A stretch of 64,000 bases of DNA from Desulfolithobacter dissulfuricans (GTDB lineage Bacteria; Desulfobacterota; Desulfobulbia; Desulfobulbales; Desulfobulbaceae), in the NCBI RefSeq assembly GCF_025998535.1, contig NZ_AP024233.1, forward strand, positions 372,001 through 436,000, read 5' to 3'. The notes under the pieces were generated by a model. That model had not been told where the DNA came from. It did not search any database and saw nothing but the letters and a program-made list of their open reading frames with translations. A program made the position numbers and the translations under genes. Shown here piece after piece: positions 1 to 64,000 of this stretch (position 1 is its first letter; every line of letters begins with the position of its first letter).

Positions 1-2124
1 TTTTCTGGTGGTCGTTGCCCCGGGTAGCAGGCAGCCGAGGCCAATTATGGCGATGTCAAGGGGGCTGCTTGCCCTGGTTTTCAAGGGGGCTGGTTTTGGC
101 AGCCGACCTTCGAGGAGTCTGATCGCCTCCTGTGTCACTTCCCGGTGAAGGGTGGCAATGTCGGTTGGACGGTCACGCAGGATCGCGACCTGGCCGACCA
201 TGTACATTCCTTCTTCCTTTTGCCTCGTTTCATCAAGTTTACAAAGAGAATCCGATTCGTCCAGTCTTCCGCAACCTTTGGAGGCGATTCTCAGCCGGCC
301 CAGGACCAGGTCGTCCAGTATGCGCCGGATTTCCTCCGGGGATTTTTTTTCCCTCTGAAGCTGACGCTGCTTCTGGAAAAAGTACCTTGCAAACCCAGTT
401 GCAGCGCACCTGCTGGCATGACCCGGACCTGTTTCCAGGCTTACCGTCTGATTGCACTCTATCACCTGGTCCTGAAATGTTTTGACCAGTGCCCTGGAGG
501 AGACAATCTCTTTGGTGAAGAGGTAGGCGCTTCCCATCAGAATGCCGATTTTCACGCCCCTGTCGACAAGTGGCGCTGCCATCACCTGAACCATTGCCGA
601 CGAGAGTGCGTCGTGGATGCCCCCGGCAAAAAGTATCTCGACGCTCTCCGGAAGAATTTTCTGTTCCGTCATCTCCCGCTGGAGACGTTCAATCATGGAA
701 CTCCACAGGACCAGGCTGTTGACCGGTCCGATGTGACCGCCGCATTCACGTCCTTCGAATATGAAACGGCGACAGCCCTCCCGGAGGAAAAGAGCCAGAA
801 GCTCCGGCGCCGGGATATGCAGGAAGGCATGTATCCCCTCCTGTTCAAGACGGACAGACTGTTCGGGGCGTCCGCCGGCGACAACAGCGTATCCTGGACG
901 GTATTTACTGATCAGGGTAAGTTGTTCGTCCAGCAGCTCTTTTTCTGCGAATCCCAGCAGGCCGACACCCCAGGACGCCTCGCCAAGCAGCGTGGCTGTC
1001 TCCGAAAGAAGGGTCTCCAGCGGTTTACCGCGCATGAGGGCCAGTCCCAGGACAGGCAGACCGCCACCCCTGGATACAGCCGCGGCGAATTCGGCCCGGT
1101 CCGAGACCCTGGCCATCGGCCCTTGAACAACGGGAAGCGGTGTGTTGAGAGATCGGGCCAGGGGAGAGTTTTCGTCCAGCGGCTTTTTGGCGACCGCTAT
1201 GTCAAGACTGGTGGCCACCGCCTTGTCCACCTCCCTGAAGAGGGCCGACAATACGCCGTATCTTTCGCGCCATGGTCCGGCGAAACAGATGTCCTGACCC
1301 ACAGGAAAAAGTCCAGAGGAGGGCTGGAACCAGTCTGAACGGCTGCGGACCAGTTCGGCAAGTTCCGGCAGCGGCCTGCCCGCAGCCTGGTCGATGAATG
1401 CGAGGACTGCTCCGCCGGCGCCCGGTCTGCGCAGCAGGCGGAAGAAACGGCCGGTTTCGTTGTCGCCCACGGCCACCGTCTCGTTCCCGGAAAGGCCCTG
1501 CAGCAGAGGTTTCAACTGCAAGGCAAGGGGAGATTCCTCCATGAGCAGGATCTGACTGTCGAAGACCCCACCGGCAGCACCAAGGGCAGCGGCCGCGGCG
1601 GCGACCGAGGGGGTCAGTCCACCCCGGATTAAAACAGGCACATCGCTCTTCCTGAGCCATTGCTGCAGGAGGATGAAGGTTGAATTTTCACCCACAAAGC
1701 CTCCTGCCTCGTTACCCTTGAGAACAAGAGCATCTATGGCAAGATCTGCCGGCCTGTCGGGCCAATGGCAGTTTCTGGTTTCTACCAGGACCTTGATACC
1801 ATCATCGCGCAGTTTTTTGATTTTGTCCGCCGGCGGGAGAGTCTCGGAATCCACGATCAGCCACCGCAGGCCACGGCTCGTGTATTCCCGGGCCAGGTCA
1901 AGCAGGTCGGCTTCGGCGGTGTCAAGTTTCAGTCCGAACTCGGCCGATGTCTTTGCGGAGATGAAGTCAAGCTGGCGGGCAATGGTCCCGGCCGTGTCCG
2001 TGCTGTGGAGAAGTTCGGCGTTGAGAATGCCGATGCCTCCGGCTCGGCAGGCGGCCACTGCCAGGGTACCGTCACAGAGACCGGCGGGGGTAAAGACAAA
2101 TTTGGTGAACTTGCTGTCCTTCAT
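1..2124 (-). CDS. Multidomain polyketide/fatty-acid-type synthase, N-terminal part (NMO-NMO-KS), runs off left edge
   Basis: The frame is open for 708 codons from ATG at 2124 to the window edge with no stop. An AGGA lies just upstream of the ATG. Residues about 8-230 resemble the FMN-binding barrel of nitronate monooxygenase/PfaD enoyl reductases (AGGIGIL-type loop). A second, fuller copy starts near residue 326 (PVVQGPMARVSD) and carries ECGGH near residue 456-460. The last about 18 residues, DIAIIGLGCLLPG, are the typical start of a type I ketosynthase. PfaD-like enoyl reductases normally reduce the chain in PUFA-type and secondary-lipid synthases; here the domain would act in cis. Further domains lie outside the window. 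The product (polyunsaturated or other long-chain lipid, or polyketide) is an inference. Plus-strand open frames across this region are shadows. Confidence 0.85.
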   Translation of the reverse strand, partial: MKDSKFTKFVFTPAGLCDGTLAVAACRAGGIGILNAELLHSTDTAGTIARQLDFISAKTSAEFGLKLDTAEADLLDLAREYTSRGLRWLIVDSETLPPADKIKKLRDDGIKVLVETRNCHWPDRPADLAIDALVLKGNEAGGFVGENSTFILLQQWLRKSDVPVLIRGGLTPSVAAAAAALGAAGGVFDSQILLMEESPLALQLKPLLQGLSGNETVAVGDNETGRFFRLLRRPGAGGAVLAFIDQAAGRPLPELAELVRSRSDWFQPSSGLFPVGQDICFAGPWRERYGVLSALFREVDKAVATSLDIAVAKKPLDENSPLARSLNTPLPVVQGPMARVSDRAEFAAAVSRGGGLPVLGLALMRGKPLETLLSETATLLGEASWGVGLLGFAEKELLDEQLTLISKYRPGYAVVAGGRPEQSVRLEQEGIHAFLHIPAPELLALFLREGCRRFIFEGRECGGHIGPVNSLVLWSSMIERLQREMTEQKILPESVEILFAGGIHDALSSAMVQVMAAPLVDRGVKIGILMGSAYLFTKEIVSSRALVKTFQDQVIECNQTVSLETGPGHASRCAATGFARYFFQKQRQLQREKKSPEEIRRILDDLVLGRLRIASKGCGRLDESDSLCKLDETRQKEEGMYMVGQVAILRDRPTDIATLHREVTQEAIRLLEGRLPKPAPLKTRASSPLDIAIIGLGCLLPGATTTRK

Positions 2125-3544
2125 TGTTTATCCTGTGAATATCTGATTTCCAGGTACGAACCGGTTTCCGATCCTTCGGAGACGAGTCGGTGGAAGAGAT
2201 GATTTTTTGCTCCTGCCCGATTTGTCTGTCCCGTGGAAAACAGGCGCTATCCTTGAATGATGAGTCCTGAAAAGAGAGAAGGCGGCTGGCGCGAGATTCT
2301 ATGGACGGTGGTGCGGAAAACATCTATCACCTGGAACAGAGCTGAAAATGTCGCAGGAAGCTGTGGCGTGAAGATCGTATACTGAAATCTGTCCTGTAGA
2401 GGGATCATGCGAAAATCCTTGGGTATTTTCACCCGTAAGTTCTGATGGAACTTTGGTGAAAAGAAAAATAAAAAATATTGAAACATGGATATCGGTCCTG
2501 GGGCAGATATCAGGGGTGTCCAACTGAACTCGAAGTGTTCCTGTGGCAATTCCATTTAAGTCTGCCAATGAGCTGCGCAAGTATCATGGTTGTGTAATGT
2601 CCCCGGCGACTTTAATGGGAACAGGTACGCGGGGGCCGAAATCGACAATTTTCAGCAGGTACAAATCGCGCCTGTTCGCAAGTCTTGGCAATCGAGCCGG
2701 CACCGGGTTGTCATGAGCTATGGCCATAATCTCAACTTGTGTCAGTTTGTTAAGAGCAACATGAGGAAGCATGACGGGAACTCTTCAGGCCGTATCTCTT
2801 TCCTTGACCAGGCTGTAGCGTGTCGACTTTGATCAATTGCGGTCTCAATTTCAAGTATTTTGTTCATCAACCCGTAATCTATTTATGATTTTTTGCAGCA
2901 AAACATCACCTGTCACATTTTCAGGGGCATTCGTGACCGGTAGCTGTTGCCTTTTCAGAGCATCTGTTGCCGACAAGTCAAATTCTACCCGTCCTGAATG
3001 GTTTTGTAAAATATCGCCACAGACCGGCGTGTGCTGTAATTACGATTACCGGAATTTCCGCTCCGCGTATATCGGCTTCCGGCCGGCTGCCGAAGTCGGT
3101 TGTGTCACAACTGGAGCGGCATGGAGGGACATCTGCTCCGGATTAGCCTCGCCATACATGAGAACCACCTGAATGCATGCAATATGTGCGCCTTGCTTTG
3201 CCGCTGGTTTCGACAATGTCCGGTCTTTGGTCCGGTATTATCTGCGCAAGAGAGGCAGGTAGCAGGCGTGGAGAATCCAAAGGGCACCAGTTGAGTCTGA
3301 AGATTCGTGCCTGGATATTCCATGCTGTCTGATTCCACGCAGTGAATGGGGAAACGTTGCTATGTTCATCCATTCCCTCAGCCTGCTTAACGTACCTGTT
3401 CTGGATATCAGCTGATTCATCTGCAATGGAGAGAATTCATTTTCTTTGGCTAAACAAGAACAAATCGTTTATATTCAGAGGTTGTTTGTTATAGATGTAG
3501 TGTATCTTTTGTTGAGGTACAATATTGTAATCATAGGGGAGATC
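2125..3544. other. 1.4 kb gap without a convincing gene
   Basis: This lies between the divergent synthase (minus) and hydrolase lipoprotein (plus). Only short frames without family resemblance or good ribosome sites occur, and composition is more AT-rich than in the neighbours. It must contain both promoters. A small AT-rich hairpin (GAAAAT...ATTTTC near 2411-2430) is visible; otherwise I see nothing recognisable. It may be decayed coding sequence. Confidence 0.5.
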
Positions 3545-4639
3545 ATGGCTCTTTACACTCTCAAGACAAAACTTGGCATTATCCTGAGTATTTTTCTGGT
3601 ATTCATGCTGCTTGGCAGTTGCGCGAGTGCAAGAAATAAACGGTTTGGAGGACGTGAGAGTCGGGATTACGACAAGGCCAATATCGCTGTCTGTGCACAA
3701 AACATAAAACCGGTAACATCTGGATATGGTGCTGAAGGTCCCTATCGGATGGGTGTCCTCAGGATGAGAAACCCCATGTGGCGCAGAAAACCGATCAATG
3801 TGTTTTATCCCGAGGGATACGGTGGTAAGGCGCCGACCATATTCTTTTCACATGCCTATGGGGCGACAAACTGGGAAACAGCCTATCCGGACCTGATAAG
3901 GAATGTTGTCAGTAATGGTTATGTGCTTGTCTATGTGCCATACAAGACCTTGAGAGCTGATGTTAACGAACGTTACGAGACTTTGTGGAACGGTTTTCTG
4001 GCGGCGGTGGAAAGATATGGCAATTTAATGGATTTAAGTCGCGTTGCATTTGTCGGCCATTCTTTCGGTGGCGGAGCGACCCCTGCGATGGCGTATAAAG
4101 GATTTGTCGAACAAGGCTGGGGGGCGCAAGGTCGCTTCATGTTCATTATGGCACCATGGTACACTTACAATATTTCCCAGAGTCAGCTGCAGAATTTTCC
4201 CCAGGATACCTTCTTGATGGTACAGGTATATGATCAGGACAAGGTTAACGATCACCGGATGGCCATCGATCTCTTTAGAAATATTGCTCTGCCTGGTCAA
4301 AATAAAAAGTTTCTCATTGTTCCCTCGCAGTCACACAATGGATGCATGATTGTGGCAGATCATGTAACGCCAGGGAAAAATCCCTTTCTTGCTCTGAAAT
4401 CATGGGCGGTGTTCAGACCTCTTGCATTTCTGGCGGATTATACATTCAGGCGCCGTGAAGAGGCGAGGAAAGTGCTGGCAGGAGATGGGAATACCTACCC
4501 TATGGGTAGATGGATCGATGGCACCCTCTATCCCCCGATCAGGATAGACAATACTCCCCAACCTGAACATCCTCAGAGTTTTTACAAATTTCCGTGGAAC
4601 AGCCGAAAAAATCCCCGGAAGGCGTATTCAAGTTTCTGA
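3545..4639 (+). CDS. Secreted alpha/beta-hydrolase lipoprotein
   Basis: I start at ATG 3545 because AGGGGA sits right before it and the frame then opens with a lipoprotein signal (hydrophobic stretch ending LLGSC). The 33 codons upstream in the same frame lack this. The mature part is an alpha/beta-hydrolase: GHSFGGG around residue 174 is the nucleophile elbow with the catalytic serine, and the late SQSHNGC supplies a plausible catalytic histidine. The fold resembles dienelactone-hydrolase or chlorophyllase-like esterases, so an esterase or lipase role at the envelope is likely, with substrate unknown. The next gene starts 15 bases after the stop, so the two are probably co-transcribed. Confidence 0.8.
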   Translation: MALYTLKTKLGIILSIFLVFMLLGSCASARNKRFGGRESRDYDKANIAVCAQNIKPVTSGYGAEGPYRMGVLRMRNPMWRRKPINVFYPEGYGGKAPTIFFSHAYGATNWETAYPDLIRNVVSNGYVLVYVPYKTLRADVNERYETLWNGFLAAVERYGNLMDLSRVAFVGHSFGGGATPAMAYKGFVEQGWGAQGRFMFIMAPWYTYNISQSQLQNFPQDTFLMVQVYDQDKVNDHRMAIDLFRNIALPGQNKKFLIVPSQSHNGCMIVADHVTPGKNPFLALKSWAVFRPLAFLADYTFRRREEARKVLAGDGNTYPMGRWIDGTLYPPIRIDNTPQPEHPQSFYKFPWNSRKNPRKAYSSF

Positions 4640-4654
4640 TGAGTGAGGTCTGAT

Positions 4655-5866
4655 ATGAGAGCATTTGCAGTCGTTGCTGTACTAACTTACCTGCTTCTGG
4701 GTTCAGCAGATACTGTCCTCTCGCTGCAGATACTCTCTGGAACATTCACAAATATCACAAGCACAGCCGAAGGTATGATTTCCCTTCGGCAGCAAGAACA
4801 TCTTCAAGTTACGGCCGATGGTATCCGGCATCTTCTGGTCAACACGGGAAGTGATTGCGCCCCGGAAAGCCTGGTGTTGATGAGCGCTCCCAGGGAAGCA
4901 ACGCAATGGCGCGTCTCTTTTTCGCTGCGCGATACCGACCAGGCATCCTCGGGAGATATATTGCTTGAAAATAACAGGCTTCATATCGTCTACAGGGATC
5001 TGTATGGAGCCATCATTTACGCCGAAACGACCTATGATAACCAGGCCGGGACATGGGCGCCGGTTCAAACCCGGGTGGTAACAGGCGGTGGAGAGCGCGC
5101 ACGGGCTCCGACGCTGGCTGTGGACTCGAATGGCAGGGTCTATGTCGCTTACACCGTTGTCGACTTCGTTGTAACCATTCACATGGCCTACAGCGATGAT
5201 CCTCTGGATGTATGGTACGACAGCGGTTTTTCCTGGGGAAGCGAAAATTCCCTGGGTGCCAAGTCCGCGAGGATGATTGTTTCCGGCGAAAAAATCGGTT
5301 TAATCTATACTGATGTGCGGTTTTGGCTGGGGCGGCTGCAAAACATGATGAAATGGTCGCTTCTCGAAGGAAATGACCCTGCAACCGGCTCATGGTCTGA
5401 TACGATTATCAGTTTTGGGACAACGGACGACCACGATCCCTTTGGCAGTCATTTCAGTGCGGTAACCAACGGATCGGGCAATGTCTATCTGGTCTGGGCC
5501 GTGGACAGAAGTATCCGATATTTTCGTTATAACGGTACAACCGGCGAGTGGTCTTCAGTACCGATTTTCGGAAATAGTTTTCGCACCGCGTACCTGCAGA
5601 TCAGCAGGCATGTCGACGGTCGTCTGTATACTATTTTTAATGTGGGAAGCTATCTGGTGGTGATGGAAAGTGCAGACGATGGGAAAAGCTTTTCGTTCCA
5701 TTCGTTTTGCTGGCATAGTATCCAGTGGTGGCAGGACTGGAGTAATCCCCGGATGGAAACGCCTTCTGTCTTTTTCGACCAGTTATCCATTCTCCAACAG
5801 GTCGGTATACAGGATCCCGCCCTACCTGAGGTTCAGGTTCTGTTCCAGTACCAGATGGTTCCCTGA
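4655..5866 (+). CDS. Secreted sialidase/BNR-like beta-propeller protein
   Basis: ATG at 4655 is preferred over the in-frame GTG at 4643: TGAGG lies about 8 bases upstream and the protein then begins with a clean signal peptide (MRAFAVVAVLTYLLLGSADT). The rest is rich in repeats of the type 'DSNGRVYVAY' and 'NGSGNVYLVWA', separated by aromatic and Gly/Asn-rich turns, as in the blades of sialidase-like propellers. I see no full set of catalytic arginines, so enzymatic activity is not claimed. It may bind or process glycans together with the hydrolase upstream. Function unknown. Confidence 0.65.
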   Translation: MRAFAVVAVLTYLLLGSADTVLSLQILSGTFTNITSTAEGMISLRQQEHLQVTADGIRHLLVNTGSDCAPESLVLMSAPREATQWRVSFSLRDTDQASSGDILLENNRLHIVYRDLYGAIIYAETTYDNQAGTWAPVQTRVVTGGGERARAPTLAVDSNGRVYVAYTVVDFVVTIHMAYSDDPLDVWYDSGFSWGSENSLGAKSARMIVSGEKIGLIYTDVRFWLGRLQNMMKWSLLEGNDPATGSWSDTIISFGTTDDHDPFGSHFSAVTNGSGNVYLVWAVDRSIRYFRYNGTTGEWSSVPIFGNSFRTAYLQISRHVDGRLYTIFNVGSYLVVMESADDGKSFSFHSFCWHSIQWWQDWSNPRMETPSVFFDQLSILQQVGIQDPALPEVQVLFQYQMVP

Positions 5867-6361
5867 CATGTGAGGCTGACTTGTTGGTCAAAGTCGCGCC
5901 TCGGCACGAAACTTTATCCGGTTCTGCAACGAGCTCAAGACGCTCTCTCAGGTGTCAGAGTTGGTCTACTATGCAGTGATAATGTTATTGATACCTCGGA
6001 TCGGTTCGGTGCGCGTGGAGTCGTGACGGGCTGTCTCCATCATTGGGTTAAGGGAATCTCCTTCTCGTTTCAGCAGTTATTCCTCGCCACTGTCTAGCAA
6101 CTGGTTGTCCTGGCAGTTGTTTCCTTGCATTTTTTCAGCCGTCTGGCCCGATTTTGGCCAGAGTCGTGATGGGTATGTTTTGCGCTCCCTGTTCTTTTTG
6201 CAGGAAATTCGAGATGTGCTTGCGCTGTAAAGAACAGGCGTATAAAGAGGGCCGTAACAAGTAGGTACTTTCAGTAAGATGCAGGCCGGGGAAGCACCAC
6301 TGAAAATCAAAATCAAAGTTCAGAAAACCGGAATTACGGAACATTATTCCGCAAACACGGA
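5867..6361. other. Convergent intergenic region with small hairpin
   Basis: This is about 0.5 kb between the ends of two convergent genes. A short hairpin at 6337-6351 (CGGAA...TTCCG) lies just past the stop of the PEP-CTERM gene and could help terminate it, but a strong T-run is missing. No gene is recognised. Confidence 0.4.
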
Positions 6362-7117
6362 CTATATGTCTAGGAGTTCTGTTTTCCGGCCCGTTTTTTT
6401 CTTGCTTCTCCGTCTCAGGGCTGTCAGGCCAGCCAGGCCTGTCCCCATGAGTATCATCGAAGCTGGTTCCGGAACTGGAGCGGGATTGACGGTATCTGTA
6501 TCGGCCGAGAACGTGAAGGACATGGGTCCTGTCCAGCTTGAAAGATTGGGCTCGATGGTAAGGGTACGGTAGAGGTCATCCACGGGAGCTGTCCCGACAA
6601 GCGCCACTGCGTTGGAATACGTGGCAAGTGTGCTGGAATCAAAAAGAGATTCAGAAAGAAGATCGGCAAACTCGAAGGGCCAGCCACTTCCTGAGTTGGG
6701 AGTGCTGGGATAGAGTATCGGATTTGAAGCATAGGTTCTGGTGCCATCAAAGACAAAGTCGCCGCTGCCGGCATCCAGCGTCAGGCTGGTAATAGCCGTG
6801 TCACTCTCAAAAGCCCACGGAGAAAAATGGGACGAATTCGGATAAGTGGATCCGTTTTCCACTTGCAGGCTCCAGTTGTTCCCAAAGGCCCCGCCTGAAC
6901 CGGAACCAAGACTTTGCCACACTGCGGTTTCCATCGTGCCATCACTGAAGGTGACGCTGACCTCCATTCCTTCCATGTCATCACCGTATGTACCTGCACA
7001 GACGACACTATCTATGTACCAGATGGTTCCCTCCTCATAGGTGATGGAAACCGCAGCAGCCGTTGATGTATAGAGCAGCGCAGCACCAAGAAATATGAAC
7101 ATGATATGATTTTTCAC
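6362..7117 (-). CDS. PEP-CTERM sorted extracellular protein
   Basis: The C-terminus has the full PEP-CTERM sorting signal: VPEP, a hydrophobic helix (ASMILMGTGLAGLTAL), then RRRSKKK. Such proteins are cut by exosortase (EpsH/Xrt) and are typically exported to the surface or the exopolysaccharide matrix. I start at GTG 7117, which gives MKNHIMFIFLGAALLYTSTAAA, a good signal peptide, with GAGGGG about 10 bases upstream; a longer TTG start at 7159 is less likely. The body (about 200 residues, Ser/Thr/Gly-rich) is not a family I know. An exosortase gene is expected elsewhere in the genome. The exopolysaccharide operon lies next to it. Confidence 0.85.
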   Translation of the reverse strand: MKNHIMFIFLGAALLYTSTAAAVSITYEEGTIWYIDSVVCAGTYGDDMEGMEVSVTFSDGTMETAVWQSLGSGSGGAFGNNWSLQVENGSTYPNSSHFSPWAFESDTAITSLTLDAGSGDFVFDGTRTYASNPILYPSTPNSGSGWPFEFADLLSESLFDSSTLATYSNAVALVGTAPVDDLYRTLTIEPNLSSWTGPMSFTFSADTDTVNPAPVPEPASMILMGTGLAGLTALRRRSKKKTGRKTELLDI

Positions 7118-7465
7118 GACGTTGTTTCCCCTCACTAAGTGATTACCTGGTCTTCTCAACTTTTTTCTTTGTCTTTATTGCTTGCACAAAATAGACCAAA
7201 AAACAAAAAAACAATCCGCAACGCTCTCAAGGAAACTCTCGCTTTTCCCAGATGACGAAAGCGTAAGTGTTAAAGAGCCACATTTTTCTCGGCTGTCACG
7301 GCCTGGTTCTTCGGCTGGCTGCTTCAGCCGTCTGCCTTGACCGCCGAGAGCCGATTGGCTGAACCTGAGGGTGGCGAGGCGATGGGGCTGAGGGGTGACC
7401 AGGGTATGTGCTGTCGGTCAATTATACGTCGGACTGCATGCCAGGGGAGGTGCAGCAGAATACTG
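7118..7465. other. Intergenic region with nested inverted repeats
   Basis: This separates the exopolysaccharide operon from the PEP-CTERM gene. Two nested stems are visible: outer CTCGGC (7288-7293) with GCCGAG (7343-7348), and inner CGGCTG (7312-7317) with CAGCCG (7325-7330). No T-run follows on either strand, so this is a structured leader or weak terminator at best. The A/T tract near 7190-7215 probably belongs to the PEP-CTERM promoter. Confidence 0.4.
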
Positions 7466-8779
7466 TTATCGATTCAACGGTTCGTTCTTGACAATTTTGG
7501 AAACCTTCCAAGGGTTCCATTTATCCATATAGGACACTCGGTGGAAGAGTTCCATGATGTAGGCATAAGTTCTGACTGTTCTCAGGAAGAGACCGGTGTA
7601 CAGCGGCATAAGTGGAATAAAGGCGATGAGCCGTTTTTCTCGTCTGCGTATTGTTTTTCCAAGCAAGGCAACCGCGACAAAAAATTCCAGAAAATTTGCC
7701 AGGCTGTAAAGAAACATATTAATGATAAAAAAAATTTCAACCTGGCTCCGGCCGATTATGAATACCTGGGCAATATATATCCACCACTTGATGTCAAGAA
7801 GAAGATTGAAAACGATGTTGTCTGCCGAAGCCAGGAAATTTTTTATGTTGAAACTCTTGGATGGCAGCAGAATATCCCTGTGCCTTCTCACTCGAAAACG
7901 GATGAGAGAACGGTCCCAACGGAAACGTTGCCTGGCGAGTTTGGTAAAAGTATCCGGACAATTGGTATAACAGATTGCATAAGGTTCATGTACAACCTTG
8001 TATCCGAGTTTACGTATCTTGAGTGTGATGTCTCCGTCCAGACCGGGGCCGACATCCCAGCCGTAAATCCGTTGTAGAATATCGCGGCGAAAGGCGCCAT
8101 GGGCTCCGGCGATGATTCGCAGGATGCCAAGTTCCGAGGAGACGGTGCGCCCCGTGGTAATTGACTTTAAGTACTCTATAGCCTGCAAGCGGGTCGCAAA
8201 GCTGACATCCGTGTTTGCGACCCGGACATCTCCGCCTACAGCACCGACATGTGTGTCCATGTAAAAGGGCAGCAGAATGGTTTCTATGGCATTATGTTTC
8301 AGGTGGGAGTCGGCATCCAGATGTATAATATATTTTCCCCTGGCATACCTCAGGGCCGTGTTGGCCGCCGAGGCCTTGCCTCCACGGATTTCATTGCGGA
8401 GAAAAAGATCTATTTTGCCTTCTCGCTCCAGCTTGCGACATATGACGGGAGTGTTGTCATCAGAGCCGTCGTCGACAATGACTGTTTCTATGTTTTTGTA
8501 AGTCTGATTGGCAAGAGATTCGGCCAGTGCCGGAATATGCTTACCCTCGTTTTTACCGGGAACGATCACAGAGACTAGCGGGCGTTCGCGATACAACTTC
8601 CTGCGGGCTAATTTATATCTGATTTTTCTGAGTCGCCGTTTGGGGATGTAGACGAGCAGGACGACAAAATCCAGAAACAGGTATCTTGTCATGTCGACTA
8701 AAAAGAAAGGCCAGAAATAGGCCAGCATTTTCATGAGGGTCAAATCAGCGACAAACTCGCCAAGGGAGTCAAGCAGCAT
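7466..8779 (-). CDS. Processive family-2 glycosyltransferase (exopolysaccharide synthase)
   Basis: This is a membrane-bound GT2 synthase of the cellulose/PNAG/alginate type. Numbered from ATG 8779: N-terminal hydrophobic region 15-46, GT-A core with VSVIVPGKNEG (about 69), DDGS (103), DADS (155, metal-binding DxD), DGD (248, catalytic base position), and QRFRW (284, the QxxRW motif of processive enzymes), followed by C-terminal membrane segments. I choose 8779 because it overlaps the previous stop by only 11 bases, suggesting translational coupling; an in-frame ATG at 8857 would overlap by 89 bases. It should polymerise a nucleotide-sugar in the cytoplasm and extrude the chain. The sugar cannot be read from sequence. 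Confidence 0.88.
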   Translation of the reverse strand: MLLDSLGEFVADLTLMKMLAYFWPFFLVDMTRYLFLDFVVLLVYIPKRRLRKIRYKLARRKLYRERPLVSVIVPGKNEGKHIPALAESLANQTYKNIETVIVDDGSDDNTPVICRKLEREGKIDLFLRNEIRGGKASAANTALRYARGKYIIHLDADSHLKHNAIETILLPFYMDTHVGAVGGDVRVANTDVSFATRLQAIEYLKSITTGRTVSSELGILRIIAGAHGAFRRDILQRIYGWDVGPGLDGDITLKIRKLGYKVVHEPYAICYTNCPDTFTKLARQRFRWDRSLIRFRVRRHRDILLPSKSFNIKNFLASADNIVFNLLLDIKWWIYIAQVFIIGRSQVEIFFIINMFLYSLANFLEFFVAVALLGKTIRRREKRLIAFIPLMPLYTGLFLRTVRTYAYIMELFHRVSYMDKWNPWKVSKIVKNEPLNR

Positions 8780-10181
8780 AATGGCTAAGTACTTTCTCCA
8801 GGCAGGAGTCCGGATCAAGGTCAGGCGTGATCTGCCAGATGGCGAAATCTGCGTCAAATGTGATATCGAGGTTGGTCTTGAGCAGGCTGCCTATGCGTTC
8901 CTTGATTCTCTTGAGAGCTCGCTCACCGTCCTCTGGAGTCGTTTCAGTCAGGATAATCAGGAACAGTGTTTCGTTGCGCATGGTAAAGAGATCAGAACTG
9001 CGGAGGTTGGCCTTGAATGCTTCACTGATCTCATCGAAAATTTCCCGGGTGCGTTTCCCCAGCCTGGTGTACAGTTCCTCGATTCCGCCTAACCGAAGTG
9101 CTGCCAGCGAACTGACTGTTACACCGTATCTTTGTATTCGCGCCTGCTCGATACGGAAGAATTCCTTGAACGCGCTGAACGCAAGGGCATGAACTTTACT
9201 TTCAAGAATGTTTTGAAACAGAGAGTCCATGCCGTAACTGGCGGCATTTTCTCCAATGGCTGTGATTGTGTAGGATTTGATGGAGCGTTGCACCTGATTC
9301 TCCGGCTCCGTTTCCCGATGGCAATTATAACAGGAAGTCATAACCCCGGCTTCCTGAAAAACATTGCCGCACTGGTTGCAGTGGTAGACAATAGAGGTTT
9401 TGTCATAATCAACCCCTATGTGATTCAGGGTTTTGTCACATTTGGGGCAGATCAGTTCATTACCTTGCCGGTATTCGGACAGTCCCCCCACATAGGCGCA
9501 CTTGAAATGGTGAATCAGCTCATCTGTGACAAGGTCGCTGGATCCACAATCAGGACAGGTTTCGAAAAAATTCAGGAAAGCGCAACCGCAATGGGTACAT
9601 GAGTAGGCGGAACCGGTGAATGTGCCTGAAAGCAGTCGTTGTGTTTCAAGGTACTCCAGAGTTTCGAAGATTCCGTTGTCAGGTTTTGGGAAAAGAGGCT
9701 GCAGGGCCGGAAAGATGTATCCGCTCAATGCCTGCACGGATGGAATCGGTTCCGCTGTCAGGTTGCGGGAGGCGATAAAGCGCAATATCTTGAAAGCGAT
9801 ATTGGTATCATTTTGATTAGGTTGGCCGGTGTACTGGTGGATTTTTTTGTTTATCCCCTCGAGCCTGGCTGTCCAGCTTTCGAGCTGTTCATGCAGGGAA
9901 TGCCCCATCGCCTGAATGGCCCCGTCCGCAGACTGGAGAATGTTTTTTGGCACCGACTCCGGGCCCGGTAAAAAAAGTACCGGTCGCAAGTACAATGCAG
10001 GGTCGACCATACGACGTATCCGGCAGAGCTGCCGGTAGGCGGCATGCGGATCGGAGCAGTCAATCAGGAAAAAGGCAACCTTCTCATCGTCAACTGACGA
10101 CAGGCTGTCAATATCTGCCACAGGAATGTCCACGGGTGGACGTGGCATGTTGGACGATGGGATGAAAACCGCAGTTCTCAT
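8769..10181 (-). CDS. Zinc-ribbon protein with degenerate GGDEF-like domain (exopolysaccharide regulator)
   Basis: The 470 residues fall into three parts. Residues 1-115 look like a receiver-like alpha/beta domain (VAFFLIDC, YLRPVLFLPG) without a clear phospho-acceptor pattern. Residues 190-290 hold five CxxC pairs (C195/198, C209/212, C245/248, C268/271, C284/287), i.e. two or more zinc ribbons; the arrangement recalls the TackOD1-type metal-binding region seen next to diguanylate cyclase domains. Residues 340-455 have the length and spacing of a GGDEF domain, but the active loop reads RNETL, so no cyclase activity is expected. It may sense c-di-GMP-related or metal signals for the synthase encoded next. 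It overlaps its upstream neighbour by 4 bases. Confidence 0.65.
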   Translation of the reverse strand: MRTAVFIPSSNMPRPPVDIPVADIDSLSSVDDEKVAFFLIDCSDPHAAYRQLCRIRRMVDPALYLRPVLFLPGPESVPKNILQSADGAIQAMGHSLHEQLESWTARLEGINKKIHQYTGQPNQNDTNIAFKILRFIASRNLTAEPIPSVQALSGYIFPALQPLFPKPDNGIFETLEYLETQRLLSGTFTGSAYSCTHCGCAFLNFFETCPDCGSSDLVTDELIHHFKCAYVGGLSEYRQGNELICPKCDKTLNHIGVDYDKTSIVYHCNQCGNVFQEAGVMTSCYNCHRETEPENQVQRSIKSYTITAIGENAASYGMDSLFQNILESKVHALAFSAFKEFFRIEQARIQRYGVTVSSLAALRLGGIEELYTRLGKRTREIFDEISEAFKANLRSSDLFTMRNETLFLIILTETTPEDGERALKRIKERIGSLLKTNLDITFDADFAIWQITPDLDPDSCLEKVLSHYAA

Positions 10182-11164
10182 AGCTTTCTCCCTCTGACCT
10201 TGAGAACAATCCGATCGTATTTCTGCCAGATTTTCTCTTCTTCCGGATCAAGAGGTACGAGTTTGATCCGGATCATGGTTGATATGGGAATGTAGTCCTT
10301 GCGTTGCCGCTTTGCTACGGCCTGTGCCGATGAGCTAATCTCGTCCACCCGACCGATACTCTGATAACGGTCAGGAAAAATAATGGTCATCTGGCTGCCG
10401 GGAGTAATGTATTGCAGATATTTTTCTTTTGTGTATGCATCAATATATACAGGAGCCTTGTCTGCAATAAGGACAAAAAGTGGCATTCCGCTGCGTATAT
10501 ATTCATGTTCCTTTGCCTTGACCAGATAGACCATGCCGTCAAATGGTGCGATAATCGTTTCATAGCGGCAGGAAGGGTCTGGAGGCTTGGATAGCAGTTG
10601 CTGTAAGGTGACAAGTTCTTCCTGGCGGACGGTGATTTCCGCTTTAAGAAGTTGTACCTTCTCCCGAAGTTTTTCCTCCTTGGCAGTCTGCTTTTCCATT
10701 TTGCGACGGGATGAGGCGGAGCCAATCTCCAGGGCACGGTACAGGATTTCGGTATCCGCTCTCTGGCCTGTTGATTTCAGCTGCTCTTGAAGAATGGCCA
10801 GTTTTGCCCGCATCCTTTTGATGTCATAGATTAATTTTTCTATTCTCAGGTCAGGGCTGTCTTCGCATTTACCTGGCCGGGCTATTTGCGCCAGTACTTC
10901 TCCTTGAACAACAAGGTCACCTTCGGTTTTCGCAAGTTGAACAATTTCTCCTCCCTTGACACTGCTCAGTACGGTTTTCTGGTGTTCAACCTGTCCCCGG
11001 CCTGTAAAAAACACTATTCGCATGGCCATCAGGTATAACACGCCAGCGACAATGGAAAAAAGTGCCAGGAAATATATGAACTGGGTAATTCGTGGCAGTA
11101 TGCGGGTCGGAGGTTTTCCTTCCGGAAGATTATTGAAATAGCTTTTCCGGGTGCGGAGTTTCAT
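10178..11164 (-). CDS. HlyD/Alg44-like membrane-fusion protein
   Basis: 328 residues: a single inner-membrane anchor at about 27-49, a lipoyl/barrel-sandwich half (GEIVQLAKTEGDLVVQGEVLAQI), a coiled-coil hairpin (about 115-200), the second lipoyl half (IIAPFDGMVYLVKAKEHEYIRSGMPLF) and a beta-barrel end. That is the order of HlyD-type adaptors, which bridge an inner-membrane machine and a TolC channel. In this operon it should link the GT2 synthase to the outer-membrane protein encoded just upstream. There is no PilZ domain, unlike Alg44. The start overlaps the 3' end of the TolC-like gene by 35 bases, and its stop overlaps the next start as ATGA. Confidence 0.85.
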   Translation of the reverse strand: MKLRTRKSYFNNLPEGKPPTRILPRITQFIYFLALFSIVAGVLYLMAMRIVFFTGRGQVEHQKTVLSSVKGGEIVQLAKTEGDLVVQGEVLAQIARPGKCEDSPDLRIEKLIYDIKRMRAKLAILQEQLKSTGQRADTEILYRALEIGSASSRRKMEKQTAKEEKLREKVQLLKAEITVRQEELVTLQQLLSKPPDPSCRYETIIAPFDGMVYLVKAKEHEYIRSGMPLFVLIADKAPVYIDAYTKEKYLQYITPGSQMTIIFPDRYQSIGRVDEISSSAQAVAKRQRKDYIPISTMIRIKLVPLDPEEEKIWQKYDRIVLKVRGRKL

Positions 11165-13214
11165 GGTCTACAGTTGTCTTTTGAAAAAACGTTCTGAACT
11201 GGTGAATTCCGTACTGTGTTATTCCTGTGGACAAGACGAGCTTGTCTATCATCTTTTCAAGGGCCCATTCATCCCTGAAATCAGACGCCCGTAAAACAAT
11301 CACCAGCTTGCTTGATGCTATGTTATCCAAAACAGTCTGCAGCCGTCGGGTTAGCACGTCCGGATCTGTCGTGCCATAGGCCATCACATACACTCTGTCT
11401 GCAATTGAATCAAGCAAATGGTACGTTTCTGCAGGGAAATGGAGGGGCACGTCCACGCTTAGCCTGCGGTCCAGAAGGCCCTGTTTGATTTTTTCGAGGA
11501 ACTCGATATACCATTCGAGATATTCCTTCTTTTTCTGGCGAAAACCAGGCAGGGTATGGGGTTCTACATCAAGATGGACAATGCCTGTCCGTTCGGCGAG
11601 GGTTACGGCACGTGCGAGAGCAGTTTCCTGATTTTCCGGAAAGATCCAGTCAGGTTGACCGGTGAGCATTTCCACCCGGATATTATTTTTCTCTGCCATT
11701 GTCAGGAAATCCGTTATCTTGCCAAAAGAGCTTTTTGTGCTGGCAGAAAGCAGGACTCTGTCAATCTGTTTTGCCTTGAGAAAATTAATCAGATTTTCAT
11801 TGCTTATGGCACTAAAGCCAGCAGACCAGATGTAAATACTGCGATCTCCCAGGCGCGCCCTGTTCAGGCCGGGCGTCAGACTGACTTTTTGGACCAGGTC
11901 AGAGCGATAGGGCAGAGCGGACGCAAGAAACATCTCGTTAACCCTTCTGTACAGCTCCTCCTTGGCGCGCAATAACTCGATTTTGGCATCCAGCAGTGTG
12001 AGCATTCTCGTTATGGCCACCGGCATAAGCGTGTCGGCACCCATTTGCAACTCCAGTAAGGTTCTTCTGAACCTTTCCCGGGCCTGTGCCTGACGATAAT
12101 GTGCCCGGACAGTCCGGCGCAGCTGTTCTCTCAGGCTGGCATGGGCAGCTCTGGTTTTGGCAATCCGTTTCCAGAGCAATAGGGATTTGTTCCGCTCAGC
12201 CTGCAACAGCCTGAGTCTCAGCTCGTCGGTCTGCCTGTCGTAGAGAGGTATGCGAAATCTCAGGCCCGTGACAAGGTCATCCCCTGACGTAGTGCTGTTG
12301 TTGATATCGAAATTCCGACGAACGAAGAGGCTCAGTGAATCAGGTATGTCGGCATCATCTTCGGCCTTGAGCCGTTCCTTTTCCAGGTTTGTGAGCATCT
12401 CCGGTCGGTTGTCGGATAAAATGGCCTTGATCATGCCCGACAAATCCACGTCAAGCAAGGGTGGCGAATAAAGATTTGTAGTGGCTTTTTTGGGAGTGTA
12501 ATCCTGATTCAGGTAGGTAAGTTCCTGCCTGGTCAGAACAAGATTCTCTTCCGAAACAAAATAGTCGTCAAGAAAACTCCAATTGCTGAAATAGGCTCGC
12601 CGTTCTATTGGATAGACTTTTTCAAGCAGTTGCAGTTTCATCATCAGCAGAATGGTGAGTGCCTCTGAAAAAGATTGATTGATATTGTAACTCCGGCATC
12701 TTCCCTCCCTCTCGTTCTGTCGCATATCCTGCTGAATTTCTGCTATCTGTGCCCTGTACTCCAGTGCATCAGCCTTTTTGCCATACTGGAGGTATCCGTT
12801 CTTCAGAACGTCCCATGAGAGTTCAAGGTTTGCCGAACTGTCATCGAAGCCGCCCTGGTCCGAGCCCTCATTGGCAAGATCCCCGGTCGCATAGTATCCC
12901 CGGAGTTCAAGACCGGTTCTTCTCCTGATTTGAACGGCCTGTTCGCGGAGGATATCGGCCCCGAAAGTATGTTTCTCTTCGTTTCCAAGGCATGGCGCCG
13001 TGAATATTTCATCCACGGTTGTCATGGGTTGTTCGGTGGCAAATTGACGATCGAACTGTTCGTTAAGCGATAACAGCAGATCCATGAATTGCTGATGCTC
13101 GGAGGGATTCGAGGAAAGGCACATCGCCGGCCAGAACACAGTGAAAAAAAGAAGTGCTGTCAGGCCGGGAGGCAGGGAGAAGGGGCTTGATTTGAGGCGG
13201 TTCAGGGAAAGCAT
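11130..13214 (-). CDS. TolC-like outer-membrane channel fused to a GH18-like glycosidase domain
   Basis: 694 residues with a signal peptide (to about residue 33). Residues 60-455 show the two-repeat layout of outer-membrane efflux proteins: a strand pair followed by long charged helices, twice (GLELRGYY...WDVLKNG and GLRFRIPLYDRQ...). Residues 457-680 form a separate alpha/beta barrel (SIYIWSAGF...) with HLDVEP (547-552), where E551 fits the catalytic acid of GH18-like enzymes, and a later VMAYGT (610-615). This is an unusual fusion: a periplasmic polysaccharide hydrolase tied to the exit channel would parallel PgaB, BcsZ or AlgL. It is first in the operon. No good ribosome site precedes the ATG. 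Confidence 0.7.
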   Translation of the reverse strand: MLSLNRLKSSPFSLPPGLTALLFFTVFWPAMCLSSNPSEHQQFMDLLLSLNEQFDRQFATEQPMTTVDEIFTAPCLGNEEKHTFGADILREQAVQIRRRTGLELRGYYATGDLANEGSDQGGFDDSSANLELSWDVLKNGYLQYGKKADALEYRAQIAEIQQDMRQNEREGRCRSYNINQSFSEALTILLMMKLQLLEKVYPIERRAYFSNWSFLDDYFVSEENLVLTRQELTYLNQDYTPKKATTNLYSPPLLDVDLSGMIKAILSDNRPEMLTNLEKERLKAEDDADIPDSLSLFVRRNFDINNSTTSGDDLVTGLRFRIPLYDRQTDELRLRLLQAERNKSLLLWKRIAKTRAAHASLREQLRRTVRAHYRQAQARERFRRTLLELQMGADTLMPVAITRMLTLLDAKIELLRAKEELYRRVNEMFLASALPYRSDLVQKVSLTPGLNRARLGDRSIYIWSAGFSAISNENLINFLKAKQIDRVLLSASTKSSFGKITDFLTMAEKNNIRVEMLTGQPDWIFPENQETALARAVTLAERTGIVHLDVEPHTLPGFRQKKKEYLEWYIEFLEKIKQGLLDRRLSVDVPLHFPAETYHLLDSIADRVYVMAYGTTDPDVLTRRLQTVLDNIASSKLVIVLRASDFRDEWALEKMIDKLVLSTGITQYGIHQFRTFFQKTTVDHETPHPEKLFQ

Positions 13215-13356
13215 GTCGTATGAACTGTAGCCAGCCGGTCCTGAAAAATATCAGTTACAGACTGTTCGAAGCCTTGTCGGCCGAGTCAGTCCGCTGAAGC
13301 AGAACTTTGCTCATCTTGTCAATAGGAGTAATAACCTAATAATTTAACGAAAAAAA

Positions 13357-13385
13357 TTAATAATGAAATGGATCCCCACTGTCAA
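13357..13385 (-). promoter_or_regulatory. Sigma70-like promoter of the exopolysaccharide operon
   Basis: On the minus strand TTGACA (13385-13380) is followed after exactly 17 bases by TATTAA (13362-13357). It points into the four-gene operon and would give a leader of about 135 bases. Perfect -35, four of six at -10. Confidence 0.5.
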
Positions 13386-13430
13386 GAAAGAATTACTGAA
13401 AAATAAGGCGATTTTCAGCGCTCTCCATCA

Positions 13431-13472
13431 TTTCATGTGGATTTGATGATAACGGATCAAATCCACATGAAA
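13431..13472. repeat. 17-bp perfect inverted repeat
   Basis: Arms TTTCATGTGGATTTGAT (13431-13447) and its exact complement (13456-13472) enclose an 8-base loop. It sits 16 bases past the stop of the Tim44-like gene and about 45 bases upstream of the exopolysaccharide promoter. No T-run follows, so it could be an operator or a processing/termination hairpin. Confidence 0.6.
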
Positions 13473-13487
13473 CAGCCAGAAGTCTTT

Positions 13488-14411
13488 TCATTTGACCACT
13501 TGGATCCCTTCCAGCTTCCAGTTTTCCGTGCCCACAGGGCGGGCCCAGGTCCATTTTTCGGCAAACTTGACCGGCTCGGTCATGCTCCCTTCAACCACCT
13601 CGCCTGTGTTTTCATCCACCGTGTAGTCCAGCAGGTTGGCGGTGAAGAGGATTGTGACAAAATCCTCACCGTCCACACAGCCTGCATCAACAATCTCCAC
13701 CTGGCGGATGGCGATGGATTCCAGCTTGTTGATGATGCCTTTCTGCCGCATTTCGGCAAAATGATGGGCATATTCGCTTGCAAGCTCTTTGCCGAGCAGG
13801 TGGCCGTAACTGTCAAGGTCGCGACGCATCCATCCGGCCTGGACCTTGAAAAAAACGTCGGATGCCACTTCCTTGAAATGATCCGGATCAAAGCCTGGGT
13901 CATGGGCCCGGATTTCGGCAAGACCTGTTTCCACAGGATTGGCCGGAGGCGGAACCGGTGGTACAGAGCTCCCCGGTTGTCCCGTGTTTGCACGGGCATG
14001 CATGTCTGAGAAAGATCCCTGTGTCGGCGGGGGCTGGTAGCCAGGACTGCTGTTTGCCGTTGGCCTGGCCATGAACCGGCGATACATGAAATATCCGATA
14101 ACGCCAAGGATCAGAAGCGGCAGGATGCCCATGCCGGAGCCACCCATGCCGAACATGGATCCAAACAGCATACCACCCAGGGCACCGCCCAGTAATCCAC
14201 CGGCCAGTCCGCGGCCAAAGCCTGATCTGTTGCCGTTTATCTGCTTGGATGGTCTCGGCGGAATGTTTTTTGTTGGTGCGATCCGCTTGAAAGATCTGCC
14301 ACCTCCCCGGGAACGGGCATCGGCATACTGGGCGGTAAGGCCGGCCTCCATGAAGGCCAGGGTGAAAAAGATGAGTAAAAACGGGGTTAAACGCCTTAGG
14401 TGTGTATACAT
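13488..14411 (-). CDS. Tim44-like domain membrane protein
   Basis: I start at ATG 14411 (AGGAAAC 8 bases upstream) rather than ATG 14447. Signal or anchor segment at 8-30, a Gly-rich hydrophobic region (GFGRGLAGGLLGGALGGM, then ILPLLILGVIGYFMYRRFM), a Pro-rich linker, and a C-terminal Tim44/MBA1-like domain of about 150 residues (FKEVASDVFFKVQAGWMRRDLDSY ... KLESIAIRQVEIV ... FAEKWTWARP). Bacterial relatives are widespread envelope proteins with poorly known roles; the domain belongs to the cystatin/NTF2-like fold group. Single-gene unit, transcribed on the same strand as the exopolysaccharide operon but separated by the inverted repeat. Confidence 0.8.
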   Translation of the reverse strand: MYTHLRRLTPFLLIFFTLAFMEAGLTAQYADARSRGGGRSFKRIAPTKNIPPRPSKQINGNRSGFGRGLAGGLLGGALGGMLFGSMFGMGGSGMGILPLLILGVIGYFMYRRFMARPTANSSPGYQPPPTQGSFSDMHARANTGQPGSSVPPVPPPANPVETGLAEIRAHDPGFDPDHFKEVASDVFFKVQAGWMRRDLDSYGHLLGKELASEYAHHFAEMRQKGIINKLESIAIRQVEIVDAGCVDGEDFVTILFTANLLDYTVDENTGEVVEGSMTEPVKFAEKWTWARPVGTENWKLEGIQVVK

Positions 14412-14594
14412 GTGTAGTTTCCTGTAAAGTTGAAGTATGAGGTACACCAGAAGTAGACTGTACTACCTGGTTGTCGGTTTGTCATGGTTTTGGGTGCATT
14501 TAAACCAATGAATGGTGAGAGGAATCCCCCTTGTCCCTGGTTCTATCGTGAGACTGGAGGACGGCCTGGTCTGGCTTGTAACCGCTGTGAGCTG

Positions 14595-15443
14595 TCAGGT
14601 CGTGGAGTGGCCCGATGGCGGGAAGGTCAGCAGGAGCCCGGAGCCCATGGGGTGGATTTTGCCGGGCAGGGCGTCGGACAGGCTGGAGATGGCATGGGTT
14701 CCTGTGCAGTGGCCGGCGTAGACTTCCGAGAAGCCGAAACGGGTGATGGTTTGCAGGGTTTCCTCGATGTGGTTGGGTTTGGCTGATTTCAGGTGCAGGC
14801 CGCCGATGAGAGCGTGGAAGCGGTTGATCCCGAGGTTGACGGCGATGTGGTCGCAGGTGTTTTCGAGTCCACTGTGACAGCACCCCAGGATAAGCACCGG
14901 CCCATACCCGGTTTCCAGTACCAGGGCGGTATCGTCAGGGATGGTATCGGTCGTGCGTCCCAGGGGATCCAGGTAGAATCCCTGGATCGGTTCGAAGTTG
15001 CCCGCCTGGCGGGTGATATTGGTGACCATGGTCAGGCCGGGGCCGAGGCGGGCGGTATCTGAGACCGGGATGAGCTGGCTGGCGAGCCGTTGTCTGTTCA
15101 CTGTCCTCAGGCCGATGGCGCGCGGTGGACTGCAGCAGGAGCAGGCATAGCGGCCGGTCATGACAGCTGGATGTCCGTAGATTGGACCCGTGAAATCCGT
15201 TTCCCGCCACAGCCTGTCCAGCCCACCAGTGTGGTCGTAATGTCCATGACTCAGGGCCAGGCCGGAGAGTTGGGCCAGATCGATTCCCATGGCACGGGCA
15301 TTGTCGAAAAAGATGCCGCTCTGGCCAGTGTCCCAGAGCCACCGGTCGCCCGAATCCAGGAGGATGACCAGGCTCAGGCCATGCTCCCGGGCAAGGTGGT
15401 CGTCCAGGGTGTTGTTGTCGATGAGGACGCCGATTCGGGGCAT
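14595..15443 (-). CDS. MBL-fold metallohydrolase (RFAP-synthase-like)
   Basis: 282 residues with the metallo-beta-lactamase signature HGHYDHTGG near residue 65, a later GCCHSG (about 188, metal ligand) and GGLHL (about 214) typical of the subgroup annotated as 7,8-dihydropterin-6-methyl-4-(beta-D-ribofuranosyl)-aminobenzene-phosphate synthase-like hydrolases. In bacteria these are generic cytoplasmic metallohydrolases with unknown substrates, and the methanopterin role should not be assumed. It lies 24 bases downstream of the DUF2959 lipoprotein stop and may share a transcript with it. Confidence 0.8.
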   Translation of the reverse strand: MPRIGVLIDNNTLDDHLAREHGLSLVILLDSGDRWLWDTGQSGIFFDNARAMGIDLAQLSGLALSHGHYDHTGGLDRLWRETDFTGPIYGHPAVMTGRYACSCCSPPRAIGLRTVNRQRLASQLIPVSDTARLGPGLTMVTNITRQAGNFEPIQGFYLDPLGRTTDTIPDDTALVLETGYGPVLILGCCHSGLENTCDHIAVNLGINRFHALIGGLHLKSAKPNHIEETLQTITRFGFSEVYAGHCTGTHAISSLSDALPGKIHPMGSGLLLTFPPSGHSTT

Positions 15444-15467
15444 ACCAGTGGCCGGTCGGGTCGGGGT

Positions 15468-16118
15468 TTATGCTGATTTCATGGCCTTGATAAAGCTGTC
15501 CGCCTCCTCCATGGCCCTCTCCATTTCCAGGATCAGCCGGGACACATCCGTCTCTATCCGGGTCAGCTCGGTCTGGAGCGAGGCTATGGCCCGGGCGTTG
15601 AGGTTGTGCTTGAGGAAGAGGACCTGATCCCTCAATGGCTGAAGGACCGGCTCGATCTTGGCCTCGGCCTTTTTCATGGCCCGGATCAGTTTGGCGTACT
15701 GCCTTCTGGTCTGCCGAAGCTGTTGTTCACTGGCCTGGCGCAGGCTGGCGCTTGAGTATTGATCAAGTTCGGCTTCCCATTCGTCGAACAGGGCTTCGGC
15801 CACATTCTCCACGGCTTCGATACGGTGGCGTACTTCTTTGGCCTGTTTTTCTATCCGTTCCAGTTCATCTTTGAGTTCAAAATATTTTTCCTCCAGGGCC
15901 CCGCCCTGAAAATTGACCACGCTGCTGAAATGTTCCAGGGCCGAGGCAAACTGTTCCTTGGTCTTTTCCTGGCTGTCCCGGGCGGCCTGGACCCGATCGA
16001 CCAGGATGTCGCGCTTGTGGACGCCGACCTTTTCCATGGCCCCGTAGTAGACGTTGCTGCAGCCGGTGAAAAGGAGAACAAGGGTACAGATCAGGATGGG
16101 TTTCAGGGAGTGTGACAT
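15468..16118 (-). CDS. DUF2959-family coiled-coil lipoprotein
   Basis: 216 residues starting with a lipoprotein signal (LLFTGC, Cys about 20). The rest is almost entirely charged helix with heptad-like spacing, including VHKRDILVDRVQAARDSQE near the N-terminus and RQTRRQYAKLIRAMKKAE in the middle, which match the DUF2959 family as I remember it. Family members are periplasmic or outer-membrane lipoproteins of unknown function. Followed closely by the MBL hydrolase. Confidence 0.75.
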   Translation of the reverse strand: MSHSLKPILICTLVLLFTGCSNVYYGAMEKVGVHKRDILVDRVQAARDSQEKTKEQFASALEHFSSVVNFQGGALEEKYFELKDELERIEKQAKEVRHRIEAVENVAEALFDEWEAELDQYSSASLRQASEQQLRQTRRQYAKLIRAMKKAEAKIEPVLQPLRDQVLFLKHNLNARAIASLQTELTRIETDVSRLILEMERAMEEADSFIKAMKSA

Positions 16119-16229
16119 AAAGAGCTCCTTGGCGGTGGACGGTATTGGCCCGGACTTTTTACCGGTCCATTGCTACAAATGGAACAGGGAAAAAAATATC
16201 GCATTTTCCAGCAGGCTGCAAGCGGATGC

Positions 16230-16865
16230 TCAGAAGCGACTGGCCAGCGCCAGCCGGATGCCCAGGGCGACCAGAACCGTGCCCATAACTTTTTCCGCCC
16301 AGTGTCCAAACCGGGCGACCCCCCTCCGTATCCGCGAGTGGGTCAGAACCATGCTCAGGCCGCAGAACCAGGTGGCGGTGGCCAGTGCCATGTACAGGCC
16401 GTAGAAAAGCTGGATGCCAGGAGGTGTATCCGGGTTGATGATCACCGAAAACAGGGAGAGAAAGAACAGGGTGGCCTTGGGGTTGAGGACGTTGGTCAGG
16501 AACCCGATCCGAAAGGCCTGCCAGGCGGTATATTCCCTGGTCCGGCCGGAGACGACCTGGCCCGTGGTCGGGGCATCGGGCCTGGCCCGGAGGGATTTCC
16601 AGCCGATGTAGAGCAGGTAGGCTCCTCCGGCCAACTTGATGACGCCAAACACCTGGACTGAGCGGGATATGATCAGTCCCAGGCCCAGCAGGGCATAGGC
16701 CACATGGACCAGGATCCCGGTTCCGATCCCGACACTGGTCCAGAGCGCTGCCCGGCGGCCGGCCACCAGGCTCTGGCGCAGGACCATGGCAAAGTCCGGC
16801 CCCGGGCTGGCAACCGCCAGCAGGTGCACCAGGGCAACGGTCATGAATTCGCCGAAATATTCCAT
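16230..16865 (-). CDS. LysE/RhtB-family amino-acid exporter
   Basis: 211 residues, about six membrane segments, with the family's N-terminal signature ASPGPDFAMVLRQSLVAGRR around residues 19-38 and NPKATLFF in the middle. Exports amino acids or similar small molecules across the inner membrane; the substrate is not predictable. The ATG overlaps the stop of the patatin gene by one base (TGATG), so the two are translated together. Confidence 0.88.
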   Translation of the reverse strand: MEYFGEFMTVALVHLLAVASPGPDFAMVLRQSLVAGRRAALWTSVGIGTGILVHVAYALLGLGLIISRSVQVFGVIKLAGGAYLLYIGWKSLRARPDAPTTGQVVSGRTREYTAWQAFRIGFLTNVLNPKATLFFLSLFSVIINPDTPPGIQLFYGLYMALATATWFCGLSMVLTHSRIRRGVARFGHWAEKVMGTVLVALGIRLALASRF

Positions 16866-17803
16866 CAGGAATTCTCTGTTGTTACAGGGTAATCCTTGGG
16901 GTCCAGCCCTTTCAGGGCCTTCATGGTGGTCTCGAAGCCAACGGTGATCGCTTCCTCGGCCCGGTCGAAATCGAGCAGCCGGATATGACCGAGCCGGGGC
17001 TGGATCAGCAGATTGGGGGGATCCACCACCAGCCTGGCTTCGGTGATGTGTTTTTCCACGATATTGATGGAAGCCACCAGGACCTCGTAGATGCTTGGCA
17101 GGGTTTTTTTCTGGTTGTGGTTGCCGCTGATCTGCAGACTGTGGTTCAGGCCGAGCATGGCCAGCCGTCGGTTCAGCGCTTCGACCAGCCGGCTGGTCGA
17201 AGCGGCAAGGAGGTGCTCCTTCTGGGGGTCAGAAGGAGGCTTGACCGTCCGGGAGGTGATGTCCTGGTGCAGGTCCACCGCGATCACGTAATCTGCGCCG
17301 GCCAGCCTGGCCGCGCTGACCGGCACCGGGTTGACCAGGCCGCCGTCAACCAGGTAGCTCTCGTTGTACGGCACCGGGGTGAACATGCCGGGAATGGCGA
17401 TGGAGGCCCGTACCGCCTGGAGAATATCCCCGGAATCCAGGATAACCTCGCCACCCGAGCTCAGGTCCGTGGCCACGGCGGTGAAAGGCAGGGGCAGATC
17501 CTCGATCCTGTCCCTGTTGTTCAGCATCTGCCGGACAAAACCGTTTATCTTGGAGCCGTCGATAAGCCCGGAACGGGGAAAGACGATATCCAGGTAGGCG
17601 ATCACCTGTTTCCAGTCCATCTCCAGGGCCCTGGACCGCAAATCCTCTATGCTGCCGGCAGCATAGATGGCACCTACCAGGGCGCCGATACTGGTGCCGA
17701 CCACCTGGTGAATGGCGATATTCGCTTCTTTGAGAGCGGCTATGACGCCGATATGGGCCCAGCCGCGAGCTGCGCCGCCACCGAGTACCAGGGCTGTCCG
17801 CAT
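16865..17803 (-). CDS. Patatin-like phospholipase (RssA/NTE family)
   Basis: 312 residues. GGGAARGWAHIGV (8-20) is the oxyanion-hole glycine motif, GTSIGA (36-41) the nucleophile serine, and DGGL (about 152) the catalytic aspartate. Together these give the complete Ser-Asp dyad of patatin-like acyl hydrolases, so it is expected to deacylate phospholipids or lysophospholipids in the cytoplasm or at the membrane. No signal peptide and no POTRA/barrel extension, so not a type V secreted form. Forms a two-gene unit with the LysE exporter. Confidence 0.88.
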   Translation of the reverse strand: MRTALVLGGGAARGWAHIGVIAALKEANIAIHQVVGTSIGALVGAIYAAGSIEDLRSRALEMDWKQVIAYLDIVFPRSGLIDGSKINGFVRQMLNNRDRIEDLPLPFTAVATDLSSGGEVILDSGDILQAVRASIAIPGMFTPVPYNESYLVDGGLVNPVPVSAARLAGADYVIAVDLHQDITSRTVKPPSDPQKEHLLAASTSRLVEALNRRLAMLGLNHSLQISGNHNQKKTLPSIYEVLVASINIVEKHITEARLVVDPPNLLIQPRLGHIRLLDFDRAEEAITVGFETTMKALKGLDPKDYPVTTENS

Positions 17804-18280
17804 GTTTGTCTCCTGTCAGGGGTTAACTGGTCTGGCGGGATTGTAACACAGCAGGGAGAATGTGTCACAGGTTCAGGATGAAAGGGAAGCTTGCGGGGTG
17901 TTGATGTCCTGGCTCATACGATTTTTTTGGCTTGCCGCTTTACGGCTTTTGTTCTTCATTATACCTTTGCGGAGAAAAGGGGAAGGCTGTTCTTGTGTAG
18001 CAGCGGGTATGATGCATGGGGTTTTGTTTCCCGGTAAAGCATGTTGCCCAAAGCAGACAGTCAACCTGCCCGGAAATACAAAAATGTCTTGCCTATCAAG
18101 GAAAGTTTATTACATTTCCTCAATCTGTGAAGCCGTTGTTTTGGTCCGGTTTCGGCGCCCTTGCACGGCAAGGAGTTCCTGTCGGAGCGAGCCGGTCCCG
18201 GCGGCAGGGCGGATCAGAGAGGATTGTTGGCGCAGGAACTGCCAGCCTGTGCGTGCCTGGAATAACAAAGGAGATGCATC
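17804..18280. other. Divergent promoter region between patatin gene and iorA
   Basis: 477 bases that must drive patatin/lysE leftward and the iorA block rightward. AAAGGAG at about 18268-18274 is the iorA ribosome site. I could not pick a confident promoter or operator. Confidence 0.5.
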
Positions 18281-20089
18281 GTGGGATTTGACAGAGATAA
18301 ACTGTGGCTTTCCGGAAACGAAGCCATTGCGCTTGGAGCCTGGGAGGCTGGCGTGCAGGTCGCTTCGGGCTATCCGGGAACGCCTTCCACCGAGGTCATG
18401 GGGAACCTGGTGAAATACGAAGGTGTATACGGCGAGTGGGCACCCAATGAAAAGGTGGGTCTGGAAGTGGCCATCGGCGCCTCGTTCGCCGGGGTCCGGT
18501 CCTTGGCCACCATGAAGCATGTGGGGCTCAATGTGGCTGCCGACCCGCTCTTCACCGCCTCCTACACCGGTGGCCGGGGCGGGCTGGTCATCCTCAATGC
18601 CGATGATCCGCAGATGCATTCTTCCCAGAATGAGCAGGATAACCGCAATTACGCCTTTGCCGCCAAACTGCCCATGCTGGAACCGTCCGATCCGGCCGAG
18701 GCCAAGGCCATGATGCTGAGCGCCTATGAGTTCAGCGAGGAACTGGACTGCCCGGTACTCTTCCGGATAACCACCCGGATCGCCCACGTCAAAGGAGTGG
18801 TGCCCAGGGGCGAACGTGTGGCACCTGCCACACCGTCCATCGAAAGGATGCCGGCCAAGTTTGTCATGCTGCCGGGTAATGCCCGGGTGCGCCGCGGGGT
18901 TGTCGAGGAGCGGATGGCCAGGGCCAGGGAACTGGCCGAGACCCTGCCGGAAAACAGGGTGGAGGACGGCGATCGTTCCCGTGGGTTCATTTGTGCGGGT
19001 ACGTCGTATAACTATGTGAAAGAGGCCTTCCCGGGGGCAGCGGTGCTCAAGCTGGGCATGGTCTGGCCCCTGCCGGAAAAGATGATCCGCGAATTTGCCG
19101 CCTCGGTGGACGAGCTGATTGTGGTGGAAGAGCTGGATCCCTTCCTGGAAAATCATATCAAGGCCATGGGTATTGCCTGTCGGGGCAAGGACCTGATTCC
19201 GGCCCAGGGCGAGCTCAACTCGTTTATTGTCCGGAAATCCATTGAGCCGGAGTCGGTGGGCGAGCTGTTCGCGCCCCTGGAGCTGCCCATGCGGCCGCCC
19301 AACATGTGCGCCGGCTGTCCCCATCGGGGTATCTTCTACGGCCTGTCAAAGATGAAGGATGTCTTTGTCTCCGGTGACATCGGCTGCTATACGCTTGGTT
19401 TTCTACCGCCGCTCTCGGCCATGGACTCCTGTGTGTGCATGGGGGCCTCGGTGACCATCGCCCACGGCATGGCCAAAGCCCTGGGCAAGGCCGGGGAGGG
19501 CAAGCTGGTGGCGGTCCTTGGTGATTCCACCTTCATGCATTCCGGTATCACCGGCCTGATTAATACCATCTACAACGAATCCTATGCCTCGGTGATCATC
19601 CTCGATAACCGGATCACCGCCATGACCGGACACCAGCAGAACCCGGCCTCGGGCAGGAATATCAAGGGTGAGCCGGCCAATGCCATCGACCTGGAGAAAC
19701 TCTGCGAGGCTGTGGGCGTGCGTCGGGTTGTAGTGGTCAATCCCCATGACATCAACGCCACCCGCAAGGTGCTCAAAGAGGAGATCGAGTCCACCGAGCC
19801 CTCGGTCATCATCAGTCGCGCTCCATGCGTGCTGCTGCCCGAGGAACGGGCCCGAAAAAAACCGGTCTACTATACGAACCTGGATAACTGTACGGGCTGT
19901 CAGGCCTGCGTCGGCCTGGGCTGTCCGGCCATCAGCTGGCATCCGCTCACGCCGGAAGAGGCCAGGGCCAGGGGCTACAGGGAAAAACAGAAAGGCTATG
20001 CCGAGATCAACGAGGTGCAATGCAATGGTTGCGGTCAGTGCGCGTCACTGTGTAAGTTCGAGGCCATCACCTGCCGGGAGGAAAACTGA
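18281..20089 (+). CDS. iorA: Indolepyruvate:ferredoxin oxidoreductase, alpha subunit
   Basis: 602 residues from GTG 18281, with AAAGGAG 7 bases upstream. Oxidatively decarboxylates arylpyruvates, from aromatic amino-acid transamination, to arylacetyl-CoA while reducing ferredoxin. The N-terminal pyrimidine-binding half begins LSGNEAIALGAWEAGV and GYPGTPSTE. The TPP-binding half has MCAGCPHRG, GDIGCY and GDSTFMHSGI. The C-terminus is a two-cluster ferredoxin domain (CTGCQACVGLGCP near 536 and CNGCGQCASLCKF near 580); the longer spacing in the first cluster is usual for IorA. Stop and iorB start overlap as TGATG. First gene of the aromatic/branched amino-acid block. Confidence 0.95.
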   Translation: MGFDRDKLWLSGNEAIALGAWEAGVQVASGYPGTPSTEVMGNLVKYEGVYGEWAPNEKVGLEVAIGASFAGVRSLATMKHVGLNVAADPLFTASYTGGRGGLVILNADDPQMHSSQNEQDNRNYAFAAKLPMLEPSDPAEAKAMMLSAYEFSEELDCPVLFRITTRIAHVKGVVPRGERVAPATPSIERMPAKFVMLPGNARVRRGVVEERMARARELAETLPENRVEDGDRSRGFICAGTSYNYVKEAFPGAAVLKLGMVWPLPEKMIREFAASVDELIVVEELDPFLENHIKAMGIACRGKDLIPAQGELNSFIVRKSIEPESVGELFAPLELPMRPPNMCAGCPHRGIFYGLSKMKDVFVSGDIGCYTLGFLPPLSAMDSCVCMGASVTIAHGMAKALGKAGEGKLVAVLGDSTFMHSGITGLINTIYNESYASVIILDNRITAMTGHQQNPASGRNIKGEPANAIDLEKLCEAVGVRRVVVVNPHDINATRKVLKEEIESTEPSVIISRAPCVLLPEERARKKPVYYTNLDNCTGCQACVGLGCPAISWHPLTPEEARARGYREKQKGYAEINEVQCNGCGQCASLCKFEAITCREEN

Positions 20090-20670
20090 TGAAACAGGGC
20101 GGTAATATACTCTTTTGCGGTGTGGGTGGTCAGGGAATCCTGCTGGCCAGCGAGATTGCGGCCTATGCCCAGCTGGCGGCCGGCTTTGATGTGAAAAAGA
20201 GCGAAGTGCACGGCATGGCCCAGCGCGGTGGTTCGGTGGAAGCCCACCTGCGGTACGGTGAGCGGGTGTACTCGCCGCTGATCGAACCGGGCAAGGCCGA
20301 TATCCTGGTCTCTTTCGAGATCCTCGAGGCAGCCAGGTATCTGCCCTATCTGCACAGGGGCAGCGCCGTGGTGGTCAACACCCAGAAAATTCTCCCTCCG
20401 GCCGTGGCCATCGGCAAGGCCAGCTATCCGGAAAACATTCTCGATGAGCTGACCTCCCGCGGCATCAATGTGGTGCCGGTGGATGCCTTTGAGGTGGCTC
20501 GGGACATCGGGGAACTGCGGACCGCCAATGTGGTCATGGTCGGCGCCATGTCCCATTTCCTCCCCGTGGAACCCCAGGTGTTCCTGGAGGTGATCGATAG
20601 CAAGGTCAAGGAAGCATTTCGCGAAGTCAACAAGAAGGCGTTTCTGGCCGGACGGGAACTGGTCGGCTGA
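20089..20670 (+). CDS. iorB: Indolepyruvate:ferredoxin oxidoreductase, beta subunit
   Basis: 193 residues, the gamma-type (POR-G) domain of 2-oxoacid oxidoreductases: GVGGQGILLASEI (residues 10-22) and the conserved KKSEVHGMAQRGG (about 35-47). It partners IorA in a heterodimer or heterotetramer. It overlaps iorA by one base, giving strict coupling, with paaK 112 bases downstream. Normal length, nothing missing. Confidence 0.95.
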   Translation: MKQGGNILFCGVGGQGILLASEIAAYAQLAAGFDVKKSEVHGMAQRGGSVEAHLRYGERVYSPLIEPGKADILVSFEILEAARYLPYLHRGSAVVVNTQKILPPAVAIGKASYPENILDELTSRGINVVPVDAFEVARDIGELRTANVVMVGAMSHFLPVEPQVFLEVIDSKVKEAFREVNKKAFLAGRELVG

Positions 20671-20782
20671 TCGGGCCGGGCGGCGGGAAAGCGGAGACGG
20701 ATCAGTCCCGCTTCGGTGACGGGGTGGTACCCGTGACCACAGATGGTGACAGGAGCCGAGTAACAGGTTACAAGAGGAAGTT

Positions 20783-22081
20783 ATGAACTGGGAAGAGATC
20801 GAAACATTACCACGTGAGGGGCTGGAAGCCATTCAGCTGCGGCGGCTGCAGAAGCTGGTGCACCGGGTCTATGACAAGGTGGCGCCCTACCGGGCCAAGA
20901 TGGATGAGGCCGGGGTCAAGCCCGGCGATATACAGAGCCTGGCCGATCTGCGCAAGCTGCCGTTCACCACCAAGGATGATCTGCGCGACAACTATCCGTT
21001 TGGCCTGTTTACAGTACCCATGGAGGAGGTTGTCCGGGTACATGCCTCGTCCGGCACCACAGGCAAGCCCACCGTGGTCGGCTACACGGCCGGCGATATT
21101 TCCATGTGGGCCGACGTCATGGCCCGGGCTCTGTCCATGGCCGGGGTGACCCGGGGTGACATGGTCCATAACGCCTATGGATATGGATTGTTCACCGGCG
21201 GCCTGGGTGCCCATTACGGTATCGAGCGGCTCGGGGCCACGGTTATCCCGGTTTCCGGCGGCAATACCAAGCGGCAGATCACCATCATGCGGGATTTCGG
21301 ATCCACTGTCCTCCTGGCCACGCCCTCCTATGCCCTGAACCTAGCCGATGCCATGGCCGATGTGGGCGTCTCGCCCGAGGAACTCAAACTCCGGGTCGGC
21401 ATCCATGGCGCCGAGCCTTGGAGTGAGAACATGCGCGAGGAGGTGGAGCGCAAACTCGGCATCAAGGCGGTGGATATCTACGGACTGTCCGAGGTCATCG
21501 GCCCGGGCGTGGCCATGGAGTGTCTGCACACCGATCGGGGCATGCATATCCTCGAAGACCATTTTCTGCCGGAGATCGTCGATCCGGATACCTTTGAACC
21601 GCTGCCCTATGGCGAGGCCGGGGAACTGGTCTTTACCACCTTGACCAAGGAGGCCTTCCCGATCATCCGCTACCGGACCAAGGACATCTCCCGGCTGATT
21701 GCCGAGCCCTGTGCCTGTGGCCGGACCCTGATCCGGATGGAAAAGGTCACCGGCCGGACCGATGACATGCTCATTATCCGCGGCGTCAATGTCTTCCCGT
21801 CCCAGGTCGAGCATGTGCTCATGGGCATCGAGGGCGTGGAGCCCCATTATCAGATCGAGGTCAACCGCGAGGGTAACCTGGACACCATGTCGGTCCTGGT
21901 CGAGGTCAGTGAGCAGGTCTTTTCCGACGAGGTCAAGGTTCTGGAGTCCCTGGCCAAGAAGATCCAGGTGGAAATAAAAGACCTGCTCGGGGTGACCTGT
22001 GCGGTCAAACTGGTGGAGCCGCGGACGATCCAGCGCTCGGAAGGCAAGGCGCAGCGGGTCATCGATAACAGGAAGATTTAA
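20783..22081 (+). CDS. paaK: Phenylacetate-CoA ligase (AMP-forming), first copy
   Basis: 432 residues with AGGAAG before the ATG. Phosphate-binding loop [15 protein letters not shown] (about 90-104), [16 protein letters not shown] (about 233-248) and the YRTKDIS region, all typical of PaaK. Next to iorAB it most likely interconverts arylacetates and arylacetyl-CoA: in fermenting or sulfate-reducing anaerobes the reverse direction could conserve ATP from arylacetyl-CoA, in the manner of an ADP- or AMP-forming step. Direction is an inference. A second copy of identical length closes the operon at 27355. Confidence 0.9.
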
Positions 22082-22117
22082 GCGGGTGGGACGTTTATAC
22101 CCCCTGGAGGGTTTGTC

Positions 22118-22549
22118 ATGCGTGTAGAACAGATTGCGGTATTTCTGGAAAACAAGTCGGGTCGTCTGGCCGAGATCACCTCTATCCTGGCGGAGAAAAA
22201 TATCAATATCAGGGCACTGTCCGTGGCTGATACCGCTGATTTCGGTATTCTGCGGCTCATTGTCGACAAGGTGGAAGAGGCCAAGCAGGCGCTGAAGGAA
22301 AACGGCTTCACCGTGGGCAAGACCAACGTCATTGCCGTGGAGGTGCCGGACCAGGCCGGAGGCCTGGCCAGCGTATTGAAAGCAGTGGAAAAAGCAGGGC
22401 TGAATGTGGAATACATGTATGCCTTTGTCAACAAATCCGGCGAGAACGCTGTGCTCATCTTCCGTTTTGATGACATGGACAAAGCCATTGAAATTCTGCA
22501 GGCAGCCGGTTTTACTATTCTCACAGGAGAACAGGTCTGTGCTCTGTAA
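22118..22549 (+). CDS. Tandem ACT-domain protein
   Basis: 143 residues made of two ACT domains: [23 protein letters not shown] (about 8-30) and [24 protein letters not shown] (about 76-99), with no catalytic domain. GGAGGG upstream of the ATG. Free-standing ACT pairs bind amino acids; this position directly after an iorAB-paaK set recurs in many anaerobes, so it probably senses aromatic or branched amino acids for the pathway. Target unknown. Confidence 0.88.
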
Positions 22550-22605
22550 AGGTCCAAAGCCCACGTTTTGACCTTCACAATTCAAACTTCATAGAGGGGG
22601 GATGT

Positions 22606-23757
22606 ATGAAAGGAGTCTTGAAAAAAATCGTATTGGGATCCATGGCACTTTGTCTGCTGGCCACGCCGGCTGCCTTTGCCGGGGAAATCAAGGTCGGGGC
22701 CATTTTTGCAGTCACCGGGCCGGCGTCCTTTCTGGGGGCACCAGAGGCACGTTCCGCGCAGATGGTGGTCGATGAGATCAATGCCAGGGGCGGTATCAAT
22801 GGCGACAAGATCGACCTGATCATCAAGGATTCAGGTGCCAGCCCGGAAAAGGCCATCTCCTTTGCCAAGCAGCTCATCGAAGAGGAGAAGGTCCTGGCGG
22901 TCATCGGACCCTCCACATCCGGCGAGACCATGAAGATCAAGATGATCGCCGAGCAGGGCAAGACTCCGCTCATCTCCTGCGGCGCCGCCGAGGTGATCGT
23001 CAATCCGGTGGCCAGCTATGTGTTCAAGACACCCCAGAAGGATTCGTTTGCCGTCAAGAAGATCTACGGCGAGATGAAGAAGATGGGGATCTCCAAAATC
23101 GCCGTGGTTGCCGGTAACACCGGTTTTGGCAAGGCGGGCAAGGCCCAGCTTCTCAAGATCGCCCCGGAATTCGGCATCAAGGTGGTTGCGGCCGAGGTCT
23201 ATGACAAGAAGGCCACTGATCTCTCTGCCCTGGTTGCCAAGCTGATGTCCAACAAGGAGATCCAGGCCGTGGTCAACTGGTCCATCGTTCCGGCCCAGGC
23301 CATCATTGCCAAGAATATGCGTCAGGCCGGTTGGGATGTGCCGCTGTTCCAGAGCCATGGCTTTGGCAACATCAAGTACGTCAAGGCTGCCGGAGCGGCG
23401 GCCGAAGGCATCATCTTTCCGGCCGGTCGGCTGCTGGTGGCCGAGTCCCTGCCGGATTCCGATCCGCAGAAAGCCCTGCTGCTGAAGTACAAGAAGGACT
23501 ACGAGTCCAAGTACAAGGAAGAGGCCTCCACCTTTGGCGGCCATGCCTACGATGCCATGACCATCCTGGCCGCTGCCATCGAAAAGGGCGGCAAGGACCG
23601 GGCCAGGGTTCGCGATGCCATCGAAAATCTGAAGAACTTCCCGGGGACCGGGGGCGTGTTCAGCTTTTCTCCCGAGGATCACAATGGTCTGGGCATGGAC
23701 TCCTTTGTCATGTTGACCGTGAAGGACGGCAAGTTCGTTCTCTACGAGGGTAAATAA
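22606..23757 (+). CDS. livK: Branched-chain amino-acid ABC transporter, substrate-binding protein
   Basis: 383 residues with a signal peptide (cut after TPAAFA, about residue 25) and the type I periplasmic-binding fold: IKVGAIFAVTGPASFLG, then VDEINARGGINGDKI, then VLAVIGPSTSGETM. Binds amino acids in the periplasm for the LivHMGF system. In this operon the ligand could be an aromatic as well as a branched-chain amino acid. GGGGGA precedes the ATG. A terminator-like hairpin follows the stop, so it may be made in excess over the permease. Confidence 0.93.
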   Translation: MKGVLKKIVLGSMALCLLATPAAFAGEIKVGAIFAVTGPASFLGAPEARSAQMVVDEINARGGINGDKIDLIIKDSGASPEKAISFAKQLIEEEKVLAVIGPSTSGETMKIKMIAEQGKTPLISCGAAEVIVNPVASYVFKTPQKDSFAVKKIYGEMKKMGISKIAVVAGNTGFGKAGKAQLLKIAPEFGIKVVAAEVYDKKATDLSALVAKLMSNKEIQAVVNWSIVPAQAIIAKNMRQAGWDVPLFQSHGFGNIKYVKAAGAAAEGIIFPAGRLLVAESLPDSDPQKALLLKYKKDYESKYKEEASTFGGHAYDAMTILAAAIEKGGKDRARVRDAIENLKNFPGTGGVFSFSPEDHNGLGMDSFVMLTVKDGKFVLYEGK

Positions 23758-23771
23758 CAAGGCGACCCCTG

Positions 23772-23815
23772 GCGGACAGAAGAGTATTCTTTTTCTCTTC
23801 TGTCCGCTTTTTTTT
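23772..23815 (+). terminator. Rho-independent terminator between livK and livH
   Basis: Perfect 13-bp stem GCGGACAGAAGAG (23772-23784) with its complement (23795-23807), 10-base loop, then eight T. It lies inside the operon, 12 bases before the livH ATG, so it likely lets only part of the transcripts continue. Confidence 0.9.
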
Positions 23816-23827
23816 GCCATATCACAC

Positions 23828-24718
23828 ATGACAACAGAACTTTTCTTCCAATATCTCTTTGCCGGCATCACCTATGGCATCATGTATGCCATTGTCGGGA
23901 TCGGATTCAATATCATCTACAACACCACCGGGATCATCAACTTTGCCCAGGGTGAGTTCGTGATGCTTGGCGGGATGATTTCCATTTCTCTCCTGCAGGT
24001 GGTGCCCCTGCCGGTGGCCATTGCCGGGGCCGTGGTGATCACCATGCTGGTCGGAGCCCTGATCGAGATAGTCTTTATCCGCTGGCTCGATAATCCATCG
24101 GTGCTGCGGATGATCATTATCACCATCGGTCTGTCCATCCTGATCCGGGAAGTGGCCCTCCACATATGGGGTGAATCCATCCGTTCGCTGCCCTATTTCT
24201 ATGGTAATGAGATCACGACCATAGCCATCGGCCCGGCCCGGATTTCGCCCCAGGTTCTCTGGGTGATCGGGGTCTGCGGCGTGGTGGTGGCCGGGCTCAG
24301 TCTCTTTTTCAAGGCCACGCCACTTGGCCGCGAGATGCGGGCCTGCAGCGCCAACCGGACAGCCGCCATCCTCTGTGGCATCAACACCCGCAATATGGTC
24401 ACCTTCTCCTTCATGCTCAGCGCAGGGATCGGTGCCCTGGCCGGCTGTGTCATGTCACCGATAACCTATACCCAATACGATTCCGGGACAGCGCTTGCCA
24501 TCAAGGGGTTTACGGTGGCCATCCTCGGTGGACTCGGAAATTCCATGGGCGCGGTGGCTGCCGGCATTCTCCTCGGGATCATCGAGGCCTATTCGGTTTC
24601 CGTGGTCCCGCTGGCCTTTCAGGACGCGATCTCCATTACCATTTTGCTGATCATTCTCTTTGTCCGGCCCCATGGACTCTTCGGTTCCAGTGAAGCCGCG
24701 AGGTTGAAGGAGTTCTGA
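23828..24718 (+). CDS. livH: Branched-chain amino-acid ABC transporter, permease LivH
   Basis: 296 residues, about eight membrane segments, beginning FFQYLFAGITYGIMYAIVGIGFN and containing the LivH-type INFAQGEFVMLGGM. Pairs with LivM to form the membrane pore. No Shine-Dalgarno can be seen: the start follows the terminator T-run by 12 bases, so translation is probably weak or depends on readthrough. Overlaps livM by one base (TGATG). Confidence 0.93.
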   Translation: MTTELFFQYLFAGITYGIMYAIVGIGFNIIYNTTGIINFAQGEFVMLGGMISISLLQVVPLPVAIAGAVVITMLVGALIEIVFIRWLDNPSVLRMIIITIGLSILIREVALHIWGESIRSLPYFYGNEITTIAIGPARISPQVLWVIGVCGVVVAGLSLFFKATPLGREMRACSANRTAAILCGINTRNMVTFSFMLSAGIGALAGCVMSPITYTQYDSGTALAIKGFTVAILGGLGNSMGAVAAGILLGIIEAYSVSVVPLAFQDAISITILLIILFVRPHGLFGSSEAARLKEF

Positions 24719-25812
24719 TGCGTCGTTCCAAGTTTCTTCCCATTGCCGGCATTGTTATCCTGGTTGTCCTGGTCCAGATCCTGACCACGACCACAGGGAC
24801 CCAGTATTATCTGACCCAGTTGACCATGGCGGCCTATTACGGGCTGGTTATCATCGGGTTGTCGGTACTCATGGGCTATGCCGGGCAGATTTCCATCGGC
24901 CATGCCGGCTTTTTTGCCATCGGCGGCTACATTGGCGCCGCCCTGACCACTCACAACCTCCTGGCCATGCAGGATTCAGGCATGGTGCAGTGGCTTGGCA
25001 GGCTCGGCGTGCTGATGGCGGGCCAGGATCTCTATGGCGAACAGCTGCTGGTGGTGTCGCCGTGGGCAGCCTGTATAGCCGCGGTCAGCGTGGCGGCGCT
25101 CATCGCCTTTGTGCTCGGTATCCCGGTGCTCAAGCTTAAAGGGCATTACCTGGCCATGGCCACGCTTGGCTTTGGCACCATTATCTATCGCATCGTCCTG
25201 GCCAGCGAGTATTTCGGCGAGGCCGACGGGATCTCCGAGGTGCCGGGATTCACGATCCTGCCTGCCCTCGGCGGCCTGGGTGGCCTGACGGTTTCCGGCA
25301 GCTTCGACCATCGGGTGGAGAATTACTACATTGCCTGGGCCATGCTGATCATCGGCCTTGTCCTGCTGCTCAACCTGATCGACTCCCGGGTTGGCCGGGC
25401 CCTGCGGGCCATTCACGGCTCCGAGGAGGCCGCCGAGGCCATGGGCATCGACACGGCCCGTTTCAAGCTCAATGTCTTTGTGCTCAGTGCCGTCTACGCG
25501 GCCCTGGCCGGGGTCTTTCTCACCCATTACAACGGCGGTATCGGTCCTTCCGAGGCCTCGGTGATGAAGTCCGTGCGCTATGTCGCCCTGGTGGCGGTGG
25601 GCGGTATGGCCAACCTCTGGGGCACCCTGATCATGGGCGTGGTGCTGACCTTTCTCTCCCTGCGCGGAATCTTTGGTTCCTATGACGATGCCGTTTTCGG
25701 GGCCATTTTGATCCTGGTCATGCTCTTTGCGCCCGATGGCATTCTGAGTCTGAACCTGAAGGCCCTGCTGGCCCGCGGAAAAAGAAAAAGTACGGATCTG
25801 GAGGGGCGTTAG
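24718..25812 (+). CDS. livM: Branched-chain amino-acid ABC transporter, permease LivM
   Basis: 364 residues, multi-pass, with the LivM signatures YAGQISIGHAGFFAIGGYIGA (first third) and KLKGHYLAMATLGFG, followed by SRVGRALRAIHGSEEAAEAMGID, the EAA-like loop that contacts the ATPases. Second half of the pore with LivH. Four bases separate it from livG. Confidence 0.93.
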   Translation: MRRSKFLPIAGIVILVVLVQILTTTTGTQYYLTQLTMAAYYGLVIIGLSVLMGYAGQISIGHAGFFAIGGYIGAALTTHNLLAMQDSGMVQWLGRLGVLMAGQDLYGEQLLVVSPWAACIAAVSVAALIAFVLGIPVLKLKGHYLAMATLGFGTIIYRIVLASEYFGEADGISEVPGFTILPALGGLGGLTVSGSFDHRVENYYIAWAMLIIGLVLLLNLIDSRVGRALRAIHGSEEAAEAMGIDTARFKLNVFVLSAVYAALAGVFLTHYNGGIGPSEASVMKSVRYVALVAVGGMANLWGTLIMGVVLTFLSLRGIFGSYDDAVFGAILILVMLFAPDGILSLNLKALLARGKRKSTDLEGR

Positions 25813-25815
25813 GGT

Positions 25816-26583
25816 ATGCTTGAACTGCAGTCGGTCAGTAAACGGTTTGGCGGTCTGCGGGCCGTGGATGATGTCAGCTTCCAGGTCAGGGAAGGGGTTA
25901 TCAAGGCGGTTATCGGTCCCAACGGGGCCGGCAAGACTACCCTCTTCAACCTGATCGCCGGCAACCTGACGCCCACCTCGGGCCAAATCCTGTTTCAGGG
26001 CCGCGAGATCCAGGGCATGAAGCCGCACCGGATCGCGGCGCTCGGCATGTCACGGACCTTTCAGAATATCAACCTGTTCCACGGTATGACCGCTCTTGAA
26101 TCGGTGATGGTGGGGCGCCATGTGCGCTCCAGGGCCGGTTTTTTTGCCGGCATGTTCCATCTGCCCTCCACCTGGAGGGAGGAACGGGAGATCCGGGAAA
26201 AATCCATGGAGCTTCTGGAAATGCTCGATATCGCCGAGTATGCCGACATGGAGGCCACCAGCCTGGCCTTTGGGCAGCAGCGGGCCGTGGAAATGGCCCG
26301 GGCCCTGGCCACGGAGCCCAAACTGCTGCTCCTGGACGAACCGGCCGCCGGGCTCAATATCTACGAGACCGCTGAGGTGGCCCGGCTCATCACCCGGATT
26401 CGGGATATGGGTATCACGGTACTGCTGGTGGAACACGACATGTCGCTGGTCATGGACATCTCCGATGAAATTGTGGTCCTCAGTTTCGGACAGAAGATCG
26501 CCGAGGATGTCCCGTCCGCGATTCAGCAGAACCCCGAGGTTATCAAGATCTACCTGGGCGAGGATGAGGAGGTCGGTGCCTGA
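25816..26583 (+). CDS. livG: Branched-chain amino-acid ABC transporter, ATPase LivG
   Basis: 255 residues. Walker A GPNGAGKTT (about 35-43), Q-loop within MSRTFQNINLF, a signature region reading LAFGQQRAVEMARAL in place of LSGGQ (usual for LivG), Walker B LLLLDEPAAGLN, switch His in LVEHDM. Ends with the LivG-type C-terminal tail NPEVIKIYLGEDEEV. Overlaps livF by one base. Confidence 0.94.
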   Translation: MLELQSVSKRFGGLRAVDDVSFQVREGVIKAVIGPNGAGKTTLFNLIAGNLTPTSGQILFQGREIQGMKPHRIAALGMSRTFQNINLFHGMTALESVMVGRHVRSRAGFFAGMFHLPSTWREEREIREKSMELLEMLDIAEYADMEATSLAFGQQRAVEMARALATEPKLLLLDEPAAGLNIYETAEVARLITRIRDMGITVLLVEHDMSLVMDISDEIVVLSFGQKIAEDVPSAIQQNPEVIKIYLGEDEEVGA

Positions 26584-27308
26584 TGCTCAAGATCAGAAAC
26601 CTCGATGCCGGATACGGCAAACTGCGGGTCCTGAAAAATATCTCCCTTCATGTGGACGCCGGCGAGATCGTCACCATGATCGGTGCCAACGGGGCCGGCA
26701 AGACTACCCTGCTATCCACCATCATCGGCCTCGTGCGGCCCATGGCCGGCGAGATAGAGTTTCGCAGCTGGGACTGCTGGAAACTGAGCTCCCAGGATAT
26801 CGTCGCCGCTGGCTGTGTGCTGGTCCCGGAGGGACGCCAGGTATTTGCCACCATGACGGTGGAGGAAAATTTGATTCTTGGTGGTTATGTGCTGCAGAAA
26901 AAAGAGGGTAAGGCGGCGGTACTCAGGGAGCTGGAGTATCAGTACGAGCTCTTCCCTGTTCTTCGGGAGCGGCGTAATCAGCTGGCCGGAACCCTATCCG
27001 GCGGCGAGCAACAGATGCTGGCCATGGGCCGGGCCCTCATGTCCCGGCCGCGGCTGGTGATGATGGACGAGCCGTCCACAGGCCTGGCACCACTGGTGGT
27101 CCGGGATATCTTCCGGGTGATTGTCCGGTTGCGGGATGAGGGCAATACCGTGCTGCTCGTGGAACAGAATGCCAGGGCGGCGCTTTCCATTGCCGACCGG
27201 GGCTATGTCCTGGAAACCGGCAAGATTATCCTCCAGGGCCCGGCCGAGGACCTGCTGGCCAACCGCGATGTGCAGAGGGCCTATCTTGGCCGCGAAAAGA
27301 TCGAGTAA
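26583..27308 (+). CDS. livF: Branched-chain amino-acid ABC transporter, ATPase LivF
   Basis: 241 residues. Walker [10 protein letters not shown] (about 37-45), signature [15 protein letters not shown], Walker [14 protein letters not shown], switch region LLVEQNA. Forms the ATPase heterodimer with LivG. All motifs intact and normal length. Confidence 0.94.
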
Positions 27309-27354
27309 AGGTTACCCTGAAAGCACCCTTCAAACTTCTACCTTCAAACTTGCC

Positions 27355-28653
27355 ATGTACTGGGAACCGGAAAAAGAATGTATGGACAGGGAGAGCCTGG
27401 AACAGCTGCAGCTGGAACGGCTTCAGTCGACACTGTACCGGGTGGGCACCCATGTGCCGTTCTACCGTAAAAAATTTGATGAGCTGAAGGTCAATTTCGA
27501 GGACATCAAGTCCCTGGATGATCTCCGGAGGCTGCCGTTCACCACCAAGCAGGACCTGCGCGATAACTATCCCTACGGCCTTTTTGCCGTCCCTCTCCGC
27601 GACGTGGTCCGGATCCATTCCTCCTCCGGGACCACAGGGCTGGCCACGGTGGTGGGCTATACCCGCAACGATCTCAAGAACTGGTCCAACCTGGTGGCCA
27701 GGATTCTGACCGGCGCCGGGGTCACCAAGGATGACGTTATCCAGATCGCCTTTGGTTACGGTCTGTTCACCGGCGGTTTCGGGCTCCATTACGGGGCCGA
27801 ACGGATCGGGGCCTCGGTTATCCCCATTTCGGCCGGCAACACCAAGCGCCAGATCCAGATCATGCAGGATTTCCGGACCACGGCCCTGGTCTGCACCCCG
27901 AGTTATGCGCTGATCATCGCCGATACCATGATGGAAATGGGGGTCAATCCCAACGGGTTGTCCCTGCGGGTCGGCCTGTTTGGGGCCGAACCCTGGTCCG
28001 AGGCCATGCGTCAGGAGATCCGGGATAAACTCGGTATCGTCGCCACCGACAATTACGGCCTGTCCGAGATCATGGGGCCTGGAGTGGCCGGCGAGTGCCA
28101 GGAGTGTAACGGGTTGCATATCAACGAGGACCATTTTCTCCTTGAGGTCATCGATCCGGAGACCCTGGAGCCTGTGGCTCCGGGGGAGGTGGGTGAGCTG
28201 GTGGTCACCACCCTGACCAAGGAGGCCTTTCCCATGATCCGCTACCGGACCCGGGACCTGACCCGGCTCATGCCCGAACCCTGCTCCTGCGGGCGGACGT
28301 TCACCCGGATGCAGCGGATCATCGGCCGCAGTGACGATATGCTGATTATCAAGGGAGTCAATGTCTTCCCGATCCAGATCGAAAAGGTCCTTTTTGAGAT
28401 CGAGGGCACCGAGCCCCATTATCAGATCGTCATTGAGCGGGAAAACCACTCCGACAAGGTTACGGTCCTGGTCGAGGTGGTGGAGTCCATTTTCTTTGAT
28501 TCCATGAAGAAACAAAGGGAAATGGTCGATCTCATCAAGGCCCGCCTGGCCTCGGAGCTGGGGATCGGCGTCAACGTCAAGCTGGTCGAGGAAAAAACCC
28601 TGGAACGTTCCGAAGGTAAGTCCCGGCGGGTGATTGACAAGCGACAGCTGTAG
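27355..28653 (+). CDS. paaK: Phenylacetate-CoA ligase (AMP-forming), second copy
   Basis: 432 residues, the same length as the copy at 20783, and alignable from the first residue (MYWEPEKE versus MNWEEIET). That is why I start at ATG 27355, although no Shine-Dalgarno is visible there; a second ATG at 27382 is possible. Loop [31 protein letters not shown] and YRTRDLT are present. The two copies diverge throughout, so they are old paralogues that probably differ in arylacetate or acyl preference. Last gene before the terminator. Confidence 0.9.
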
Positions 28654-28698
28654 TACCGGTTTTTTCTTCTTTTTTACCTTCTGTTCCATCCTCTTGGT

Positions 28699-28734
28699 GC
28701 GGTTGTTCCTGACGGGAACAGCCGCTTTTTTTTT
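28699..28734 (+). terminator. Rho-independent terminator closing the ior-liv-paaK block
   Basis: Stem GCGGTTGTTCC (28699-28709) with GGGAACAGCCGC (28714-28725), loop TGAC, then nine T. About 45 bases after the second paaK stop. Confidence 0.92.
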
Positions 28735-29017
28735 GGGCGTTCCCCCGGAGGACCTTCGTTTGCCGGGAAAGGGCCACTTTTCAGTCAGCTTACATATTTC
28801 TGTTGATATTGGTGCCACCGTGTGACATTAATACAGATACCCCTGTACCACATTGAAGGCTGAAGCGTGTGGTGCATGAAAAGGAAAGGGATCTCCAGAG
28901 GTGGCCAGGCTGACCGCACAACCACATCTCCTTTAAATGGCAGGGATACCCCTGGTGTCTGCAAGGCTGTCCTCCGGGCAGTCAATCCAATGATCCACAG
29001 AATTTGGGAGGTGGAAT
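28735..29017. promoter_or_regulatory. Leader of the SQR-like operon
   Basis: No gene here. The GGGAGGTGG at 29005-29013 is a strong ribosome site for the GTG start at 29018. A promoter must be present but I could not single one out. Confidence 0.4.
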
Positions 29018-30247
29018 GTGAAAAAGCTGGTTATTCTCGGTGCGGGTTGTGCCGGAACCATGGTGGCCAACAAGTTACGGAAAAAACTCGACCGCGATGA
29101 ATGGTCTATCACGATTATCGATAAAGATGATCGTCATATATACCAACCGGGGCTGTTGTTCATTCCTTTTGGCATTTATAAGGCAGAAGATGTGGTCCGC
29201 AGCCGGACCGAGTTCATCGGCAAAGGTATCAATTTCATCGTCGATGAAATCGTGGCCGTGGACACGGATAATCAATGCGTGGAAACCATTGCCGGCAGCT
29301 ATGATTATGACAAGGTCATAATCTGTACCGGGGTCAGCATCGCCCCGGAGGAGGTGCCCGGCATGATGGATGGCTGGCAGAGCCAGATCTTTGACTTCTA
29401 CACCCTGGAGGGGGCGGTCAATCTCAGCCGCAGGCTGAGGAAGTTCAAGGAAGGCAGGCTGGTCCTCAATATTGCCGAGTTTCCCTTCAAATGTCCGGTG
29501 GCGCCGCTGGAGTTCGTGTATCTGGCCGACGCGTATTTCACCGAGCGCGGCATCCGTGATCAGATCGAGATACGGCTGGTGACCCCGTTGCCGGGTGCCT
29601 TCACCAAACCCAAGGCAAGTGCCTTTTTCACCAGGCTCATCGAAGAAAAGAACATACAGGTAACCGCCAGTTACGACCTGGCCGAGGTGGACTGCGAAAA
29701 GCAGCAGATCGTATCCGCCGCCGGCGAGACCATTGACTGGGACCTGCTTGTCTCCATCCCGCCCAACGTCGGGGCCCGCTTCCTGGTCAAATCCGGAGTG
29801 GCCATGGATGAAGTGGGCTACGTCAAGACCAACAACCATACCCTCAAGGCCGAGCAGCATGACAATATGTGGGTTCTGGGGGACACCACCACCCTGCCGA
29901 CCTCCAAAGCCGGCTCGGTGGCCCATTTTTCCGCCGAGGTCATGGTGGAAAATTTCATCCGGGAACTGGAAGAGGAGCCGATCCGCGAAGATTTTGACGG
30001 CCATGCCAACTGCTTCATCGAGACCGGATTCAACAAGGCCGCTCTCATCGATTTCAACTACGAGTACGAGCCCCTGCCCGGAAAGTTTCCCCTGCCGGGC
30101 CTGGGACCGTTTTCCCTGCTTGGTGAGTCCAAGGCTAATCACTGGGGCAAAATGATGTTCAAGTGGGTCTACTGGAACAAACTGGTCACCGGCGAAGAGA
30201 TGCCGCTTGAGGCCCAGATGTCGCTGGCCGGCAAAGTTCAGGAGTAA
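29018..30247 (+). CDS. Sulfide:quinone oxidoreductase-like flavoprotein
   Basis: 409 residues from GTG 29018. FAD-binding GAGCAGTMVANKL (8-20), second dinucleotide motif region near VIICTGVS (100-107), and GDTTTLPTSKAGSVAHF (289-304), which is the SQR/FCC type of C-terminal FAD loop. Cys159 (FKCPVAP) and Cys332 (HANCFIETG) match the two redox cysteines that carry the sulfur chain; the third cysteine of type I SQRs is not evident. The C-terminal amphipathic stretch (about 370-390) would bind the membrane. Likely oxidises sulfide or polysulfide, or runs in a sulfur-handling step, with quinone. Followed by a DUF1641 gene 11 bases on. Confidence 0.82.
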   Translation: MKKLVILGAGCAGTMVANKLRKKLDRDEWSITIIDKDDRHIYQPGLLFIPFGIYKAEDVVRSRTEFIGKGINFIVDEIVAVDTDNQCVETIAGSYDYDKVIICTGVSIAPEEVPGMMDGWQSQIFDFYTLEGAVNLSRRLRKFKEGRLVLNIAEFPFKCPVAPLEFVYLADAYFTERGIRDQIEIRLVTPLPGAFTKPKASAFFTRLIEEKNIQVTASYDLAEVDCEKQQIVSAAGETIDWDLLVSIPPNVGARFLVKSGVAMDEVGYVKTNNHTLKAEQHDNMWVLGDTTTLPTSKAGSVAHFSAEVMVENFIRELEEEPIREDFDGHANCFIETGFNKAALIDFNYEYEPLPGKFPLPGLGPFSLLGESKANHWGKMMFKWVYWNKLVTGEEMPLEAQMSLAGKVQE

Positions 30248-30258
30248 GGGGGCGCGGT

Positions 30259-31014
30259 ATGACCAATGAGGAAAAAATCCTGGAAAAGCTCGATATCCTT
30301 ACCGAGGAGATCCGGGAAGCCAAGCGGGCTGTGCGGCCCTACGTGGAGCTGAAGGAGGACCTGCAGCCCCTCATAAACGAGATGGTGGCCGAGGCCATCA
30401 CCAAGCTCAGCGGCCTGGACCGGCAGTTTGAACTGGAAGACATCGGCGATATGATGGGGCAGTTGCTTGTTTCCAGTAAAAATCTCACCGAGGCCATGAA
30501 GACCCTGAACAGGATAGTGGAGTTCAAGAACGACTTTGAACCCTATTCCAAGGAGATGTTCAAAGAACTGGTCGAGCGGCTCCAGCAGACCCTGCATGGT
30601 TTTGAACCGGAAAAATTGCAGGAGCTGATCAAACAGTTTGTCATCAACATGGGCAACCTCGCGGATATGATGAAGATGCTGGGCTCGATGATGGAGTTCA
30701 AGAAAGATGCCGCCGCCTTGTCCCAGCCAGCCTTCAACGAACTGATTGCCCGCCTGGACTGTATGCAGCGAAAAGGTGTGTTTCAGGCGGCCGAACAGAT
30801 GATGGACGTGACCCAGCGGGTTGGATCCCGTCTGCAGGAGATCGATTTTCAGCAGGTGGAGCCGGTCCGGGGCGTCTTTGGCATGCTGGCAGCCATGCGG
30901 CGGCCCGAGGTCCAGGAAGGACTTGGCATCATGATCGAGCTGGCCACAGTCTTGACCGCCCTGAAGGAACCCTCGGGGATGGGAGAGTGCCGCAACCGGT
31001 CAGCCGCCGCCTGA
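30259..31014 (+). CDS. DUF1641 protein, SQR partner
   Basis: 251 residues, highly helical and acidic. The central GLDRQFELEDIGDMMGQLLVSSKNL and NMGNLADMMKMLGSMMEF match the DUF1641 family, which is repeatedly found next to SQR-like flavoproteins and formate-dehydrogenase genes. No transmembrane segment and no cysteine cluster are seen. Function unknown; the fixed pairing suggests a subunit or assembly factor for the SQR-like protein. Confidence 0.82.
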   Translation: MTNEEKILEKLDILTEEIREAKRAVRPYVELKEDLQPLINEMVAEAITKLSGLDRQFELEDIGDMMGQLLVSSKNLTEAMKTLNRIVEFKNDFEPYSKEMFKELVERLQQTLHGFEPEKLQELIKQFVINMGNLADMMKMLGSMMEFKKDAAALSQPAFNELIARLDCMQRKGVFQAAEQMMDVTQRVGSRLQEIDFQQVEPVRGVFGMLAAMRRPEVQEGLGIMIELATVLTALKEPSGMGECRNRSAAA

Positions 31015-31060
31015 CTGGCCGGGCTGTCGTCCGGGTGGTAAAGATAAAAAATAACGACGT

Positions 31061-31107
31061 CACCCCCGAAAGCCCAGGCGTTCATCGCCTCTTTTGGGGT
31101 GTTTTTT
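31061..31107 (+). terminator. Terminator after DUF1641 gene
   Basis: Outer stem CACCCC/GGGGTG with GAAAG/CTTTT extension around an inner GGCG/CGCC hairpin, then six T at 31102-31107. The rest of the 360-base gap to rph holds nothing I recognise. Confidence 0.75.
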
Positions 31108-31375
31108 CTACTGTCCCTTGTGGCGCTGAGCTGATTTTTCCAGATGTCCTGCCGGTAGCCCCGCAGCTCTTTCCCCGTGTTCACTCTGTTGCCCTGTAAC
31201 CATGTTCGTGGAACATCCCGTTCTTGGCACCGGAGCGCAACTCTTTCGATTCGGGAGTGGCGTTTGGCTTCTCTTTGCGACGCTGTTTTGCTATGGTTGG
31301 ATCTCCCCGGGAAAAAGAAGAGGCAGCTTTTAAGGAAGATTTGTAGAATCGCGTTGACCGATAGAGGAGAAAACG

Positions 31376-32080
31376 ATGAACAGAAAAGATAACCGGGCCG
31401 CGGACGGTATGCGGCCGGTTTCCCTGGAGTATGATGCCCAGCCCCATGCCGATGGTTCGGTGCTGATCAGGATGGGTGGCACTCACGTGCTGTGCGGAGT
31501 GACCGTGGAGGAAAAGGTCCCTGGTTTTCTGGAAGGGACCGGTCAGGGATGGATCACGGCGGAATACGGGATGCTGCCCTGCGCCACCCACAGCCGCGGC
31601 CGGCGGGAGGCGGCCACCGGCCGGTCGGGCCGAACTTACGAGATCCAGCGGCTGATCGGCCGCTCGCTGCGGATGATGGTGGACCTGGCGGAACTGGGAT
31701 CCCATACCCTGCGGGTTGACTGTGACGTGATAAACGCCGATGGCGGGACCCGCTGCGCCTCCATCACCGGGGCGGCCCTGGCCCTGCGCAGGGCCCTGGA
31801 GCGGATGGTGGAAAGGGAGATGATTCCGGAACTGCCCGCTGTTTTACCGGTGGCGGCCATCAGCGTCGGGGTGGTGGACGGCGAGGTTCTGCTGGATCTG
31901 GATTATTCAGAGGACAGTAGAGCCGAGGTTGACGCTAATTTTGTCATGGCCGGTGATGGTCGTTGGATTGAAGTGCAGAGCACGGCCGAGGGAACTCCTT
32001 TTGCTCCTGAGCTTTTCGGCCAGATGGCCATGCTGGCGGCAAAGGGTATAGAGGAACTGTTCAGGCTGTGGAAAGACTAA
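31376..32080 (+). CDS. rph: RNase PH
   Basis: 234 residues, typical length. Phosphorolytic 3' exonuclease that trims tRNA precursors. Seen: MRPVSLEYD near the N-terminus, [15 protein letters not shown], the RRE...[18 protein letters not shown] block (phosphate and tRNA contacts), [19 protein letters not shown] (about 116-134) and [19 protein letters not shown] with the catalytic/metal aspartates. GAGGAG precedes the ATG. Single-gene unit. Confidence 0.95.
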
Positions 32081-32084
32081 GAAG

Positions 32085-32111
32085 CAGATCAGGTTATGCT
32101 GTGCTGATCTG
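32085..32111 (+). terminator. Probable terminator of rph
   Basis: 8-bp stem CAGATCAG (32085-32092) with CTGATCTG (32104-32111), followed by ATTTT. The T-run is short, so efficiency is uncertain. Confidence 0.5.
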
Positions 32112-32550
32112 ATTTTGCAGTCCGTTTTCCACCGTTAAGCTGCGACAGTGACCCCGACATGGCGGGAGTGTATCAAAAAATTCCGAAGTCGCTTTGCATT
32201 CGCTTACCAGGCCAGGTTCCGAATAAGCCGTATATTGCCTGCGATTGACAGCCCGGCCGGACTGAACATGCCTCTCCATACTTGCAGACACCTCTACTCT
32301 TCGTATCATTGCTCTTCTGGAACTGATTGCACCGCAACGATATTTCCAGACACGCCTAAAAGCTATTGACTTATAACTGGCTGTTTTGTAGGACTTATTA
32401 AATCGTCGAGGGAATTGGGGCCTGTGCGGGGCGATTGGAAAAGGGGGACAGGTCCTCTGATAGTACGATTCTATGCCCGCTAAGACCGTCGGTTGCGGCG
32501 ATGTTGGGAGTGAATGCGGGATAGACCTTCTCACTGTGTCTTTTTCCCGC

Positions 32551-32674
32551 CAGGGTCGTTGCCCTGAAAAGCGATTTCTTATCACCTTCTTATCACCCCC
32601 TCACCTTCTAATAACCTTCCCATCAGGGTTATTGCCCTGATAAGCGATCTCTTATCTTATCACTTACACTCTCG
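32551..32674. repeat. Two-copy imperfect direct repeat upstream of ftsH-like gene
   Basis: CAGGGTCGTTGCCCTG-AAAAGCGAT (from 32551) and CAGGGTTATTGCCCTG-ATAAGCGAT (from 32634) are 83 bases apart. Each contains a small hairpin (CAGGG...CCCTG) and is followed by CTTATCAC-type runs. The remaining 32112-32550 stretch has no gene I can support. Confidence 0.6.
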
Positions 32675-32744
32675 AGCTTTGCAAACATAGGCCTTGCTTA
32701 TAAGTCAGGCGTAATATTCATGGTAAACTGCAAATGAGAAGCGA

Positions 32745-34615
32745 ATGAATAAAAACACAGAACAAAAAACGCCTTACCCAGCCTGGATGCGCTATGTGCT
32801 TATCGGATTGGTCGCCGCGTTTGCTTATTACTGGCTGTCAATAGGCCTGAGAACACCTGAACCGAGCTATGAGATCGCCTACAGTCAGTTCAAAACCTTT
32901 GTGCAGAAGGGTCAGGTTCAGGAAGTGATTATCAGGGGGTTGGTAATTGAGGGTGTGTTTAATATACCGATGCCGATTGGACCACAACAGGAAGTGGCTA
33001 GCAATTTCAGTACGCGTCTGCCCAGCTTTGGGGATGAAAGTCTGATACCGGTGCTGGAGTCGCAAAACGTCAACATAATGATTGCCGAAGAACGTGGCAA
33101 GGGCACCTTAATGAGGGTGTTGCTGGTGTTGCTGCCCTGGGTGTTACTTATGCTGTTTTTCTATTTTATCTATTCACGCACAGCCAGAAATCTTGGTGGA
33201 ACGGGAGAGCTGAAAAAATTCCTCGAATCACCCGTAAAGGAAGCCGGCATACCCGAAGTCACCTTTGCCGATGTAGCCGGGCAGGATAACGCGAAGCGGG
33301 AAATCTCCGAACTGATAGAATTTCTCAAGCACCCGGAGCAGTTTCGCAAGTTGGGGGCCGAAATACCCCGCGGTGTCCTGTTGATGGGAGCACCGGGGAC
33401 AGGAAAGACTCTGTTGGCCAAGGCGCTGGCGGGTGAAGCGGGGGTGCCCTTTTTTTTTATATCCGGCTCCGAGTTTATTGAAGTCTTTGTCGGTGTCGGT
33501 GCATCCCGGGTGCGCAACCTGTTTGCCGCCGCAAAGAAAAATGCCCCCAGTATTATCTTTGTCGATGAACTGGACAGCGTGGGGCGTACCCGCGGTACCG
33601 GCCTGGGCGGTGGCCATGATGAGCGTGAACAGACCCTGAACCAGATTCTGGCCGAACTGGATGGCTTCACCGGGCGGGAAAATGTCATTGTACTGGCCGC
33701 TACCAACCGTCCGGATGTGCTGGACCCTGCCTTGTTACGCCCTGGTCGTTTCGATCGGCATGTCACTCTGGATCTGCCCGATCGCAAGGACAGGATCGCT
33801 CTGCTCAAGGTGCATACCCGTAATGTTCCCCTGGCCGATGATGTGGAACTGGACAAGATCGCGGCTGGTAGCCCGGGCTTCTCCGGTGCAGATATTAAAA
33901 ATCTGGTCAACGAGGCGGCGATTCTGGCTGCCCGCTGCAAACGGGAGACGGTCTTGATGCAGGATTTTGATGAGGCGCGTGACAGGCTGTTGCTCGGTTC
34001 CGTGCGCACCATGGCCATCCAGCCTGAGGAGCGACATCGACTGGCCGTGCATGAGGCAGGTCATACTATTGTCGCCTATTATATACCTCATGCCGATCCG
34101 TTGTATAAAGTGTCGATCATTCCCCGTGGCCGAGCACTGGGTGGAACGCAACAAATATCTGTGGAGGAACGTCATACCTTGCCAGAAGAATATTTACGCG
34201 ATCGGATTACCGTGATTCTGGGGGGCGCAGTGCAGAAAAAGAACTGCTTGGATCCGTTAGCTCTGGTGCGGATGATGATATTCGTTCGGTCACCACCCTC
34301 GCACGAGCCATGGTGGCTCGCTGGGGCATGTCGCATGAAGTGGGTCCGGTTGATCTGCGCGAAAGCGAAGAGCATCCTTTTCTCGGGCGCGAGATCGCTC
34401 AGCCCCGTCGCTATAGTGAGCATTCCGCCCAGACCGTAGACAAGGCGGTGCACGATATGATTATTGAATCAGAAAAACAGGCTTTGGAAATCATTAAACA
34501 ACATCGTGACCAACTGGACCGGCTCGTTGTGGCTCTGGAAGAAAAAGAGACACTGTATCGTAAGGACATTGAAAAATGCCTTGAACCTGGCGAACCAGGG
34601 GAACGAATAGAATAA
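32745..34615 (+). pseudogene. ftsH: FtsH-type AAA+ zinc protease, frameshifted
   Basis: N-terminal anchor (about 15-32), periplasmic loop, second membrane helix (about 123-143), AAA+ module with Walker A GAPGTGKT (about 215), Walker [36 protein letters not shown], and M41 motif HEAGH (about 436). After LGG the frame fails at a run of six G (34220-34225). Seven G would restore GGRSAEKELLGSVSSGADDD, carrying the third metal ligand, and continue to the stop at 34615. As written the product ends at 34439 without the end of the protease domain. It could be a real mutation, a sequencing slip or a programmed shift. Codon use and AT content differ from the neighbours, and it has no operon partners, so transfer is likely. 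Confidence 0.85.
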
Positions 34616-35029
34616 ACAACATGAAAACGGTGCAGGTTCAGGACGTCTGCAATTGATAGTTCAATGCTTCAATCCGCCTGCCGACCTCAGCGTATTCCGT
34701 GTAGTAGCCCAGGCTTAATCTCACATAGACTGTGTTCGACTCTGAACATCTGGAAGCGGACGAAAGCAGACATTCAACGGGAATGTACCCAGCATGATGC
34801 CAGAAGAAGAATCGCGGAGGATGATTGGGGGACGTAAAAAAGAGGTGGCCTCTTCAATCATCACAACTGGTTTTTCAGACTTGATTTCCCCGGTATTCCC
34901 GCTGTCCTCAAGGTCTGGATCAAAAGGATTGTCTCGCTCACAGCAGAAGAAATTATGTACATTCTGATCGTTACGCAGGCTCGCCTTTAATTTGGCTCTG
35001 ATAAGGTTCCTGCAGAAATCGAGTGCTCC
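34616..35029. other. Intergenic region, 0.4 kb
   Basis: Between the ftsH-like gene and the convergent Mut7-C gene. I see no gene and no clear terminator; fragments of coding-like sequence are too short to name. Confidence 0.4.
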
Positions 35030-35782
35030 TCAACACAGAATATTCTGTAACCGGGTGAGCATTTTTTCGTGGTGGGATCCCTGCCAGTAAATTTTATCGC
35101 ACCCCGGGCAGATGGCGAATCGGCTGTAATATTTTCTGGTCAGGGGTTGCAGTCGCTCCAGAACCTGTTCCCTGGTGACGGGCTTGAGGGGTGTGTTGCA
35201 TTTAAGGCAGCGGCTGAAGGGGTCGACCTGCTTCTTCAGGCCGTAGAGGGTGAGGATTTCGGCAAGCTGCTGCCAGGGGTCCTGGGCCCGGACCAGGTGA
35301 GCGAAATCAATGATGCTCCGTTTGAGCAGGTCGCGATCCCGGCTCAGAAGGATTCGGCCCTGGGCCACGGCAGTGCGGGCTATTTCACCATCTTCCTGAC
35401 CCGGTGACGGGAGCACGGTATCGAACCCGGCCAGGCGCAGCAGCCGGCCGAGTTTTCCGGCGTTAATGTCCACCAGGAACGCGATACGGTCCAGCGGGTG
35501 CGGACGGAGCAGGGTGGGCTCCAGGACCGGACAGGGAACCGGAAGGGGCAGAACGGTGACCTCTTCGCCGCCCCGCACAAGCCGGGAAAAATCCACCGGT
35601 TCACCGTTGATCTCGATGATTCCGACCTCGGGATGTGGAACCCGCAGCGATTCAATCACATCCTTGATAGAGGCCGGTTCCCTGAGGTGGAGACCGACGG
35701 AGGATCGGTTGCGCAGCCGGGGGTGGAGCAGTTCTCTGAGATTCCCCTGAAAACGGATATGCAGCGGGTCCGGGCTCGGCAT
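35030..35782 (-). CDS. Ubiquitin-like/Mut7-C RNase-fold protein
   Basis: 250 residues. Residues 1-85 are a ThiS/ubiquitin-like domain (LHIRFQGNLRELL ... EVTVLPLPVP). Residues about 98-245 are Mut7-C: FLVDINAGKLGRLLRLAGFDT, where the conserved aspartate begins the PIN-like fold, ILLSRDRDLLKR, then a zinc ribbon CLKCNTPL...CPGCDKIYW. This N-terminal ubiquitin plus Mut7-C layout is a recognised family of predicted RNA-processing nucleases; substrate unknown. The MTH938-like gene upstream ends 3 bases before this start. Confidence 0.85.
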   Translation of the reverse strand: MPSPDPLHIRFQGNLRELLHPRLRNRSSVGLHLREPASIKDVIESLRVPHPEVGIIEINGEPVDFSRLVRGGEEVTVLPLPVPCPVLEPTLLRPHPLDRIAFLVDINAGKLGRLLRLAGFDTVLPSPGQEDGEIARTAVAQGRILLSRDRDLLKRSIIDFAHLVRAQDPWQQLAEILTLYGLKKQVDPFSRCLKCNTPLKPVTREQVLERLQPLTRKYYSRFAICPGCDKIYWQGSHHEKMLTRLQNILC

Positions 35783-35785
35783 GGG

Positions 35786-36136
35786 TCAGCAGGTCAGGTG
35801 CAGTCCCCCGGCAATGGTTTTCCGGTTCCTGAGCAGCTCATTGTATCGCAGGACGGCCTTGGCGGTGGGTTCGGCTACGAGGTGTATTCCCAGGGCTGCC
35901 AGTTCCCTTTCCAGGTCCGGGTCCGGCCGCAGCAGACCCGAGCTTCCGGTGCCCAGGATAAAGACCTCCGGCCTGGGTTCCAGCACTTCCTGGATGTCGT
36001 CCAGGCTGCAGCCATGGCCCTTTTTGCGCCACCAGCCGGGGAGCACCCGGTCCCCCTGGAGCAGGATGTCCGAAGTATGGACCTCGCCATGTATCCGCAC
36101 ACGTCCGAAACTGTACTCTTCAATCATATCCCGCAT
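35786..36136 (-). CDS. MTH938/DUF498-domain protein
   Basis: 116 residues. EEYSFGRVRIHGEVHTSDIL at the start and EVFILGTGSSGLLRPDPDL in the middle are the hallmarks of the MTH938/NDUFAF3-like (DUF498) domain. Small soluble protein; bacterial role unknown. Sits tightly between NUDIX and Mut7-C genes (gaps of 1 and 3 bases), so all three plus rlmKL form one transcription unit. Confidence 0.85.
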   Translation of the reverse strand: MRDMIEEYSFGRVRIHGEVHTSDILLQGDRVLPGWWRKKGHGCSLDDIQEVLEPRPEVFILGTGSSGLLRPDPDLERELAALGIHLVAEPTAKAVLRYNELLRNRKTIAGGLHLTC

Positions 36137-36137
36137 T

Positions 36138-36668
36138 TCAGCCCTTCTTTATTTTCGACAGCAGCGCCGGGGTCTCCTGCAGCCGTTTGAGAACCTCAAG
36201 CCCGTCGGGCGTCACCGGCTCCCGGTTCCCCAGGGCCAGTATCTCGGCCAGGTCCATGAACCGGCCCCAGGCCACCTCTTCCTTCTGGAGGACAAACGGC
36301 CCTTCGTGGCGACATGAGAAGATGCGCCCCCAGACCCGGTTGTCCCTGTCCTCGTAATACTGATCAAAGAGAACGTTGAGCTTTACGCCGCTCACCCCCA
36401 GTTCTTCGGCCAGTTCTCTTTTCGCCGCCTCTTCATAGCTCTCGCCGGCCAGGACCACGCCGCCGGCGGCGATATCGAAATAGCCGGGATAGACGTCTTT
36501 GTCCATGGTTCGTTTCTGGACAAAGAGCTGTCCTTCCCGGTTGAAAACCAGGATATAACTGGCCCGGTGGATGAGATTCTGCTCACGCATGATGTGGCGC
36601 GGGACCGCGGCGATTTCCCGGTTTTCTTCATCAACGATCTGGACGGTTTCCATGGCTGTAGGATACAT
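36138..36668 (-). CDS. NUDIX hydrolase (YfcD-like)
   Basis: Nudix box present and intact: G-x5-E-x7-REUxEExGU reads GGVVLAGESYEEAAKRELAEELG. The N-terminal VDEENREIAAVPRHIMREQNLIHRA and the late DRDNRVWGRIFSC resemble the YfcD/isopentenyl-isomerase-like subgroup. I prefer ATG 36668 (AAGGAG 8 bases upstream); an ATG at 36689 that overlaps the rlmKL stop is also in frame. Hydrolyses a nucleoside-diphosphate-linked substrate, identity unknown. Confidence 0.85.
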   Translation of the reverse strand: MYPTAMETVQIVDEENREIAAVPRHIMREQNLIHRASYILVFNREGQLFVQKRTMDKDVYPGYFDIAAGGVVLAGESYEEAAKRELAEELGVSGVKLNVLFDQYYEDRDNRVWGRIFSCRHEGPFVLQKEEVAWGRFMDLAEILALGNREPVTPDGLEVLKRLQETPALLSKIKKG

Positions 36669-36685
36669 GCTCCCTGCTCCTTGAT

Positions 36686-38914
36686 TCATTGCGATGACTG
36701 TTGAATCCTGTCTTTTTCCTGATCAGCATCCTGGTGGCGCAGCTGCCAGCACCGGTGGATGAGACCGCCCTTGTGGCGCTGGAAGTCCCGGGGAATGGTC
36801 TCGCCGGTGATCTCCTCCACCCGGAAGTCATCCTCCAGGGCCTGGGCAAGCTGGAATTTGCGGAAATTGGTGGAAAAAACAAGTAAGCCGTTTTTGGATA
36901 ACCGGCGCATGGCCAGGCGCAGCAGTTGTTCGTGATCGCGCTGGACATCGAAGGTTTCCTTCCGGTGCCGGGAGTTGGAAAAGGTGGGCGGATCGACAAA
37001 GATCAGCCCGAAGCGTTCCCTGGTCTCCCGCAGGTATTGCAGGCAGTCGGACTGGATGAAGAGGTGCTGCGGGCCGCCAAAGCCGTTGAGTGACATGTTG
37101 GCCCGGGCCCGGCCCAGATAGGTGGAGGAGATGTCCACCGTGGTGGTCGCCAGGGCGCCGCCCATGGCCGCATGCACCGTGGCCGAGCCGGTGTAGCCGT
37201 ACAGGTTGAGAAACCGTTTGCCCCGGGCCAGTTCACCAAGCATCCGCCGGGTGGTCCGGTGGTCGAGAAAGAGGCCGGTGTCGAGGTAGTCGGTGAAGTT
37301 GACCAGGAAACGGCAACTCCCCTCGCGGACCTCGTACAGTTTGCCCGGGCCCTGTTTCTTCTGGTACTGGGCCCTGCCTTTCTGGCGCTGGCGGGTCTTG
37401 ATGAAAATCCGGCTGTGGGGCACCTGGAGCATGTCACGGATGACCTGCAGGGCCTGGTTGAGTCGGGTCCGGGCCTTTTTCGGGTCAATGGTCTTTGGCG
37501 GCGCGTACTCCTGCACATGGACCCACTGTTCATAGAGATCCACCGCCAGGTTGTATTCCGGCATGTCACCATCGTAGATACGCAGACAGGTTATCGATTC
37601 CCGGCTGGCCCAGGGAAAAAGCTCCCGACAGTTTTTTCGCAGCCGGTTGGCGAAATCCCGGGCCGGACCAGGATCGTCCACCTCATGTAGGGTCCAGGTG
37701 GTTTCCTCTTCGCGCCAGGGCTCTTTTGTTTTTGTCCCGCCCACCAGCAGCCGGCATTTTATGGGGCCGTTGTAGAGCCGGAACCTCCCGTCCCAGGACA
37801 GCCTGGTCATATCGGCAAGTTCCGGATTGGAGGTAAAGAAGCCAAGCTGCCAGTCGGGAAAACGGGCCCGAAAAATTCTCCCCAGGCAGCGATAGAGATA
37901 TTTCACGGCCTCTTTCTGGGACAGTCGTTCGCCGTAGGGCGGGTTGGTCACCATCAGGCCGCGGGACGCGGGTGACTCCAGGTGGGCAAGCTGGCGCTGG
38001 CTGACCTGGATCCTGTCCTCCAGGCCGGCCATGGCGATATTCTGCCGGGCCGCCGACACCACGGCGGGGTCGGCATCGTAGCCGATCATCTCCGGCCATT
38101 TTTTTTCCATGCCCCGGGCCTCCCTCTCCAGGGCCTCATCCACGAGACGCTGCCACAGTTTTGGCCGGTGGCCACTCCAGGCCATGAAACCAAACTGGTG
38201 GCGCATGAGACCCGGAGCTGAATCTCCGTAGATGAGCGCCGCCTCGATGAGCAGGGTACCGCTGCCGCACATGGGGTCGAGAAGCACGGTATCCGGTGGT
38301 GTATCGCGGCGCCAGCCGGCCAGGTGGACGATGGCCGCGGCCAGGGTCTCCTTGAGCGGTGCCTCGCCTGCAGCCTGGCGATAGCCCCGGCGATGGAGGC
38401 TGTCACCGGAAAGATCCAGCGACAGGGTGGCCTCTTTTCCCCGCACATGGAGATTGAAGCGGATGGCCGGGGCAGAGACATCCACGTCGGGCCTTCTGCC
38501 GGCCCGGGTGCGGAACTGATCGACAATGGCGTCCTTGACCCGGAGGGCGGCATATTTTGAATGGCTCAGTTCGGCATCGGTCAGGGTGCAGTAGACCGCG
38601 AAACTGGTATCCGGGGAAAAATGGGCATCCCAGTCAATTTTACCGGCCTCGTTGTAGAGGGTATCGGGATCCGGGGCCGGGAAACGAGCCAGCTCCAGCA
38701 GGATGCGGGAACCGAAGCGGGACCAGAGACAGGCCCGGTATCCGGTTTCCAGGCTGCCCTGCCAGGAAACAGCCCCGGGCATGGTGGTGATATCCTGGCC
38801 GCCGAACTCCTGAATTTCCTCTTCAAGCAATGATTCGAGACCGGCCCCGCAGGTGGCGGTGAACCGGGGGACTGTCCTGGCGCGTCTTTTCTTGAGCGTT
38901 GTTTTTGTCTGCAT
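36686..38914 (-). CDS. rlmL: Bifunctional 23S rRNA methyltransferase RlmKL
   Basis: THUMP domain (FTATCGAGLESLLEEEI just after the start), first SAM-dependent domain with DPMCGSGTLLIEAALI and TNPPYGERL (m2G2445 activity), then a linker and a second Rossmann domain with FLNLYGYTGSATVHA and FVDPPTFSNS (m7G2069 activity). As in E. coli RlmKL, both guanine methylations of 23S rRNA are made by one polypeptide. The frame is open to ATG 39292, but the extra 126 codons are Arg/Pro-rich and unlike the family, so I start at ATG 38914 (742 residues, E. coli 702). The start is the least certain part. Confidence 0.88.
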   Translation of the reverse strand: MQTKTTLKKRRARTVPRFTATCGAGLESLLEEEIQEFGGQDITTMPGAVSWQGSLETGYRACLWSRFGSRILLELARFPAPDPDTLYNEAGKIDWDAHFSPDTSFAVYCTLTDAELSHSKYAALRVKDAIVDQFRTRAGRRPDVDVSAPAIRFNLHVRGKEATLSLDLSGDSLHRRGYRQAAGEAPLKETLAAAIVHLAGWRRDTPPDTVLLDPMCGSGTLLIEAALIYGDSAPGLMRHQFGFMAWSGHRPKLWQRLVDEALEREARGMEKKWPEMIGYDADPAVVSAARQNIAMAGLEDRIQVSQRQLAHLESPASRGLMVTNPPYGERLSQKEAVKYLYRCLGRIFRARFPDWQLGFFTSNPELADMTRLSWDGRFRLYNGPIKCRLLVGGTKTKEPWREEETTWTLHEVDDPGPARDFANRLRKNCRELFPWASRESITCLRIYDGDMPEYNLAVDLYEQWVHVQEYAPPKTIDPKKARTRLNQALQVIRDMLQVPHSRIFIKTRQRQKGRAQYQKKQGPGKLYEVREGSCRFLVNFTDYLDTGLFLDHRTTRRMLGELARGKRFLNLYGYTGSATVHAAMGGALATTTVDISSTYLGRARANMSLNGFGGPQHLFIQSDCLQYLRETRERFGLIFVDPPTFSNSRHRKETFDVQRDHEQLLRLAMRRLSKNGLLVFSTNFRKFQLAQALEDDFRVEEITGETIPRDFQRHKGGLIHRCWQLRHQDADQEKDRIQQSSQ

Positions 38915-39325
38915 CTGCACGGGATTGTATGAAGAACGCGGGCTCGTGGTTTCCTGAACCTGCGATGATGAACGGGAAGGAACCGATTGGTTCCTATAAT
39001 AGACCACCTGGGCCATATTGACAGCGTCATTTTTTCTTTTATGCCGTCGTACCCGGAAAAGCGGGATTCCCCTCTTTTTCTCCTGGGTCCCAACGATTCT
39101 TGCTTTTTTCATACCGTTCCATACAATAGGTATACGGCTTTTCTTATCCATGAAAAAAAATCGGCCTCGACAGGCCGGGCAGGCAGGAGCGGAGCTGGAG
39201 AGATGTTCCGGCCACAGGGCTGCTTCCCGCTTCTGTCCCCGGAGAGCAGCCATCTGAAAAAATGTAACTTCCTGGACACGGCCGGTGTCCATGGTGGTTC
39301 AGATATTCAATAGATTCAGTACCTC
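38915..39325. promoter_or_regulatory. Divergent region between rlmKL and PAS kinase, palindrome next to TATAAT
   Basis: A palindrome GGAACC-GATT-GGTTCC at 38979-38994 directly abuts TATAAT (38995-39000) on the plus strand. This looks like an operator beside a -10 box for rightward transcription, although it would give a leader of about 320 bases for the kinase. The minus-strand open frame through this region is most likely not translated. Confidence 0.35.
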
Positions 39326-42100
39326 ATGATGAAAAGCGAAGACATGTCCGCCCAGCAATGCCTGGCGGCCCTGGACAAGGCCCGGGACCGCATTGCCCGG
39401 CTGGAAGAGCAGGTGCGCAGGCTGGAGCAACAGAACGGTTCGCCCGGGGAGGATAAGCGGTTCACCATGGCCATGGATCTTCTTGATGCCATGGTTTGCG
39501 TGACCGACATCACGACCCGGGAAATTTTGTTTCTCAATCGGAGCGGCCGCCAGCGGTTGTCGGGCGGAGTCGAAGGGGTGTGCTGGCGGCTCCTTTTTCC
39601 AGACCGGGACCAGCCATGTGATCATTGTCCGGGCCCGGAACTGCTTGACAAAGAGGGCGGGCCTGCACCCATTGTGTCCCGTACGCTTCATAATCCATTA
39701 ACCGGTGAGCGGTTCCAGTGCCGGACCAGGGCCATTCCCTGGCCTGATGGGCGGCTGGTCAGGCTGGAGATAGTCACTCCTGTGGACGGTGACGGCCGGG
39801 TGGTGGAGGACCAGGATGCAGGGGCGGTCCAGGAAAAGAACGTTCTCCTGGAGCAGTTTGAAACCATTATCAACACCATCCCCTATATCATCTGCCTCAA
39901 GGATGGAGAAGGCCGCTGGTTGCTGGCCAACAACCACAACCTGGAGCTCTTTGGCCTGGCCGGGGTATCCTACCGGGGCAAGACCGATGCCGAGCTGGCC
40001 CGCTGCAGCAGCCTGTACCGGGACAACTTCCTTCGCTGTGTGGAAAGCGATAACCGGGTGTGGGAAGAGGGCAGAACCTGTCGGGAAAAACGGATCGTCT
40101 CCAGCCCGGATGGTGATTCCCATGTCTACGACCTGGTGAAGATCCCCTTGTTCAATGAGGATGGGTGCCGCCGGGCCCTGATCGTTACCGGCCGGGATAT
40201 CACGGAACAGACCAGGGTGGAGGAGATCCTTCGTCAGGGCAAGGAGGCCTGGGAAAAGACCTTTGATGCCATCACCGACATCATCACCATCCAGGACATG
40301 AAGATGCGTATTGTCCGGGCCAACCGGGCCGCCGGAGAGCTCTGCGGGACCCACCCCAAACATCTCATCGGCACCACCTGTTATGCCTTTCTCCTCGGCC
40401 GTACATCACCCTGCCAGGGCTGTCCGGTGGAGGAGACCCGCCGGGATGGTCAGTTCCACAACAGGATCATGAATTATGACAGCTCGGACAGGTTCTTCGA
40501 CGTATCCTCCTCGCCGGTCCTGAATCAACAGGGCGAGATGATCTTCATCGTTCACGTGGCCCGGGATATCACCGACCAGATGAAGGCAGAGGAGGACAGA
40601 CGGCGACTGTCCGCCGCCATTGAACAGGCTGCCGAGACAGTGGTGATCACAGATGCTGACGGAACCATCCAATACGCCAATCCTGCCTTTGAACGGGTGA
40701 CGGGCTACTCGTGCCAGGAGGTTATCGGGCAGAATCCACGCATCCTGCAGAGCGGCAAACACGACGCTGCCTTTTACTCTGAACTCTGGAACACCATAAC
40801 CCGGGGCGAGGTCTGGCATGGCCATATCATCAACCGGGCCAAGAACGGGTCGTTGTTTGAAGAGGAGGTGACCATATCACCGGTCCGCAACAGTTCCGGA
40901 CGGATCAGCAATTATGTGGCTGTCAAGCGGGATGTGACCCGCGAAGCAGAGCTTGAGAATCAGTTGCGTCAGGCCATGAAGATGGAGGCCATTGGAACCC
41001 TGGCCGGTGGTATTGCCCATGATTTCAACAACATTCTCTCTGCGATCCTCGGTTATGCCGAGGTCATGAAAATCGAAGCCGGACCGCATAATCCTCTGTG
41101 CCGCGATCTGGACAAGATCATCCAGGCCGCCAGGCGGGCCGCGGATCTCGTCCGGCAGATTCTCGCCTTCAGTCGTCAGGGACGCAACGAGATGCGGCCG
41201 GTCCGGATGCAGTATATTCTCAAGGAAGTACTCAAACTCCTGCGCCGATCCTTTCCGGCCACCATCCTCTTTGAGGAAGATATTGATCTGGACTGCGGTT
41301 CGATCCTGGCGGACCCCAGCCAGATGCATCAGGTGATGATGAATCTCTGCACCAATGCCAGGCATGCCATGGGCCAGGAGGGGGGAATCCTGCGTGTCGG
41401 CCTGCACCAGGACGATTTCACCGACGAGGCGGCGGAGCGGATTCACCGGGAATTATCGGGCGGCACCTATCTGCACCTGGAGGTGCATGACACCGGCTGC
41501 GGCATGGAACCCGAGCTCCTGGACCGGATATTCGATCCCTTTTTCACCACCAAGGAAAAGGGCCAGGGCACCGGGCTTGGTCTGTCGGTGGTGCATGGTA
41601 TTGTCGCCAACCATAACGGCGTCATCACCGTGGAGAGCCAGCTGGGTCACGGGGCTGAATTTCATGTCTATCTTCCTGTGCTGAAGGAAGAAGCCACCCT
41701 CTCTGATGCAGGCGGCTTCAGAGATGTCCCCGGCGGCAGCGAGCATATTCTCTTTGTCGACGACGAAAAGGACATCGGGGAAATTACCAGGCGTATCCTG
41801 AGAAATCTCGGCTACAAGGTAACGACGTTTTCCAGCAGCAGTGAGACCCTGACGCTTTTTGAGCGCAATCCAGATGGGTTTGACCTGGTTATCACCGACA
41901 TGATGATGCCGGAGATGACCGGATTGACCCTGGCCAGGAAAATACTGGCTATCCGTCCCGGGCTACCGGTCATCCTCTGTTCCGGTTTCAGTGAGGTGGT
42001 GGACCGGGAGAAGGCCCGCCGTTATGGTATCCGGGAATATCTCATGAAGCCGCTGCTGCGCGACGACCTGGCCCGGACGATCCGGAAGGTGCTGGATTGA
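39326..42100 (+). CDS. Hybrid PAS sensor histidine kinase with receiver
   Basis: 924 residues, no membrane segment. Order: short coiled coil (15-40), PAS-like domain with a DHCPGPELLD cysteine motif, three further PAS domains (about 175-300, 305-430, 430-545; the third has CYAFLLGRTSPCQGCP, a cysteine-rich PAS, and the fourth the ITDADGTIQYANPAFERVTGYS type), HisKA with GGIAHDFNNIL (phospho-His about 565), HATPase (DTGCGMEP, DPFFTTKEKGQGTGLGL), and a C-terminal receiver (FVDDEKD, VITDMMMP with Asp about 855, then ...KPL). Cytoplasmic redox or energy sensing is likely from the cysteine PAS domains. No response-regulator gene adjoins. Confidence 0.9.
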   Translation: MMKSEDMSAQQCLAALDKARDRIARLEEQVRRLEQQNGSPGEDKRFTMAMDLLDAMVCVTDITTREILFLNRSGRQRLSGGVEGVCWRLLFPDRDQPCDHCPGPELLDKEGGPAPIVSRTLHNPLTGERFQCRTRAIPWPDGRLVRLEIVTPVDGDGRVVEDQDAGAVQEKNVLLEQFETIINTIPYIICLKDGEGRWLLANNHNLELFGLAGVSYRGKTDAELARCSSLYRDNFLRCVESDNRVWEEGRTCREKRIVSSPDGDSHVYDLVKIPLFNEDGCRRALIVTGRDITEQTRVEEILRQGKEAWEKTFDAITDIITIQDMKMRIVRANRAAGELCGTHPKHLIGTTCYAFLLGRTSPCQGCPVEETRRDGQFHNRIMNYDSSDRFFDVSSSPVLNQQGEMIFIVHVARDITDQMKAEEDRRRLSAAIEQAAETVVITDADGTIQYANPAFERVTGYSCQEVIGQNPRILQSGKHDAAFYSELWNTITRGEVWHGHIINRAKNGSLFEEEVTISPVRNSSGRISNYVAVKRDVTREAELENQLRQAMKMEAIGTLAGGIAHDFNNILSAILGYAEVMKIEAGPHNPLCRDLDKIIQAARRAADLVRQILAFSRQGRNEMRPVRMQYILKEVLKLLRRSFPATILFEEDIDLDCGSILADPSQMHQVMMNLCTNARHAMGQEGGILRVGLHQDDFTDEAAERIHRELSGGTYLHLEVHDTGCGMEPELLDRIFDPFFTTKEKGQGTGLGLSVVHGIVANHNGVITVESQLGHGAEFHVYLPVLKEEATLSDAGGFRDVPGGSEHILFVDDEKDIGEITRRILRNLGYKVTTFSSSSETLTLFERNPDGFDLVITDMMMPEMTGLTLARKILAIRPGLPVILCSGFSEVVDREKARRYGIREYLMKPLLRDDLARTIRKVLD

Positions 42101-42115
42101 TGATAGGCGATGGAC

Positions 42116-42511
42116 TCAGGAGGTTTTTTTCAGTTCAAGGAAGTAGGGAATATCGGTTCCCACGATGTGTTCGCAGAGCCAGTTGTACAGGTAATCGGCC
42201 ACCTGGCCGATATCGAGGGTCCCTGCTTCGAAGCGGGCGGAGAATTCCCTGGTCTTGTCAATAAAGGCCTTGTGCAGCCTGCGGTGCGCTTCCAGTTCGG
42301 GATGGTGCTGGAGGTATTTTTCCTCGGTGGAGAAATGGATCTCCACATAGTCAAGAAGAGAGAGGAGCGCCTGCTTGAGTGACAGGCTGCTTTCCGGCTG
42401 GTTTCTGATGTTGTCAAGCAGGACCCAGAGCTCAAAAAGATACCTGTGCTGCTGATCGATCTCCTCAACCCCGACAACGTATTCCGGTTTCCAGATCTCG
42501 ATGATGTCCAT
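42116..42511 (-). CDS. Bacteriohemerythrin
   Basis: 131 residues from ATG 42511 (AGGAG 6 bases upstream). All di-iron ligands of hemerythrin are visible in order: H in DQQHRYLFEL, HFSTEE (H and E), HPELEAHRRLH, and CEHIVGTD. Binds O2 reversibly in the cytoplasm; in anaerobes such proteins deliver or scavenge O2. It sits immediately downstream of the RND efflux operon with a 9-bp hairpin between. Confidence 0.92.
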   Translation of the reverse strand: MDIIEIWKPEYVVGVEEIDQQHRYLFELWVLLDNIRNQPESSLSLKQALLSLLDYVEIHFSTEEKYLQHHPELEAHRRLHKAFIDKTREFSARFEAGTLDIGQVADYLYNWLCEHIVGTDIPYFLELKKTS

Positions 42512-42527
42512 GGTTTCTCCTGGTTGA

Positions 42528-42554
42528 GGCACCCGGATTGTCGCGCCGGGTGCC
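42528..42554 (-). promoter_or_regulatory. 9-bp hairpin between RND and hemerythrin genes
   Basis: GGCACCCGG (42528-42536) and CCGGGTGCC (42546-42554) form a perfect stem with a 9-base loop. No T-run, so it is more likely an mRNA processing or stability hairpin than a terminator. Confidence 0.5.
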
Positions 42555-42568
42555 AGCTGCCCTGATGT

Positions 42569-45500
42569 TCAGGTTCCGTTGTGCGAGCTGGTTTTGAACT
42601 GGTGTTTCTTGACCATGAAGTAGAGGACCGGTACCGCCATCCGGCTGATGAGCAGTGAGGCGATCTCGCCAAACATCAGTGAGATTGCCAGGCCCTGGAA
42701 AATCGGATCGGCCAGAATCACCGAGGCGCCGACCACCACGGCCAGCGCGGTGAGCAGCATGGGCCGGAAACGGATGGCACCGGCCTCGACCACGGCTTCG
42801 GCCAGCGGCAGGCCGTGGCCAAGGCGCAGTTCGATGAAGTCGACCAGGATGATGGAGTTACGCACCACGATCCCGGCTCCGGCCATGAAGCCGATCATGG
42901 AGGTGGCGGTGAAAAAGGCCCCGAATCCCCAGTGGGCGGGCAGGATGCCGATCAGGGAAAAGGGAATGGCCGCCATGACCACCAGCGGGGTGATATAGTC
43001 CTTGAACCAGCCCACCATGAGCATGTAGATCAGGATCATAACCGCGCAGAAGGCCAGCCCCAGGTCACGGAATACCTCCAGGGTGATGTGCCACTCGCCA
43101 TCCCATTTCATGGCCGGTTCGGTCTCGGAAAAGGGCTGGTGCAGGTTGAATATCTCGATTTTCCTGGCGGTGGCCCCATATTCCCGGCCGTCCAGGGCCG
43201 CGAGCTTTCTGTTCATGGCAAAGATGGCATAGGCCGGGCTTTCCGCGGCCCCGGCCACGTCACCGGTCACATAGATCACCGGTTTGAGGTTTTTGCGGTA
43301 GAGTGGCTGGTCCACCGGTCGTTCCTCCACCTTGACCAGTTCGCGCAGCGGTACCAGCGGCGCATTCGGACCCTGGCCGGCCCGCAGGTGGATGTTGAGC
43401 AACCCCTCCACCCGGGTGCGCATGGCCCGGGGCAGTTCCAGGACCACGTTGATCTCTTCCTTGTCCCGGGGCTGGTGGAAGAGGTCGATGGAGATGGAGC
43501 CCATGGCCAGCTGGACGGCCTGGGTGATCTCGGCCTCCGAAATATGGTTCAGGGCTGCCTTTTCCTCGTCAACGATGATCACTGTCTTGGTCCGGTCCTT
43601 CTCCCGGTACCAGTCCACGTCCACCACCCCTTCGGTGGTTTCAAAGATTTCCTTGACCCTGGCCGCCAGTTTGAGCCTGTCACCGTCGGTGGGCCCATAG
43701 ATCTCGGCCACCAGGGTCTGGAGAACCGGTGGTCCGGGCGGTACTTCGGCCACGGCCACGGCGGCTCCATGTTTCCGGGCTATGGCAGTGACCGCCGGCC
43801 GGATCCGTTTGGCGATGTCATGGCTCTGTTTGTCCCGTTCCCCCTTGGGCAGCAGGTTGACCTGGATATCGGCCACGGTCGGCCCGGAACGGAGAAAATA
43901 ATGGCGCACCAGGCCGTTGAAGTTGAATGGTGAGGCCGTACCGGCGTAGATCTGGTAGTTGGTGACCTCGGGCTCCCTGCCGATCACCGACGCCATCTCC
44001 AGGGCCACCCGGGTGGTCTGTTCCAGGGTGGATCCTTCGGGCATGTCCAGGATGACCTGGAATTCGGACTTGTTGTCAAAGGGCAGCATCTTCACCTTGA
44101 CCAGGCCGAAATAGACCATGGAGCAGGCACCGAGCAGCATGGCTACAATGATGATGAAGAACAGGATCCGGGCCCAGGCATGGGCCAGAAGCGGGTCCAT
44201 GACCCGGTGATACATCCGGGTAAAGAAATCATCCGGGGCGTGATCCTTGTCATCTTCCGGTTCAATGGCGCATTCTGTCTCGCTGCAGTCCTTTTTCAGG
44301 ATCCGCACCGCGGCCCAGGGGGTGACCGTGAAGGCGATGAGAAGCGAGAAGATCATGGCCGCTGACGAGCCGATGGGAATGGGCCGCATGTAGGGGCCCA
44401 TGAGCCCGCCGACAAAGGCCATGGGCAGGATAGCGGCAATGACCGCCCAGGTGGCGAGAATGGTCGGGTTGCCCACCTCGATCACCGCCTCGATGGCAAT
44501 CTGCATCAGGGGCCGGTTACGATTGGCGGGCAAACGCAGGTGACGGACAATATTTTCCACCACCACGATGGCATCATCCACCAGAATACCGATGGAGAAT
44601 ATCAGGGCGAACAGGGTAATCCGGTTGAGAGTGTAGCCGTACAGGTAGAAGAGCAGCAGGGTCAGGGCCAGGGTCGAGGGAATGGCCAGCATGACGATGA
44701 TGGATTCCCGCCAGCCCAGGAAGAAGAGAATGAGCAGGGCCACGCCGAAGACGGCAATGCCCATGTGCAGCAGGAGCTCGTTGGATTTTTCGGCCGCGGT
44801 CTCTCCGTAGTTCCGGGTCACGGTGACCTCGATGTCCTCGGGAATGAGGGTGCCCTTGAGGCTTTCCACCTTTTCCAGGATCGTGTCCACCACTCTGACC
44901 GCGTTGGATCCCGGCCGTTTGGCCACCGAAAGGGTGACCGCTGCCTCCTCGGGTGCGCCCTGGCCACGGCCGAACAGGACATAGTTGTCCGGTTCCTCCG
45001 GACCGTCGAGAACTCTGGCCACGTCTTCCAGGTAGACCGGGTTGCCGCCGTGGACACCGACTACGATGCGGCGGATTTCCCTGGCCGAGGAGAGAAAGGT
45101 CCCGGTCTGCAGCAGCACTTCATTGTTCATGGACTGCAGGTCACCGGAGTAGGCCTGGCGGTTGGCCTGCTGCAGCTTGGGGATCAGGTCACCGGCGCAG
45201 AGGTTGCGGGAGGCCAGCAGGAGTGGGTCGAACTGAATACGGACCTGGCGACGGGTGCCGCCAATCAACCTGGTCTCGGCCACGGCAAAGATGCTCTTTA
45301 TGGCATCATCCACCTGGGCCGCCAGTCGGCGCAGTGTATAGTGGTCATATTTGGTGCTGTGAAAGGTCAGGGCCAGAACCGGCACGTCGTCGATGGTGTG
45401 TGGCTTGACCAGTGGCGGCGAGACACCGTGCGGTATGCGGTCGAAATTGGTGGCCAGCTTCTGGTTGAGCCGGACAATGGATTTCTCCAGGTCTTCACCG

Positions 45501-45838
45501 ACGTAGAAACGCGCCACGAGCAACGACTTGCCGGGCATGGAGGTGGAATATATGTACTCGACCCCGGGCAGTTCGTAGAGCAGCTTCTCCATGGGGATGG
45601 AGACCCGCTCCTCCACCTCCTTGGCCGAGGCCCCGGGCATGGCCACCATGACATCGATCATGGGGACCTTGATCTGCGGTTCTTCCTCCCGCGGCAGCAT
45701 GACAATGGCCAGCAGCCCGAGCAGCAGCGAGGCGGCAATGGTGATGGGAGTCAGTTTGGAGTTGACAAAGGCGGCTGCCAGCCGGCCGGCAAACCCTGGA
45801 TGCTCGACCGGGTTTGTATCGTTTCTGTCCTGGTTCAT
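42569..45838 (-). CDS. RND-family efflux transporter, inner-membrane pump
   Basis: 1089 residues, the usual size for AcrB-type pumps, with the two-fold repeat of membrane and periplasmic domains. The TM4 proton-relay pair appears in [45 protein letters not shown] follows TM1 as in RND proteins. Substrate cannot be told: it lacks CusA-type metal methionine clusters in the visible parts, and the sequence resembles the poorly characterised AcrB-like group common in Desulfobacterota. The ATG overlaps the MFP stop (ATGA). Third gene of the tolC-MFP-RND operon. Confidence 0.92.
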
Positions 45839-46872
45839 TTGCGCAGTATCAGGGGAGCGCCGTCCACGAGATGGCGGTTGTTATCGGTTACCACAAGATC
45901 ACCGGGTTCCAGGCCGGCCAGAATCTCCAGCTGATTGCCTTTCTGCATACCGGTGCGCACCAACCGCAGCCGGGCGATGTTGTTTTCCACCACAAATACC
46001 TTGTCCATCTGGCCAAAGGGTACCACGGCCGACACCGGCACAAACATGGTCCGGGTGGCGCCGGCCGGCAACCGGACCCGGGCAAACTGGCCGGTGCGCA
46101 GGCCGGGGGCGGTGGGGATGTCGAATTTGACCGGAGAGGTCCGGGTGACCTTGTCGGCGGCAGGAGCGATTTCCGCCACGGTCCCGGTCAGCTCCAGTTT
46201 CGGGGCCGGGATGGAGATGGGCAGGGTGTCACCGAGTTTGATGGCCAGCACCAGGGCCTCGGGGATGGCCGCCACCACCTGGAGACGGTCACTGTTTTCC
46301 AGCTGCAGCAGCGGGGTGCCCGGGGTGGCCAGGTCACCCACACTGGCTATCTTCCTGGTGACCACGCCGGTGAATGGTGCGGTGATGGTGGTGTAGCGGA
46401 GCATGGACCGGGCTTCCCGGTAGGCGGCCCGGGCCACCGCATATATGTCCTGCATGGATTTTACCGTTTCCCGGGTTGAGGCATTTTTGGCCAGCAGTTT
46501 CTTTTCCCGTTCCAGATTGCGCCGCGCCTGTTCGAGCTGGGCCTGGGCCTGGAGAACCCGGGCCGAGATCTCCTCGGCGGCGATCTTGACCAGCAGGTCG
46601 CCTTTTTTCACCCGGGAGCCGAGAACAATGGGCATCTCGCTGATGGTGCCGCTGACCTTGGCGGCGATCCGGGCCTGCTGGACCGCCTCCACGGTACCGA
46701 CCACCTCGGTCTGATCGACGAGTTTGGTGACTTCCACTTCAGAAGCCGTAACTTCCACCGGTGGTGGCGGAGCGGTCTGTTTTTTTTCTTCCACCGTCCA
46801 GGCGGACGTGGAAACGGTCAGGATCAGTAAGCAACTGATGCCAAGCGTCTTGACGAACAGGGATGGTTTCAT
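45835..46872 (-). CDS. RND efflux periplasmic adaptor (membrane-fusion protein)
   Basis: 345 residues from ATG 46872, which gives a signal peptide ([19 protein letters not shown]). The frame extends further upstream, but that part is a shadow of the TolC gene. Lipoyl halves ([66 protein letters not shown]), a helical hairpin between them, then beta-barrel and membrane-proximal domains. Links the RND pump to the TolC channel. No strong ribosome site is visible. Confidence 0.9.
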
Positions 46873-46894
46873 GGGACAACCGTTGGGGATAGGA

Positions 46895-48238
46895 TTATTC
46901 TTGGGTACCCGGAATGGCGAACTGGCTGAGGCCCACGGCTCTGCGCAGATCGGCAATGGCGATACGGCGTTCGGTCCGGGCCAGGGAACAACGGACCAGG
47001 GCGTCGGTGAGCCGGTTTTCCACACTGATGAGGTCCGAGGAGAGGATAACTCCTTCCTTGAACCGTTCCCGGGAGAGACGGGCGGTCTCCAGCGCCTGTT
47101 CGACCATTTTTTCCGTGACCTGGAGCCGTTCCCCGGCCTGCTGCAGGGCCAGCCGGGCCTGTTCGATTTCGAGATTGATGTACAGGGCGATTTTCCGGCG
47201 CTGTTCCCGGGCTTCGGCCAGTTTGGCCCGGGCCTCGGCGATCTGGCCCGCGGTCCGGCGGCCGTCGAACAGGGTGTAATTGAGTTTGACGCCGGCCATC
47301 CATGAGGTGCCGGAGCCATCCAGTTCCAGACCTTCTTCGGCCTGCCAGCTGCCAAAGGCATCGGCGGTGGGATAGCGTCCGCCCCGGGCCTGACGAACAC
47401 TGGCCTGGGCAGCCCGTATCATGGCGTCCAGACGCTTGAGTTCCGGCCGGTTCACCGGATCCAGATCCTCAGGTATTTCCTGCATTTTGTCCAGGGTGGG
47501 ATCAACCACCACGGTTCCCTCGGTGAGTCCAAGCAGGTTGAGAAATGCGCGTCGGGCCAGGTTGAGGCCGTGCCGTGCCTGAATCAGGTTTTCTCTGGCC
47601 CGGGAACGCTGGACTTCCAGGTTGAGCAGGTCTGCCTTGAGCAGGTCACCGGCATCGTAGCGGGCCTGGGCCACGGCCAGTGAGGCCTCGATGGCTTCGA
47701 TGGCAGACTGCCGTGCCTGGACGGTTTCTTCGGCCTGGACAATGGTATAGAAACTGCGGACCACTTCGAAGGCCAGCTGGCTGAGCACTGCATGGCGCTG
47801 CTCCACGGCGGCGGATTCCTGCTCCCTGGCCGCGGCGATCAGGGCCTGGTCCCGGCCGCCGTTGTAGAGCCGGTAGCTGATGGTTGCCTGCAGCTTCAGA
47901 TCATCGGACACCCCGGGATCGTTGAAATCGATGGAGTTATTGAACACCCCCTGGTTGAGAATATTGCCAAAGGAGTACATGGGGTTGTCGGTGCGGCTGT
48001 ATTCCCCGTTCAGGTCCAGGCGGGGCAGAAAGGTGGAGCGGGCCTGAATCGTGGCCGCCCTGGCGGCCTCGATCCGGAGGGCGGCGATTTTTGAGTCCGG
48101 GCTGTTTTGCAGGGCAAATCTGACCGCTTCCCCGACACTCCAGATGGCGGGTGGGGAAAGGACTTCGGCCACAGAGGTTCGTGGCTGCCAGGCAAAGGCT
48201 ACGAACAGTACCAGTAGAATAATTCGTCCTTGACGCAT
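46895..48238 (-). CDS. TolC-family outer-membrane efflux protein
   Basis: 447 residues with a signal peptide. Two outer-membrane efflux repeats: AVRFALQNSPDSKIAALRIEAARA...LPRLDLNGEYSRTD, then DAMIRAAQASVRQARGGRYPTADAFGSWQAEEGL...VKLNYTLFDGRRTAGQ. Forms the trimeric exit duct for the RND/MFP pair encoded downstream (22-base gap). First gene of the operon, with a good -10 box and a palindrome upstream. Confidence 0.92.
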   Translation of the reverse strand: MRQGRIILLVLFVAFAWQPRTSVAEVLSPPAIWSVGEAVRFALQNSPDSKIAALRIEAARAATIQARSTFLPRLDLNGEYSRTDNPMYSFGNILNQGVFNNSIDFNDPGVSDDLKLQATISYRLYNGGRDQALIAAAREQESAAVEQRHAVLSQLAFEVVRSFYTIVQAEETVQARQSAIEAIEASLAVAQARYDAGDLLKADLLNLEVQRSRARENLIQARHGLNLARRAFLNLLGLTEGTVVVDPTLDKMQEIPEDLDPVNRPELKRLDAMIRAAQASVRQARGGRYPTADAFGSWQAEEGLELDGSGTSWMAGVKLNYTLFDGRRTAGQIAEARAKLAEAREQRRKIALYINLEIEQARLALQQAGERLQVTEKMVEQALETARLSRERFKEGVILSSDLISVENRLTDALVRCSLARTERRIAIADLRRAVGLSQFAIPGTQE

Positions 48239-48289
48239 GGCCCTGGATTCTCCCTGCTTGAAAAGATTGAGAAAAATTCCTGCAGGTGA

Positions 48290-48318
48290 ATTATAGATAA
48301 TATTATCTTGAAAGTCGA
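48290..48318 (-). promoter_or_regulatory. Promoter with palindromic operator for the tolC-MFP-RND operon
   Basis: TATAAT on the minus strand (48295-48290), with TCGACT as a weak -35 17 bases upstream. A perfect 14-bp palindrome AGATAATATTATCT (48295-48308) fills the spacer, a classic place for a repressor. Leader about 45 bases. Confidence 0.45.
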
Positions 48319-48447
48319 ATGGTTTGTCCGGCCCGGTGGTTGTGGCCAGCGTGTCTGGCAGCCGCTACAAAGCTTTTTCCCGGGCCAGGGAGAAGGCGGC
48401 CGGAGACAAGATGACTGGGCGTCAACAGATTGAAGAGGACTCTGAGT

Positions 48448-48855
48448 ATGGATACAGCGTTGTGGGCCCGTAAGCTCGGGTTTGGTGTTCTGGTGTTGGT
48501 TCTGGTGTGCGCTGCCTTCCGGGTGCAGGCCCGTGAGGCGCAGGGCCGCTGGGAAAAAGCGCAGAAAGAGCTCACCGAGGCTGTGGAGGCCGTGGAGGAG
48601 GCCGCCAGCGAGACGGCCAGGAAGGCCTGGGAGAAGACCCGGGAAAAATCCTCCCGGACCATGGAACAGGTTGAAAAGAAATCCGAAAAGGTTCTTGCTC
48701 AGGTCAGGGGAGAGTCCGGAGAACTGCTGGAGGCTGGCCGGGAGGGCTCACGCAGCAGCTGGCAGAAACTGAAGCAGAAATCCGGCTCTCTCTGGCGCCG
48801 GTTCAGGGAAAAAATCCACCGGCTCACCGCCCCGGAACCGGAGAACAACTCCTGA
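48448..48855 (+). CDS. Small secreted, highly charged helical protein
   Basis: 135 residues from ATG 48448 (AGAGGA about 10 bases upstream). An N-terminal signal or anchor (KLGFGVLVLVLVCAAFRVQA) is followed by Glu/Lys/Arg/Ala-rich helix with 11-residue-like periodicity (EEAASETARKAWEKTREKSSRTMEQVEKKSEK), resembling LEA/apolipoprotein-type amphipathic helices. No known family. Divergent from the RND operon; a periplasmic stress or surface-coating role is only a guess. Confidence 0.6.
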   Translation: MDTALWARKLGFGVLVLVLVCAAFRVQAREAQGRWEKAQKELTEAVEAVEEAASETARKAWEKTREKSSRTMEQVEKKSEKVLAQVRGESGELLEAGREGSRSSWQKLKQKSGSLWRRFREKIHRLTAPEPENNS

Positions 48856-48869
48856 ACCACCGTTTCTGG

Positions 48870-49934
48870 TCAGGGGTTCCCGGGATCGGTTCCCGGGCCT
48901 GTGTTTCTGATGGCAATGGTGACCCTCCGGTTTTTCCTTCGTCCGGCCTCGGTATCGTTGGGCGCCACCGGGTTGGCATAGCCGTACCAGTAGAGGAGCA
49001 TGCGCTGGTCATCGATATTGAATTTTTTCTTGAGATAGTCCCTGACGCTTTTGGCGCGCCGTTCGGACAGCCGCATGTTGTAGGCCTCGGAGCCGATGTT
49101 GCAGGTGAATCCCGAGAGGACCACGTAGGCTGAGGGATGCTCGCTGAGGAAGGTGCCCAGCCGGTTCAGGAGCCCCTGGTACTCTTTTTTGATCTCATAC
49201 CTGTCAAAATCAAACAGGACATTGTTGAACCGGACATCACTGGTCTTCATGTAGAGTTTGCCCAGCAGGTGTTCCGGGTGGACGGCCACGGTGTCAAAGT
49301 CAATGACCTGGGAGCAGGAGTTGACCGCGGCGATATCGGCCAGCAGCTGTTTCGCCTCCCTGGTCCTGGCGCTGGAGACAATGGTAAAGCAGACGTCGAA
49401 CTCCCGGGCCAGCTTCCTGGCCTGGGTCAGGGGGTCCGGTTCCAGGTCCGGGTAGGTGGAGTGCTGCCCGTCGGAAAAGATAAAGACCTCGGTGCGGCCG
49501 GGCAGACCCAGCAGATGCTCGAGCTTCATGAGGCCGACCTGGAGCATGGGGGGGCCGGTGGGAATGACCGGCAGCTTTTCCAGGGCAGCGCCATATTTCT
49601 TCTTGTCGTATTTCTGCAACCGGTAGTAGGGCTTGAAACCCATGGGCGAACCATGCAGCCACAGGCCGTTCTTCCAGTGCGGGTAGAGACCGGCCTGCCA
49701 GTTCAGTTCGGGCAGGCTCTGGTTGGAGCGGCGGATAATCTCCTTTTCCATTTCCAGCCGGGTCATGCCGGTATTCCGGTAGGGTTCGGACATGGCCGTG
49801 GACGGGTCGTAAAGGATAAAGAAATTATCCGCCATGGTTATGTAGGTGGCATCCAGGAGCGGTTCAGAGGCGGAAGCCGGCAGGGGAAAGAGAAAAAGAG
49901 TGAGCAGGACCAGAAGTGTTGCAAAGTGTTTCAT
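48870..49934 (-). CDS. OmpA-domain protein with VWA-like module
   Basis: 354 residues from ATG 49934 (GGAG 7 bases upstream; a longer frame to 50042 lies inside the MCP gene). Signal peptide to about residue 22. The middle resembles a von Willebrand A fold: FFILYDPSTAMSEPY early and VFIFSDGQHSTYPD later match MIDAS-type segments. C-terminus is a peptidoglycan-binding OmpA domain: VLFDFDRYEIKKEY, LSGFTCNIGSEAYNMRLSERRAKSVRDYL, RRKNRRVTI. Likely a cell-wall-anchored scaffold of the periplasm or outer membrane. Confidence 0.85.
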   Translation of the reverse strand: MKHFATLLVLLTLFLFPLPASASEPLLDATYITMADNFFILYDPSTAMSEPYRNTGMTRLEMEKEIIRRSNQSLPELNWQAGLYPHWKNGLWLHGSPMGFKPYYRLQKYDKKKYGAALEKLPVIPTGPPMLQVGLMKLEHLLGLPGRTEVFIFSDGQHSTYPDLEPDPLTQARKLAREFDVCFTIVSSARTREAKQLLADIAAVNSCSQVIDFDTVAVHPEHLLGKLYMKTSDVRFNNVLFDFDRYEIKKEYQGLLNRLGTFLSEHPSAYVVLSGFTCNIGSEAYNMRLSERRAKSVRDYLKKKFNIDDQRMLLYWYGYANPVAPNDTEAGRRKNRRVTIAIRNTGPGTDPGNP

Positions 49935-50010
49935 TCGTATCTCCAGCCCCCGTGCCGGGACGGGGGCCCCAACCGGTACTTCAGGGTGTGACGCTGTTGC
50001 AGACCGCCGG

Positions 50011-52143
50011 TCAGTGTTTGGGGTTTTTGACATAGGGGACATACTTCGTGTCCACGGCCTTGATATGCACCACCAGCCAGTCGCTGAGAAATTCCATCAG
50101 TTCGTCGGCGACCATTTCGCCACTGTGTAGTTTCTGCTGGTATTCTTCAACCCGTTTAATCAATCGAGCATGGAGGGCCTGGTGGTCTTTCAGGCTCGGA
50201 AAACCGGCGCGGCGGAGCATCTCCTCTTCAAAAGAGAAATGTTCTCGGGTGTACTGGATCAGTTGGTCCACCACGGTGAGCATGGCCTGAGGACCTTCTC
50301 CACGCTTCATGATACGATATAAGTCGTTGATGATGTCAAGGAGTTTATGGTGCTGGTTGTCGATTTCCTCGACATCGATCATGATCCGCTTGTCCCACTG
50401 GACCAGCTCCTCGGTTACCGGCGGGTTGAGGGCCGCTACCTCCGGACCGCTGGCCAGCCGGAAGCGGCCAACTCCTTTTTTCATCCGGACGGCTACCTGA
50501 GACAGGGTGCCGGCATAGTCCCTGACCTCTGTCCCGGAACCGGATATCTCCGTCGCCACTGTGCTCACCTCGGTGATGTCCTGGGCAACGTCACCGGTGA
50601 CCGTTGAGATCTGGGCCACGTTTTCATTCACCTCGGCTATCCCCTGGGCCGCGTGAATGATACTGCCGGTGATCTCTCTTGTGGTCTCGGTCTGTTCTTC
50701 CACCGCTGTGGTAATGCTTGAGACGACCTCGTCCACCTGGTTGATGACCCCGCTGATCTGGCGGATCTCGGTCACCGTGTCGTCGACGGAACTGCGGATG
50801 GATTCAATCTTTGCCTTGATTTCACCGGTGGCTTCGGCGGTCTGTTTGGCCAGTTCCTTGATCTCGTTGGCGACCACGGCAAATCCCTTGCCGGCCTCGC
50901 CGGCCCGGGCCGCCTCGATGGTGGCGTTGAGGGCCAGGAGGTTGGTCTGTTCCGAGATCTCCGTGATCACTTCGGTTACCTTGGTGATCTCCGCCGCTGC
51001 CCTGCCGAGGATATTTACCCGGTCCGAGGAGGCGTCGGCCAGGTTCACAGCCTGCTGGGAAATGGAGCGGGCCTCTTCGGTTCGGGCGTAGATCTCTTCC
51101 ACCGAGCGCTGCATCTCCTCCGATGCATTGGCCACGATACTGACATTGGTGGACGCTTCTTCGCTGGCCGCGGCCACTGAATTCATGTTGCTCGACATCT
51201 CTTCAGTAGCCATAGCCACGTTCTCCGCCCGGGTGCTGGTCACCTTGACCCCGTTGGCGAGAATCTTTGAGATATAGTTCAGCTGTTTGGACGAAATACC
51301 AAGGATGGTTACCTCGGAGCTGACCCCGTGGAGGATGGCGCTGATACCCAGGCTCATCCTGTTGAGCGAGGCGGCCAGGTCACCGATCTCATCCTTCCGC
51401 GCCAGGGAAAGCTGGCCGGAGAAATTGCCATCCGCCATCTGGCGGGCAAAGTCGGAGACCTGGCGTATGGGAACCCTGATGTTTCGGGAGAGCAGGAAGC
51501 TGAGGCCAAGGGCAAGGAACAGGGCCGAGGCGGCCATGGTAATGATCAGGTTTCTCGACCTGGTTATCGCTGCCTGCTGGGAAAGGGATTCTTCTTTGGC
51601 AATCCTGTCCAGGAAGCTTCTGGCGTCCTGCAGGCCCTTTCGTATATCCATCAGGGCTGGGGCGGTTTCCTCCCGGTAGATCCTCTTGAGTCTGGTGCTC
51701 AGTTCTGCCGGGTCCTGGTCGGAACTGGCAGCAGGCTGGCTGATTTTCCGGGTGGCGTCATGCAGTCTGTTGTGGGCCTGCTCGATTCTGCCAAACAGGG
51801 GGATAAGCTGCGGAAAACGTTCCCCGGCAGTCGCCCGCTCTCCGCCTTTCAGCCATTTTTCCAGTTTACAGATACTCTTGTCCAGGAAGTTGTTTTGCTG
51901 GAGATGGTTCTGGGGATCGGCGAGCATGCTTTGCAGCCGTTCCGCCTCGAGCATATGGTTCACTTTGAGGTCGGCCATGGTCAGGCCCAGGGCATTGATC
52001 TCTTCCAGGCGGTCTGCCTGTCGATCGATATGGTTGAACCTGGTGATGGCGATGGCGGTGATCACAAGGCTCAAGGCCACCATTGTCATGGCCAGGAAAA
52101 AGATTTTTTGTGAGATCGTACACCGTGTTGCCGCAATCTTCAT
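50011..52143 (-). CDS. Methyl-accepting chemotaxis protein fused to hemerythrin
   Basis: 710 residues. Membrane segments at about 12-32 and 200-220 frame a four-helix periplasmic sensor, then HAMP ([20 protein letters not shown]), the signalling hairpin ([18 protein letters not shown] and [15 protein letters not shown]) and, unusually, a C-terminal hemerythrin domain from about 575 with its iron ligands ([31 protein letters not shown]). This is the DcrH-like design known from Desulfovibrio, where hemerythrin senses O2 for aerotaxis. The plausible output is avoidance of O2. No CheA/CheW gene is near. Confidence 0.92.
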
Positions 52144-53092
52144 ACTGTCTCCCCTGTACTCTGGTACTCTGATATGTTTTTCCGCCCGTCTGTAACGGAC
52201 TGCATTATCTGGTCAAGCCAGGGTTCATCACTGAACCGCAGGTATAAAATTGTTTGTATGTGTTGATGATATGCACTGTCCGACAGAGGGAACAAAGGAT
52301 CCTTCCTCTCTTACCATCTCCCGGTGCCTTGCATAAGGGCCTGAGGGCAAGATGGACCGTCCCGCTTCCATCAGGTGTTGTTCATCTATGGATGTTCAGG
52401 TGGCTATATTGCGGGGATATGTTGCGGAGCAATACATCCCAGCTTGTATTACAGGATTTTTCCGAAGGATGATTCGCTTGGTCAGCAAAAAAAGGCACAA
52501 CTGATGAGGGTGTCAGTTTCCATGCAATATCTTTTGTGATTACCACTGAAACTCAGCTGTCACCGATATGAGGGATATCATCGCCTCTTCTCTCTACCTG
52601 TGGAGAAAACGTAGCTGTTCAAAGGGACACTTCTGCAAGCAACAAATAAAAAAACTCGTGATCACCGCTCCGCGGTGTCACGCAGGTGACCGTGTAGCCG
52701 ACTAAGTGGCGGCAGGCCATGCCCCGCTCTGCGGGGTGATGCCGGAAATCGGTGTCGGAGCTCCTGATCTCTGGACTGATCGCTCAGCGCGTCCTTCGGT
52801 CCATGGGCCGTTCCTGCCAGGTACATCAGGGTACCGCAGGAGCGGTACCAGGGTTGATGGATCGTTCACCGCGGAGCGGAGGAACGAGAATGTCTGGGCG
52901 TTTTTTTGTTGCTGTGCAGCTCCATGGCGCTCAGGCGAAGGTATCCCTTATTCAGGCTGAATTTCAGTGGTAATCAAAATATCTTTTGATGACAACGGGA
53001 ATGAAAATCGTTCGCTCGTCAGTCTATTATCGGTGATGGGGTGAAAAATACAATGATGAAAAAATAAGTATAAAATAGGTGGTTTTTAATAC
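52144..53092. other. 0.95 kb gene-free region holding a foldback element
   Basis: Between the MCP gene and the truncated PAS-LuxR gene. Short frames inside (for example 52706-52960) have odd composition and follow the inverted-repeat structure, so I do not call them genes. Confidence 0.5.
52527..52982. repeat. 456-bp foldback (MITE-like) element with nested inverted repeats
   Basis: The outer ends are imperfect inverted repeats of about 27-31 bp (52527-52557 and 52956-52982, sharing GATTACCACTGAAA-CTCAGC). Further in, GCAAGCAACAAAT-AAAAAAAC (52635-52656) faces the complement near 52899-52918, and CCGCTCCGCGGTG (52665-52677) faces CACCGCGGAGCGG (52867-52879) exactly. The arms appear in mirror order, so the whole segment could fold on itself. 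No transposase inside. Confidence 0.65.
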
Positions 53093-54155
53093 CTACTGGA
53101 GGGAGATGCTGTTGAGAAAGCTGTGCAGGTTGGTGGATTTCTTGTTGAGTCCAAGTCGTTTTCTGATATTTCGCCGGTGGGTGTTGACCGTGGCCGGCGA
53201 GAGGCCAAGGCGGGCGGCTATTTCCTTGGTCTGCATACCTTCCCGTACCAGTTCCGCGATTTTCAGCTCCATGGGGGTGAGGCGAAGCAGACCTGTGGAG
53301 AGTTCTGCGCCATGGGAGGAAAGAATCTGTTTCACGTTGGACATGGCGGTCTCCACAAAAAGACGGGCCATGGGCTCCAGGTTGGTCTGCTGCAGTTTTA
53401 TCAGGTAGGGAAGTACGCCATGCTGCAGCCCTTCGATCAACTGCTGTTCGAGGATCTCCCTGTCCTCTTCCTGCGCCTGGAGGATTTCCCTGAGCAGTGC
53501 CTCGTTTTCCTGGAGCTGTTTCTCCTGTTGTTCATACCTCTGGTCCATTTCCTTGCGATCGGTGATGTCCCTGGCAATACCGGCAACACCGATGATCCGA
53601 CCCTGGTCATCATGGACCGGGATCTTGCGTATTTCAAAGAGATGGTGGGTGTTGTTGATGTCGGTGACCGGCTGTTCCAGCCGGGCGGCTATTCCCTGTT
53701 CCAGGGCCTTTCGGTCAGTGGAGTCCACCTGGGTAAAGGAGGATTCGGGATGGAGGGCCTCGGCCTTTCTGCCGATGATCTGCTCCGGTTTCAGGCCAAA
53801 GAGGGAAGAAAAGGAGGAGTTGGCCATCAGGTAGCGATAATCCCGGTCTCTGATCCAGACGGGATCCTCGAGATTGTCGAGGATGGCTTGTAGAAAGCGT
53901 TCCTGCTGCCGGAGTTTGAGATCGGTTTTCCTGGCCTCTGTAATGTCGGCCACGTGGACCAGGAGGTATCGGGGCGGACCCTGCTGACCGGGTATGGGGT
54001 GCATGCTGACCCGTATGCTGGTCAGGTCGTTGCGCTGGCTCACTTCCGTATGTACCGGTTTACAGGTGGCAAAGGCCTCCCGGGCACTGCAGCGGCTGCA
54101 GGGGGTGTCGCGGCCATGGAACAGCTTGTGGCAGGCAACCCCGAAGTACTTGAGT
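53093..54155 (-). pseudogene. PAS-LuxR response regulator, 3' part, cut by IS4-type element
   Basis: Contains the rest of a PAS domain (YFGVACHKLFHGRDTPC, cysteine-containing), a complete PAS/PAC (VWIRDRDYRYLMANSSFSSLFGLKPEQIIG ... IIGVAGIARDITDRK), a coiled coil, and a C-terminal LuxR helix-turn-helix (LTPMELKIAELVREGMQTKEIAARLGLSPATVNTHRRNIRKRL). The N-terminus lies beyond the IS at 55692-55856. When the IS and one copy of CTTGAGT are removed, the frame reads LPEEL-K-YFGVAC with no change, giving a 406-residue protein. As present, it is interrupted. A new ATG inside the IS end could still express the C-terminal part. Confidence 0.88.
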
Positions 54156-55691
54156 CTGAACTTTCTGACTTGTGACAAAAACAGAATAATATACTGAAAT
54201 CATTAAAATAAACGTGAAAAGCCCTTTGCTTTTTGATATATTGGAGTTTCCAAAATCCTCAATAAAATCAAAAAGAAAGGGCCGAAATGAAGAGTATACC
54301 AAATTCGCAGAAACAGCAAGAAGCAATACGTCTGCACCACAGAATCGATTCGTTCTTTGATAACTTTGCCATCGGCACTCTGCTCAATAGGGCAGGCATC
54401 CGCAAGATACGCGGTGCTTCGCCGCTGGTGCTGCTCAAGGCCATTTTCGTGTTGCCGTTTGAAAACAACAACTTTTTCCGCAGTATCGTTGCCGGCAACA
54501 ACCACGGTTTCAAGAAGGACGCGGCATACCAGCTGCTGAAAAATCCGCGCTACAACTGGCGGAAACTGCTTCTGCTCCTGGCGGCCAAGCTGGTGAACTT
54601 CTGCGATCTGCTTACCGATTGTGACAGGAAGAAGGTGCTCATAATTGACGACAGCACCTATGACAGGTCGCATTCGAAATTTGTTGAACTCCTGGCCAGA
54701 GTCCATGATCACACCGAAAATCGATTTCTGAACGGCTTCAAGATGCTCAGCCTGGGGTGGAGCGACGGCGCCACGTTTTTGCCCTTGGATTTTTCTATGC
54801 TGTCGTCGGCAAACAGCCAAAACAGGTTGCAGGGGATCACCAAAAAGCTGGACAAGAGAAGCATCGGCTACAAGCGGCGTCAGGAGGCCATGACCAAGGC
54901 GACGGAACTTCTGGTGCCCATGATAAAAAGGGTGCTGGCGGCCGGAATTGATGCGTCCCATATCCTCATGGACAGTTGGTTTGCTTTTCCGTCGGTCATT
55001 CAGGCGTTGAGTCGGCATCGACCGGTGATCTGCATGCTCAAAGATATGCCGACGATCCTTTACCGGCATTGCCACACGGAAATTCGTCTCGGGGAACTTT
55101 ACAAGCGGATCAAGAAACGCCGGGGCAAAGCAAAAATTCTGGCAAGCGTAATCGTCGAGACCAGGGATGGGCTGCCGGTGAAAATTGTGTTTGTGCGGCA
55201 CCGGCAGAAACGGGGCTGGTTGGCCATCCTGTCCACCGATCTGGAGTTGTCCGCTGAAGAGATTGTGCGGATTTACGGGAAGCGGTGGGATATAGAGGTC
55301 TTCTTCAAGATGGCGAAACACTATCTCAACCTGGAGCGGGAGATGCAACTGCGTGATTATGATGGGCTTATCGGCCACACGACCATTGTCATGCTTCGCT
55401 ATCTGTTTCTGGCTTTTGAGCAACGGTTGCACGACGACCCCAGAACCCTTGGCAGTTTGTTTTACGCCTGCTCCGATGAACTGCAGGACCTCTCTGTCTT
55501 GGAGGCGCTCCAGCGAATATTGAGCCTGGCGCTTGATAAAATACGGAAAATCGGCGTGTTACCAGAAAATATTATATCAAACATCCTTGATGCAGTAATG
55601 TCAGTGGCTATTGATATGCTGAAACCACCGGCGCCTTCAACATCTTAAAACAACAAAGAAACAACTAGTTGCTGCAACTCAGAAAGTTCAG
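54156..55691 (+). mobile_element. IS4-type insertion sequence, 1536 bp, complete
   Basis: Terminal inverted repeats begin CTGAACTTTCTGA at both ends (16 of the first 17 positions match). They are flanked by a 7-bp direct repeat CTTGAGT at 54149-54155 and 55692-55698. One transposase gene fills the element. Intact ends, intact gene and perfect duplication point to a recent insertion. Confidence 0.92.
54287..55648 (+). CDS. IS4-family DDE transposase
   Basis: 453 residues. DDE catalytic positions: D121/122 in LIIDDSTYDRS, D230 in MDSWFAFP, and the IS4 signature Y-(2)-R-(3)-E-(6)-K at Y331, R334, E338, K345 (YGKRWDIEVFFKMAK). AAGGG lies upstream of the ATG. It cuts and joins the element's own ends. 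Transcribed opposite to the gene it interrupts. Confidence 0.92.
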   Translation: MKSIPNSQKQQEAIRLHHRIDSFFDNFAIGTLLNRAGIRKIRGASPLVLLKAIFVLPFENNNFFRSIVAGNNHGFKKDAAYQLLKNPRYNWRKLLLLLAAKLVNFCDLLTDCDRKKVLIIDDSTYDRSHSKFVELLARVHDHTENRFLNGFKMLSLGWSDGATFLPLDFSMLSSANSQNRLQGITKKLDKRSIGYKRRQEAMTKATELLVPMIKRVLAAGIDASHILMDSWFAFPSVIQALSRHRPVICMLKDMPTILYRHCHTEIRLGELYKRIKKRRGKAKILASVIVETRDGLPVKIVFVRHRQKRGWLAILSTDLELSAEEIVRIYGKRWDIEVFFKMAKHYLNLEREMQLRDYDGLIGHTTIVMLRYLFLAFEQRLHDDPRTLGSLFYACSDELQDLSVLEALQRILSLALDKIRKIGVLPENIISNILDAVMSVAIDMLKPPAPSTS

Positions 55692-55856
55692 CTTGAGTTC
55701 TTCCGGCAGGTGTCCTGTCCGGTTCCAGTTGGAAAAGCAGATCCGGTACTCCTGGTCCAGAATGAAGAAATGATCAGGTATTGCCGGAAAAAGGGCGTAG
55801 AGAAGGTCCGCAGGAAAGGGTGTATCGAGCAAGGGTTGGCGATGGGGTGACTTCAT
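55692..55856 (-). pseudogene. PAS-LuxR response regulator, 5' part
   Basis: The first 55 codons of the interrupted regulator (LLYALFPAIPDHFFILDQEYRICFSN is a PAS start). The frame then runs a few codons into the IS end and stops. Its ATG overlaps the stop of the upstream MBL gene (ATGA), so PAS protein, MBL hydrolase and this regulator were one operon. Confidence 0.85.
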
Positions 55857-56638
55857 CTTGCAGGTACGAGATCGGGGGTGTCGCCCAGCAGAATCCGGTC
55901 GTCTTCTGTGGGCAGCCAGATACGGGGATATTCGCTCAGCAGAGTGGTTATAACCTCGGCCCCGCCTGTGCGGACATTGCGCTCCAGGTGGACCAGGGCC
56001 ATATGACCGATATCGGCCCGCCGGGCCAGATCCAGGCAGGAGAGAACAGAGCCGTGGTTGGCAATGCTGTCTTTTAAACTGAATGCTTCGTGGATGACCA
56101 GGTCCGCACCCTGCATCAGTTGTTCTGTTTCAGGGGTGGGCCGACCATCACCGCTGTAGAAGAGGCGGTGACGGTCATCCTGGAGCAGCAGGCCAAGATT
56201 GGTGCAGGAATGGATCGAGCGGGCAGCCTGCCAGGTGAGGCCCCCAAATTCCAGGCGCGCCCCCGGATCCAGTTCCTTGAAAATAAGCGGAAACTGGAGT
56301 TTGGCCTCAAATCCGGGATAGGCCAGCTCCAGGGCGGCGAGCACCTTGTCCCGGCCTCCCTGCAGGCTGATGATGGTCAGGGGTTCAGTCCTCCCAGTTT
56401 CCCAGAGTCGCAGCAGCAGCAGGGGGATGCCGAAAAAGTGGTCGCCGTGGAAGTGGGAAATCCACACCGCGTGCGGTTCTTCGGCGCTCCTGCAGTGCGC
56501 AAACAGCCGGTGGGCCGCGGTGAAACCGCAATCAAGCAGGATGCGGCAGCCGTCCCCGGTGGTCAGGAGGACCGAGGTGTTGGCATGGTGTTCGTCGCAG
56601 GCCTCGCCGACGCCGAGAAACAGGACTTCCATGTTCAC
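55853..56638 (-). CDS. MBL-fold hydrolase (RNase Z/ElaC-like)
   Basis: 261 residues. HFHGDHFFG near 68 is the metal-binding motif of the RNase Z-like group, followed by later ligands SIHSCTNLG, FYSGDGRP and a terminal histidine (GHMALVHL). It lacks the long exosite arm of true RNase Z, so tRNA processing is uncertain; this subgroup also includes arylsulfatase- and phosphodiesterase-like enzymes. Encoded between a PAS-domain gene and the PAS-LuxR regulator with 4-base overlaps on both sides, suggesting a signalling role. Confidence 0.8.
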   Translation of the reverse strand: MNMEVLFLGVGEACDEHHANTSVLLTTGDGCRILLDCGFTAAHRLFAHCRSAEEPHAVWISHFHGDHFFGIPLLLLRLWETGRTEPLTIISLQGGRDKVLAALELAYPGFEAKLQFPLIFKELDPGARLEFGGLTWQAARSIHSCTNLGLLLQDDRHRLFYSGDGRPTPETEQLMQGADLVIHEAFSLKDSIANHGSVLSCLDLARRADIGHMALVHLERNVRTGGAEVITTLLSEYPRIWLPTEDDRILLGDTPDLVPAR

Positions 56639-56982
56639 TCCTCACTTGCCCCGGCCGGCTGCAGGTCTTCTGGCAGGTCGATGATGGTTTCAACCAGGCC
56701 GCCGAATACGCCGTCCCGGTACCACGGCGCCTGGTGGACCAGGCGCCTCCGGTTTTTCCTGTTGACTATATAGGTGTTGCTTCGCTCTTCACGGATCAGG
56801 GTGCGGATGATCTCGCCCGAGCCAATGGAATGGCAGTCGTAGAGGCTCGAGCCAATGAGCTCGGCGCCGCCCCTTTTTCGGAAGTTGAGGCGCGAGGCCT
56901 GGTTCATGGCGATAATGATTCCTTCCCGGTCGCAGACCGTCACCGCGTTGGGATAGCATTCGATCCAGTCGAAATCAGACAT
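56635..56982 (-). CDS. Single PAS-domain protein
   Basis: 115 residues, essentially one PAS fold: DWIECYPNAVTVCDREGIIIAMNQASRLNF (start), then GSSLYDCHSIGSGEIIRTLI and APWYRDGVFGGLVETIIDL. No output domain. First gene of the three-gene unit with the MBL hydrolase and the broken LuxR regulator; it may pass a signal to the partner proteins. Confidence 0.78.
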   Translation of the reverse strand: MSDFDWIECYPNAVTVCDREGIIIAMNQASRLNFRKRGGAELIGSSLYDCHSIGSGEIIRTLIREERSNTYIVNRKNRRRLVHQAPWYRDGVFGGLVETIIDLPEDLQPAGASEE

Positions 56983-57067
56983 GATATATGCGATGTGTTT
57001 CAGGGTTGTTGTATTTTGGTTCTGATGGATAACGATCAGAAACAGTCGCGCTGATTACTGCGGCGGT

Positions 57068-57232
57068 TGGATTTTTTTGTGTACACCCGGCACGGGCGTG
57101 AACCCATGGGGTTCAAGTCCCCCTGTACATGTTCCTTGCTACATGATATAGCGTAGCATGAACTGCTGACCGTCCGCAAGGGCATCACCACAGGGTGAGG
57201 CTGGGGGAGAAAAATCTCCGGCTACCCGATTA
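57068..57232. other. Structured non-coding segment, possible RNA
   Basis: Several hairpins follow each other: TGTACA twice as outer arms, CCCG-gca-CGGG, GGGG-TTCAAGT-CCCC (shaped like a tRNA T-arm), GCTAC...GTAGC, and GGAGA...TCTCC. It is not a tRNA: no anticodon arm or CCA end. It could be a fragment of a group II intron or another structured RNA. Confidence 0.4.
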
Positions 57233-57237
57233 TGTGG

Positions 57238-57618
57238 CTATACCTCATTTGCGACCTCGATGAGATTACCGCTGGGGTCTCTGAAATAGAAAGACAGGAG
57301 CTTGCGGTTTGCCCCGGTTCTCTCAACCGGTCCCTCTATGATTTCTACTCCACACTGTTTGACCTGCCGGAGGGCCTCATTCAACACCAACGGCGTTAAA
57401 AAGCACAGATCCGCTGATCCCGGAGCCGGACATTTCGCCTTTGGCTCAAGCTCATGACCAACCTCATGCAGGTTAATTTTCTGATTACCGAACTTCAGTG
57501 CTACGCGTCCGGCACCAAAAACAACCCTGTCCATGCCGAGTACCTTCTCGTAAAACGCTACTGTTTCATCAATGTCTGAAACAGTCAGCACAAAATGATC
57601 AATGCCGGAAATTTCCAT
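57238..57618 (-). CDS. VOC-family (glyoxalase/dioxygenase-fold) protein
   Basis: 126 residues with the two beta-alpha-beta-beta-beta modules: IDHFVLTVSDIDETVAFYEKVLGM and FRDPSGNLIEV. Metal ligands H8, E in NLHEVGHE and E near the C-terminus fit the vicinal-oxygen-chelate fold. Members include virulence protein-like lyases, glyoxalases and resistance proteins, so the specific reaction is unknown. Stand-alone gene in the accessory region. Confidence 0.85.
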   Translation of the reverse strand: MEISGIDHFVLTVSDIDETVAFYEKVLGMDRVVFGAGRVALKFGNQKINLHEVGHELEPKAKCPAPGSADLCFLTPLVLNEALRQVKQCGVEIIEGPVERTGANRKLLSFYFRDPSGNLIEVANEV

Positions 57619-57716
57619 GCGCCATCATTCCGTTGAAAATATCTACTCTGCCCAGGGAGATCATCCGGCAGCCGATTCTATCCCCACCACCGGTCTTTCT
57701 GGCCATACAGGTTTAG

Positions 57717-57922
57717 CAGGCCGTTGAAAAACTACTGCGCCAGGTGATACTGCGTCAAAATTCGGCTCAGGTAAGCGACCGAAGGGAGACTCCGGGTAAG
57801 CGAGCTCGAAGTCTGCGCTTATCTGCGAGACTCCGGAATGCTCATGTACTCCATGTACACTGCGCTTTTTCGCCTCATTTTTCCTTGTCTCATCTTCGCT
57901 CGCTACGTTTTTCAACGGCCTG
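57717..57922. repeat. 206-bp MITE-like element
   Basis: Perfect 16-bp terminal inverted repeats CAGGCCGTTGAAAAAC (57717-57732) and the complement (57907-57922). No coding capacity. The rest of 57619-57976 holds nothing else. Confidence 0.75.
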
Positions 57923-57976
57923 TCAGGCTGTGAACATAAGGCGTATTGCCTCAATGGGCTCCTGAACTCGAGAACC

Positions 57977-58195
57977 CTATTTCATTTTCGGCAGCAATGT
58001 GATCGGCATGCTCACCAGTATGTATTGCTGCTGCCCGTCTCTGGTGGCGAGTTCCGGAGGTGATATGACGGGGTATTCGTAGAGGTGGCAGGTCGTGCTC
58101 ACCGTGATGCCTGCCGAAGCCGTAAAGACAATGTCGTCGATGGCTGACCGAGTGTCAATATTTTCAGCCTCGATCACCGCGTTCATGCCCATCAT
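57977..58195 (-). CDS. Small hypothetical protein, possible cassette gene
   Basis: 72 residues (MMGMNAVIEAENIDTRSAIDD... DGQQQYILVSMPITLLPKMK). The ATG lies 15 bases after an attC-like site, where integron cassette genes usually start. Balanced composition suggests it is real, but I recognise no family; the NAVIEAENID segment loosely recalls a YbjQ-like fragment. No clear Shine-Dalgarno. Low certainty. Confidence 0.4.
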   Translation of the reverse strand: MMGMNAVIEAENIDTRSAIDDIVFTASAGITVSTTCHLYEYPVISPPELATRDGQQQYILVSMPITLLPKMK

Positions 58196-58209
58196 GGTTA
58201 TTTTTTTGC

Positions 58210-58293
58210 GTATAACGTGACGTCAGCGGCTGGCGAGCCGAGTGAGCGCAGCGGCGCGTCGAATAACAGGGACAACTGCACGCGAGGTTAGGC
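58210..58293 (-). other. attC-like integron recombination site
   Basis: On the minus strand it starts GCCTAAC (58293-58287, RYYYAAC type) and ends GTTATAC (58216-58210). The flanking bases pair as CTG-ACGTCAC next to CTGCACGCGAG, one base longer on one side, as the extrahelical base of attC requires. 84 bases, with a central imperfect stem. It follows the end of ada and precedes the small gene, as cassette boundaries do. Confidence 0.55.
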
Positions 58294-59394
58294 TTCATGA
58301 TCTCTCTCGCTCTCTACCCGGGATAGCTTCAGCCGTTTCGCTTTCGCGGAGGAGCAGCGCTTGCTTTCGCTCCACGCCCCAGCGGTAGCCCCCGATGGCC
58401 CATCGCTGCGCACCACGCGGTGACATGGGACAGCCACGGCCAGTTTGTTAGCTGCACAGGCCTGCGCCACTGCCCGCGCCGCTTTGGGTCGACCAATGCG
58501 GCGGGCAATCTCAGCATAGGTGACGGTCGTTCCAGGCGGGACATCGCGCAAAGCCTGCCAGACCCGCTCCTGAAACGCGGTGCCCTGGATGTCCAGCGGC
58601 AGGTCCAAGGGCTGTCTCGGCGATTCGGTGAGGTGCACCACCTTTTGCAGCAGGTCGGAGAAATCGGGACCGGCCTCCTCGATGTCGGCATTCGGGAAAT
58701 GTTCCCAAGCCTTGTCGGACAGGGACTTTGGGTCGTTCCCAAACTCGATCAGGCACACGCCCCGCTCGGTGGCTGCAACGGCCACCCATCCCAGGGAACA
58801 GGGTGCCATCCCGTAGCGAATGGTCATCCCGGCCCCTCCGCGCCTGAATGTGGAGGGCGGCATGCCCAGGCGCTCGCCGGCCGTTTGGTAGGCGCGACTG
58901 CTGGAACTAAATCCCGCCTCGTAGATGGCCTCGGTGACCGAACGGCCGCTCTTGAGTTCTTCACGGAATCGTTGGGTCTGCCGGGCAGCGGCGTACTGTT
59001 TGGGCGTAACGCCGACGATTTGCTTGAAGATGCGGTGGAAATGCCCCTGGCTCATACCGGCTTCTGCGGCCAGTTCTTCCAGGCCGGGGGGCGTTTCCGC
59101 CTCGTCGATGCGGCGGCAGGCCCGGACGACCATCTCCACCAACGGCCCATCCGGCGACTCCAGATCCGGCCGGCATTTCTTGCAGGGACGGTATCCCGCC
59201 AGCCGGGCTTCTCCGTAGGTGTCAAAAAATACCACATTCTCGCGTTTGGGAAGGCGCGAGGGGCAGCCAACCCGACAAACGATCCCCGTCGTCTTGACGC
59301 CGTAATAGAAGGCTACCCTGGCGGCAGCATCGCGTGTCACCAGTGTCTGCCAGCGGCTTTTCTCATCAACACACAACTTCGTATCGGATTTCAT
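58288..59394 (-). CDS. ada: Ada-type methyltransferase/AraC regulator, C-terminal frameshift
   Basis: Three domains: Ada N-terminal zinc/methyl-acceptor region with four cysteines (VCRVGCPSR and YRPCKKCRPD), AraC helix-turn-helix (LEELAAEAGMSQGHFHRIFKQIVGVTPKQY), and O6-alkylguanine transferase with the active PCHRV. Just after it, a run of five G (58389-58393 on the plus strand as C) should be six: then SGGYRWGVERKQALLLRE, the normal end, is read and the stop would be at 58295. As written, the last about 35 residues are out of frame. Repairs alkylated DNA and likely induces itself. It sits 28 bases downstream of EamA on the same strand. Confidence 0.85.
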   Translation of the reverse strand: MKSDTKLCVDEKSRWQTLVTRDAAARVAFYYGVKTTGIVCRVGCPSRLPKRENVVFFDTYGEARLAGYRPCKKCRPDLESPDGPLVEMVVRACRRIDEAETPPGLEELAAEAGMSQGHFHRIFKQIVGVTPKQYAAARQTQRFREELKSGRSVTEAIYEAGFSSSSRAYQTAGERLGMPPSTFRRGGAGMTIRYGMAPCSLGWVAVAATERGVCLIEFGNDPKSLSDKAWEHFPNADIEEAGPDFSDLLQKVVHLTESPRQPLDLPLDIQGTAFQERVWQALRDVPPGTTVTYAEIARRIGRPKAARAVAQACAANKLAVAVPCHRVVRSDGPSGATAGAWSESKRCSSAKAKRLKLSRVESERDHEA

Positions 59395-59422
59395 TCAAGC
59401 CTCCGATGACCGTTGTTTTACT

Positions 59423-60373
59423 TTAGCAGTGGTCTGAGGAACTGCCTCGAGAGGATCTGGATCGGCCAAGCCACTGGAGCGGTCGCCCATCGATGGCAGC
59501 CAGACCGAGGCCGATCAGTCCCATGCCGACGAAGTGTTTTAGCGCCAGGTGTTCACGAAGAAACGTGGTGCCAAGCAGGATAGCGCTGACCGGAATGAGA
59601 AAGGTCACGAGCAGCACATTGGTGGCCCCCGCCATGGCCAGAATGCGGAAATAGAGGATGTACGCGACGGCTGTGGAGAAAACAGCCAGGCCTATCAGGG
59701 CGCCCCAAACTTCCAGGGACGGCATCGGCAGCGTCCAGGGCCGATCTACTGCCAGGGCCAGGGGGATCAGCAAGAGACTCGAGGCCGTGACCTGGCCGGT
59801 GGCCGTCACCAAAGGCGCAACGCCCATGCTGCGGAAACGCCTCCCGTACACGCCGGCAAAGGCATACGAAAGGGCGGCGGCAAGCACTGCGATCTGGGCC
59901 ATGACATTGGCGCCGAGCCCGCGCAGCGCGTCCGGCCCGATCATCAACACCACCCCGGCGAAACCGATGAGCACGCCGATCAGGCGCCATGGGGTCATCT
60001 TCTCGTCATCGGTCAGAAAATGCGCCACAATTACGGTGAACAGCGGCGTGGTCGCGTTGAGAATGGAGGCCAGGCTGCTGGCGATGCATGTCTGCCCCCA
60101 AACAATGAGACTGAAGGGAATTACGTTATTGAGGATGCCCATGCCCACGAAAACGGCCCATGGCTTGCGATCCGACGGCATTTTCAGCCCCATGGCTCGC
60201 ACAATAGCATGGAGCACCAGGGCCGCGAACAGGACCCGCAGGGTCACGATGGTGAAGGGCGGCAGAGCGCGCACGGCCACACCGATAAAGAAAAAGGAGC
60301 CGCCCCACAGAAAGGACAAGGTAATGAGCAACAACCATTCGATCACTCCCATCGTTCTGTTAACAGTACTCAT
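59423..60373 (-). CDS. EamA/DMT-family transporter
   Basis: 316 residues, ten predicted membrane helices in two EamA repeats (SFLWGGSFFFIGVAVRALPPFTIVTLR; VLAAALSYAFAGVYGRRF...). Drug/metabolite exporter family; substrate unknown. AGGAGG is an ideal ribosome site, but it also pairs with an upstream CCTCCTCTAT. Probably co-transcribed with ada. Confidence 0.88.
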   Translation of the reverse strand: MSTVNRTMGVIEWLLLITLSFLWGGSFFFIGVAVRALPPFTIVTLRVLFAALVLHAIVRAMGLKMPSDRKPWAVFVGMGILNNVIPFSLIVWGQTCIASSLASILNATTPLFTVIVAHFLTDDEKMTPWRLIGVLIGFAGVVLMIGPDALRGLGANVMAQIAVLAAALSYAFAGVYGRRFRSMGVAPLVTATGQVTASSLLLIPLALAVDRPWTLPMPSLEVWGALIGLAVFSTAVAYILYFRILAMAGATNVLLVTFLIPVSAILLGTTFLREHLALKHFVGMGLIGLGLAAIDGRPLQWLGRSRSSRGSSSDHC

Positions 60374-60378
60374 ACCGT

Positions 60379-60424
60379 CCTCCTCTATGTCTTTATCTTT
60401 GATTGACTTTGATTATAGAGGAGG
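60379..60424 (-). promoter_or_regulatory. Hairpin that can cover the EamA ribosome-binding site
   Basis: In the mRNA, CCTCCTCTAT (60424-60415) is exactly complementary to ATAGAGGAGG (60388-60379), which contains the Shine-Dalgarno of EamA, with a 26-base loop. Such a 10-bp stem would block translation. Confidence 0.55.
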
Positions 60425-60540
60425 GCAGATGGGAAAACACTCCGATTCTTGCGCTGTAATCCGGAGAAACGAATTGCGGGCTCCGATACACTGGGATGAA
60501 GATTCCCTGATTCCAATAAAAACGTGTTCCGAAGCACCGG

Positions 60541-61232
60541 GTAGGTCAGGATCCTTGCGGCTCCTTTCCCCTCTCAGAACCGCACGTGACAGTTTCCCGT
60601 CATACGGCTCAAGCACCTGCTAAGGTTCCCCTTGTTGAGGGGTCCCGCAATTAATAATTGCTTCACGATAATTGCAGACTGTCAGCAAAGCCGATGCTGA
60701 AGGGCGCACCAGCCTGACGGCCGTCGACTGCTTTCCCTTACTGATGCTTGATCCTTCTGTTTTCTCGTGAAGAGGCACCTGCCAGAAGTCAGCCTCCTTA
60801 CGGAGCCGAGAATGTTTCACCCGGTATCCCTGCCATTACCGCAAGGCATTCGCTTCTTAAGGCATCTCGACCCAGACCTCCAACAGCTTGCCTTGCGGTT
60901 AGCCTGCCCAAAGGGCGAAGGACCTGGTGGGGTACCACGTTCCACGCTCTTACCTTTGCGGACAACTTAGGCGGATCTTGAACGCCGGTGGAAATTGGGT
61001 CCTGTGCAGGCACGTTAGCGACCTGCAACCTCTCCAACACCCGTAAACACAAGGAAACGGGTCTTCGACCAATAATCCCCGTAGGTCTGTCCTCATTGAC
61101 GACACGTGAAGATCTTTGCCTACTCTCGCCATATTGCCCCATCCTAGCCCTTAACCGGGTGGGATGCCCGGAAAAGGGGTTCCGCCTAGCGGCTTCCTCC
61201 CATTTCGGTACGTTGTCAGGAGGGCTTCGCAC
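60541..61232 (-). ncRNA. ORF-less group II intron-like RNA
   Basis: Domain V is unmistakable at 60610-60577 on the minus strand: 34 bases starting GAGCCGTATGAC, GAAA tetraloop, ending GCGGTTC. Domain VI follows (60575-60541) with a GCAA-capped stem and CCTGACCTAC at the 3' end. A GTGCG at 61232 matches the consensus 5' end. The roughly 690-base span has no reverse-transcriptase frame, so it lacks the usual maturase gene and would need one in trans or is a deletion derivative. Exact ends are provisional. Confidence 0.7.
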
Positions 61233-61418
61233 CCCGTCATCGACGCAACGGTAGCACGCCTCCCTAGGATACCGGCGGGGACACGCCAGGTGATCTTTAC
61301 AGGATAACCAGCGGTAATAACATATAAAAACGCGACTTCGTGTCGCGATTGTTAATGGCAATCTAAAAATATACCATTTCTGGCAATTGAAAAGTGTACC
61401 ACCAGTTTCGCTTTTACG

Positions 61419-62201
61419 TCATAGCCTGTGAATCATTGACCTGGTTTTTCTGTTCCTGTTCCTTGAAAATCTGTTTTGAAAACGAGTGCCCCTGAGCCGG
61501 TAGCTGTGGCCCTTGATGTTGATCACTCGGCAGTGGTGGAGCAGCCTGTCCAGGATTGCGGTGGCGATAACCGGATCACCGAAGAGCTCCTGCCAGTCAC
61601 CGAAACTCTTGTTGGAGGTGATGATAGTGGAGTTTCGTTCATACCTGTGGGAGACGAACTGGAAGAAGAGATATGCCTCCTGTGTGGAGACCGGTAGGTA
61701 GCCGACTTCATCCACGATCACCAGGCTCGAGCTGAGGTAGGCCTTCTGCCGGGTCGCCCCCTCCTTGAGTTTTTTGATCAAGGTGTCCATAGTGGTGAAG
61801 TAGACCTTGAACCCGTGGTGACAGGCCTTGATGGCCAGGGAGATTGCCAGATGAGTCTTGCCGACACCGGGTGGCCCGAGAAAGATAACATTCTCCTTGT
61901 TGGTGATGAACGAGAGATCGAAGAGCTCCATGACCGACCCCTTATCGAGCTGAGGATGAAAGGAGAAGTCATACTCTTCGATGGTCTTGGCCGATGGCAG
62001 TCCCGCGGTTTTCATGGCGGTCTGGATGCGGCGTTTCTCCTTGGCAGCAACCTCTTCCTCGAGCAGATGGTCAAGGAAAGCGACATAGGAGCTTTTTTCC
62101 TCTTTTGCCTGCTGCACCACGGTATCAAGCACCTCGGCTGCCCGGCTGAGCTTCAGACGGGCGAGATTGTCCTGGAGTCGTTCGGAGGTCAACTGTTCCA
62201 T
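61419..62201 (-). CDS. istB: IS21 helper ATPase IstB
   Basis: 260 residues, AAA+ ATPase related to DnaC/DnaA. Walker A GPPGVGKTH (about 108), Walker B LVIVDEVGYLP, sensor region TIITSNKSFGDW. N-terminal helical part LSRAAEVLDTVVQQAKEEKSSYVAFLDHLLEEE. Regulates target choice of IstA. Overlaps istA by 13 bases. Confidence 0.94.
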   Translation of the reverse strand: MEQLTSERLQDNLARLKLSRAAEVLDTVVQQAKEEKSSYVAFLDHLLEEEVAAKEKRRIQTAMKTAGLPSAKTIEEYDFSFHPQLDKGSVMELFDLSFITNKENVIFLGPPGVGKTHLAISLAIKACHHGFKVYFTTMDTLIKKLKEGATRQKAYLSSSLVIVDEVGYLPVSTQEAYLFFQFVSHRYERNSTIITSNKSFGDWQELFGDPVIATAILDRLLHHCRVINIKGHSYRLRGTRFQNRFSRNRNRKTRSMIHRL

Positions 62202-63457
62202 GATCCACCTCCCTGAGCATAGCGTTCATACTCGGCAAGGGGCCGGTATTCCACCTGGGGAAAGAGACTGGAGGTGGTGAGCCCGCGGGTCGCCTTGCCC
62301 TTGCGTCTGCCGTACTTGCGCTTGACCAGCTGCCTGTCGCGCTTGAGCTGTTCATAGAACAGTCGGTTGCCGATCAGTTCGTTTTTGCCCCGGGCCTCCT
62401 CATAGGAGGCCAGTAGGACATTGTCATCATAGATCAGGATCCTGCGGTGTTTGATCTTGAGCATGACCTTTTTGCCGACCATTTTGTAGGGAACCAGATA
62501 CCGGTTGCCATTGTAGGAGATCTGGCAGTCCTTGTAGACCTTGCGATAGATCTTGATCGAGGTGTCGTAGTCCGATGGCGGCAAGGAGGTGAGCGCTGCA
62601 AGCTCCTGCTGCCAGCGTTCATATATCCGCTGACCGTGGGTACCGTGCCGGCGGCTGTTGGCTGTCTTGTCCAGCCATAGAGCGGCATCGCGGTTGAGCT
62701 TTTCCAGGGAGGTGTAGACATATCCCCGCCAGAATCGCTGGCGGACATAATCCATGGGTCGTTCCGCCTTGCCCTTGACCCAGGGGCTGTAGGGGGGACA
62801 GGCCCTGGGGGTAAAGTTGTAGTGACGGGCAAAATGGAGAAACTCGGTGTTGAATACGGCTTTGCCCTGTTTCCGGCCGGTGACCACTTGTTTCATGTTG
62901 TCGTAAAGGATCTCGGCAGGCACACCCTGCAGGTAATGAAAGGCACGGATGTGGCAGTCCAGGAAGGTCTCCAGGGTGCACTGGTTGACGAACTCGATGT
63001 ACATGGCCCGGCTGTAGCCGAGAATCATCAGGAACATGTATTTGGTCGAGAAGGAACCGTCCGGGTTTTCGACCTGGAGGTCACCCCAGTCCACCTGGGC
63101 CTGACGGCCGGGCTCTGTCTCGAAGCGGGCATAGGCAAGGCGGCTGTGCCGCTCTTTGACCTTGCGGACATAATCGCGGAGTGTTTCGTATGAGCCTGTA
63201 TAGCCCATGTTCCGTATGCGGTCGAGAATCCAGGTGGCCCGATAGTCGTCTTCAGCCAGATAATCGTCGATTACCTGGCGGTAAGGATCCAGAATGGATT
63301 TCTGCCGCTTCTTCTTGCGGTATTGGGGCAATGTATTGCCCTCGATGTGTTTTTTGACCGTGTTTCGGTGAATGCCGAGTTTTTTGGCAATGGCTCGCAT
63401 ACTGAGTCCCTGCCGATGCAATGAAATGATGTCCATGAAAACCTCCGTTGAAATCAT
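62189..63457 (-). CDS. istA: IS21 transposase IstA
   Basis: 422 residues from ATG 63457, which has GAGGAGG upstream; the longer frame to 63559 runs past the IS end and is not used. Helix-turn-helix (MRAIAKKLGIHRNTVKKHI), RNase H core with D in VDWGDLQVE, D in ILYDNMKQ and E in KGKAERPMDYVR, then an SH3-like C-terminal part (CQISYNGNRYLVPYKMVG). Cuts and joins the element's ends. No frameshift. Confidence 0.94.
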   Translation of the reverse strand: MISTEVFMDIISLHRQGLSMRAIAKKLGIHRNTVKKHIEGNTLPQYRKKKRQKSILDPYRQVIDDYLAEDDYRATWILDRIRNMGYTGSYETLRDYVRKVKERHSRLAYARFETEPGRQAQVDWGDLQVENPDGSFSTKYMFLMILGYSRAMYIEFVNQCTLETFLDCHIRAFHYLQGVPAEILYDNMKQVVTGRKQGKAVFNTEFLHFARHYNFTPRACPPYSPWVKGKAERPMDYVRQRFWRGYVYTSLEKLNRDAALWLDKTANSRRHGTHGQRIYERWQQELAALTSLPPSDYDTSIKIYRKVYKDCQISYNGNRYLVPYKMVGKKVMLKIKHRRILIYDDNVLLASYEEARGKNELIGNRLFYEQLKRDRQLVKRKYGRRKGKATRGLTTSSLFPQVEYRPLAEYERYAQGGGSWNS

Positions 63458-63556
63458 GACGCTCACCTCCTCGAAAGAGAAGGTAAACATCGATGGAGGT
63501 GGTACACTTTTCATTGCCATTTTTGGTACAGTTTTATTTTGCCATTGACACGCGAT

Positions 63557-63626
63557 CAACTATTAAGCTGTGTGGCGCAAACGGAGCGCAGCGGAGTTTG
63601 CGTCCGAACGAGCGTCTTGTTGGGCA
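63557..63626 (-). other. Weak attC-like hairpin next to IS21
   Basis: On the minus strand GCCCAAC (63626) opens a stem GACGCAAAC...GTTTGCGCC around GCTGCG, the usual attC core look, but the expected far-end GTTRRRY is only CTTAATA. It lies between the edge gene and the IS21 target. Called attC-like with reserve. Confidence 0.35.
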
Positions 63627-63682
63627 TCGTGCAAACGGACCACGCATATTCTCTTGTTACACCCTTTTAAGCCCCATCACCT

Positions 63683-64000
63683 CTATGAGCCCTGGATGTA
63701 CACGGTAACGCGTCGCAGTACTATCAAAGCGAATTCTTGGTTCTCGGTAACGGAAAACATACTCTGACCCCCAAACCCTCGACCTCCAGCTCGGTAGAAA
63801 CCAATAAATGAAAACTGATGCAGCTTCTCTAGTGCCTCATTAGACGAAATTTGTGCCTCTGGATAATGCTTACTGAACGCAGACTCATATTCATCCTTAT
63901 CAAAATGCCACTTGCCGATAGCCCTTAACACATCCAAGTGTCTTTCATAGTCGGGAAGATGGGTATGAACCTCATCATCAATCTCCCTAACAAGATACTC
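63683..64000 (-). CDS. Unidentified protein, C-terminal part, runs off right edge
   Basis: At least 105 codons, open to the window edge and ending at TAG 63683. Reads EYLVREIDDEVHTHLPDY ... HQFSFIGFYRAGGRGFGG ... MFSVTENQEFALIVLRRV. The acidic, helix-rich N-terminal part and a late Gly/aromatic strand are reminiscent of the end of predicted defence or P-loop ATPase proteins, but I cannot name the family. AT-rich compared with the rest, and next to attC-like and IS sequences, so likely an acquired gene. Confidence 0.6.
   Translation of the reverse strand, partial: EYLVREIDDEVHTHLPDYERHLDVLRAIGKWHFDKDEYESAFSKHYPEAQISSNEALEKLHQFSFIGFYRAGGRGFGGQSMFSVTENQEFALIVLRRVTVYIQGS

Follow-up and report, generated by a model that had tools for sequence, protein, structure and literature searches.

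Results

Four-gene set for a predicted exopolysaccharide machine

Four genes within the window (the whole stretch of 64,000 nucleotides analysed here) probably encode a self-contained, synthase-dependent exopolysaccharide machine, a reading to which we assign a probability of roughly 0.7. The genes for an outer-membrane factor fused to a GH18-like barrel (OEP-GH), an HlyD-type adaptor, a TackOD1 protein and a GT2 synthase all lie on the minus strand and overlap or abut one another, as an earlier note on this DNA had described, with the OEP-GH gene first. Pfam matches within the operon were PF02321 (OEP), PF13437 (HlyD_3), PF18551 (TackOD1) and PF00535 (GT2). The interpretation offered in the earlier note largely holds.

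Joint conservation of the four genes, named beforehand as a check, was confirmed at 72 of 91 non-duplicate TackOD1 loci, which carried all four parts in the same order and on one strand. These 72 loci span six phylum-level names among distantly related bacteria, the hosts including a wide variety of Bacteroidota as well as sulfate reducers and clam symbionts. Since the scan by TackOD1 alignment took the best 80 of 320 relatives by similarity, the set leans to the likes of the window and gives a pattern-limited lower bound; a scan of genome contigs with the OEP-GH protein alone confirmed zero relatives. Two duplicates (L006 of L043 and L032 of L055) were dropped from the counts of synteny, I-site groups, tree, and GH and GT2 residues.

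A second gene order was found in six further loci, four of them without a detected channel half. By an iterated profile, applied with the two duplicates still included, no channel half was found in L033, L034, L035 and L037, and L034 gave no Pfam match to OEP. Two TackOD1 loci seen in full context (L036 and L041) were without the other three genes, L007 carried OEP-GH, HlyD and a cut GT2 gene with no TackOD1 gene there, and L076 carried HlyD, TackOD1 and GT2 genes with no OEP-GH gene within the 1.9 kb visible upstream.

Outer-membrane factor with a GH18-like barrel, and its adaptor

The OEP-GH protein (694 aa; 11130..13214, minus strand) matched the OEP profile (PF02321) with E 2.1e-5 and 24.9 bits, over the cut-off of 22, and its AlphaFold model reached pLDDT 88.2 and pTM 0.78. 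The N-terminal part (residues 69-433; 11916..13010, minus strand) was modelled as two beta hairpins, made of four strands, and a set of long helices, which together with the OEP profile over its cut-off places the protein in the TolC/OprM type; it gave a Foldseek match of E 1.5e-11 and aligned with TOprJ1 (Z 20.1, rmsd 5.8, 361 aligned). The C-terminal part (residues 455-685; 11160..11852, minus strand) was predicted by structure alignment to form a GH18-type (beta/alpha)8 barrel, similar to the putative chitinase 4wiw (Z 19.5, rmsd 3.4, 227 aligned) and to the C-terminal domain of PgaB 4p7o (Z 18.1, rmsd 3.6, 228 aligned). The TolC hairpins and the GH-like barrel, looked for as a second check set in advance, were both present with Z about 20 per half, and the proposal of a TolC channel fused to a glycosidase-like domain agrees with both the AlphaFold model and the fold matches. 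A PHROGs search with the OEP-GH protein gave nothing.

Eight barrel strands were modelled between residues 457 and 671, and the predicted catalytic D-x-E (H547-L-D549-V-E551; 11562..11576, minus strand, by homologue alignment), which the earlier note had pointed out as HLDVEP with E551, lies directly after strand 4. The GH18 family itself gave no Pfam sequence match at E up to 1, and the full DxxDxDxE motif was absent, the sequence reading GxxHxDxE with only D-x-E kept. This degradation, together with E at the D549 position in two Bacteroidales members (L063 and L067), would suit a dead carbohydrate-binding guide instead of a hydrolase; this is considered rather unlikely, because among the homologues with letters there E551 is kept in 81/81 and D549 in 79/81, and in addition Y613 is found in 79/83 and D645 in 77/83 rows. 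A hydrolase is the role preferred here for the barrel.

The HlyD-type periplasmic adaptor (328 aa; 10178..11164, minus strand) matched HlyD_3 (PF13437) at 1.2e-14, over the cut-off, and carries a single N-terminal hydrophobic segment (residues 22-40, by hydropathy), in accordance with the earlier assignment.

GT2 synthase and its probable product

The synthase (PF00535, 4.7e-28) is a processive GT2, as had been proposed; its gene, first delimited as 7466-8857, most likely occupies 7466..8779 on the minus strand (about 437 aa), because alignments with the closest homologues begin at the ATG overlapping the stop codon of the TackOD1 gene. The residues D181, D183, D274, Q310, R313 and W314 (D181xD183, D274, Q310xxRW) were found in 83/83 aligned homologues, truncated rows left out, and QxxRW, a mark of processive synthases, in 86 of 89 GT2 segments; the other three are short pieces. 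Among NCBIfam models the best was PgaC with 146.2 bits, far under the cut-off of 422.3 for a PgaC equivalog; the other matches included NodC (81 bits), HpnI (43 bits) and cellulose synthase (29 bits). A deacetylase family adjoins seven distinct loci of the 91 (on the opposite strand in two), LysM was found on three members, and in the window's own genome a search without a positive control found no deacetylase. The PgaC-like synthase, the GH18-like D-x-E, the deacetylases and LysM are clues that favour an N-acetylhexosamine polymer as the predicted product.

Two other products were considered. The NodC and HpnI matches, and the small molecules or proteins that are the usual cargo of TolC-type ducts, would fit a short oligosaccharide or glycolipid exported by the HlyD/TolC pair and trimmed by the barrel. 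This is improbable in view of the QxxRW motif in all aligned rows, the higher score of PgaC, and the finding of no lipid gene among the gene clusters common to at least six loci. A beta-glucan, either cellulose or mixed-linkage, would be made if the set worked as XcsAB-TolC or BgsBA, which are known or proposed HlyD-partnered synthases; it is equally doubtful, since the cellulose synthase model scored so far below PgaC, and since the GH18-like barrel, along with the genes for a deacetylase, LysM and a TviB-like enzyme in some relatives, points to N-acetylhexosamine.

A TviB-like dehydrogenase gene was found within the operon in L098 and L111. We discarded the idea that it takes the place of the GH domain. 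Although L098 carries the dehydrogenase and lacks a GH domain, the contig of L111 begins inside HlyD, which leaves its OEP gene unseen, and in L066 a GH domain coexists with a nearby dehydrogenase of this family encoded on the other strand.

TackOD1 protein and its predicted I-site

The second-last gene encodes a protein of 470 aa (8769..10181, minus strand) consisting of an N-terminal domain, tentatively receiver-like, a TackOD1 zinc domain and a degenerate GGDEF domain. The earlier description, a GGDEF-like/zinc-ribbon protein, could be refined: the zinc part (residues 123-306; 9264..9815, minus strand) with its conserved Cys is the named domain TackOD1 (PF18551, 1.3e-47), and the GGDEF match is weak (E 0.033, under its cut-off). 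In the AlphaFold model (pLDDT 90.7, pTM 0.70) the GGDEF fold aligned with DosC at Z 15.2, and NETLF (403-407) occupies the position of GG[DE]EF, a motif found in 0/93 TackOD1 sequences, the two duplicates still included. TackOD1 function is called obscure in one source (PMC5847659), and on TackOD1, PF18551 or arCOG06883 the literature searched, most subscription papers lying outside its reach, gave work on archaea only.

The predicted I-site (R351, R394-x-x-D397 and R425; 8907..9131, minus strand, by alignment columns) has a spacing that fits WspR R198 and R242xxD245, and all four residues were invariant in 13 sequences picked regardless of state. After duplicates were dropped and organisms sorted by hand according to title, R394, D397 and R425 were intact in 29/30 non-Bacteroidota and in 0/61 Bacteroidota, the sole exception (L058, titled Kuenenia) being nested among Bacteroidota in the tree. 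The I-site group of 29 was defined by the state of these three residues, so that their invariance within it is by construction; R351, which played no part in the grouping, was present in 29/29 of the group vs 0/62 of the others. The I-site group has 23 near-invariant columns; 20 of these were kept in at least 55 of the 62 others, and only R351, R394 and R425 were lost. A GGDEF fold without the catalytic motif and with RxxD, as in degenerate-GGDEF receptors, was assigned to the window protein and the non-Bacteroidota, and is lacking in Bacteroidota members.

The presence of other GGDEF proteins was surveyed with PF00990 in hosts of 34 of the 80 named loci, hand-picked and with genomes of unstated completeness. 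Other GGDEF proteins (best E 2.6e-49 or lower) were detected in all 12 surveyed hosts with the I-site. The window's own genome gave 19 matches. Among the 22 surveyed hosts without it, 20 gave no match, and in the remaining two the lone match was by coordinates the operon's own gene. On the GT2 tree (83 rows, too-short rows left out) I-site loss is one change, and therefore the association between I-site and GGDEF proteins is one event (N=1).

From its sequence and model the GGDEF-like protein reads as a predicted c-di-GMP receptor. That single change on the tree, and the retention of the protein without its I-site in Bacteroidota, would also fit if the protein were no receptor and its Arg residues served dimerisation, drifting in Bacteroidota for unrelated reasons. 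Such drift is unlikely when only three of 23 near-invariant columns are lost (R394 and R425 being part of the grouping), when the spacing fits WspR, and when other GGDEF proteins occur in exactly those surveyed hosts that retain the I-site.

Discussion

Proposed mechanism

In the mechanism that we propose, the GT2 synthase would use a nucleotide sugar, most likely UDP-GlcNAc or one of its derivatives, to build the polymer at the cytoplasmic face, and would thread the chain through the inner membrane. The HlyD adaptor may join to a TolC-type trimer; the resulting duct would be closed and have no ABC, RND or MFS pump of its own, and the push for the polymer would come from the synthase itself. 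The barrel at the C-terminus of the TolC protein would stand in the periplasm around the duct, where it may cut the polymer, release it or limit its length. No membrane segment is predicted in the TackOD1 protein, which is probably cytoplasmic. Where a lineage has diguanylate cyclases, binding of c-di-GMP to the I-site of the catalytically dead GGDEF domain would let TackOD1 switch the synthase on, much as PelD acts in Pel; Bacteroidota would have kept the protein and lost the site. Gene content, synteny, motifs, predicted folds and the I-site distribution are what the analysis observed; that a glycan is exported, along with its identity, the assembly of the duct, the direction of regulation and the part played by the hydrolase, is inferred.

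Relation to known systems

The contrast drawn in the earlier note with the dedicated porins of Alg, Bcs, Pga and Pel stands, but HlyD/TolC glycan ducts are not unprecedented, because XcsAB-TolC has been proposed for cyanobacterial cellulose, without experimental validation according to a review (PMC12430437), and the MLG synthase has an HlyD-like partner, BgsB (PMC9495663). XcsAB-TolC (Tll0007, Tlr0903, TolC and Tlr1902) likewise combines a GT2 synthase, which carries a PilZ domain, with an HlyD-type adaptor, TolC channel and cognate glycanase; GT2, HlyD and TolC components are present and syntenic here and may form one duct. In T. vulcanus the XcsAB-TolC parts are scattered and a separate endoglucanase serves as the hydrolase (PMC12430437), whereas the TolC of the window set is dedicated and bears a GH18-like barrel of its own, the likely receptor being a separate TackOD1-GGDEF protein. 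BgsBA of rhizobia (mixed-linkage beta-glucan) also joins a GT2 with an HlyD-like partner in one operon and is activated by c-di-GMP after translation; it differs in that c-di-GMP binds the synthase C-terminus and in that the operon is described as bicistronic (PMC9495663).

With Pga the set shares PgaC as the nearest synthase model, the barrel fold of the PgaB hydrolase domain and the deacetylases beside some relatives. No PgaA TPR-porin, PgaB or PgaD was found in the window operon (the four genes and near neighbours). PelD is membrane-bound and without TackOD1, and Pel export proceeds via PelB and PelC. The likeness to PelD lies in a receptor without GG(D/E)EF and with RxxD plus a further Arg; both pellicle formation and the binding of c-di-GMP require its R367, D370 and R402 (PMC2170427). 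In Pga, PgaA is a TPR-porin and PgaB a separate two-domain enzyme (PMC9384988).

Relative to the cyanobacterial HlyD/TolC model, the set is new in being integrated, widespread and undescribed in the literature searched, which left most subscription papers outside its reach. On balance we lean, by a narrow preference, toward a widespread secretion class with a closed TolC/HlyD duct, a built-in GH18-like hydrolase, transport driven by the synthase only and gating by a TackOD1-GGDEF c-di-GMP receptor of new make-up, whose ligand site was lost where the messenger is absent. If this is true, a matrix-sugar secretion route has been overlooked in many environmental bacteria, and TackOD1 would gain its first function. 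Two questions would become accessible to experiment, namely if a polymer made by a synthase can leave through a TolC-type duct and what TackOD1 does, and the Bacteroidota would offer a natural experiment on the fate of a c-di-GMP receptor after its ligand was lost from a lineage.

Flanking regions and additional observations

In the flanks of 87 loci, clustered by accessory gene, no pump gene recurred in most. A signalling family forms the largest cluster, with 32 loci and one third on the same strand, and an ABC ATPase was found near nine loci, again with one third on the same strand. The TackOD1 identity, the I-site, the phyletic spread and the hexosamine-polymer clues are additions to the earlier note. 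At gathering score no Rfam family, c-di-GMP riboswitches included, was detected in window positions 6000-15000. The gap that separates the OEP-GH gene from the Tim44-like gene upstream of it contains a perfect 17-nt inverted repeat (13431..13472).

Four-gene operon and its conservation

Four genes, overlapping or abutting, are arranged on the minus strand at 13214-7466, each with Pfam support. The first, OEP-GH, encodes an outer-membrane factor of 694 aa that ends in a barrel; it is followed by the genes of a 328-aa HlyD adaptor, a 470-aa TackOD1/GGDEF protein and a GT2 synthase of about 437 aa, counted from the likely ATG. The host genome is a single contig of 3.6 Mb. The comparison drew on the 80 best of the 320 relatives that a scan with the TackOD1 alignment found in a collection of 84,980 species; with loci from further genomes and after removal of two duplicates, it covered 91 TackOD1 loci. 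The order OEP-GH, HlyD, TackOD1, GT2 on one strand was identified in 72 of these 91 loci, and was complete in 70 of the best 80 of the 320. The compact one-strand arrangement described in the earlier note is borne out, and the gene order that it proposed to look for in other genomes is conserved.

A second order (TackOD1, GT2, GH protein, HlyD) was found in six loci; the channel half was detected in L039 and L095, and was looked for and not detected in L033, L034, L037 and L035, the contig of the last stopping short of HlyD. TackOD1 stands without the other three genes in four loci, two with the full context visible (L036, L041) and two close to contig ends (L038, L040). The remaining nine run off a contig end or contain three of the parts. 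As annotated, the full set occurs in Desulfobulbus/Desulfogranum, Desulfuromonadales, Gammaproteobacteria (Rheinheimera, Thiodiazotropha), Nitrospirae, Aminicenantes, WOR-3 and numerous Bacteroidota; three of the four parts were seen in Caldisericaceae (L076). Near the window the distribution is patchy: TackOD1 is above the cutoff in 11 of 395 genomes of the phylum, and the OEP-GH protein is present in 4 of 57 relatives, own genome included in both counts. One OEP-GH gene is in G013, a genome of the same family.

A PEP-CTERM protein gene (Pfam) adjoins the operon at 6362-7159 (-); the PEP-CTERM protein of G013 (37% identity; L006, 7430-8203 (-)) is encoded on the other side of the operon and on the opposite strand. 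A single exosortase match of the own genome lies about 325 kb away. Upstream of the OEP-GH gene, a perfect inverted repeat (13431-13472; arms of 17 nt, loop of 8 nt) may terminate the Tim44-like gene or be a regulator site.

Fused channel-barrel protein

The structure of OEP-GH was modelled from an alignment of 61 members (pLDDT 88.2, pTM 0.78). Residues 69-433, predicted as long helices with two beta hairpins, match TolC/OprM channels (Foldseek E 1.5e-11; Z 20.1, rmsd 5.8, 361 aligned), and residues 452-683 are predicted to form an eight-stranded barrel similar to the GH18 protein 4wiw (Z 19.5, rmsd 3.4, 227 aligned) and to the hydrolase domain of PgaB (Z 18.1). GH18 enzymes keep D-x-E after strand 4; in the model D549 and E551 directly follow this strand, and D549 is present in 79 and E551 in 81 of the 81 homologues with letters at those columns. 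The GH18 motif beyond D-x-E is not retained, and Pfam search with E up to 1 gave no GH18 profile match. The barrel fits GH18 by predicted fold, not by sequence, and the TolC-like channel with a GH18-like barrel containing E551, as proposed before, is upheld by the model. One OEP-GH relative (L007, 1746-4556) bears N-terminal Sel1 repeats, reminiscent of the scaffolds built of repeats in other systems for exopolysaccharide.

TackOD1 protein as a putative c-di-GMP receptor

The TackOD1 protein was modelled with pLDDT 90.7, and its C-terminal GGDEF domain resembles DosC (Z 15.2, rmsd 2.8, 142 aligned, 25% identity). The N-terminus is tentatively receiver-like, because the PleD matches covering residues 1-470 have rmsd of at least 12.4. 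The motif GG[DE]EF was found in none of the 93 TackOD1 sequences, its position being occupied by NETLF in the window. Residues predicted to bind c-di-GMP (I-site) are R394xxD397, R425 and R351, the last lining up with an Arg of DosC. According to PMC2270323, WspR binds c-di-GMP by R242xxD245 together with R198, which a neighbouring domain contributes, with spacings of 44 and 3 against 43 and 3 in the window protein; PelD requires R367, D370 and R402, with spacings of 3 and 35 against 3 and 31 (PMC2170427). All four residues are invariant in 13 sequences picked irrespective of I-site state. The PleD spacing corresponding to the 31 is also 31. Since the TackOD1 proteins of L036 (8832-10256) and L041 (6474-7913) have the I-site intact without export genes, the receptor would also occur outside the export system; the following gene in both is presumably CYTH-like, judged by eye from a motif.

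The R, D and R of the I-site are present in 29 of 30 non-Bacteroidota against 0 of 61 Bacteroidota. When sequences were grouped by the state of R394, D397 and R425, 20 of the 23 near-invariant columns of the I-site group were retained in at least 55 of the 62 others; among these 62, R351 is kept in none, R425 in four and R394 in 20 (the latter two used in the grouping), and the lost Arg columns are now spread over many residues. All 12 surveyed I-site hosts carry PF00990 matches (3 to 77 per genome), and none was found in 20 of the 22 hosts without the site; G459 (above the cutoff) and G466 (below) have one match each, by coordinates the operon's own gene. The association of I-site with GGDEF counts as one evolutionary event, because the GT2 tree shows a single change of I-site state. 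Locus L058, annotated as Kuenenia stuttgartiensis, is placed within Bacteroidota on the tree; its genome gave no GGDEF match, and it is probably a misassigned bin.

Predicted mechanism of export

Among the flanks of 87 loci, no pump gene is common to most (an ABC ATPase lies near the operon in nine), and therefore the synthase is the likeliest motor. The synthase would drive the polymer out via the TolC/HlyD duct, a hydrolase would be built into the duct protein, and c-di-GMP would gate export; we give this reading as a whole a probability of roughly 0.7. By working principle the closest kin are XcsAB-TolC, BgsBA, Pel and Pga. Our literature search found no account of this four-gene set.

Candidate polymer

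The synthase scored nearest to PgaC (146 bits, versus 29 for cellulose synthase), and the operon falls outside Pga by both PgaC score and Pga gene content. A deacetylase-type family adjoins seven distinct loci, on the same strand in five (L054, L066, L089, L107, L120) and on the opposite in L055 and L095. The L107 member is a polysaccharide deacetylase by Pfam (4.5e-7); the L120 member, situated between HlyD and TackOD1, has C-terminal domains only by Pfam and is tied to the family by profile homology. An N-terminal LysM is present on three members among the relatives (L110, L117, L121). Between HlyD and TackOD1 of L098 and L111 lies a TviB-like dehydrogenase, scoring 460 and 459 bits by the TviB model (cutoff 592) and exceeding the cutoff of the general nucleotide-sugar dehydrogenase model; the GH domain was not detected in the L098 OEP gene, and that of L111 falls past the contig end. 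Taken together, synthase score, deacetylase, LysM and dehydrogenase lead us to favour, from sequence, a polymer of N-acetylhexosamine type.

A nucleotide-sugar dehydrogenase of the L098/L111 family is also encoded upstream on the other strand in L066 (3661-4962 (-)), where the GH domain is retained and the deacetylase present. Downstream of GT2 on the same strand, one protein family recurs in nine loci; its member in L069 (13291-15933) combines CotH-kinase and chitobiase-type domains.
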